Below, in pieces: positions 1-32,139 of a stretch of DNA of 32,139 bases; the first letter of the stretch is position 1, and each line of letters opens with the position of its first letter. The position numbers and the translations under genes are program-made. Origin of the DNA: Chloroflexota bacterium. GTDB lineage: Bacteria > Chloroflexota > UBA6077 > FW602-bin22 > CADDYW01. The notes beneath the pieces are model-generated. The model did no database searches, was not told the DNA's origin, and saw nothing but the letters and a program-made list of their open reading frames with translations. Where the stretch lies: assembly GCA_021323915.1 (NCBI GenBank), contig JAJPKB010000269.1, positions 1-32,139 on the forward strand. Direction: 5' to 3'.

Positions 1-14
1 ACGTGAAACGCAGA

Positions 15-49
15 ATTCTCCGATGTGTCGCGAGGCACGGCATCGGAAT
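15..49 (+). other. possible stem-loop in the ileS leader
   Basis: CCGATG (20-25) pairs with CATCGG (41-46), and the flanking ATT (15-17) can pair with AAT (47-49) across a two-base bulge. The element ends about 12 bases before the ileS Shine-Dalgarno sequence. I looked for a T-box signature (AGGGUGGNACCGCG), which often precedes ileS, and did not find it in the 72 bases available. It could be a leader hairpin or the tail of an upstream terminator. Confidence 0.25.
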
Positions 50-72
50 CGGGATGATCGAAGGAGGAGCGC

Positions 73-3000
73 TTGTTCAAACCGGTATCGAGCAAACCGG
101 ACTTCGTGGCGATGGAGCACCATACCCTCGACTTCTGGACGGAGTCGAAGGCTTTCGACCAGTTGGTGCGGCAGAACCAAGGGCATACTCCCTTTTCGTT
201 CATCGACGGTCCAATCACCGCGAACAATCCGATGGGCGTCCACCACGCTTGGGGACGCACTTACAAAGATGTCTTTCAGCGCTATCAGGCAATGTTGGGG
301 AAGGACGAGCGCTACCAGAACGGCTTCGATTGCCAGGGGCTCTGGGTCGAGGTCGAAGTCGAGAAGCAGCTTGGCCTCAACTCCAAGCGCGAAATCGAGG
401 CGTACGGTCTGGCCGAGTTCTCGAAGCGCTGCCGCGAACGGGTGTGTACCTACGCCGGCGTGCAGACCGAGCAATCGATCCGCCTCGGGCAATGGATGCA
501 CTGGGATCACTCGTACTACACGATGACCGACCAGAACATCGAGTACATCTGGCACTTCTTGAAGGTCTGCCAGGAGAATGGGTGGCTCTACCGTGGCGCG
601 CGGTCGCTGCCGTGGTGCACGCGGTGCGGCACCTCGCTATCTCAGCACGAGCTGATCGATAGCTATCGGGAGGTAACCCACCTTTCGGTTACCCTCAAGC
701 TCCCCCTGAAGGGGCGTACCAGCGAATCGATCCTCGTCTGGACGACCACGCCGTGGACGCTGCCCGCGAACGTCGCGGCCGCGGTGCATCCCGACCTGGA
801 CTACCTCGCGGTGCACCAGGGCGACGAGACGTATTACCTGGCCCGGAACACCGTCGGCATGCTACGCGGTCCGTACACCGTGGAGCGAACCTTCAAAGGC
901 TCCGAGCTCGTCGGACTGGAGTACGTCGCTCCCTACGCCGGCCTGCCGGTCCAGCGCGGCGTGGTTCATCGAATCGTGCCCTGGACCGAGGTGTCGGAAG
1001 AAGAGGGAACCGGCGTCGTCCACATCGCGCCGGGCTGTGGGGCCGAGGACTACGAGCTAAGCAAGGTCGAGAATCTACCGGTCATCGTGCCGATCGACGA
1101 CGCCGGCAACTACTACGATGGCTTCGAGTGGCTCAGTCGGCGAAACGTGGCCGAGGTCGCTCAGCCGATCGTCAACGATCTGACCCAGCGGGGCCTCTTG
1201 TACGTCGCGGCCGACTACACCCACCGCTACCCGGTCTGCTGGCGCTGCGCGTCGGAGCTGGTCTTCAAGCTCGCCGACGAATGGTTCATCTCGGCGAACG
1301 AGATTCGCCCGTTGATGATCCAGGCGGCGCGCCAGGTTGAGTGGGTACCGGACTGGGCCGGCAAGCGCATGGAAGACTGGCTCAACAACATGGGCGACTG
1401 GAGCATCTCGCGAAAGCGCTACTGGGGCTTGCCGCTTCCGTTTTACATCTGTGGGTGCGGTGAGCTGACGGTCGTGGGATCGCGAGAGGAGCTCGAGAAG
1501 CTCGCGGTCAGCGGGCTCGATCAACTCCAGGAGCTCCATCGCCCCTGGATCGACCAGGTCAAGATTCGCTGTCCCAAGTGCGGAAGCATCGCCGAGCGGG
1601 TAAGCGAGGTCGGTGATTGCTGGCTCGACGCTGGCATCGTGCCGTTCTCCACCCTCGACTACCTGACTAACCGCGAGTACTGGGAGAAGTGGTTCCCGGC
1701 CGACCTGGTTCTCGAGATGCGCGAGCAGATTCGTCTCTGGTTCTACTCGATGCTGTTCATGAGCGTTACCCTCGTCGGGACGGCGCCGTATCGTCGGGTC
1801 TTCGTCTATGAGAAAGTCTACGACGAGTTCGGACGCCCAATGCACAAGAGCGCCGGAAACGCGATCTCGTTCAGCGACGCGGTCGAAAAGATGGGCGCCG
1901 ACGTGATGCGCTGGATCTACTGCGCGTCGAATCCCGAGGCGAACCTGAACTTCGGCTTCAACCTGGCCGACGAGACCCGCCGGAAGCTGCTGACGGTCTG
2001 GAACGTCTACTCGTTCTTCGTCACCTACGCGAACATCGACGGGTTCGATCCCAACGCGCCGCCGGTTCCGGTCGCCGATCGATCGCCGTTGGATCGGTGG
2101 ATCCTGTCCCGTCTCCAGGAAGTGACCGATTCGGCGAACCGTGGCATCGCCGGGTACAGCCCCACCGACGCGACCCGCCGGCTCGAAGAGTTCTTCGAAG
2201 ATCTGTCGAACTGGTACCTTCGGCGCAGCCGTCGGCGCTTCTGGAAGAGCGAAGCGGATACCGACAAGGCCGCGGCCTACCAGACGCTGTATCAGACTCT
2301 GGTTCAGCTTTCGAAGCTCCTGGCGCCGATCATCCCGTTCCTGTCCGAGGCGCTGTATCAAAATCTCGTGCGGTCGGCGGACTCGTCCGCGCCGGTCAGC
2401 GTTCACCTCTGCGCCTATCCCCAGGCGGATGAGGCGCTGATCGACGAGCAGCTTCTCCGCGACACCGAGCTGCTCCGGGAAGTCGTCGAGCTCGGACGGG
2501 CGGCCCGCAACAAGGCGGCGCTCAAAGTGCGTCAACCGCTCGGCGACGTACTGGTCAAGCTGCCGGAGCCATCGGAGAAACAGTCGCTCGGGCGGCTGAT
2601 AGGACAGATTCAAGACGAGCTCAACGTCAAGGCGGTGACGTTTGTCGACGACCTGGGCGATCTGGTGAGCTACGCGGTAAAAGGGAAGCCGCAATTGCTC
2701 GGCCCCAAGTATCAGCGTGAGCTTCCCCGAGTGATGGGCGCGCTGAAAAACGCCAACGCGGCCGAAGTGGCGCGAGAGGTCGAGGCGGGCCGATCGGTGA
2801 CGCTCGACGGCTTTACCCTGTCGCCGGAAGAGATCGAGGTAACGGTCTCGGATCGACCGGGGCTCAGCGTCTCGACCGAGAACGGGCTGGCCGTCGCGGT
2901 CACGACCGATTTGACGCCAATCCTGGTACAGGAGGGCATGGCGCGCGAGCTCGTCCACCGCATCCAAACCATGCGGAAGGCCGCAGACTTCAACATCGAG

Positions 3001-3186
3001 GACCGGATCACGGCCTACTACGAAACCGCCGATCCGGTGATTGAAGAGGTGTTCGACCGGTTCGCCCCCTACATCAAGCAGGAGACTCTCTCGCGCGACT
3101 TGAAGCGGAGCGCGGCGCCGACGGAGGCCTACCGCGAGCAGGTGAATCTGGATGGCCATCGGCTGACCCTGGCGGTCAGCCGATGA
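73..3186 (+). CDS. ileS: isoleucyl-tRNA synthetase, IleRS2 type with altered HIGH motif
   Basis: Cytoplasmic class Ia synthetase that charges tRNA-Ile; 1037 residues, the length of the IleRS2 (eukaryote-like) clade. Start is TTG at 73, fixed by AAGGAGG at 61-67 five bases upstream. The catalytic HIGH element reads GVHH (residues 55-58) and the KMSKS loop reads PMHKS (589-593), so the second Lys is kept but the first is Pro. The CP1 editing domain shows WTTTPWTLPAN and GTGVVHIAPGCG. Cysteine pairs occur in YPVCWRCASELVF and around CGCGE...CPKCG, typical zinc sites of this enzyme. A C-terminal anticodon-binding region follows (DRWILSRL onward). The TGA stop overlaps the galE ATG (ATGA at 3183-3186). 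The GXHH form of HIGH is known in some IleRS2 enzymes and linked to very high mupirocin resistance; resistance here is inferred. Confidence 0.96.
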   Translation: MFKPVSSKPDFVAMEHHTLDFWTESKAFDQLVRQNQGHTPFSFIDGPITANNPMGVHHAWGRTYKDVFQRYQAMLGKDERYQNGFDCQGLWVEVEVEKQLGLNSKREIEAYGLAEFSKRCRERVCTYAGVQTEQSIRLGQWMHWDHSYYTMTDQNIEYIWHFLKVCQENGWLYRGARSLPWCTRCGTSLSQHELIDSYREVTHLSVTLKLPLKGRTSESILVWTTTPWTLPANVAAAVHPDLDYLAVHQGDETYYLARNTVGMLRGPYTVERTFKGSELVGLEYVAPYAGLPVQRGVVHRIVPWTEVSEEEGTGVVHIAPGCGAEDYELSKVENLPVIVPIDDAGNYYDGFEWLSRRNVAEVAQPIVNDLTQRGLLYVAADYTHRYPVCWRCASELVFKLADEWFISANEIRPLMIQAARQVEWVPDWAGKRMEDWLNNMGDWSISRKRYWGLPLPFYICGCGELTVVGSREELEKLAVSGLDQLQELHRPWIDQVKIRCPKCGSIAERVSEVGDCWLDAGIVPFSTLDYLTNREYWEKWFPADLVLEMREQIRLWFYSMLFMSVTLVGTAPYRRVFVYEKVYDEFGRPMHKSAGNAISFSDAVEKMGADVMRWIYCASNPEANLNFGFNLADETRRKLLTVWNVYSFFVTYANIDGFDPNAPPVPVADRSPLDRWILSRLQEVTDSANRGIAGYSPTDATRRLEEFFEDLSNWYLRRSRRRFWKSEADTDKAAAYQTLYQTLVQLSKLLAPIIPFLSEALYQNLVRSADSSAPVSVHLCAYPQADEALIDEQLLRDTELLREVVELGRAARNKAALKVRQPLGDVLVKLPEPSEKQSLGRLIGQIQDELNVKAVTFVDDLGDLVSYAVKGKPQLLGPKYQRELPRVMGALKNANAAEVAREVEAGRSVTLDGFTLSPEEIEVTVSDRPGLSVSTENGLAVAVTTDLTPILVQEGMARELVHRIQTMRKAADFNIEDRITAYYETADPVIEEVFDRFAPYIKQETLSRDLKRSAAPTEAYREQVNLDGHRLTLAVSR

Positions 3187-4193
3187 GCGATCGGGTACTG
3201 GTGACCGGGGGCGCGGGCTACGTCGGGAGCGCCGTCGTCGAGGCGCTCCTGGCGGCCGGCCACCGCGTCACGGTCTTCGACAACCTCTCGACAGGTCATC
3301 GCTCTGCGCTGGTCGGCCTCGACGTCGAGGTAATCCGCGGCGACCTGGGTGACCGTTCCGGCCTGGAGACCGCTCTCGGTCGGGCTCACGCCGACGCGGT
3401 GATCCACGTCGCCGGCTCGATCCAGGCGGGCGAGTCGATGAAGGATCCGGGAAAGTATTACCGCGAGAACGTCGTGAACTCGATCAATCTGCTCGACGCG
3501 ATCGTGTCCCGCGGAATTCAGCGCTTCATCTTCTCGTCGTCGGCAGCGGTGTACGGCGATCCGGTCCGAATTCCGATCGAGGAAGACGATCCGGTAGCGC
3601 CGGTGAACACCTACGGCGAGACCAAGCTCGCGATCGAGCGCGCCGCGACCTGGTACGGTCGGGCGCACGGCATCCAATCGATCTTCCTCCGCTACTTCAA
3701 CGCGGCCGGGGCGACCGAGCGGGTCGGCGAAGGCCACCAGCCGGAAACCCACGTCATTCCGCTCATCCTACGGGTGGCGCTTGGTCAGGCGGAGAGCGTG
3801 TCGGTCTACGGAAACGACTACCCAACGCCCGATGGAACGGTGATCCGCGACTACGTCCACGTCGCCGACCTCGCGCAAGCACACGTCCAGGCGCTTGCCG
3901 CGACCGAGCGAGATACGGCCGATGAGGCTTCCGCGCGCTCCCGCGCGTTCAATCTCGGGAGCGGAACCGGCTTCTCGGTCCGGCAGGTCGTCGACACTTG
4001 CCGGCAGGTGACCGGACACCCGATACCGTCAGTCGACGCGCCACGACGGCCGGGCGACCCGGCCATCCTGGTGGCCAGCCCACGCCGTGCGATGGACGGG
4101 CTGGGTTGGCAGCCGATCCACGCGGACCTCCGATCAATCGTCGCGTCGGCGTGGGCGTGGCACGCGTGCCACCCGAACGGGTACGATAGCTGA
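3183..4193 (+). CDS. galE: UDP-glucose 4-epimerase (NAD-dependent)
   Basis: Short-chain dehydrogenase/reductase of 336 residues, the usual GalE length. It interconverts UDP-glucose and UDP-galactose (Leloir pathway and polysaccharide precursor supply) in the cytoplasm. The N-terminal Rossmann motif GGAGYVG lies at 9-15. The catalytic set fits S120 (in SSSAAVYG), Y144 and K148 (YGETK). RYFNAAGA and DYVHVADLA are typical GalE signatures later in the protein. The ATG overlaps the ileS stop as ATGA, so the two are probably co-transcribed and translationally coupled, although their functions are unrelated. Specificity for UDP-GlcNAc/GalNAc or another sugar cannot be excluded from sequence alone. 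Confidence 0.93.
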   Translation: MSDRVLVTGGAGYVGSAVVEALLAAGHRVTVFDNLSTGHRSALVGLDVEVIRGDLGDRSGLETALGRAHADAVIHVAGSIQAGESMKDPGKYYRENVVNSINLLDAIVSRGIQRFIFSSSAAVYGDPVRIPIEEDDPVAPVNTYGETKLAIERAATWYGRAHGIQSIFLRYFNAAGATERVGEGHQPETHVIPLILRVALGQAESVSVYGNDYPTPDGTVIRDYVHVADLAQAHVQALAATERDTADEASARSRAFNLGSGTGFSVRQVVDTCRQVTGHPIPSVDAPRRPGDPAILVASPRRAMDGLGWQPIHADLRSIVASAWAWHACHPNGYDS

Positions 4194-4208
4194 GTGGCCG
4201 AACCGGAG

Positions 4209-4234
4209 CGTCGGGCAGCGCTTTCACCCTGACG
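4209..4234 (+). terminator. possible terminator hairpin after galE
   Basis: CGTCGGG (4209-4215) pairs with CCC-T-GACG (4227-4234), leaving one bulged T and an 11-base loop, starting 16 bases after the galE stop. No T tract follows, so an intrinsic terminator is only a weak call. The following bases (4240-4275) are pyrimidine-rich and otherwise featureless. Confidence 0.3.
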
Positions 4235-4288
4235 AGCGCGTGGCCTTCGTCTTCTTGCCTCTTTGCGTCTGGGCATGCAGAGAATGAT

Positions 4289-4317
4289 TTGGCGTGAATA
4301 GTTTGGCTTGATATAGT
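4289..4317 (+). promoter_or_regulatory. sigma-70-type promoter upstream of the MFS remnant
   Basis: TTGGCG (4289-4294), a 17-base spacer and TATAGT (4312-4317). Predicted transcription start is near 4324, about 27 bases before the GTG at 4351. The segment is clearly AT-richer than its surroundings. It would drive the broken exporter gene and probably the PadR gene behind it. Confidence 0.55.
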
Positions 4318-4350
4318 CATTTCGGAATATTTCTCAGCCAGGGGATCGTC

Positions 4351-4775
4351 GTGGCGCGCTCGTCCTGGATCGTCGTGTACCTGACCGTGTTCGTCGATTT
4401 ACTCGGATTCGGCATCATCCTGCCGATTCTCCCGTTCTACGCCGAGAAGTTCGGAGCCAACGGCTTCTGGGTGGGCGCCGTGCTCACCGCGTACTCGGCA
4501 GCCCAGTTCGTCGCTGCCTTTTACCTGGGTCGATTGAGCGATCGGATCGGACGACGGCCGGTGCTTCTCGCGAGCCTCGTCGGGTCCGCGGTGTCGCTGA
4601 CGATGACAGGTCTGGCCGGCAGCCTGGCGTTTTTGCTCCTCAGCCGCGTCGTGGCCGGGGCGTTCGGCGGCAGCATGACGACGGCGGTACGGCGCTCATG
4701 GCGATCGCGATTGGCCTCCTGGTGGGCTTGAACGTACCAGCGAGAACGGCGGTCGCGGAGCCTCGGGGAGCGTAG
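4351..4775 (+). pseudogene. MFS drug exporter (TetA-like), internal deletion
   Basis: The frame opening at GTG 4351 (AGGGG just upstream) encodes a normal N-terminus of a 12-helix major facilitator drug/H+ antiporter: TM1 (residues 7-29), TM2, motif A in the loop (GRLSDRIGRRPVL, 60-72), TM3 and the start of TM4 (LLLSRVVAGAFGGS). After about residue 112 similarity stops and the frame ends at 4731. In a different frame (codons from about 4683 to the TAG at 4773) the sequence reads as a last helix plus tail (LMAIAIGLLVGLNV, then a polar end). Family members are about 400 residues, so some 250 residues are missing and the ends joined out of frame near 4676-4692. I call it a deletion pseudogene; an assembly join is the alternative. 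Confidence 0.75.
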
Positions 4776-4781
4776 ATTTCG

Positions 4782-5309
4782 ATGGATCCCAACGAGCTCC
4801 TGCTGCTCGGTCTGCTCGATCAGCAAGAGATGCACGGGTATAAGCTGCACGAGATCCTCGAGCATCGCCTGCACTTCATTTCGGATCTGAAACGATCGAC
4901 CGCCTATCGCCTTCTGGAGCAGCTTCTTGCTCGCGGGTTGGTTGAGCGGGAAGCCGAGCGCCCGGGGAGACGGCCGGAGCGGATGGTGTATCACATCACG
5001 CCGGCCGGGCGAGCGCACTTCGAACGGATCTTGCGGGAGGAGCTGGCGACCGCACGGCCGACGATACACGCCGGAAACGCGGCGCTCCTTTTCTCGGACC
5101 GAATTCCGCGGGAGGAACGTCGCGCCCTGTTCGAGCGACGTCGACGCGGCGTCGAAGAACAGCGAGCGGTGATCGCGTCGATCGTCCAGGCGCATCCCCG
5201 GAACACGTACGCTCGCCTGGCGCTGGAACACGACCTTGCCCACCTGGAGACCGAGCTGCACTGGTTGTCGTCGACGATCGATCGCCTCGCAAAGGAGAAG
5301 GATCTATGA
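4782..5309 (+). CDS. PadR-family transcriptional regulator
   Basis: 175-residue DNA-binding protein. Residues 1-80 form the PadR winged helix (LLLLGLLDQQEMHGYKLHEI, then STAYRLLEQLLARGLVE and a basic wing with YHITPAG). The rest is a charged alpha-helical C-terminal dimerisation part of the Vir_AC type. PadR proteins usually repress an adjacent exporter or stress gene and release DNA on ligand binding. Here the adjacent exporter (4351-4775) is broken, so this may be a regulator that has lost its target, or it may control the next gene: the stop overlaps that start as ATGA at 5306-5309. ATG 4782 begins seven bases after the exporter remnant's stop, with only a weak, distant GGAG. Confidence 0.88.
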   Translation: MDPNELLLLGLLDQQEMHGYKLHEILEHRLHFISDLKRSTAYRLLEQLLARGLVEREAERPGRRPERMVYHITPAGRAHFERILREELATARPTIHAGNAALLFSDRIPREERRALFERRRRGVEEQRAVIASIVQAHPRNTYARLALEHDLAHLETELHWLSSTIDRLAKEKDL

Positions 5310-5683
5310 CACCGAACGTCCACGCGATGATTGGGAGCGCCATTCTGGTGACAAGTTTATTGGTCGGAGGCTGGCTGGTGGTGGCCGGACGCTCCAGTAA
5401 GGTGGCGATGCCCATCCTGACGATCGCCCTGATCGCGGTCATGGCATTGCTGGGATTACAGATTCTGGCGGGGATTGATCTGCTATCGCGGGGCGATCGA
5501 CCGGCGCCGGACGCCCTGGCGATCGTTCACGTCGGCGGTCCAATCATCGCGTTCCTGGTTGGACTCTGGGCCCTCGTCGTTCCGCCACGGGCGCAGATTC
5601 GCCGCTACATCGCCGCCGATCATTTGACCTTCCTGGTCTCGGTGATCAGCTTCGGCATCGGCATGGCCTTCGTCGGCAGGTAG
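5306..5683 (+). CDS. small four-helix membrane protein
   Basis: 125 residues, not recognised as a named family. Four hydrophobic segments are visible at about 7-27, 33-56, 70-92 and 104-122, joined by short polar loops (SRGDRPAPD between 2 and 3; PRAQIRRYIAADH between 3 and 4). The ATG overlaps the PadR stop (ATGA) and has AAGGAGAAGG just upstream, so coupled translation with the regulator is expected. PadR-linked small integral membrane proteins are common, but no substrate or activity can be read from the sequence. Confidence 0.75.
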   Translation: MTPNVHAMIGSAILVTSLLVGGWLVVAGRSSKVAMPILTIALIAVMALLGLQILAGIDLLSRGDRPAPDALAIVHVGGPIIAFLVGLWALVVPPRAQIRRYIAADHLTFLVSVISFGIGMAFVGR

Positions 5684-5712
5684 AGCGGCAACCGGGGCGC
5701 CGAGCGGACGCT

Positions 5713-5819
5713 CACCGCGAAGACGCGAAGTCAGAATCCTGAAGTGAGAAGACAGAATCCAGAAACGAGGAGAGAGACGCGATTGCCCCTTGCCCTCTCG
5801 CTTCGCGGTCTTCGCGGTG
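5713..5819. repeat. inverted-repeat intergenic element
   Basis: The 18-mer CACCGCGAAGACGCGAAG (5713-5730) recurs inverted as CTTCGCGGTCTTCGCGGTG (5801-5819), differing by one inserted base. Between them is a direct repeat of CAGAATCC (5732-5739 and 5753-5760), purine-rich and less GC-rich than neighbouring genes. The element fills most of the 190-base gap between the membrane protein gene and the convergent endonuclease IV gene; no gene is seen there. It could fold into a long hairpin and end transcription from both sides, or be a small dispersed palindromic element. Confidence 0.6.
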
Positions 5820-5873
5820 CCGGTCCCCGCGTGCTCGGGATTCAGGAAGCCTCACGATCGCGGAGACCCGCTT

Positions 5874-6716
5874 CTATTCGACCAGCGCCCGCAGGCGTCG
5901 CAGATTTTCGGCATCCGGCCCCTTGTCCTCGAAGCCCGGAACTTCGAGGAACCCGGGAATGTCGCGAAGGGCGGGATGGTTGACGACTGTCCCGAAACCT
6001 TCGAGACCGATCTCTCCCTCGCCGACGTTCGCATGCCGATCCCGGTGCGAGCCGAAGGGGTCACGAGAGTCGTTCAGGTGCAGCGCGGTCAAGCGACCGA
6101 GACCCACCGCCCGGTCGAACTCTTCGATTGTCCGGTCCAGTTCGTCGCGGGAGCAGATCGGATAGCCCGCGGCGAACACGTGGCAGGTGTCGAGGCAGAC
6201 CTGAAGGCGAGACGTTTCTCCTGCCCGCCGAATCAGCTCTCCCAGGTGCTCGAATCGGCCGCCGATGCTGTTCGTTCCACCGGCCGTCGTTTCGAGGAGG
6301 AGCGGTGCGTTACCCGGGGAGCGGGCGAGAACCTCGTTCAGCGCGTCGACCGCGAAGGACATTCCCGCCTCGTGGCCGCCGCTCCCGCTCGATCCAACGT
6401 GGAAGACAACGCCCATCGCGTTCAGGCGATCCGCCCAGGTGAGCTGGGAGACCAGCGAGTCGATCGATTTCTTGCGAAGCTCCTCGTCGGTGGTGCCGAG
6501 ATTGATCAGATACGGGCCGTGGAGGAGGACGGGACCGATGCCCGATTCCTGGCGCGCCGCGATAAACTTCGCCACCGATTCGTCGGAGTGGTTCGCCTTG
6601 AGCCAGCGCTGGGGCGCGGCGACGAAAATCTGGATGCAATCGGCGGTAATCTCTATTCCGCGCTCGATCGCTCGCTCCAGCCCGCCGTTGATCGAGACGT
6701 GTCCGCCAAACCGCAT
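5874..6716 (-). CDS. nfo: endonuclease IV (AP endonuclease)
   Basis: 280-residue TIM-barrel zinc enzyme that cleaves DNA 5' to abasic sites and removes 3' blocking groups in base excision repair. All nine metal ligands of E. coli Nfo can be placed at a constant offset of three residues: H66, H106, E142, D176, H179, H213, D226, H228 and E258. Signature stretches are LLETTAGGTNSIGG, CLDTCHVFAAGYP and DPFGSHRDRHANVGEG. The ATG (6714-6716) shares its A with the upstream stop (TGATG), and GGTGG lies about five bases before it, so it is translationally coupled to the HemQ-like gene. Likely transcribed from the promoter at 7444-7452. Confidence 0.95.
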   Translation of the reverse strand: MRFGGHVSINGGLERAIERGIEITADCIQIFVAAPQRWLKANHSDESVAKFIAARQESGIGPVLLHGPYLINLGTTDEELRKKSIDSLVSQLTWADRLNAMGVVFHVGSSGSGGHEAGMSFAVDALNEVLARSPGNAPLLLETTAGGTNSIGGRFEHLGELIRRAGETSRLQVCLDTCHVFAAGYPICSRDELDRTIEEFDRAVGLGRLTALHLNDSRDPFGSHRDRHANVGEGEIGLEGFGTVVNHPALRDIPGFLEVPGFEDKGPDAENLRRLRALVE

Positions 6717-7411
6717 CAGCCCACCAGGCCCAGCGCCTCGGCGATGTCCATCCGCCGACAGGTGAAGGTCGGCGTGTCGCGGAGGGTGTAGGCGCTCGCC
6801 TCGGACTCCCGAAGCTCCATCACCAGATCCAGGAAGTCGGTCAGGTTGTCGGTTTCAAAGGCGACGACGAACTCCTGATCGTCCAGTCCAAAGGAATACG
6901 TGGTGTTGATCTTCACCGACGGATACTTGTGGCCGACCTGAATGTGAACGTCCATCATGCGCTGGCGCTCTTCCTTCGGTAGGGCGTACCAGGGCCGCGT
7001 CTTCACGAACGGATAGACCACGAGATACGTGGCATCGCTCGGGCGAATCCGGGTCCGGGCACCATCCTGTCCCTCGTGCCGGTGGGTCGTCACGTAAATC
7101 GATCGCCGAGTCATCGCGAGGTAATGATGCGGAAGGGTCAGGAACGGGGCCAGGGACGTGTGATTGATCGCCGCGGTCGCGCGGGTCAACAGGTCGAGAT
7201 CTTCGGTCGCTCGCCACACCAGGAGGTCGACGTCGCCACGCGTTCCCACGGTCGTGTAGGTACGAATCAGCAGATCGTCGGCGAACTGGTTCACCGCGTC
7301 GGCCAGCTCGCGCTTATCCGCGCAGCGCTGGGCATCCGGACGCGACCGCCACGACGGGTCGATCTTGTAAAAACAAAAGCTCACAAATTGACGCTGGGAC
7401 ACGATGTTCAC
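6716..7411 (-). CDS. chlorite dismutase / HemQ family heme protein
   Basis: 231 residues, ferredoxin-like dimeric fold of the chlorite dismutase/coproheme decarboxylase family. Conserved features are YPFVKTRPWYALP (Y133, K137, W141), a His-containing helix HIQVGHKYPS (H156 is my candidate for the proximal heme ligand, H161 the alternative) and the family hallmark FGLDDQEFVVAFETD. The distal position, Arg in true chlorite dismutases and Gln in HemQ, seems to be N169, so chlorite dismutation is unlikely. Coproheme decarboxylation (heme b synthesis, ChdC/HemQ) is the better guess, but other members of this superfamily have unknown roles. Start is GTG at 7411 with little Shine-Dalgarno; the only nearby upstream ATG is out of frame and hits a stop at once. 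Predicted leader about 26 bases. Confidence 0.85.
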   Translation of the reverse strand: MNIVSQRQFVSFCFYKIDPSWRSRPDAQRCADKRELADAVNQFADDLLIRTYTTVGTRGDVDLLVWRATEDLDLLTRATAAINHTSLAPFLTLPHHYLAMTRRSIYVTTHRHEGQDGARTRIRPSDATYLVVYPFVKTRPWYALPKEERQRMMDVHIQVGHKYPSVKINTTYSFGLDDQEFVVAFETDNLTDFLDLVMELRESEASAYTLRDTPTFTCRRMDIAEALGLVG

Positions 7412-7443
7412 TCCATGTACGAAAAAGGAAGCTAACCGGATCG

Positions 7444-7452
7444 ATTATAGCA
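7444..7452 (-). promoter_or_regulatory. extended -10 promoter for the hemQ-like/nfo pair
   Basis: On the minus strand the sequence reads TGCTATAAT, a perfect extended -10 element (TATAAT at 7449-7444). No good -35 is visible at 17-18 bases, as is common for TGN promoters. Predicted start near 7437, giving a short leader before the GTG at 7411. Confidence 0.65.
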
Positions 7453-7471
7453 GGTGCCACGGCGAGCCGAT

Positions 7472-7503
7472 TCGGAGGGGCGAGCCATGCGTCGCCCCTC
7501 CGA
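7472..7503 (-). terminator. terminator hairpin after the sugar ABC operon
   Basis: Perfect 12-bp inverted repeat, TCGGAGGGGCGA (7472-7483) and TCGCCCCTCCGA (7492-7503), with an 8-base loop. It starts four bases beyond the permease stop and lies before the promoter of the next minus-strand gene, exactly where a terminator is needed. There is no T tract, so it may also be a dispersed palindrome; its GGGGCG/CGCCCC core matches the hairpin at 29776-29807. Confidence 0.6.
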
Positions 7504-7507
7504 GCTC

Positions 7508-8428
7508 TTACCCCTTCAACCCGGACAAGACGACGCCCTGCCGAAAGTAGCGCTGAAAGACGACGAAGAGCACCACGATCGGGACGCAGATCATCGCGGT
7601 CGCCGCCATGAGCAGTGTCCACTGGGTGCTGTACTCCTGCTGAAAGATCGACAGGGCGAGCTGGAGCGTCTGCATCGAGCTCGACTTCGTTATGACAAGT
7701 GGCCAGAGGAAGTCGTTCCAGGTATCCTGGAAGCTGAAGATCGCCAGGGTCGCGATGGCGGAGCCGGTGAGCGGAACGTAGATCCGCCAGCAGATCATGA
7801 ACTCGCCAGCCCCGTCGATGCGGGCGGCATCGGCCAGCTCACCGGGCAGGGTCAGGAAGAACTGCCGCATCAGGAAGATTCCGAAGGCGCCGACGACGTG
7901 GGGCGCCAGGAGCCCCGGATAGCTGTTGAGGAGCCCGAATCCGCCCTGTCCGTTCAACCCGTTTCCCCCGACCAGTGGAACGTCCTTCAAAAGGACGAAG
8001 AGCGGCACGATCGTCACCTGGGGTGGGACCATGATCGTCGCCAGGGTGAGAGCGAACAGCGGACCACGTCCGGGAAACGGCAGTCGCGCGAAGGCATAGC
8101 CGGCGCCCCCGCAAAGCGCTACCTGAAGAATCGCCGAGGCGATCGAGATCGAACCGCTGTTGAAGAAAAAGAGTGTGAAATTCGCGCTCGCCAGGGCCGC
8201 CGGGTAGTTCCCGACGTCCCAGTGAGAGGGCAAGAGCGCGTATGGATCGAGCACCACTTCGTCCGGGAGCTTCAGCGAGGTCACCAGCATCCAAAAGACC
8301 GGCAGCAGAATCACCGCGCAGAGCACGACCGACGGAAGGTAAAGCAGGACGCGCGGGCGGAATGCCGGTCGGCTCGATCGACCCTGGCTCGCCAGGACGA
8401 GACGGCTTCCCGGGGGCGAACCGATCAT
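7508..8428 (-). CDS. sugar ABC transporter permease (MalG/UgpE type)
   Basis: 306-residue inner-membrane permease with about six transmembrane helices (first: LLYLPSVVLCAVILLPVFW). The ATPase-docking EAA loop reads LADAARIDGAGEFMICWRIY and is followed by a hydrophobic segment ending DTWNDFLWPL, typical of the second permease of carbohydrate uptake systems. The start is ATG at 8428, which overlaps the upstream permease stop as ATGA; a longer open frame reaching 8644 is only the antisense phase of that gene. Last gene of the operon, followed by a hairpin. The imported sugar cannot be told from the sequence. Confidence 0.93.
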   Translation of the reverse strand: MIGSPPGSRLVLASQGRSSRPAFRPRVLLYLPSVVLCAVILLPVFWMLVTSLKLPDEVVLDPYALLPSHWDVGNYPAALASANFTLFFFNSGSISIASAILQVALCGGAGYAFARLPFPGRGPLFALTLATIMVPPQVTIVPLFVLLKDVPLVGGNGLNGQGGFGLLNSYPGLLAPHVVGAFGIFLMRQFFLTLPGELADAARIDGAGEFMICWRIYVPLTGSAIATLAIFSFQDTWNDFLWPLVITKSSSMQTLQLALSIFQQEYSTQWTLLMAATAMICVPIVVLFVVFQRYFRQGVVLSGLKG

Positions 8429-9339
8429 AGCTCGTACTCCTGGTCGCGAAAGAGGCGCCGGTTGACCAGGGTCAGCGCGACGATCGCCACGAACAGGGCG
8501 AACGCCTGGGCGCTCGCGTAGCCCATCTTGAGGAACTGAAAGGCGGTGAGATAAATCGTGTAGACCACGGTCTGGGTCGCGTCGACCGGCCCGCCGTTCG
8601 TCAGGACGAACGCCTGGGTGAACATCTGCATGCCGCCGATGCACCAGATCACGACGACGAAGAAGAGGGTCGGGCCGAGCATGGGCAGGGTCACGAATCG
8701 GAACGAGGCGAAGCGATTGGCGCCGTCGATCGACGCCGCTTCGTAAAGCGACCGGGGTATGCCCTGAAGCGCGGCCAGGAAGATGATGCCGAAGAAGCCG
8801 ATGTCGCGCCAGATACTCATGATCACGATCGACAACATCGCGGTGTTGAAGTCGGTCGTCCAGCTAACCGGCGCCACGCCGACCAGCGACAGGATGTGGT
8901 CGATCAGGCCGTAGATCGGGTTGTAGAGCCACGACCAGATCAGCGCCGTCGCCACCCAGGAAATTCCCTGCGGGATATAGACAATCGTACGGATTGCTCC
9001 CATTCCTCGTAGCTGGTTGCGGATCAAGAGGGCGACGAGGAGCGAGATCGCGGTCCCGCTGGGCACGATCATCACGACGAACTCGGCCGAGCGCTCGACC
9101 GACACAACGAAGGTGTTGTCGGTGGCCAGACGATTGTAATTCGCGAGCCCGACCCAGTGTGGCGCCTGGATCAGGTTGTAGTCGGTGAAGCTGAGGAGGA
9201 GCGCCAGGACGACCGGCAACCCGCTGACCAGCACGAGCAGGGCGAAGCCGGGCGCGACGAGCACGTAACCGGCCCGGGCGATCTGCCCGGACAGCGGTGC
9301 CCGGCCTCTCCGAATCGCGGCGCTCGCCGCCGTTGCCAC
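8425..9339 (-). CDS. sugar ABC transporter permease (MalF/UgpA type)
   Basis: 304-residue inner-membrane permease with six predicted helices. The first helix (residues about 26-50) precedes the typical SFTDYNLIQAPHWVGLANY periplasmic segment, and the EAA loop reads YEAASIDGANRFASFRFVTL. Start is GTG at 9339, five bases after the binding-protein stop, without a convincing Shine-Dalgarno, so translation is probably coupled to the gene before it. It pairs with the downstream permease to form the channel; no ATPase lies in the operon, so a shared MsmK/UgpC-type ATPase encoded elsewhere is expected. Confidence 0.93.
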   Translation of the reverse strand: MATAASAAIRRGRAPLSGQIARAGYVLVAPGFALLVLVSGLPVVLALLLSFTDYNLIQAPHWVGLANYNRLATDNTFVVSVERSAEFVVMIVPSGTAISLLVALLIRNQLRGMGAIRTIVYIPQGISWVATALIWSWLYNPIYGLIDHILSLVGVAPVSWTTDFNTAMLSIVIMSIWRDIGFFGIIFLAALQGIPRSLYEAASIDGANRFASFRFVTLPMLGPTLFFVVVIWCIGGMQMFTQAFVLTNGGPVDATQTVVYTIYLTAFQFLKMGYASAQAFALFVAIVALTLVNRRLFRDQEYEL

Positions 9340-9344
9340 CGAGA

Positions 9345-10760
9345 TTAGCCCTTGATCGCGTCGGCGACCTGGCTATCCATCGACTTGAGCGTATCGTCGA
9401 CGCTCGCCCGAAGGTAGAGCGCGTTCAGCACCGCCTTGTTCAGAATCTGGATAATCTGGAACATGGCCGGGTGCTGAGACTGCGGCTTGGTGTATTGAAT
9501 CGCGTCGTCGAAGACCTTGAGGTTCGGGTCGTCTTTGACGAACGACGCGGCGTCGGTCACCGACTTGCGCGACGAGAAGTTCAGCAGGGTCTCGTTCCAG
9601 GGACCGAGCACGTCGGGCTCCATCGTGTAGGTGAGCCAGGTCCAGGCCGCGTCCGGAACCTTGGTCTTCGCGAAGATACCGAGCTTGTTGATGTAGATCA
9701 GGCCGTTCGGCTTCGACTGGGCGTCCATCTTGAGCGGCAGGGCGGCTCCCAGGTTGGCGTAAACGCTGGCAGCGTTCTCCTTGTCCGATGCGACGTCCTG
9801 ATTCAGCACCAGGCCGGTCGCCGACTTGCCGATGGCGGTGAAGTCGGCGGCGTTGGTGCCCGCCCGAACGAACGCCGTCGACGACAGGTTATCTTTGTAA
9901 AACGAAACCATGTAGTCGAGCGCTTTGTGGCCCGCATCGCTGGAGAACGAGGGCTTCCCACTCGCGTCGAAGTAGTCACCGCCGGCCTGGTAGAGTAGAT
10001 TGATGAACGACTGCTGGGCGGAGACGTTGTTGGTCAGATTCCAGTCCATTCCTTCGACCTGAACCGCCGATCCGTTCTTCTTCACCAGCTTCGTGGCGGC
10101 GGCCTTTAGATCGTCCCAGGTCTCCGGTGGCTTCAGACCGGCCGACTGGTAGAAGTCCTTCCGATACACGATCGTCTGCGGCTCGAGGTTCATCGGAACC
10201 GCGTAGGTCTTGCCCTGGTACTTCGAGTCGGACCAGACGTTGGGGTAGATATCCTTGGCGCCATCCCACCTGGCCACCCGATCGTCGATTTGAAGCAGCG
10301 CGCCCTTCGAGGCGAGCGGATCGGTAAAGATGCCACCCATCACGAAGACGTCCGGCGCGGTGCCGGAGGCGACCGCCGTGCTGATCTTCTGGAACGAGGG
10401 GCCCCAGTCGATCGTCTGCATGTGGACGGTGATGCTCGGCTGCGCCTTGGCAAAGGCGGGAATCAGCTTGTCGCTGAACAGCGTGACCGTCTGCTGGAGT
10501 GCGCCGATGTTCAGAAACTCGATCGTGGCCGGCCCGCTCGACGACGCCGAGGTCGACGAGGCTGGCGCCGTGGTCGGCGCGACCGTCGGCTTCGAAGCTG
10601 CCGCTCCGCCGTTCGAGGCGGATGCGCTCGTCGGGGCGGGCGCGCTGGTCGCGGGGGCCTGGCCCGACGAGCACGCCGCCAGCAAGGTTACCGCCAGAGT
10701 TGTCGATCCCATCACGAGAAAGCGCCGTCGTGTCAGCGCGTCTGAGTAGTTCTGAATCAT
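9345..10760 (-). CDS. sugar-binding lipoprotein of ABC transporter, Tat-exported
   Basis: 471-residue family 1 extracellular solute-binding protein. The N-terminus has a twin-arginine motif (TRRRFLVMG), a hydrophobic stretch and a lipobox LLAAC with C30 as the lipidated residue, so it should be exported folded and anchored outside the membrane. Residues about 31-78 are a low-complexity Ala/Ser/Thr/Pro linker, followed by the two-lobed binding domain (VASGTAPDVFVMGG, VYRKDFYQSAGLKPPETWDD are typical). GGTGA sits seven bases before the ATG. First gene of the importer operon, behind a strong promoter and a structured leader. Confidence 0.95.
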   Translation of the reverse strand: MIQNYSDALTRRRFLVMGSTTLAVTLLAACSSGQAPATSAPAPTSASASNGGAAASKPTVAPTTAPASSTSASSSGPATIEFLNIGALQQTVTLFSDKLIPAFAKAQPSITVHMQTIDWGPSFQKISTAVASGTAPDVFVMGGIFTDPLASKGALLQIDDRVARWDGAKDIYPNVWSDSKYQGKTYAVPMNLEPQTIVYRKDFYQSAGLKPPETWDDLKAAATKLVKKNGSAVQVEGMDWNLTNNVSAQQSFINLLYQAGGDYFDASGKPSFSSDAGHKALDYMVSFYKDNLSSTAFVRAGTNAADFTAIGKSATGLVLNQDVASDKENAASVYANLGAALPLKMDAQSKPNGLIYINKLGIFAKTKVPDAAWTWLTYTMEPDVLGPWNETLLNFSSRKSVTDAASFVKDDPNLKVFDDAIQYTKPQSQHPAMFQIIQILNKAVLNALYLRASVDDTLKSMDSQVADAIKG

Positions 10761-10791
10761 CCCGATTTCACCAGTTCCTTTTCCTTGCTTC

Positions 10792-10816
10792 TTCGATCAA
10801 TCGCTCGGCGATCGAA
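10792..10816 (-). other. inverted repeat in the importer leader (operator or stem)
   Basis: TTCGATC (10792-10798) and GATCGAA (10810-10816) are perfect inverted repeats separated by 11 bases, inside the predicted 5' UTR of the sugar importer. It directly abuts the hairpin at 10817-10843. It could be an operator for a repressor, or the second of two leader stem-loops. Confidence 0.45.
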
Positions 10817-10843
10817 CGGACGTGGGTAAGCCCTTTCCGTCCG
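10817..10843 (-). other. leader hairpin of the sugar importer mRNA
   Basis: CGGACG (10817-10822) pairs with CGTCCG (10838-10843); within the loop GGG and CCC can add an inner helix. It lies a few bases after the predicted transcription start, so it would form the 5' end of the mRNA, where it might stabilise the transcript or act in attenuation. Confidence 0.5.
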
Positions 10844-10855
10844 AGGCGCGCCAGG

Positions 10856-10885
10856 ATTATAGGAAACGCGGGCGAGTCGGGTCAA
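10856..10885 (-). promoter_or_regulatory. strong sigma-70-type promoter of the sugar importer
   Basis: Minus strand: TTGACC (10885-10880), 18-base spacer, TATAAT (10861-10856). Predicted start near 10849, giving a leader of about 88 bases. It has the same hexamers and spacing as the promoter at 18433-18462. Confidence 0.75.
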
Positions 10886-11007
10886 TCGCGAGGTTAAGCG
10901 CGACGTTCGCCGGGCGTGGGCCGGCCGGGAAGGCTTGAACAGCGACTATCGCTTCGGGCGCATATTAGGATATTGCGTCGCGTGGAGGGCCGCGGGTCGC
11001 TCACCGG

Positions 11008-11421
11008 TCAGGCTGGCTCCAGCCTCAACGTCGTCGACAGCACTTCACCGCGGGTCATTTGCGGCGCGTAGGGCGAGGTCGCGTACTTCCGAAGATACTC
11101 CGCGCTCACCTTCTCGTTGATCGCCGGGTCGGTCACCGCGACCGCGCGCACCGAAACCGCCCGGCCGCGCAGGTGAAGAATGCCCGATGGATTGGCGACC
11201 AGGTTGCGATACCAGCGGCCCGCGAGGCCACGAACCGACCGTACGTAGGCCTGGCCGTCAACGACGACGACCCAAATGATGAGGCGGCTGGATGGGCGCT
11301 CCGGCGATCGGCGCGTCTCGATCTCCACCTCTTCGTCTTCGTCGAGAATCTTGGTCACTTCGACGTCGAACCGATCTTCCACGGCTGTCTCCCCGGTAAG
11401 CCCCATGTTTCGTTGTCGCAC
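11008..11421 (-). CDS. DUF2255 family protein (split-barrel, probable flavin/F420 fold)
   Basis: 137 residues resembling DUF2255 proteins, which are related to the pyridoxamine-phosphate-oxidase-like split barrels. The core is IIWVVVVDGQAYVRSVRGLAGRWYRNL, the usual 'written in one barrel strand, then Arg-Trp-Tyr' pattern, followed by LHLRGRAVSVRAV and a C-terminal helix (EKVSAEYLRKY). An enzymatic cofactor cannot be confirmed. Start is uncertain: GTG 11421 or the in-frame ATG at 11406; neither has a clear Shine-Dalgarno. It stands alone, 119 bases downstream of the sigma-factor stop, and may or may not belong to that operon. Confidence 0.75.
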   Translation of the reverse strand: MRQRNMGLTGETAVEDRFDVEVTKILDEDEEVEIETRRSPERPSSRLIIWVVVVDGQAYVRSVRGLAGRWYRNLVANPSGILHLRGRAVSVRAVAVTDPAINEKVSAEYLRKYATSPYAPQMTRGEVLSTTLRLEPA

Positions 11422-11540
11422 GGGCGAACGCGCTCATGGTAACAGATCGGTGCCCCGCCGTTGGCCGCGAGACTCGGAAGGCCAGGCTCGTGCGATTCGG
11501 TCGACCGGTCCTACGATGAGACGTGGTTTCGCTCGCGCAC

Positions 11541-12800
11541 CTACAGTTCGCCGATCCGCTTTTGCAGCAGGGCGCGTTCGGCGGGGTTGGTCGTTAGCTT
11601 CAGGGCGCGGGATGCCGCGGTGGCAGCTTCGGCCCGGCGGTCGAGCGCGCGCAGAAGCTCGGCGCGCGTCGCGTGAAAGAGATAGTAGCCGTCGAGCTCA
11701 CTCGCAAGCACGTCTACCTCCGCGAGCGCGACGTCGGGACCGGCGACGTGGTCGAGAGCGATCGCGCGGTTGAGTCGGACGACCGGCGACGGACGCATCC
11801 GCAACAAGACGTCGTACAACGCGACGATCTGCGGCCAGTCTGTCTGTTCCCAGGAGAGTGCCTCGGCGTGGCAGGCGACGATCGCCGCCTGAATCTGATA
11901 GGGGCCCGGGCGCTTCTGCCGGGCGGCTTCTTCCAGCAGCCGGGTCGCCGAGTCGATCATCTTGCGATCCCAGAGCGAGCGATCCTGCTCCCGCAGCAAT
12001 ACCAGCTCGCCCCGCGCGTTGAATCGGCCGCTCGATCGTGCGAGGTGCAGGCGCATCAGTGCAAGCAGTCCGACCGGCTCGGGCTCGCCGGGGAGTAATC
12101 GCGTTAGGAGCTCCGTTAGCCAGGTGGCGTCCTCGGCGACGTCGCGCCGCATGGGCTCCGGGCCGACGTGCGCCAGATATCCCTCGTTAAACATCAGGTA
12201 GAGGACGGCGAGAACCTCGCGAAGCCGCTCGTCGAGCTCGTCGTCCGCGGGCACGCGGTACGGAATGCCGGCGTCGGCGATCTTGCGCCGCGCCCGAACC
12301 AGCCGCTTGGCGATCGTCGCTTCGGACGTCAGGAATGCCCGGGCGATCTCGGCGACCGATAGGCCGCAAATGGTTCGGAGGGTGAGTGCAACCTGAGCTT
12401 CCCGCGCCAGCGCGGGGTGGCAGCAGGTGAAGATCAGCCTCAAACGATCGTCCGGCTCCTGCCGAAGGGGCCAGGTCAATTCCATGAGCTTTTCCCGATA
12501 GCGGGTCTCACGCCGTAGCAAGTCGAGGGCTCGACGTCGCGCCACGGTCTGCAGCCAGGCGCCGGGCTTACGGGGGATTCCATCGATCGGCCAGCGCTCA
12601 AGCGCGCTCACCAGCGCGTCCTGAACGATCTCCTCCGCGATGTCGAAATCTCCCAAAATGCGGACCAGCGCGGCGGTGAGCCGCCCCGACTCTTCACGAA
12701 AAACGGAGGTCAGGGCATCGCGCGACGGCTCGACAGGAACGCCTACCGTTGGCGCTGCCCCCAGAACGGCCGAATCTCGACGGCCCCGCCCAGCGGCCAC
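11541..12800 (-). CDS. ECF RNA polymerase sigma factor, ECF42 type with TPR-like C-terminus
   Basis: 419 residues. Sigma region 2 is seen at about 37-97 (ILGDFDIAEEIVQDALVSAL, GAWLQTVARRRALDLLRR) and region 4 at about 142-176 (ICGLSVAEIARAFLTSEATI). The long C-terminal half (LYLMFNEGYLA, then helical repeats up to the end) is the extension that defines the ECF42 group, which has no classical anti-sigma factor and is encoded beside YCII/DGPF proteins, as here. The start is a problem: GTG 12800 is the only standard start that keeps region 2, yet it lies 58 bases inside the upstream gene and has only a poor Shine-Dalgarno. Role: alternative sigma directing core polymerase to an unknown regulon. 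Confidence 0.92.
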   Translation of the reverse strand: MAAGRGRRDSAVLGAAPTVGVPVEPSRDALTSVFREESGRLTAALVRILGDFDIAEEIVQDALVSALERWPIDGIPRKPGAWLQTVARRRALDLLRRETRYREKLMELTWPLRQEPDDRLRLIFTCCHPALAREAQVALTLRTICGLSVAEIARAFLTSEATIAKRLVRARRKIADAGIPYRVPADDELDERLREVLAVLYLMFNEGYLAHVGPEPMRRDVAEDATWLTELLTRLLPGEPEPVGLLALMRLHLARSSGRFNARGELVLLREQDRSLWDRKMIDSATRLLEEAARQKRPGPYQIQAAIVACHAEALSWEQTDWPQIVALYDVLLRMRPSPVVRLNRAIALDHVAGPDVALAEVDVLASELDGYYLFHATRAELLRALDRRAEAATAASRALKLTTNPAERALLQKRIGEL

Positions 12801-13093
12801 GCCTTCGCGATCCGAATGGCTTCGTCGAGGTCGGGGACCTCGATCGACGCGAAGCCGGCGATCGCTTCTTTCGCCTCGACAAATGGCCCATCGGTCACCA
12901 TGGCCGATCCGTCGTCCCTGATACGCACCGTCGTAGCGGTGGACGCTGGCTGAAGGCGGGGATAACTGGTCACGTTGTGCTCGGCGATCCAGCTCTGGAC
13001 CTTCTGGTAGATCTCCTTGTACGCTTCGGGAGGTGCGGTGTTCAGGTGCTCGTTGTGCTCCTGGGAGAAACAGAACATCAGCAGATACTTCAT
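12743..13093 (-). CDS. YCII-related DGPF-domain protein
   Basis: 116-residue small alpha/beta protein of the YCII superfamily. It opens with MKYLLMFCFSQ and carries the defining MVTDGPFVEAKEAIAGF motif (residues about 65-81) and a C-terminal PLGGAVEIRPF strand. AAAGGAGG lies eight bases before the ATG. DGPF proteins are the conserved partners of ECF42 sigma factors; their biochemical role is not established. Its 3' end overlaps the proposed sigma-factor start by 58 bases in another frame, indicating co-transcription and probably coupled translation. Confidence 0.92.
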   Translation of the reverse strand: MKYLLMFCFSQEHNEHLNTAPPEAYKEIYQKVQSWIAEHNVTSYPRLQPASTATTVRIRDDGSAMVTDGPFVEAKEAIAGFASIEVPDLDEAIRIAKAWPLGGAVEIRPFWGQRQR

Positions 13094-13112
13094 CGCGAAC
13101 CCCTCCTTTGGT

Positions 13113-13147
13113 GCGGCCGCGGAACGACGCCGGCGTTCCGCGGCCGC
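13113..13147. terminator. perfect 13-bp palindromic hairpin between VOC and DGPF genes
   Basis: GCGGCCGCGGAAC (13113-13125) and GTTCCGCGGCCGC (13135-13147) are perfect inverted repeats with a 9-base loop. It sits 20 bases before the DGPF start, on the leader side. There is no T tract. It could attenuate read-through from the VOC gene or be a leader structure controlling the DGPF/ECF42 genes. Confidence 0.55.
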
Positions 13148-13210
13148 TGACCGCCCCGCGGATGGTGGACGTTGGCGCTCACCGGCCCGCCATCCTGCTG
13201 AGCGCCCGGC

Positions 13211-13603
13211 CTACCAGCGTGCCAGCTGCGTAATCTGGATCAGATTGCCGCAGGTGTCGTTCAGCCTGGCCATGAGGCCCCAGGGGAATTTGGCTGGCGG
13301 CGCGGTGAACTCGGCTCCCCGAGCCCTGATGCGCTCATAATCGGACTGCAGGTCGTCGGTGTAGAACATGGCGGCCGGCTGGCTCTGCTGAAACATAGCT
13401 TGCTGATAGGCTCTGGCCGCCGGGTTGTCGTTGAGAAACAGCTGCAGCTCGGTTCCGTCGGGCTCTTCCGGTGAGGCCACGGTCAGCCACCGAAACGGCC
13501 CCTGGCTGAAATCAGCCTTCTTGGTAAAGCCCAGCACTTCGGTGTAGAAGCGCAAGGCCTTCTCCTGGTCGTCCACGTAAACGCTGGTCAATTTGATCTT
13601 CAT
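13211..13603 (-). CDS. VOC-superfamily protein (glyoxalase/bleomycin-resistance fold)
   Basis: 130 residues, a single vicinal-oxygen-chelate domain. KLTSVYVDDQEKALRFYTEV is the classic first beta-alpha unit, TELQLFLND and AAMFYTDDLQ follow, and it ends in a metal-site-like LNDTCGNLIQITQ where the usual acidic ligand position is not obvious. The start is the ATG at 13603 because GGAGGG lies seven bases upstream; an earlier in-frame start would add an unlikely charged leader. VOC proteins like this often accompany YCII and ECF genes; a substrate cannot be assigned. Confidence 0.88.
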   Translation of the reverse strand: MKIKLTSVYVDDQEKALRFYTEVLGFTKKADFSQGPFRWLTVASPEEPDGTELQLFLNDNPAARAYQQAMFQQSQPAAMFYTDDLQSDYERIRARGAEFTAPPAKFPWGLMARLNDTCGNLIQITQLARW

Positions 13604-13665
13604 TGGATTTCCCTCCGTCATCTCAGATTCGCCGACGGTGGCACGCTGCTCACGTCCGCGAGTCA

Positions 13666-13671
13666 CTTATA
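13666..13671 (-). promoter_or_regulatory. possible -10 box for the VOC gene
   Basis: The minus strand reads TATAAG, about 60 bases before the VOC ATG, in an AT-richer gap. The -35 position carries only TTTTGG, so this is a weak assignment. Confidence 0.35.
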
Positions 13672-13765
13672 CGACGAACGGCGACCCGCCAAAAAGGACA
13701 CCCGCGGCAAGGATACCACGATCTGATTTGTTCGCCGGTGTGAGAACACGTTCGGGCGAATTCGT

Positions 13766-13771
13766 TATCAT
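13766..13771 (+). promoter_or_regulatory. possible -10 box of a leaderless MFS transcript
   Basis: TATCAT ends six bases before the ATG at 13778, which would place the transcription start on the A of the start codon. No Shine-Dalgarno precedes that ATG and no clear -35 is seen. A leaderless message is therefore inferred. Confidence 0.35.
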
Positions 13772-13777
13772 TTGGCC

Positions 13778-15037
13778 ATGTCAGATCGTTTCTCGGGACT
13801 CTGGCGTCACTCCGACTTTCTGAAGCTCTGGGGTGGCGAGACGGTCTCGCAGTTCGGCTCGCTGGTCGGCGGCATCGCCCTGCAGTTCTTGGCGATCCTC
13901 GTTCTCGGAGCGACTCCCCTTCAGATCGCGCTTCTCGCCATCGCCTCGCGCCTGCCGGCCTTTCTGGCCGGTCCGGTCGCCGGGGTGTGGGTCGATCGCC
14001 TGCGTCGCCGACCGATTATGATCGCGGCGGATTGCGGTCGAGCGTTTCTCCTCGCGACGATTCCCGCGGCGTGGCTCCTCGGGGTCCTCCGAATCGAGCA
14101 TCTCTATGCGATCGCCTTCCTGGACGGAATCCTCACGGCGTTCTTCGACGTCTCCTACCAGTCCTATTTGCCGACGCTCGTGACCCGCGATCAGCTCATC
14201 GAGGGTAACAGCAAGCTCGCGACGACCGAGTCAATCGCCGAGATCAGCGGGTTCGGCGTCGCCGGCTGGCTGGTACAGCTCGTCACCGCGCCATTCGCGA
14301 TCCTGGTCGACGCGGCATCTTTCGTCGCCTCCGCCCTCGCGGTCGCGCTCATCCGCACGCCGGAGCCGACACCCGCGGTCGCTCGTTCCGATCGAAGCAT
14401 CTGGCGAGAAGCCATCGAGGGCCTCGACCTGGTTGCCAGGGACCCGTACCTGCGAGCGCTGGCGGTCACGACGATTCTCTTCGAGCTGTCGTTTCAAATC
14501 GTCGGGGCGGTGATCAACCTGTTCGGGCTGCGTGGGCTCGGATTCGCGCCGGGCGTCCTCGGGACGATCTACGCGGTGGGCGGCATCAGCTCGGTCGTCG
14601 GATCGCTCCTGGCGGTGCCGGCGGCGCGCCGCCTCGGCACCGGGCGGGCGATGGTGGCCGGGGTGTTGATGATGGGTTTGTCGATCCTCTGGCTCCCGCT
14701 CGCGCCAGGACCAACCGCCGTCGGCGCGTTTTGTCTGGTCGCCCAGCAGCTCTTCGGCGACGGATTCTACATGGTTTACGACGTGAACCAGATTACGCTG
14801 CGACAGGCGATCACGCCCGATCGCTTGCTCGGTCGCGTCAACGCCACCGTTCGGGTTGGCGGTCTCGGGGCGATGCTCCTCGGAGCGTTGATCGGGGGCA
14901 TCCTGGGGGACGCGGTCGGGCTCCGCGCGACGCTGGTCGTCGGAGCCCTCGGAACGATCGGCGGCGCGGTCTGGCTAGGCGTATCGCCGGTCGTCTCTCT
15001 TCGAAACGTGCCCACGGCCGTCGACGACTTGACCTGA
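13778..15037 (+). CDS. MFS exporter (DHA3/MFS_3, EntS-like)
   Basis: 419 residues with twelve predicted transmembrane helices. The N-terminus RFSGLWRHSDFLKLWGGETVS is typical of the DHA3 drug/siderophore exporter family; motif-A-like VWVDRLRRRPIM follows TM2, and QSYLPTLVTRDQLIEGNS and the second-half RLLGRVNATVR are also family hallmarks. These proteins export macrolides, siderophores or other small molecules by proton antiport; the substrate is unknown. I prefer ATG 13778 over the TTG two codons earlier. Unlike the exporter at 4351, this one is intact. Confidence 0.93.
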   Translation: MSDRFSGLWRHSDFLKLWGGETVSQFGSLVGGIALQFLAILVLGATPLQIALLAIASRLPAFLAGPVAGVWVDRLRRRPIMIAADCGRAFLLATIPAAWLLGVLRIEHLYAIAFLDGILTAFFDVSYQSYLPTLVTRDQLIEGNSKLATTESIAEISGFGVAGWLVQLVTAPFAILVDAASFVASALAVALIRTPEPTPAVARSDRSIWREAIEGLDLVARDPYLRALAVTTILFELSFQIVGAVINLFGLRGLGFAPGVLGTIYAVGGISSVVGSLLAVPAARRLGTGRAMVAGVLMMGLSILWLPLAPGPTAVGAFCLVAQQLFGDGFYMVYDVNQITLRQAITPDRLLGRVNATVRVGGLGAMLLGALIGGILGDAVGLRATLVVGALGTIGGAVWLGVSPVVSLRNVPTAVDDLT

Positions 15038-15050
15038 CGCGGGCGGGGCA

Positions 15051-15262
15051 TTAGCCCTCGGTCACCAGGCGGATGGCGGCTCGCAGGCCGCGCAGCTCTT
15101 CGTAAGTACAGAGCCGATTGGCCGGCGCCGGCGACCGGGCCGCACGCCGGAGCTCGACCAGTCCGGAAGGTGCGCCACAAAGTGGGTCGCGCCGATCTGG
15201 CGCGCGAAGCGAAAGTTCTCCGGAGTGAGGAGCCGGGGGTAGAGTCCGAGACCGAGCTTCAC
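15051..15262 (-). pseudogene. mannonate dehydratase (UxuA-like) remnant
   Basis: From GTG 15262 (AAGGAGG upstream) the frame reads like the start of a mannonate dehydratase/UxuA protein: MKLGLGLY, then LTPENFRFARQIGATHFVAHL. Similarity is lost after about residue 35. In another frame the sequence resumes as LCTYEELRGLRAAI (about 15072-15113), a segment that in intact enzymes lies slightly further on, then ends at TAA 15051-15053. So there is a frameshift with small deletion, and everything after the first 70 or so of the family's 350-400 residues is gone. The start overlaps the nitroreductase stop (GTGA), so it was once an operon member. The convergent exporter ends 13 bases away. Confidence 0.65.
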
Positions 15263-15852
15263 GACGCGTTCCTCCTTGACCAGGGAGCGCCGTACCGATC
15301 CAGATATGCGATCGACGAGAGCGGCTTGCGCCCGATCGACGGCAAGACCGTCTTAATGTTGGGCGTCGCACGAATCCGTCGCGCGTCGGCGTCGGCTGGA
15401 TAGCCAAAAGCGATCGTCGTGCGCAGGTCGCGCTCGTCGGGCACACCGAGGAGGCCCTTCGCTTTCGCCTCGTTCTCGTCGGGAAAGATCGAGCCGATGC
15501 AGGAACCGACGCCGTGGCACCAGGCCGCAAGCATCAACCGCTCGGCGAGCCGACCGGCGTCCAGCCGATGGCTCGGCGACGCCATGACCAGAGCAATGGC
15601 GAACGACGCGCCGGCCAGGTGGTCGGCGAACTGGCTGAGCGTCGCCAGCTCGCGCAACGAGGAGCGATTTCTGACGACCAGCATCTCCCAGGGCTGGACG
15701 TTTTTGCCGCTTCCGGTCCAGCGCCCGACCTCGAGGACGTCCTGAACGACCTCGTCGGGCACCGAAGTCGGAGCGTAGCGGCGAACCGCCCGCAGAGACC
15801 GCAGAACTTCCAGCAGGCGAGCCTCGGTCGATGGATCGTCGGTGGTCGACAA
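15259..15852 (-). CDS. nitroreductase family protein
   Basis: 197-residue FMN-dependent oxidoreductase fold. It opens with RSLRAVRRYAPTSVPDEVV, the usual 'R-x-R-x-(Y/F)' FMN phosphate site, then SGKNVQPWEMLVV and a C-terminal GYPADADARR segment. Such enzymes reduce nitroaromatics, quinones or, in some members, F420-linked substrates; the natural substrate is unknown. Start is TTG 15852, supported by AGGAG six bases upstream. It lies 29 bases after the methylmalonate-semialdehyde dehydrogenase stop and overlaps the UxuA remnant. Confidence 0.88.
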   Translation of the reverse strand: MSTTDDPSTEARLLEVLRSLRAVRRYAPTSVPDEVVQDVLEVGRWTGSGKNVQPWEMLVVRNRSSLRELATLSQFADHLAGASFAIALVMASPSHRLDAGRLAERLMLAAWCHGVGSCIGSIFPDENEAKAKGLLGVPDERDLRTTIAFGYPADADARRIRATPNIKTVLPSIGRKPLSSIAYLDRYGAPWSRRNAS

Positions 15853-15881
15853 TTGTCGCTCCTGGTCGCGCGGTTTCCGGA

Positions 15882-17369
15882 CTAGAACCAGCGGGTGATC
15901 ACGACCTTCCGGTCGGTGAAGAAGTCGATCGCGTCACGCCCCTGCCCGTGGAGGGTTCCGAAGAACGAGTCTTTCCATCCGCTGAAGGGGAAATAGGCCA
16001 TCGGCGCGGCGACCCCGATATTGATCCCGACGTTGCCGACGTGAGCGCGGTAGCGAAACTCACGGGCGGCTTTGCCGTCCTGGGTGAAGATCGAAGCCGC
16101 GTTTCCGTACGGGATGTCGTCGATGACTTTGAGCGCCTGGTCGAGCGTATCGACGGCGATGATCCCGAGCACCGGGCCGAAGATCTCCGTCTTCGCGATC
16201 GACATTTCGGGTGTTACCTGATCGAAGACGGTTGGACCGACGAAGAAACCGTCGCGCTTCTCGGCGGCGCCCCGGCCGTCGACGACCAGACGTGCGCCGT
16301 CGTCGATGCCGCGCCGGATTGAGGCCAGAATCCTCTCCTGGGCTTGCTCGGAGATGACCGGGCCCACGTCGACGCCCGGCTCGAGCCCGTTTCCAACGCG
16401 GAGCGCCCGGGCGGCGTCGGCGATCGCCTTGACCGCTCGGCCGTCGCGGTCGCCCACCGTTACCGCCAGCGAGCCGGCGAGGCAACGCTGGCCGGCCGAG
16501 CCGAACGACGAACCCATCACGTTCGGGACGGTCTTGTCGAGGACCGCGTCGGGCATCAGCACCAGCACGTTCTTCGCGCCGCCCTGGGCCTGCACCCGTT
16601 TGCCGTTTTCCGAGGCCCGCCGGTAAATGTAGCGGGCGACCGGCGTGGATCCGACGAAAGAGACGCCGCGGATCTTCGGATGGTCCAGGATCGCGTCGAC
16701 GACGGTGCGGGCGCCGTTGACGAGATTGATCACACCCGGGGGAAAGCCGGATTCCGCGATCAGCTCGAAAATGGCCTGCTGGGTCAAAGGCACCTGCTCC
16801 GACGGCTTGACGATGAAGGTATCGCCGCAGGCGACGGCGTAGGGCAGAAACCAGAACGGAACCATCGCCGGAAAATTGAACGGGCAGATCGCGGCGAAAA
16901 CCCCGAGCGGCTGGCGGACGAGATCTTCGTCGATGCCTCGCGCCGCGCCGTCTTCAAGACCATAGCCCATCATCAGCGATGGGATGCCGCACGCGACCTC
17001 GACGTTCTCGATCGCCCGCTGGACCGAGCCGCGGGCGTCGTCGAGAGCCTTGCCGTGCTCCTCGGTGACGATGCGGGCGAGCTTTTCGTGGTTCTCTTCC
17101 AGGAGACGCTTCAGTCGATACAGGCACTGGACCCGCTGCTGCGGCGGGGTCTGACGCCACGACCAGAAGGCGTCTTGCGCCGCCGCCACGGCGGCGTCCA
17201 CGTCCTCCGCAGTACCGAGCGGGACGTCGGCGATCGCTTTCCCGACGGCGGGGTTGATAACCTGCTGACTCTCGGCGCCAGTGCTGTTCACCCATTCGCC
17301 GCCGATGTAGTTGCGAACCATCCCCCGGTAGTTGTCGGCCGTCGGTCGCGGCCCCTTGGCGGTTCCCAT
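15882..17369 (-). CDS. mmsA: methylmalonate-semialdehyde dehydrogenase (CoA-acylating)
   Basis: 495-residue aldehyde dehydrogenase of the MmsA/IolA group, converting methylmalonate or malonate semialdehyde to propionyl-CoA or acetyl-CoA with NAD+ and CoA (valine and myo-inositol catabolism). It has PFNFPAMVPFWFLPYA with the oxyanion Asn (N165), the catalytic C296 in GSAGQRCLAGS, and AQGGAKN where ordinary ALDHs have the general-base Glu; loss of that Glu marks the CoA-dependent group. The tail FFTDRKVVITRW is also diagnostic. The start is ATG 17369 because GGAG lies seven bases upstream; five extra codons of open frame precede it. First gene of a minus-strand operon. Confidence 0.94.
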   Translation of the reverse strand: MGTAKGPRPTADNYRGMVRNYIGGEWVNSTGAESQQVINPAVGKAIADVPLGTAEDVDAAVAAAQDAFWSWRQTPPQQRVQCLYRLKRLLEENHEKLARIVTEEHGKALDDARGSVQRAIENVEVACGIPSLMMGYGLEDGAARGIDEDLVRQPLGVFAAICPFNFPAMVPFWFLPYAVACGDTFIVKPSEQVPLTQQAIFELIAESGFPPGVINLVNGARTVVDAILDHPKIRGVSFVGSTPVARYIYRRASENGKRVQAQGGAKNVLVLMPDAVLDKTVPNVMGSSFGSAGQRCLAGSLAVTVGDRDGRAVKAIADAARALRVGNGLEPGVDVGPVISEQAQERILASIRRGIDDGARLVVDGRGAAEKRDGFFVGPTVFDQVTPEMSIAKTEIFGPVLGIIAVDTLDQALKVIDDIPYGNAASIFTQDGKAAREFRYRAHVGNVGINIGVAAPMAYFPFSGWKDSFFGTLHGQGRDAIDFFTDRKVVITRWF

Positions 17370-17410
17370 CGCTTTACTCCTCACGTTCGCTGTCGCGGGT
17401 CATTCCCCCG

Positions 17411-17440
17411 ATTATTGCGCGCCGGCGGAGGTTCGTGCAA
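17411..17440 (-). promoter_or_regulatory. promoter of mmsA operon
   Basis: Minus strand: TTGCAC (17440-17435), 18-base spacer, AATAAT (17416-17411), predicted start near 17404 and leader of about 35 bases. The spacer equals that of the two strongest promoters in the window. Confidence 0.5.
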
Positions 17441-17557
17441 CATGGGATGCGTCCTCACCCCTTGCTCGCCTCGTCGCGCCGACCCGGCGGGTGATTGGGG
17501 ATTGTGAGGGGCGCACCCCCACGATTTGAGCCCGAGGCTTCCAAAGGAGAATCGAAC

Positions 17558-18412
17558 GTGCCGAAGAGTTACGTTGAAGAGCTGGTTTACACCCGAACCG
17601 ACGACGACCTGTTGCTCGAGGGCGCGGTGATCCAACCCGCTGAAGGGCCCCGGAAGCCCCTGGCGATCGTCTGGATCCATGGCTTAACCAGCAAGTTCTA
17701 TTCGCCGAGCGCGGTCGGCATTGGCCGTGGCCTGGCGAGTCGAGGATACACGTTCATAACCGGCAACAACCGCGGGCACGATTTTGGCGCGGTGTACCGA
17801 ACGACGGATGGCCGCCGCTTGATCCAGGGCGGAGGCTGGGAGCGCTTCGACGAGTCGCCGCGCGACGTCGACGCGTGGATCAGCTTCGCGGCTGGCCTCG
17901 GCTTCTCCGGGGTCGCGCTGCTGGGGCACAGCCTGGGTGCGCTCAAAGTGTGCTACTACCAGGCCAGGCGCCAGGATCAGCGAGTCGTCGGACTGATCGC
18001 CGCATCGCCGCCCCTGCGGGCCGGGGACCTGAACCCTGGCATCCTGGAGACCGCGCGACGGATGGTTGCCGAGCAGCGCGGAATGGATCTTCTTCCCTGG
18101 GAAAGCTTTCCCGCGGGGGCCGGCACCCACAGCGCCCAGACGTACGTGAACCGCGACGAGGTCGGTATCGACGTTTTCGGCTTCCGGAAGCCGAATCCCG
18201 AAGTTAGCAGCGTCCGCTGTCCGCTCCTCGCCCTATTCGGCACCGACGAGGCGTGGGTCGGCGGCGCGGCCGAGCTGGAGGTGATTCGCAAGAACGCAAG
18301 CCGTTCCGCCCGGGTGACCACCCACCTGTTTGAAGGCGCCGACCATAGCTACACCGGCCACGAAGCGGAGGTAGCGGGATTCCTGGCGGAGTGGGTCGAT
18401 GGTCTGCGGTAG
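17558..18412 (+). CDS. alpha/beta hydrolase
   Basis: 284-residue serine hydrolase fold. A catalytic triad can be proposed: S125 in the nucleophile elbow GHSLGA, D230 in LFGTDEAW and H263 in EGADHSYTG. HGLTSKFYSPS near residue 41 gives the oxyanion region. It resembles the small esterase/peptidase-like hydrolases of the DUF1749/'alpha/beta superfamily' type; no substrate can be assigned. The start is GTG 17558, with AAAGGAG eight bases upstream; the longer open frame from 17495 lacks any signal. Cytoplasmic (no signal peptide). It reads divergently from mmsA and is separated from the next operon by its own promoter. Confidence 0.9.
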   Translation: MPKSYVEELVYTRTDDDLLLEGAVIQPAEGPRKPLAIVWIHGLTSKFYSPSAVGIGRGLASRGYTFITGNNRGHDFGAVYRTTDGRRLIQGGGWERFDESPRDVDAWISFAAGLGFSGVALLGHSLGALKVCYYQARRQDQRVVGLIAASPPLRAGDLNPGILETARRMVAEQRGMDLLPWESFPAGAGTHSAQTYVNRDEVGIDVFGFRKPNPEVSSVRCPLLALFGTDEAWVGGAAELEVIRKNASRSARVTTHLFEGADHSYTGHEAEVAGFLAEWVDGLR

Positions 18413-18432
18413 TGTTGTCGTGTTTCGCGTAT

Positions 18433-18462
18433 TTGACCCGCTCCTTTGCCCGCCACTATAAT
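18433..18462 (+). promoter_or_regulatory. strong promoter of the export/stress operon
   Basis: TTGACC (18433-18438), 18-base spacer, perfect TATAAT (18457-18462). Predicted start near 18469, leader of about 50 bases before the adaptor ATG at 18520. No other convincing promoter is seen before 27142, so it may drive the whole seven-gene block. Confidence 0.75.
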
Positions 18463-18519
18463 CGTCGCGAATCTTGGTAGCGAAGCCAGCAGCCCTGGCT
18501 GGCAAATGACGGGAGCGCA

Positions 18520-20313
18520 ATGCCCATGCAAACCGCGGAGTTGACCGCCACCGAGCCGGCGAGCCGAGGTCCTCTCGGCGTGAATCGATTCGTCTTCTGG
18601 ACAATAATTCTGGTCATCGTGGCGGTCCTCGTATACGCCGCGTATGTGCTCGTCCGCTCGCCGGAAAACACGGCTCCGGCCGTGTCCACGGTGCCGGCCG
18701 AGCTGGGATCGATCAGCGGAGTCGTGAACAGCACCGGACAGGTCGCACCGCTAACCGAGGCCAAGCTGTCCTTTCGAACGAGCGGGCGAATCGTCTCGAT
18801 CCCGGTGCGCGTGGGCGACGCGGTCAAGGCCGGCGCCACCCTCGCGAGCCTGGATACGACCGACCTGAAGATCCAGGTAGAGCAGTCCCAGGCAAATCTC
18901 GACAGCGCTCAGGCGAAGCTGGACGCGATCGAGACGGGACCGCGCCCCGAGGACGTCGCGGCCGCGAAGGCCGCGCGGGACGCCGCCCAGGCTAAGCTCG
19001 ACGGGATGCTGGCCGGGGGACGGCCCGAGGACGTCAAGTCGGCTCAGGCGGCGCTCGCGAGCGCCCAGGCCAAGCTGCACGAGCTGAAGGCCGGCTCGCT
19101 GCCGAGCGACCTGGCGTCCGCCCAATCCGACGTCGATAAGGCCCAATCGACCCTGGCGACCGCGAACGCGAACCTCGCGAACCTGCTGCGCCCGCCGGAC
19201 CCGCTCGCGGTCCAATCCGCGCAGTTGGCGGTTCAGCAGGCTCAGGATGCCCTCTGGTCGGCGCAGTCAAGTCGCGACGGAACCTGCGCTCCCCAGAATC
19301 CCCGTTATCTCTGCGACGCGGCGGACGCGACCGTCGCATCTGACGGGGTGGCGCTCCAGCAGGCGCAGGTGAAGCTCGCGCAACTGCAGGAGACGGCGAA
19401 GCCGGAAGACGTCGCGGCAGCCAAGGCGGCCGTGGCGAGTGCCCAGACTCAGCTCGACAGCGCCAGGGTGAAGCTGGCTCAATTGAAGGCCGCGCCGGTG
19501 TCCGACGACGTCATCCAGGCCGAGGCGGCGGTGACCCAGGCCCAACAGAATCTGGACTTGAAGAAGCAGCCGTACAGCGACTCGGACATCGCTCAGCAGC
19601 GTCAGGCGGTTGCCCAGGCGCAGGCCCAGCTCGCTCTGAAGATGGCCCCTTACACCCAGTCGGACGTCGAGGCCGCGAAAGCCGCGGTAAGCCAGGCCAA
19701 GGCGCAGCTCGACCTCGCCCAATACAATCTGGATTCCGCCACCTTGAAGGCGCCCTTCGACGGGATCGTCAGCGCGGTGAACGCCGACGTGGGCGAGCTT
19801 GCCTCGAGCGGAGCCGGTGGGTCGATCGTCTCGATCGTGGACCCGAATGACCTTCGCCTTGACGTCAGCGTCGACGAGACCGACATCGCCAACGTGGCGG
19901 TCGGTCGCGACGCCAATGTGACGTTCGATGCCCTGCCGTCGAAGACGTTTCCCGGAAGGGTGGTTTCCATCGCGCCGAGCGCGTCGGTCCAGCAGGGCGT
20001 CGCAACGTATCTGGTGTCGATCTCGCTGAAGAACGCGGCCGGGGTGAGGCCCGGCATGACTGGAAACGCCGACATCGTCTACGCGCGCCACGACAACGTG
20101 CTTCTGGTTCCGAATCGCGCGGTGCGCACCGAAGGCAATCGTCGGGTCGTGTCGGTGCTGGACGGCAATAAGATCGTCCCTCATCCGGTGACGGTCGGAA
20201 TCAGCGACGATCAAAATACCGAGATCCTATCCGGCCTGAAGCAGGGCGACCAGGTGGTGATTCCGGTCACCTCGTCCGTTCTGCCACCGTTCGCGGGAGG
20301 ACCGGGACGCTAA
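18520..20313 (+). CDS. MacA/HlyD-type periplasmic adaptor with long repeated coiled coil
   Basis: 597 residues, longer than the 370-450 usual for MacA-like adaptors. One N-terminal membrane anchor (about 24-46), a lipoyl half-motif ([18 protein letters not shown], 88-105), then some 290 residues of Ala/Gln-rich helix (117-408), the second lipoyl half ([15 protein letters not shown]) and a beta-barrel/membrane-proximal part to the end. The helix is built from about eight repeats that start with P-x-D-V/L ([30 protein letters not shown] and others), broken by an insert with C256 and C265. It joins the MacB-like ATPase and permease that follow; GGGAG precedes the ATG. Confidence 0.92.
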
Positions 20314-20314
20314 T

Positions 20315-21082
20315 GTGAGCGCATTACGTGCTGACGGCCGCGACGGAGCGGCCGGGCAGCCGGTCATCGTTGCCCGAGATCTAACCAAGGTGTACCGGGT
20401 CGGAACGCAAGAGGTCCACGCGCTACGCGGGGTGTCGTTTACAATCGAGCGCGGCGAGTTGGTCGCGATCATGGGACCATCGGGCTCCGGAAAATCGACG
20501 CTGATGAACGTGCTGGGATGCCTGGATCAACCCACGACCGGCCAGTACTTTCTTGACGGGGTCGAGATCGCCCGCCTTGACGACGACCGATTGTCCGCGA
20601 TACGCAACCGAAAGATCGGCTTCGTCTTCCAGACGTTCAACCTGCTGGCGCGCACGACCGCGGTGGAACAGGTGGAGCTGCCTCTGCTGTACGCGGGAGC
20701 GCCCCACCGTCGCCAGAGGGCGCTCGAGGCGCTTGCCATGGTGGGGCTGGCGGACCGGGGTCGCCACCGCCCCACCGAATTATCCGGTGGGCAGCAGCAA
20801 CGAGTCGCGATCGCGCGGGCTCTGGTGACCGGTCCAAGCCTGATTCTCGCGGACGAGCCAACCGGAAACCTTGATACCCGCTCCAGCGAAGAGATCATGG
20901 CGATCTTCCAGCGGCTGAATCAGGAACGTGGGATCACGGTCGCTTTCGTGACCCACGAAGCCGACATCGCTGCGCATACCCGACGGATCATTCTGATCCG
21001 AGACGGCTCGATCGTCAGCGACGAACCGAATCGGTCGCCTCGTCAGGCCTACCAGCCCGATGGCGTGAGGGCGAGCGGATGA
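20315..21082 (+). CDS. ABC transporter ATPase (MacB/LolD type)
   Basis: 255-residue nucleotide-binding subunit. Walker [10 protein letters not shown] (54-62), Q-loop VFQTFNLL, signature LSGGQQQR, Walker [13 protein letters not shown] and H-loop VTHE are all present. The [11 protein letters not shown] and early [17 protein letters not shown] patterns place it with the MacB/LolD/FtsE group that powers FtsX-type permeases, rather than with nutrient importers. Start is GTG 20315, one base after the adaptor stop; GGAGG lies 14 bases upstream, so coupling is likely. Its stop overlaps the permease start as ATGA (21079-21082). Confidence 0.96.
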
Positions 21083-22332
21083 ACGTCTGGGAAAGCGCCC
21101 GGGTTGCCTTGCGCGCCCTGCTCGCCAATAAGCTACGGGCGATTTTGACGGTGCTTGGTATCATCATCGGCGTCGGGGCAGTGATCGCGCTCATCTCGGT
21201 TGGCCAGGGAGCCCAAACCCAGATTACTCAGAGTATTCAGTCGCTTGGAACGAATTTGCTTTTCATTCGACCGGGAGCGCTGCAAACGGCTGGCGTCCGC
21301 CAGCAATCGGGAAGCTCGCCGACCCTTACCTACGAAGATGCCCAGGCGATCGCGCGCGACGGGGATTTGCCGATCGTCGCCGTCGCCCCGGAGGTAGGCG
21401 CATACGGTCAGATCGTCTTTAACCGACACAACTGGAACACCCGAATCACCGGAACAACGCCGTCGTACGCGGAGGTTCGAAACTTCTCGGTGGCGGACGG
21501 CGCGTTCATCGATCAACACGAGCTCGACGCGCGTTCGCGGGTCGTCGTCCTCGGCCCAACCGTGGCTTCGAACCTGTTTCCTGACCGCGATCCGGTCGGC
21601 CAGACGGTCAAGATCAGCGTCTCGGGGCGGGTTGGCGAGAACTTCAAAGTCGTGGGAGTGACGAAAGCCAAGGGCGCTAGCGGCTTCGGCAGCGAGGACG
21701 ACCAGGTATTCGTCCCGTTAACGACGATGCAGCAGCGGATCCTGGCCCAGGTCACGGCTCGAGGGCTTCGCAACGTCAACGTGATCAATGTCCAGGTGAT
21801 CTCGCCGAGCCAGATGAGCCAGGCAATCGCCGGCATTGGCGAGCTGCTGCGCGAACGGCATCGAGTGAGTCAGGACGACTTTACGATCACGAGCGAGCAA
21901 GACATCCTTGGCTTCTTCGGTCAGGTGACCAGCGTCTTTACGATCGTTCTCGGGGCCATCGCCGGGATCTCGCTCGTGGTTGGCGGCATCGGGATCATGA
22001 ACATCATGCTCGTATCGGTGACCGAGCGGACTCGCGAGATCGGCATACGGCGCGCAGTTGGCGCACGCCGCCGGGACATCCTGGTCCAGTTTCTTGTCGA
22101 GGCAGTGGTCGTCAGCCTGGTCGGCGGAGCAATGGGCGTTATGCTCGGCGTCGCGATCGCTCGTGCCCTGTCGCGCGTGCCGGTCAACGGTCAGTATCTC
22201 GAGACGGTTGTCTCGCCGGGCTCGGTGGTGCTCGCCTTCGGGGTGTCGGCGGCAGTTGGCCTGTTCTTCGGGTTCTACCCGGCGCTGCGGGCCTCGCGCC
22301 TTCACCCCATCGATGCGCTTCGCTACGAATAA
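21079..22332 (+). CDS. FtsX-type ABC permease (MacB membrane subunit)
   Basis: 417-residue membrane protein with the MacB topology: TM1 (about 18-42, [20 protein letters not shown]), a large extracytoplasmic MacB_PCD domain, then three C-terminal helices (about 285-310, 335-360, 385-408) with the conserved cytoplasmic loop [19 protein letters not shown]. The domain splits cleanly from the separate ATPase gene; in E. coli MacB they are fused. The system likely pulls substrates (peptides, antibiotics, lipids or proteins) across the envelope with the adaptor at 18520. Confidence 0.95.
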
Positions 22333-22347
22333 CCGTGGGAGGGGAAT

Positions 22348-23835
22348 GTGAGGAAGGCTTATCTCTGGATCGTCGCGTTCGCGCTGGCCCTTTCCCTGGC
22401 GCCGTCGACGGCGTTCGGGGCACCGGCGGCGCGGTACTTTCCGCAAACCGGTCACTGGGTCCAGGGAGACTTTCTCGCGTTCTTCGATCAGCACGGTGGG
22501 CTGGCGATCTTCGGCTATCCAAGGACCGAGCAGATGGTCAGCGATGGGCGGGTTGTTCAGTATTTTCAGCGCGCCCGCATGGAAAGCTGGCCAAGTAATC
22601 CGCCACCGTACAACGTTCAGCTGATGCTGATCGGCGACGCGGTCATGGGGCCAGGCGACCCCCCGATTCCGGCCAGCCAGATTCCCACGCCCAACGATCC
22701 GACGCGCACCTATTTCCCGCAAACCGGCCACACCCTTTCCGGGGCGTTTCGTGATTACTTCAACGCCCACGGCGGCTTGATGATCTTTGGCTATCCGACC
22801 TCGGAGCCGTACGTCGGTCCGAGCGGCTTCCTCATTCAGCGGTTCCAGCGTGCCCGAATGGAGTACCATTCCGAGCTTCCGACGGACTATCAGGTCTCGC
22901 TCGGCCTCCTGGGCGACGAGTACGTGTTCGGAATGGACATGGTTTCGCCCGCGGCCACCCGCCCGGTCTCGGGCGACGCGGTGCCGACGCTCGCGAATAC
23001 CGGAGATGGAAAGATCGTCTTTCAGACGAAGCCCAGCGGCGACCTGATCGTGTCCAACCTCGACGAGACCGATGCGCACGTGGTGGGACTGGGAATGGAT
23101 CCGGCGTGGTCGCCGGACGGGACGAAGATCGCTTACGCCAAGTGGGGAGAAAACGCTGGCATTTACGTCATGAACGCGGACGGTACCGGCGCCCACCAGA
23201 TCTACGCGGATCCCCAGGATCGAGCGCCGGTCTGGTCGCCGGATGGTACCCAGATCGCCTTCTATCGGCGATACGACGGCGACCTCTGGAAGCCGGATCA
23301 CTCGTCGAAGGAAGACTTCTTCCAGGTGGTTGTGCTGAACCTGAAGGACAACACGAGCTGGCTGCCGTCCAATCAAACGGAGCATTGCTATTCTCCCAGC
23401 TGGTCGCCGGATGGCAAGCAGCTCGTGATGAACTGCGACGGCGGATTGTATCTCGCCACCGAAAACCAGCCGATAACCCAGATCCCGAACACCGACTTCC
23501 TGTTTACCACCCCTACCTGGTCGCCCGACGGCAAACAAATCGCTTTCACCTATCGCAATCACGACCACTGGGACGTCGGGGTGATCAACCCGGACGGCAC
23601 CGGATTCGGCCTGCTCACGAGCGGCACGGTGATGGCGTCGGCCGCGGTGAGCAACGCATCAGCCGCCTGGTCTCCCGATAGCCAGCATCTGATCTTCGTT
23701 TCAAATCGGTCAGGAAGCTGGAATTTGTATATCATGAATCGTGATGGGTCCTCCGTCGTGCCGGTGGGTACGACGGCGCTCGACTACACGGACTCGTACG
23801 ATCGAGTCGTGTCCTGGAAAAAAGGTGAATCGTGA
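22348..23835 (+). CDS. secreted repeat protein fused to a TolB-like beta-propeller
   Basis: 495 residues. Signal peptide 1-24 (ends TAFGA). Two repeats follow, at about 30-100 and 122-191, each with YFPQTGH, an HGGL-x-IFGYP core and QYFQRAR/QRFQRAR; this repeat is frequent in secreted Chloroflexota proteins and recalls LGFP-type cell-wall repeats. Residues about 215-495 form a TolB/WD40-like propeller with the blade motif WSPDG seen four times and WSPDS once (e.g. DPAWSPDGTKIAYA). Start GTG 22348, with GGAGG five bases upstream; 15 bases after the permease. The stop overlaps the response-regulator start (GTGA). Function unknown; a scaffold or sensor for the neighbouring export and two-component genes is plausible. 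Confidence 0.88.
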   Translation: MRKAYLWIVAFALALSLAPSTAFGAPAARYFPQTGHWVQGDFLAFFDQHGGLAIFGYPRTEQMVSDGRVVQYFQRARMESWPSNPPPYNVQLMLIGDAVMGPGDPPIPASQIPTPNDPTRTYFPQTGHTLSGAFRDYFNAHGGLMIFGYPTSEPYVGPSGFLIQRFQRARMEYHSELPTDYQVSLGLLGDEYVFGMDMVSPAATRPVSGDAVPTLANTGDGKIVFQTKPSGDLIVSNLDETDAHVVGLGMDPAWSPDGTKIAYAKWGENAGIYVMNADGTGAHQIYADPQDRAPVWSPDGTQIAFYRRYDGDLWKPDHSSKEDFFQVVVLNLKDNTSWLPSNQTEHCYSPSWSPDGKQLVMNCDGGLYLATENQPITQIPNTDFLFTTPTWSPDGKQIAFTYRNHDHWDVGVINPDGTGFGLLTSGTVMASAAVSNASAAWSPDSQHLIFVSNRSGSWNLYIMNRDGSSVVPVGTTALDYTDSYDRVVSWKKGES

Positions 23836-24512
23836 GTACCATACTCATCGTCGACGATGAAAAAAACATCGTGCAGCTCACGCGCATGTACCTGACAAAC
23901 GAGGGGTTTCAGGTCGAGGTCGCGTACGATGGCCGCGAAGCGCTGGAAAAGGCGCGGCAATCGAAGCCAAGCCTGGTTATTCTGGACCTGATGCTGCCGC
24001 AAATTGACGGCCTGGAGGTGTGCAAGCAGATTCGGCGCGAGAGCGACGTTCCGATTATTATGCTGACCGCCCGCGGAGACGACGTGGACCGAATTGTCGG
24101 TCTGGAGCTCGGGGCAGATGACTACCTTCCGAAGCCCTTCAATCCGCGCGAGCTGGTGGCTCGGGTGAAGGCGGTTCTTCGCCGCAGCCGTCCGGTCGAC
24201 AAGCCACCGGAAGCCCTCTCTCTCGGCAATCTACGGGTCGATCCAGCTCGGCGTGAGGTATCGGTGGGCGACCGGCCGGTGACCCTTCGGGCGAAGGAGT
24301 TCGATCTTCTCCTGACGTTCGTCCAGAACGAGGGATTGGTTCTCGACCGGGAACGCCTGCTCAACCTGGTCTGGGGATACGACTACCTCGGCGACTCGCG
24401 AACCATCGACGTTCACGTGACCTGGTTGCGCGAGAAGCTCGCCGGAAGCACCTGTCGGATCCAAACCGTCTGGGGCGTCGGCTACAAGCTGGTGAACCAA
24501 GAGGTCGCCTGA
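23832..24512 (+). CDS. OmpR-family response regulator
   Basis: 226 residues. Receiver domain with acidic pocket (VDDE), phospho-acceptor D52 (LVILDLMLP), T79 (IIMLTA) and K101 (YLPKPFN), then a winged-helix DNA-binding domain (from about 128, with RAKEFDLLLTFVQNEGLV and SRTIDVHVTWLREKL). GTG 23832 overlaps the stop of the secreted propeller gene as GTGA, preceded by AAAGGTG. It is the partner of the kinase one base downstream and probably regulates this operon. Confidence 0.96.
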   Translation: MSTILIVDDEKNIVQLTRMYLTNEGFQVEVAYDGREALEKARQSKPSLVILDLMLPQIDGLEVCKQIRRESDVPIIMLTARGDDVDRIVGLELGADDYLPKPFNPRELVARVKAVLRRSRPVDKPPEALSLGNLRVDPARREVSVGDRPVTLRAKEFDLLLTFVQNEGLVLDRERLLNLVWGYDYLGDSRTIDVHVTWLREKLAGSTCRIQTVWGVGYKLVNQEVA

Positions 24513-24513
24513 C

Positions 24514-25971
24514 GTGTTCGGCAGCCTTCGCTCCAAGCTGATCGCCTCGTATCTGATCGTCATCTTTCTTTCGCTCGCCCTCGCGGGAAGCGGCTTCACT
24601 TACCTGGTGCGCGCTTATCAGACTCAGCTCCGTCTGAACCAGCTCGGCGATCTATCGCTGCCACTCACGTTTCAGCTCCGGCGCTTCGAGCGCGCTGGTG
24701 CTTCCCCGTTGGAGATCGACCAATTCTTGAGAGATCAGGCGAGCCAGCTTCACGTGCGGTTGATCCTGGTCAATTCGCAGCATCAGATCACCCACGATAC
24801 CGGCACGACATTGCTTGGACAGTATTTACCAGCCCCCTCGGACCAGCGTACCCGTTCGGCGATTACTCTCGAATGGGGCCGGCTCGAGCCACCGGGAGAG
24901 CAACCCCTGACGTTTGTCATCGTCGAGTCCGGGGGAGATCGTGATGGGGCCCACCCCGCCCCCGACGATCTCGCCCTCGCCGTTCCCGAGCAGTCGGTCT
25001 CGAGCGCTTGGCTTCAGATGGCGCCGGGGCTGACCGGCGCCGCGATTCTCGCCGTCATCATCTCGATTGCGGTTGCCCTCTGGCTTGCCCGATCGATCGC
25101 CGGTCCCCTGGGTCAGGTCACCCGAGCGTCGGAACAGATGGCGCGTGGCGACTTCGAGCAGTTCATCCCGGTCGGCAGCCACGACGAGGTCGGTCAGCTC
25201 GCGACCAGCTTCAACACGATGGCGCGCGAGGTCGGACGCATGCATCAAACGATGCGCGATCTACTGGCGAATGTCTCCCACGATCTGCGCACGCCGCTCA
25301 CCTCGATCGAAGGCTTCGCCCAGGCGATGACCGACGGCACGATCAAGACGCCCGACGAGTACGCCGACGCGGCGCGCATCATCGGCGAAGAGGCCGACCG
25401 AATGCGCCGTCTGGTCGAAGATCTCCTCTACCTCTCGAAGATCGAGTCAGGACAGATTCCGATCCAGCGCAAGAGCCTCCAGCTTCCCGATCTGCTGCAG
25501 GCCTGTGTCCGTCAGGTGCAGCCTCAGGCCTCCCACGCCGGGTTATCGGTCGAGTTCGTCGCCGCGCCGGTGCCGGCGGTGATGGCAGACGGGCACCGCC
25601 TCCAACAGGTGTTTGTCAACTTACTGGACAACGCGGTCAAGCACACGCCGTCGGGAGGCATCGTTCAGGTGCGCGCCTACAGCGACGTCAGTCAGACGAG
25701 CGACCTCGATGCCGCGCGCGCACGGCGAAAGTCGGCCCCGGGCTGGGTGGCCGTCGAGGTGCACAATCCGGGCTCGCACATTCCACCCGAGCACATCAAT
25801 CGAATCTTCGAGCGCTTCTATCGGGTCGATCGTTCCCGCTCCGACGATAGCAGCGGGCTGGGTCTGGCGATCGTTCGCGAGATCGTCCAGGCGCACGACG
25901 GTCGAGTGACGGTGAAAAGCGATGCCGCGACCGGCACGACGTTCACCGTTTATCTACCGTCGGCAGCGTGA
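24514..25971 (+). CDS. membrane sensor histidine kinase
   Basis: 485 residues. TM1 about 9-31, an extracytoplasmic sensor of about 140 residues, TM2 about 172-192, HAMP (about 193-245), HisKA with phospho-acceptor H256 (NVSHDLRTPLTSIEGF), and a HATPase domain with N box NLLDNAVKHTP and G boxes (SSGLGLAIVREIVQAHDG). No recognised sensor family is seen in the extracytoplasmic part, so the stimulus is unknown. Start GTG 24514, one base after the response-regulator stop. Likely signals envelope state to the regulator before it. Confidence 0.95.
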   Translation: MFGSLRSKLIASYLIVIFLSLALAGSGFTYLVRAYQTQLRLNQLGDLSLPLTFQLRRFERAGASPLEIDQFLRDQASQLHVRLILVNSQHQITHDTGTTLLGQYLPAPSDQRTRSAITLEWGRLEPPGEQPLTFVIVESGGDRDGAHPAPDDLALAVPEQSVSSAWLQMAPGLTGAAILAVIISIAVALWLARSIAGPLGQVTRASEQMARGDFEQFIPVGSHDEVGQLATSFNTMAREVGRMHQTMRDLLANVSHDLRTPLTSIEGFAQAMTDGTIKTPDEYADAARIIGEEADRMRRLVEDLLYLSKIESGQIPIQRKSLQLPDLLQACVRQVQPQASHAGLSVEFVAAPVPAVMADGHRLQQVFVNLLDNAVKHTPSGGIVQVRAYSDVSQTSDLDAARARRKSAPGWVAVEVHNPGSHIPPEHINRIFERFYRVDRSRSDDSSGLGLAIVREIVQAHDGRVTVKSDAATGTTFTVYLPSAA

Positions 25972-25990
25972 GATCGAGGAGGATCAATAC

Positions 25991-27142
25991 ATGGTAGCCC
26001 TGCGAACGGTTCTCTCGGCATTCTTCGGCGCGGCGTTCGGAGCAGCGCTGGTGCTGGTGGTGATCCGCGCGACGCCGGTTGGCGACGCGCGGGCGAGCAG
26101 CCAGTTGGAGGCCTCCCACGTGCACCAGGCAGTCGACGTTCCCACGGTCTCGTCTGCGGTGGGGGCAGTTTACCGGCAGGACAATGCGGGAGTCGTCAGC
26201 ATCGAGACCTCGCAAGCGAGCCCGGCGACGAATCTTTTCGGGCGGCAGGGGCAGTCGGAGGGCGCGGGATCTGGCTTTGTCGTCGATACCCAGGGTAACG
26301 TGGTGACCAACGATCACGTCGTGAACGACGCCACCAGCGTGCGCGTGGTCTTCAACGACGGGACGAGCGTCTCCGGCAAGGTCGTGGGGCAGGATCCCGG
26401 AGATGACCTCGCGGTAGTGAAGGTGGACGTAGCAGCAAACCGCCTCCACCCTCTCACCATCGGCGACTCCAGCACGGTGGCGATCGGAGAACCGGTGGTG
26501 GCGATCGGTAATCCCTTCGATCTTCACAACACGGTGACCAACGGCATCGTCAGCGCGTTGGGACGAACGCGGACGGCGCCGAATGGGCGGTCGATCGCCA
26601 ATATGATCCAGACCGACGCGCCGGTGAATCCGGGTAATAGCGGTGGTCCGCTCCTCGACGACCAGGGGAATGTCGTAGGCATCGTCTCGCAGATCGAGAG
26701 TCCCGTTCGGGGGTCGGTCGGCGTCGGATTCGCGATACCGTCGAGTACGCTGACGCGGAACCTTTCCACGCTCGAAGCGGGAGGAAAGGTGCACCACGCC
26801 TGGCTGGGAATCAGCGGTGAGGAGATCACCCCTGATCTGGCACGAAACCTCGGCCTGACCGTCACCTCGGGGGTATACGTGGTGAGCGTGGCCCCCGGTG
26901 GGCCAGCCGACAGCGCCGGAGTTCACGGGGCGCCGGGCAATGCGGCCGGCGACCAGACGCCGGCGGGCGGCGACGTCATCACCCAGGTGGACGGCGTCGA
27001 CGTTCACTCGGTTCAGGACATCGGCAACGACCTCGACGGCAAGAGTCCTGGCGACAGCGTTACTCTCACCGTGCTGCGTGGTGGGAAGTCGTTGACCCTG
27101 ACGGTGCAGCTCGGGGACTGGCCCGATCAGATGCCATCCTGA
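25991..27142 (+). CDS. HtrA/DegP-type serine protease with PDZ domain
   Basis: 383 residues, anchored by one N-terminal helix (about 4-26). Trypsin-like domain with triad H109 (VVTNDHVVND), D139 (PGDDLAVVKV) and S217 (PGNSGGPLLD), followed by one PDZ domain (about 265-378; HAWLGISGEE, GDVITQVDGV). It degrades or refolds misfolded extracytoplasmic proteins. Start ATG 25991 chosen because GAGGAGG lies before it; an upstream open frame would overlap the kinase. Nineteen bases follow the kinase stop. Its 3' end overlaps the convergent DUF1015 gene by 16 bases. Confidence 0.95.
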   Translation: MVALRTVLSAFFGAAFGAALVLVVIRATPVGDARASSQLEASHVHQAVDVPTVSSAVGAVYRQDNAGVVSIETSQASPATNLFGRQGQSEGAGSGFVVDTQGNVVTNDHVVNDATSVRVVFNDGTSVSGKVVGQDPGDDLAVVKVDVAANRLHPLTIGDSSTVAIGEPVVAIGNPFDLHNTVTNGIVSALGRTRTAPNGRSIANMIQTDAPVNPGNSGGPLLDDQGNVVGIVSQIESPVRGSVGVGFAIPSSTLTRNLSTLEAGGKVHHAWLGISGEEITPDLARNLGLTVTSGVYVVSVAPGGPADSAGVHGAPGNAAGDQTPAGGDVITQVDGVDVHSVQDIGNDLDGKSPGDSVTLTVLRGGKSLTLTVQLGDWPDQMPS

Positions 27143-28476
27143 CCGCGCGTGAACGCGGTCTCGTGATCGAAGAAGACCGTGCCGGTGACCGGCTTCGGGT
27201 AGAAATAGGTCGACTTCTGGGGCATTCGCTCGCCGGCTCTGGTCGCTGCCCTGAGCTGATCCATCGGGGTTGGCGCAAGGAAGACGGCGAGCTGCGCCCG
27301 TCCGTCGGCGAGCGCCGACATTGCCTCCCTCGGATCACGCGTGTACTGGATGCGCTCGCCCCGTTCGACGTCCGCGTCGGACAACCCGAGCACCCTCTCG
27401 AAGATAAGCCGCTGGAGCACCACGGTGTCCAGGTCTCGTAAGACCGCGGGAACATTCGGAAGCTCGCGCGACAGGTCGACCGATGCCCGCAACGTGAGCC
27501 GGTGCGCCCAACCCGCCTCCAGTCCAAGGACGGTGAACGACGGCCGACCGCGCTTTTCGGCGAAGATCACCGGCGTCTCAAGGCTCACCTCCTCTGAACG
27601 GATCCGCTCGACCTCGAAGGATTCGCTCAATCGGCGAAGCGCCGTAGCTGGATCAATCGGTCCTAATCCATTCAGCAGACGATGGGTCGGAAGGATCAGC
27701 AGGCCCGGATCGCTGGTCTCGACGAGAGCCATAAGCACGAACTCGGACGGCGCGTCCTCGGTCGCGCCGGCTCGGCGCTGCTGATCGCGGTAGACGAGGG
27801 CAGTCTCGTAGCGGTGGTGACCGTCCGCGATATAGATCTGGAGCGCCCGGAACGCGTCGACGATGCTCCCGACGACGTCTCCGTCCGCGACGTACCAGAG
27901 CCGGTGCGTTCGAGCGGCGGCCGCCACCGAGCCGGGAGCGAGCGTGAACGAGACGGTCGGAGGGCGGCTGGCGACGTCGGAAAGGAGGCCCCGGAGTGGA
28001 CCCGGTTCGTCGTACATCGCCAGCAAGGGGCTGAACTGGGCGTGGGTCAGGTTCAGGAGATTGAGCCGGTCGACCTTTGGCCCGGGCATCGTGAACTCGT
28101 GAGGAAGGACGACCTTCTCGTCCCAATCCGCGAGACGCACCGGAGCGAAGAGACTTCGCCGAACGAAGCGTTCGCCCCGATCGTCGAACTCCTCTTCGTA
28201 AAGGTAGAATCCGGCCAGCGGGTCAGACTTCAGCGCCCGGTCCTCCTTCCACCGCCGATAGGTCGCCGAGGCACGCGTGTACCGGTTGTCGATCTGGTCG
28301 TCGGTGACTAGCTGGCTTCCCAGCTCCAACGAGATGACGTTGTAGCGACTGCGCGCGTAGTACGCGGCCTGGGCCTCGGGCGAGATAATATCGTACGGGG
28401 CGGAAACCACCGCCGCGAGGTCGCCGGTCACGGCAGGGTCGTAACGAACGCCGCGAAAAGGTCGAATCTCAGCCAC
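27127..28476 (-). CDS. DUF1015 family protein
   Basis: 449 residues matching the DUF1015 (PF06245) family, with MAEIRPFRGVRYDP at the N-terminus and VVSAPYDIISPEAQAAYYAR just after. IADGHHRYETALVYRDQ is the second hallmark; it ends SYFYPKPVTG-like (STYFYPKPVTGTVFF). The biochemical function is not established. Start is GTG 28476 (GGAGG four bases upstream) rather than the TTG five codons earlier. It is a single-gene unit with an extended -10 promoter, convergent with and overlapping htrA. Confidence 0.9.
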   Translation of the reverse strand: MAEIRPFRGVRYDPAVTGDLAAVVSAPYDIISPEAQAAYYARSRYNVISLELGSQLVTDDQIDNRYTRASATYRRWKEDRALKSDPLAGFYLYEEEFDDRGERFVRRSLFAPVRLADWDEKVVLPHEFTMPGPKVDRLNLLNLTHAQFSPLLAMYDEPGPLRGLLSDVASRPPTVSFTLAPGSVAAAARTHRLWYVADGDVVGSIVDAFRALQIYIADGHHRYETALVYRDQQRRAGATEDAPSEFVLMALVETSDPGLLILPTHRLLNGLGPIDPATALRRLSESFEVERIRSEEVSLETPVIFAEKRGRPSFTVLGLEAGWAHRLTLRASVDLSRELPNVPAVLRDLDTVVLQRLIFERVLGLSDADVERGERIQYTRDPREAMSALADGRAQLAVFLAPTPMDQLRAATRAGERMPQKSTYFYPKPVTGTVFFDHETAFTRGQDGI

Positions 28477-28515
28477 GCTGCCTCCGGGCAATGGGAAATC
28501 GGGAAAAACGGGTCA

Positions 28516-28524
28516 ATGATACCA
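28516..28524 (-). promoter_or_regulatory. extended -10 promoter for the DUF1015 gene
   Basis: Minus strand reads TGGTATCAT, an extended -10 (TATCAT at 28521-28516). Predicted start near 28509, leader about 34 bases. No good -35 hexamer is present. Confidence 0.4.
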
Positions 28525-28594
28525 TCAATCCGAATGATCGGTATGCCTCTTGCACGAGCGCGTCGACGAACCATCGAGAAGAGGTAGAACGACC

Positions 28595-28912
28595 ATGAGT
28601 CGCAACGGTCTTTCGGAGCAGGTAGAACACCTGCGCAAACAGGTCGATGCGCTGAAAACGAGTCTGGATCACACCGTTCAGTCCTTCGAGGATCTTACTG
28701 CCCGAACCGAAAACCTGGGCCAGGAGGCACGCGGCATCGTTGGTATCCTGGGAGAAGGGGGCGAGTCGTCGGTCCCGTGGGGGCTGTTTCTGACGCTGGC
28801 GCTCGGCGCCGGGATCGTCTGGCTGGTGTCTCCCGAGACCTTCCACGGACTGATCGACTTCTTTAAGGCGCAACGTCGGGCCCTTCGATCTGACGGAAAC
28901 GTGCCCTCTTGA
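28595..28912 (+). CDS. small coiled-coil membrane protein
   Basis: 105 residues, not recognised. Residues about 5-50 form an amphipathic, heptad-like helix (LSEQVEHLRKQVDALKTSLD), then a linker, one transmembrane segment (about 72-88, LFLTLALGAGIVWLVS) and a short basic tail (KAQRRALR). Start ATG 28595, with AAGAGGT nine bases upstream; earlier in-frame starts add an unsupported leader. The pattern suits a membrane-anchored scaffold or oligomerisation protein. Codon use and frame preservation look real, but no homologue is remembered. Confidence 0.65.
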   Translation: MSRNGLSEQVEHLRKQVDALKTSLDHTVQSFEDLTARTENLGQEARGIVGILGEGGESSVPWGLFLTLALGAGIVWLVSPETFHGLIDFFKAQRRALRSDGNVPS

Positions 28913-28979
28913 TTCGGCGATGGCCGTCGCCCGCGATCAATCCGACGCGACCCCGGTTCCGTGGGCGAGCCCCCGCTCT

Positions 28980-28991
28980 GATTGTACAATC
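28980..28991. promoter_or_regulatory. 12-bp perfect palindrome (possible operator)
   Basis: GATTGTACAATC is a perfect palindrome in the 269-base gap before the deformylase gene. A second inverted repeat, TTGTC-N5-GACAA, lies at 29012-29026. Both are about 100 bases upstream of the likely def promoter. No repressor is encoded alongside. Confidence 0.35.
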
Positions 28992-29081
28992 GCATCGAGT
29001 TTAATGATTGTTTGTCCGCGAGACAACGCGGTGCCGACGCGTGGGTTTCCACTTTATGCGCGGCCGGAATCGCGTTGGCGG

Positions 29082-29111
29082 TTGCCGTGCGCCACCACGA
29101 TGATGTAAAAT
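29082..29111 (+). promoter_or_regulatory. probable def promoter
   Basis: TTGCCG (29082-29087), 18-base spacer, TAAAAT (29106-29111). Predicted start near 29118 and leader of about 64 bases. It shares the 18-base spacing with the other strong promoters here. Confidence 0.55.
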
Positions 29112-29181
29112 TGTGCGTTGATCCGAACAATCCGCTAGAAGAGCGCGGGCAAATGGTCCCGGCACTCGACTGGAGGTGGTC

Positions 29182-29694
29182 ATGGCCATCCGCGAGATTC
29201 TGTCGGTGGAACATCCGACACTTCGACGAAAATGCACAAAAATTCATCACCTCGATCCTAGCCTGCAGCGGCTCGTGGACGACATGATCGAGACAATGCG
29301 GCACGCCAACGGAGTTGGCCTGGCCGCGCCACAGGTCGGAGTGCCGGTGCGTCTGTTCGTCGTCGAGACGTCCGAGGACCTGGATGAGCCCCACGCTGGC
29401 GAATTGTTCGTGTTGTACAATCCGGAGATTCTGAAGAAGTCCGACCTCTACTATCCGGAAGAAGGCTGCCTCTCGATGCCCGGTTGGGTGGCGAACGTGC
29501 CGCGGTACAAGAACGTGTTGGTCAAAGGTCGAAACCGTCAAGGGAAGGAAATTAGGATCAAGGCCGAGGGACTGCTCGCTCAAGCGCTGCAACACGAAAA
29601 CGATCACCTCGATGGTGTCCTCTTCTTCGATCACCTCGAAAGTCCCGAGCAATTGCGTCGGGCCGAGCACGTGGCGGAGACGGTCGAAGCGTGA
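29182..29694 (+). CDS. def: peptide deformylase
   Basis: 170-residue metalloenzyme that removes the formyl group from nascent N-terminal Met. All three family motifs are intact: GVGLAAPQ (44-51), EGCLS with metal-binding C96, and HENDH with H138, catalytic E139 and H142. Start ATG 29182, with GGAGG five bases upstream; a GTG two codons earlier is less likely. Single-gene unit with its own promoter and an excellent terminator. Confidence 0.97.
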   Translation: MAIREILSVEHPTLRRKCTKIHHLDPSLQRLVDDMIETMRHANGVGLAAPQVGVPVRLFVVETSEDLDEPHAGELFVLYNPEILKKSDLYYPEEGCLSMPGWVANVPRYKNVLVKGRNRQGKEIRIKAEGLLAQALQHENDHLDGVLFFDHLESPEQLRRAEHVAETVEA

Positions 29695-29775
29695 CGTGTC
29701 GCAACCGGCGTCAGAGACGCTACCCTGGAACGGTACGGTCAGGACGATCGCGAGAGCTACATCGACGGCGCTAAC

Positions 29776-29812
29776 GGTAGGGGCGGGACAGTAGGAACGC
29801 CCCTACCCTTTT
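29776..29812 (+). terminator. rho-independent terminator after def
   Basis: Perfect 10-bp stem GGTAGGGGCG (29776-29785) and CGCCCCTACC (29798-29807), 12-base loop, followed by CTTTT. The classic stem plus T tract makes this the clearest intrinsic terminator in the window. The 80 bases between def and it hold no gene I can see. Confidence 0.85.
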
Positions 29813-29897
29813 GTGTACCGGATGGGCTGGATCCTGGTTGTACGTGCGGTCTGAGAGTCGTGCGGCGCGACCCCCGCGCCACGCACAAGGAGTGCCG

Positions 29898-31061
29898 GTG
29901 AACTTACACGAGTACCAAGCCAAGGATTTTCTCCGACAACACGGTGTTCCCATCCCCGAGGGCGAGATCGCGACGACGCCCGCCGAGGCAGGAGAGATCG
30001 CCCGGAGAATCGGGCGCCCGGTGGTGGTGAAGGCCCAGGTCCTGACCGGTGGACGGGGTAAGGCCGGGGGAGTCAAGCTGGCGTCGACGCCCGCCGAGGC
30101 GGAAGCGGTCGCCGCGAAGATCCTCGGCATGGACATCCGAGGCCACGTCGTCCATCGCGTGCTGGTAACCGAGGCGGCTGAGATCGCGCGCGAGCTTTAC
30201 CTGGGGGCGATTGTCGATCGCTCCAGCAAGAGCATCGTTTTCATGGCGAGCGCCGAGGGCGGGATCGACATCGAAGAAGTGGCGAGAACCATGCCGGAGA
30301 AGATACTGCGCCGCTCGGTCGATCCATTGCTGGGATTCGCCGAGTTCCAGGCGCGGGAGCTTGGTTTTGGACTCGGGCTAGCCCCGTCCCAGGTTGGCGC
30401 CTTCGCAAAGATCGCCCGCGCGCTCCACGGCACGCTGGTCGAGTGCGACGCCACGCTGCTCGAGATCAATCCGCTGGCGATCACCCCGACCGGAGACCTG
30501 GTTGGACTCGACGCGAAGATGGTCGTCGACGACAACGCGCTCTATCGGCACAAGACGCTCGAAGCGCTACGCGACGCCTCGGAAGAGAATCCCATCGAAC
30601 GTCGGGCGCGCGAGGAAGGGATCACTTACGTCAAGCTCGACGGCACGATCGGCTGTATCGTCAACGGGGCCGGTCTGGCGATGGCGACGATGGACGTGAT
30701 CAAGCTGTACGGAGGGGAGCCGGCGAACTTCCTCGATATCGGCGGCGGGGCGCGGGCCGAGCGGGTCACGAGCGCGCTGGAGCTGGTGCTCTCTGATCCC
30801 AAGGTCGAGGCGGTGCTGTTCAACATCTTTGGTGGAATCACCCGGTGCGACGAGGTGGCGAGAGGCATCCTGACCGCGCTCAGCGCCCTGGGCGAGGTTG
30901 CCCGGCGGGCTCCGCTGGTGATCCGCCTGGCCGGTGTGAACGAGGACGAAGGACGGCGAATCCTTCAGTCCGCGAATCTGGTCGCCTTCACCTCGATGCC
31001 CGAGGCCGCTCGGGCGGTGGTCGCGGCGGCATCGAACACGACCGGGGAGGCGCGACGATGA
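29898..31061 (+). CDS. sucC: succinyl-CoA synthetase beta subunit
   Basis: 387 residues, the standard length. ATP-grasp domain from the N-terminus ([40 protein letters not shown]), the LLEINPLAI metal/nucleotide stretch, and the C-terminal CoA-ligase domain with [17 protein letters not shown] and [15 protein letters not shown]. Catalyses substrate-level phosphorylation in the TCA cycle with SucD. Start GTG 29898, with AAGGAG five bases upstream. Its stop overlaps the sucD start as ATGA. Choice of ADP or GDP is not determinable. Confidence 0.97.
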
Positions 31062-31945
31062 GCGTGCTGGTCGGCAAAGACACGCGGGTGCTGGTGCAGG
31101 GAATCACCGGCCGCGAGGGCGAGTTCCACACCCGTCAGATGGTTCAATACGGGACCAACGTCGTCGCCGGGGTGACGCCCGGCCGCGGTGGCCAGGAGGT
31201 CGCCGGCGTTCCGGTCTTTAATACCGTCGCCGACGCGATGGAGGCGACGCGGCCCAACTGCTCGATCATCTTCGTGCCCGCCCCGTTCGCGCCCGACGCG
31301 ATCCGTGAAGCGGCGGCGTACGAGATTCCACTGGTCGTCGCCATCACCGAGGGCATTCCGGTCCACGAGATGATTCCGCTTTACACCTACGTTCGGAACC
31401 GCGGGGTTCGGCTCATTGGCCCGAACTGCCCCGGCCTGATCTCGCCGGGTAAGGCAAAGGTGGGGATCATGCCGGCCCACATTCACCGCCCCGGCTCGGT
31501 CGCGGTCGTCTCGCGAAGTGGAACCCTGACCTACGAGGTGGTGGCGGCGCTGTCCGCACGTGGGTACGGTCAGTCGACCGCGGTCGGCATCGGCGGCGAT
31601 CCGATCATCGGAACTTCCTTCGTCGACGTGCTGGAGCAGTTCCAGGCCGATCCGCAAACCAAGGCGATCGTCCTGATCGGCGAGATCGGGGGCGACGCCG
31701 AAGAAAACGCCGCCCGCTACATCCAAAGCAACGTTCGAAAGCCGGTCGTTGCCTTCATCGCCGGGCGGACCGCTCCTCCCGGACGCCGTATGGGACACGC
31801 CGGCGCGATCATCTCCGGGACAGCCGGCACCGCCCAGGAGAAGATCGCGACCCTGCGAGCGGCCGGCATCCAGGTCGCGGATACTCCAACCGAAATTGCC
31901 GACCTGATCGCGAACGTGTTGCAGGTCCGAGACGAGGACGTCTGA
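31058..31945 (+). CDS. sucD: succinyl-CoA synthetase alpha subunit
   Basis: 295 residues. CoA-binding Rossmann domain ([27 protein letters not shown]), [11 protein letters not shown], and phospho-His H247 in [11 protein letters not shown]. Forms the synthetase with SucC. ATG 31058 overlaps the sucC stop; GGGGAGG lies nearby. Followed after 36 bases by secD in the same direction. Confidence 0.97.
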
Positions 31946-31981
31946 GAGTCGACTAGGCAGTAAACCGACCGAGGAGCTAGC

Positions 31982-32139
31982 GTGTTTCTTCAACGAGACC
32001 TGCGGATGCTGATCGGTATCCTCATCGTCGCGGCGTTCGCTCTGTTCATCGCGGATCCATCGTCGCCGGGATTTCACTTCAGTTTGTTCGGGGCGCCGAT
32101 CAATCAGGATTTCCCGGTTCACGAGGGGCTTGACCTCAA
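31982..32139 (+). CDS. secD: protein translocase subunit SecD (5' part, cut by window end)
   Basis: Only the first 52 codons are in the window. They encode a short basic start (MFLQRDLRM), the first transmembrane helix (LIGILIVAAFALFIA) and the beginning of the periplasmic part, including EGLDL, the start of the GLDLKGG-like SecD signature. Start GTG 31982, with GAGGAG before it. SecDF pulls exported proteins through SecYEG with proton-motive force. A secF gene is expected beyond the edge. Confidence 0.8.
   Translation, partial: MFLQRDLRMLIGILIVAAFALFIADPSSPGFHFSLFGAPINQDFPVHEGLDL

Follow-up and report, generated by a model that had tools for sequence, protein, structure and literature searches.

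We report that an adaptor protein of 597 residues, encoded in a 32,139-nucleotide stretch of DNA from a soil bacterium of the Chloroflexota (hereafter the window), contains an exceptionally long coil that is best read, from its sequence and predicted structure, as a single antiparallel alpha-hairpin of 5 + 5 stacked helical segments, with a pair of cysteines at its turn. Large hairpins are known in the adaptors of Gram-positive bacteria and have been called difficult to rationalise in the account given by PMC4446572. In the open-licence literature we found no report in which an adaptor hairpin has a Cys tip or mirrored segments, or in which pump classes have a tip in common. With the present data the puzzle of large hairpins without TolC gains testable handles, namely co-varying arms, a tip motif conserved with three transporter superfamilies of one genome and an all-or-none Cys pair. 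Should the tubes reach across the envelope, supposed one-membrane pumps would work as trans-envelope machines in this phylum, a major one in soil, and the outer envelope of the Chloroflexota is itself debated, as the discussions in PMC8871954 and PMC7332563 indicate. The adaptor may show how bacteria in which no TolC-type outer-membrane channel is seen send compounds across the cell envelope.

Sequences and models

Relatives were collected for their similarity to the window adaptor and therefore form a non-random sample. The adaptor set (n = 118) was defined by an N-domain match with E ≤ 1e-2, a C-domain match with E ≤ 1e-4 and a coil of at least 40 residues; long coils were those of at least 180 residues (n = 64), leaving 54 shorter adaptors. 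The input alignment of the AF2 model held 20 sequences, all picked as bearers of the Cys pair, so that the invariant Cys columns in it are no evidence of conservation.

The adaptor gene and its operon

The adaptor is made up of an N-terminal transmembrane helix (residues 24-44), a beta-barrel, lipoyl halves and the giant hairpin. Its order of elements in the AF2 model is that of the adaptor architecture, with a predicted helical hairpin between two lipoyl half-motifs, followed by the beta-barrel. It scored 183.2 bits against TIGR01730 RND_mfp (cut-off 94.9) and 58.8 bits against HlyD_3 (cut-off 22.2), and HlyD_D23 was also above its Pfam gathering score, but it stayed below the MacA equivalog cut-off (NF008606, 95.5 bits against 342 needed). 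The genes from the adaptor onwards are as follows.

18520..20313, + strand: MacA/HlyD-type adaptor, 597 aa (TIGR01730, HlyD_3, AF2)
20315..21082, + strand: MacB/LolD-type ABC ATPase, 255 aa (ABC_tran, 122.1 bits; best NCBIfam profile, MacB)
21079..22332, + strand: MacB-like permease, 417 aa (Pfam MacB_PCD and FtsX)
22348..23835, + strand: secreted PD40 beta-propeller with weak LGFP-like N-terminal repeats (Pfam scan)
23832..24512, + strand: response regulator (Response_reg and Trans_reg_C)
24514..25971, + strand: sensor histidine kinase (HAMP, HisKA, HATPase_c)

Judged by these profile matches, the adaptor, the adjoining ATPase and the MacB_PCD/FtsX permease together are a predicted MacAB-like ABC exporter. 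A PD40 gene lies downstream of the pump genes in all five related loci scanned, and its PD40/LGFP-like product is a possible candidate for a pump-associated wall-binding or sensing protein. The response regulator, which also occurs at the related locus L050, is likely to be the regulator of the operon. At L050 (3193-6695, in the same-family genome G001) the PD40 gene follows directly after the adaptor and the ABC ATPase and permease genes are missing from the interval, which counts against reading the adaptor as the tube of a MacAB-like pump. An HtrA-like trypsin-PDZ protease at 25922-27142 overlaps the end of the histidine kinase gene and possibly belongs to the same envelope-stress operon.

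The host draft genome comprises 5.78 Mb in 694 contigs and is 94% complete and 8.8% contaminated. The closest named relatives, at 75, 67 and 59% identity, come from Chloroflexi bacterium records, and a plasmid search returned distant adaptors only.

Length and breaks of the coil

The coil was computed to occupy residues 112-409 (298 residues), within a few residues of the span 18880-19743 that an earlier note on this DNA, made by inspection of the sequence, had assigned to it. Measured by a uniform boundary rule it has 289 residues, while the coils of the 54 shorter adaptors in the set have 52-169. This bears out the view in that note that it is far longer than usual. The number of repeats varies among relatives, the coils of the long adaptors ranging from 183 to 629 residues.

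Eight helix breaks interrupt the coil. The repeats had been described as starting with P-x-D-V; the strict form P-x-D-[VIL] is present at four of the eight breaks (residues 143, 169, 195 and 295), where 0.21 are expected and 1 in 20000 coil shuffles reaches four, but the remaining four are looser (DPLAV, PVSDDV, PYSDSDI and PYTQSDV). Segments are 26 and 33 residues long, thus differing by one heptad, and are symmetric in their placement. That adaptor hairpins lengthen through the addition of heptads to both helices is known from PMC4446572; what is unusual here is the scale and the pairing of the breaks.

Predicted topology of the hairpin

The AF2 model of the adaptor has a mean pLDDT of 83.6 and a pTM of 0.42. 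In the model, five helices run out (26, 22, 23, 29 and 28 residues) and five run back (29, 29, 22, 22 and 26 residues), with the predicted turn at residues 256-261 and 128 helical residues assigned to each arm by DSSP. The segment lengths of the two arms are thereby mirrored around the Cys.

18859..19284, + strand: outgoing arm of the hairpin, helices 114-139, 143-164, 169-191, 195-223 and 228-255 (AF2 DSSP)
19285..19314, + strand: hairpin tip with C256 (19285-19287) and C265 (19312-19314) (sequence)
19303..19734, + strand: returning arm of the hairpin, helices 262-290, 295-323, 328-349, 354-375 and 380-405 (AF2 DSSP)

Since the ten helices are modelled as five up and five down, what the earlier note took for an insert that separates repeats 4 and 5 is the turn of one hairpin; with this refinement, the observation made in the note is confirmed. 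At 1.5 Å per residue each arm would, by simple arithmetic, be at most about 213-216 Å long if straight, and the hairpin could thus reach up to about 210 Å, roughly three times as long as the E. coli MacA hairpin. The breaks might serve as hinges.

Structural comparison aligned the model, along its base, with MacA (5nik_D; Z 20.1, 299 residues, 3.7 Å, model residues 51-583) and with Spr0693 (5xu0_B; Z 16.9, 220 residues, 3.7 Å). In the upper part, within the coil, residues 193-324 match the coiled coil of colicin E3 (Z 10.9, 132 residues) and residues 132-383 that of Smc (Z 10.5, 243 residues, rmsd 15.7 Å), coil Z scores near 10 being attainable by helical models through a common arrangement alone. 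An AF2 model of the relative L075, which has arms of 243/243 residues, was too poor for use (pLDDT 56.7).

Mirrored arms among relatives

In 27 nr80 relatives with the Cys pair, the lengths of the two arms correlate with r = 0.997 and the pair sits at the midpoint of the coil (fraction 0.506, sd 0.004), even though arm length varies between about 105 and 258 residues. Arm equality is poorer in the longest Cys coils (258/240, 256/240 and 217/208). A mirror partner no more than four residues away was found for 76% of the breaks in these 27 coils, against 21% (sd 3.6) for random breaks.

Break symmetry could be scored for 53 of the 64 long coils, the other 11 (10 without Cys, and L042 with Cys) having too few breaks. 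Mean symmetry about the midpoint was 0.89 in the 27 Cys coils and 0.76 in the 26 Cys-less coils, compared to null values of 0.24-0.26 when segments were rotated and 0.33-0.37 when they were permuted. The rotation null was beaten at 0.05 by 24 of the 27 Cys coils and 18 of the 26 Cys-less coils, and the permutation null by only 13 and 10 respectively, since near-equal segments limit the permutation test. Coils of the Patescibacteria type are mirrored mostly without significance. Cys-less long adaptors are mirrored too, as in L068 (coil 626), where all scored breaks have partners, and L034 (coil 629), where 86% do. These two (L068 1983-4862, L034 1-2877) have 20-21 breaks mirrored about the centre and, if single hairpins, would have arms of more than 300 residues each; the turn of L068 is rich in Ser, Thr and Gly.

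The same coil might instead form several short hairpins, or a bundle folded back as in CusB, whose hairpin is described as folding back on itself (PMC4446572), giving a compact domain and no rod. The breaks, spaced by 26 or 33 residues, might be turns, and the pTM of 0.42 would also fit such a domain. Arm lengths and breaks, however, mirror one central point across relatives, which a zigzag would have no need to do, and the two coil regions named above align to two-stranded rods; a hairpin that folds back at a matched pair of breaks would still be compatible with the mirroring. We regard a compact domain as very improbable overall, and eight tandem short hairpins in particular were rejected on account of the single centre of mirroring and the rod matches. 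The extended long hairpin proposed in the earlier note is thus favoured by two independent lines, the model with its structural matches and the equality of the arms with their mirrored breaks, and prediction of the adaptor alone gave one hairpin and no array of short ones.

A cysteine pair at the turn

Two Cys are present in 28 of the 64 long coils and none in 36, and no coil has a single one. With 56 Cys in 20001 long-coil residues and each long coil holding exactly two or none, a chance pair is ruled out. Each of the 28 pairs is located at the turn, with its Cys spaced by 7-14. The Cys are therefore conserved as a pair at the turn, in an all-or-none manner, and the two residues that had been placed nine apart at a hairpin tip (C256 and C265) are indeed found there, in a pair conserved at the coil midpoint. 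The pair occurs in 28 of 49 long coils of the Chloroflexota type and in 0 of 15 whose records lack Chloroflexi in the title. In a tree from which the coil was left out, made by a quick method and with several long branches, the Cys state changes at least five times on well-supported branches and ten times by parsimony.

The 28 Cys tips share the consensus QAKDALWSAQxxRDxxC...CxAA, with D at -3 in 24 and A at +3 likewise in 24. Mean column entropy is 1.9 bits up to 20 residues from the Cys and 2.4-2.6 bits far along the arms. In the longest Cys-tipped adaptors (L031, L033, L036, L075 and L076) the Cys are kept and the RD motif is absent.

C256 and C265 most likely form a disulfide that staples the tip. 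It is improbable, and independent of the role of the hairpin, that the pair is a metal ligand or a redox sensor and no staple. Searches for VKOR, DSBA and Thioredoxin_4 gave no match in the host draft genome (94% complete), which together with the variable Cys spacing would suit a metal or redox site. On the other hand, the Cys offer two ligands only, the residues that separate them include no His, Asp or Glu that is conserved, and all-or-none conservation suits a disulfide at least equally. Of 41 genomes, 23 have VKOR; the three relatives from the same family are all among them, and the Cys-tip genomes G004, G005 and G011 are not.

No TolC match in the host genome, and a tip common to three pump classes

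The TolC-family profile OEP (PF02321) had 0 matches in the host draft genome (94% complete), with control matches in 7 of 14 genomes, and the Omp85, secretin and SLH profiles had no match in the host genome either. OEP matches were obtained in 5 of the 41 genomes, partly via adaptor coils: those at G002:C84, G019:C72 and G028:C475 fall inside adaptors or share an open frame with them and were for this reason taken as cross-hits and rejected as TolC. Matches in the class relatives G024:C298, G027:C12 and G028:C452 are apparently genuine; TolC may be present somewhere in the class, or these contigs may be contaminating.

The TolC-binding RLS motif, defined as RxxxLxxxxxxS (PMC3391258), occurs in none of the 28 Cys tips, that of the window included. 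It is present in 21 of the 54 short adaptors and in 1 of the 36 Cys-less long coils, L117 from the cyanobacterium Phormidium. Since the host genome has no OEP match and the tip no RLS motif, TolC-type docking of the adaptor is disfavoured and was set aside as a candidate, in keeping with the suggestion in the earlier note that in a host lacking a TolC-type channel such a hairpin would need another use.

The host genome encodes nine long adaptors of full length, and six of them carry the Cys tip. According to the Pfam assignments, their neighbours are MacB permeases (window, C324 and C489), RND transporters (C44 and C380) and an MFS transporter (C494), so that one tip is common to three pump superfamilies. 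The locus L040 (656-6443) is an MFS efflux operon with two adaptors, one long and Cys-tipped and the other without a hairpin; short adaptors also adjoin long ones at L060, L063 and L064.

In Gram-negative bacteria the three pump classes share TolC. By analogy, the Cys tip could bind a shared candidate exit duct, or a wall or outer-layer protein, that would stand in for TolC with all three classes, ABC, RND and MFS. The single tip motif for three pump classes in one genome and the lower column entropy near the Cys would fit this docking, as would the outer-membrane-like layers described for some Chloroflexota in PMC7332563. No partner gene was found among the OEP, Omp85, secretin and SLH profiles in the host genome, and the RD motif is missing from the five longest Cys-tipped adaptors; we consider a common docking partner rather unlikely.

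The hairpin could also serve as something other than a conduit: it might be a cage with foldase activity, work mechanically as a lever, or scaffold the secreted PD40/LGFP-like protein of the operon. A foldase role has been suggested for large Gram-positive hairpins in PMC4446572, and the place of the PD40 gene after the pump in all five related loci scanned would fit a role of this kind. Against this, the RND and MFS paralogs carry the same tip, and their neighbours as scanned are transporters and one hairpinless adaptor, with PD40 absent among those. A non-conduit role is, in our judgement, decidedly unlikely.

Proposed mechanism

On balance we lean towards a hexameric long tube, with a disulfide-stapled tip, that would conduct substrate through a layered envelope without TolC; the hexamer, the disulfide, the conduit function, the export of a substrate and a partner at the tip are what we infer. 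By analogy with MacA and Spr0693, six adaptor copies would form a tube on a MacB-like dimer. Spr0693 is a solved hexameric MacA-like tube from a Gram-positive host, and the pneumococcal assembly has been modelled at 154 Å (PMC5768738). The long hairpins of the window adaptor would extend the tube outward, well past this height. Substrate would then leave, independently of TolC, at a point past the membrane-proximal space, either within the peptidoglycan or outer layer or on its far side. The paired breaks may lend flexibility, and the disulfide staple may hold the tube at its open end.

The envelope to be crossed is described in differing terms. Gene content is reported to suggest one membrane in the Chloroflexota (PMC8871954), while cryo-ET as presented in PMC7332563 showed layers resembling an outer membrane in two Chloroflexales strains out of three and no thick wall of the Gram-positive type in Roseiflexus; a thick wall should therefore not be assumed. 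It is possible, if still doubtful, that TolC-less Chloroflexota have a trans-envelope efflux architecture independent of TolC, in which the adaptors of ABC, RND and MFS pumps are all ruler-like tubes, lengthened by matched pairs of segments so as to fit the envelope, and the common Cys-stapled tip engages a shared putative exit duct or outer-layer partner.

Comparison with known systems

E. coli MacA, of the MacAB-TolC system, shares the adaptor fold and the MacB partner with the window adaptor, the two aligning over 299 residues at 3.7 Å. It differs in having a hairpin of 67 Å (PMC4158417) and the RLS motif for TolC binding; in the window adaptor this motif is absent, no TolC-family gene was found in the host draft genome and the score is below the MacA equivalog cut-off.

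EmrA of Aquifex aeolicus (4tko) likewise has an exceptionally long two-stranded hairpin, with phase shifts at mid-length in both helices, as described in PMC4158417. At 127 Å and 168 residues in a TolC-type system it differs from the window adaptor, which has about 290 residues in ten segments, and the description in PMC4158417 mentions no Cys tip.

The Firmicutes adaptors YknX, MesE, ComB and others also have large hairpins in Gram-positive hosts, a likeness drawn by description only (PMC4446572), and section 36 of that source describes no Cys tip for them. Among Patescibacteria, the adaptors L081, L083-L088, L090, L092 and others are homologous, with coils of 237-330 residues, but are always Cys-less and have another turn, besides their mostly non-significant mirroring.

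The Spr0693-Spr0694-Spr0695 operon of Streptococcus pneumoniae (5xu0) similarly combines an adaptor with a separate ABC ATPase and a MacB-like permease. Its adaptor has the same lipoyl, beta-barrel and hairpin order, and 220 residues align at 3.7 Å. The alpha-barrel of Spr0693, however, is 56 Å high, with the turn at 142-163 untraced (PMC5768738), whereas the window adaptor is predicted to have about 128 helical residues per arm, in segments, and a turn that bears the Cys pair.
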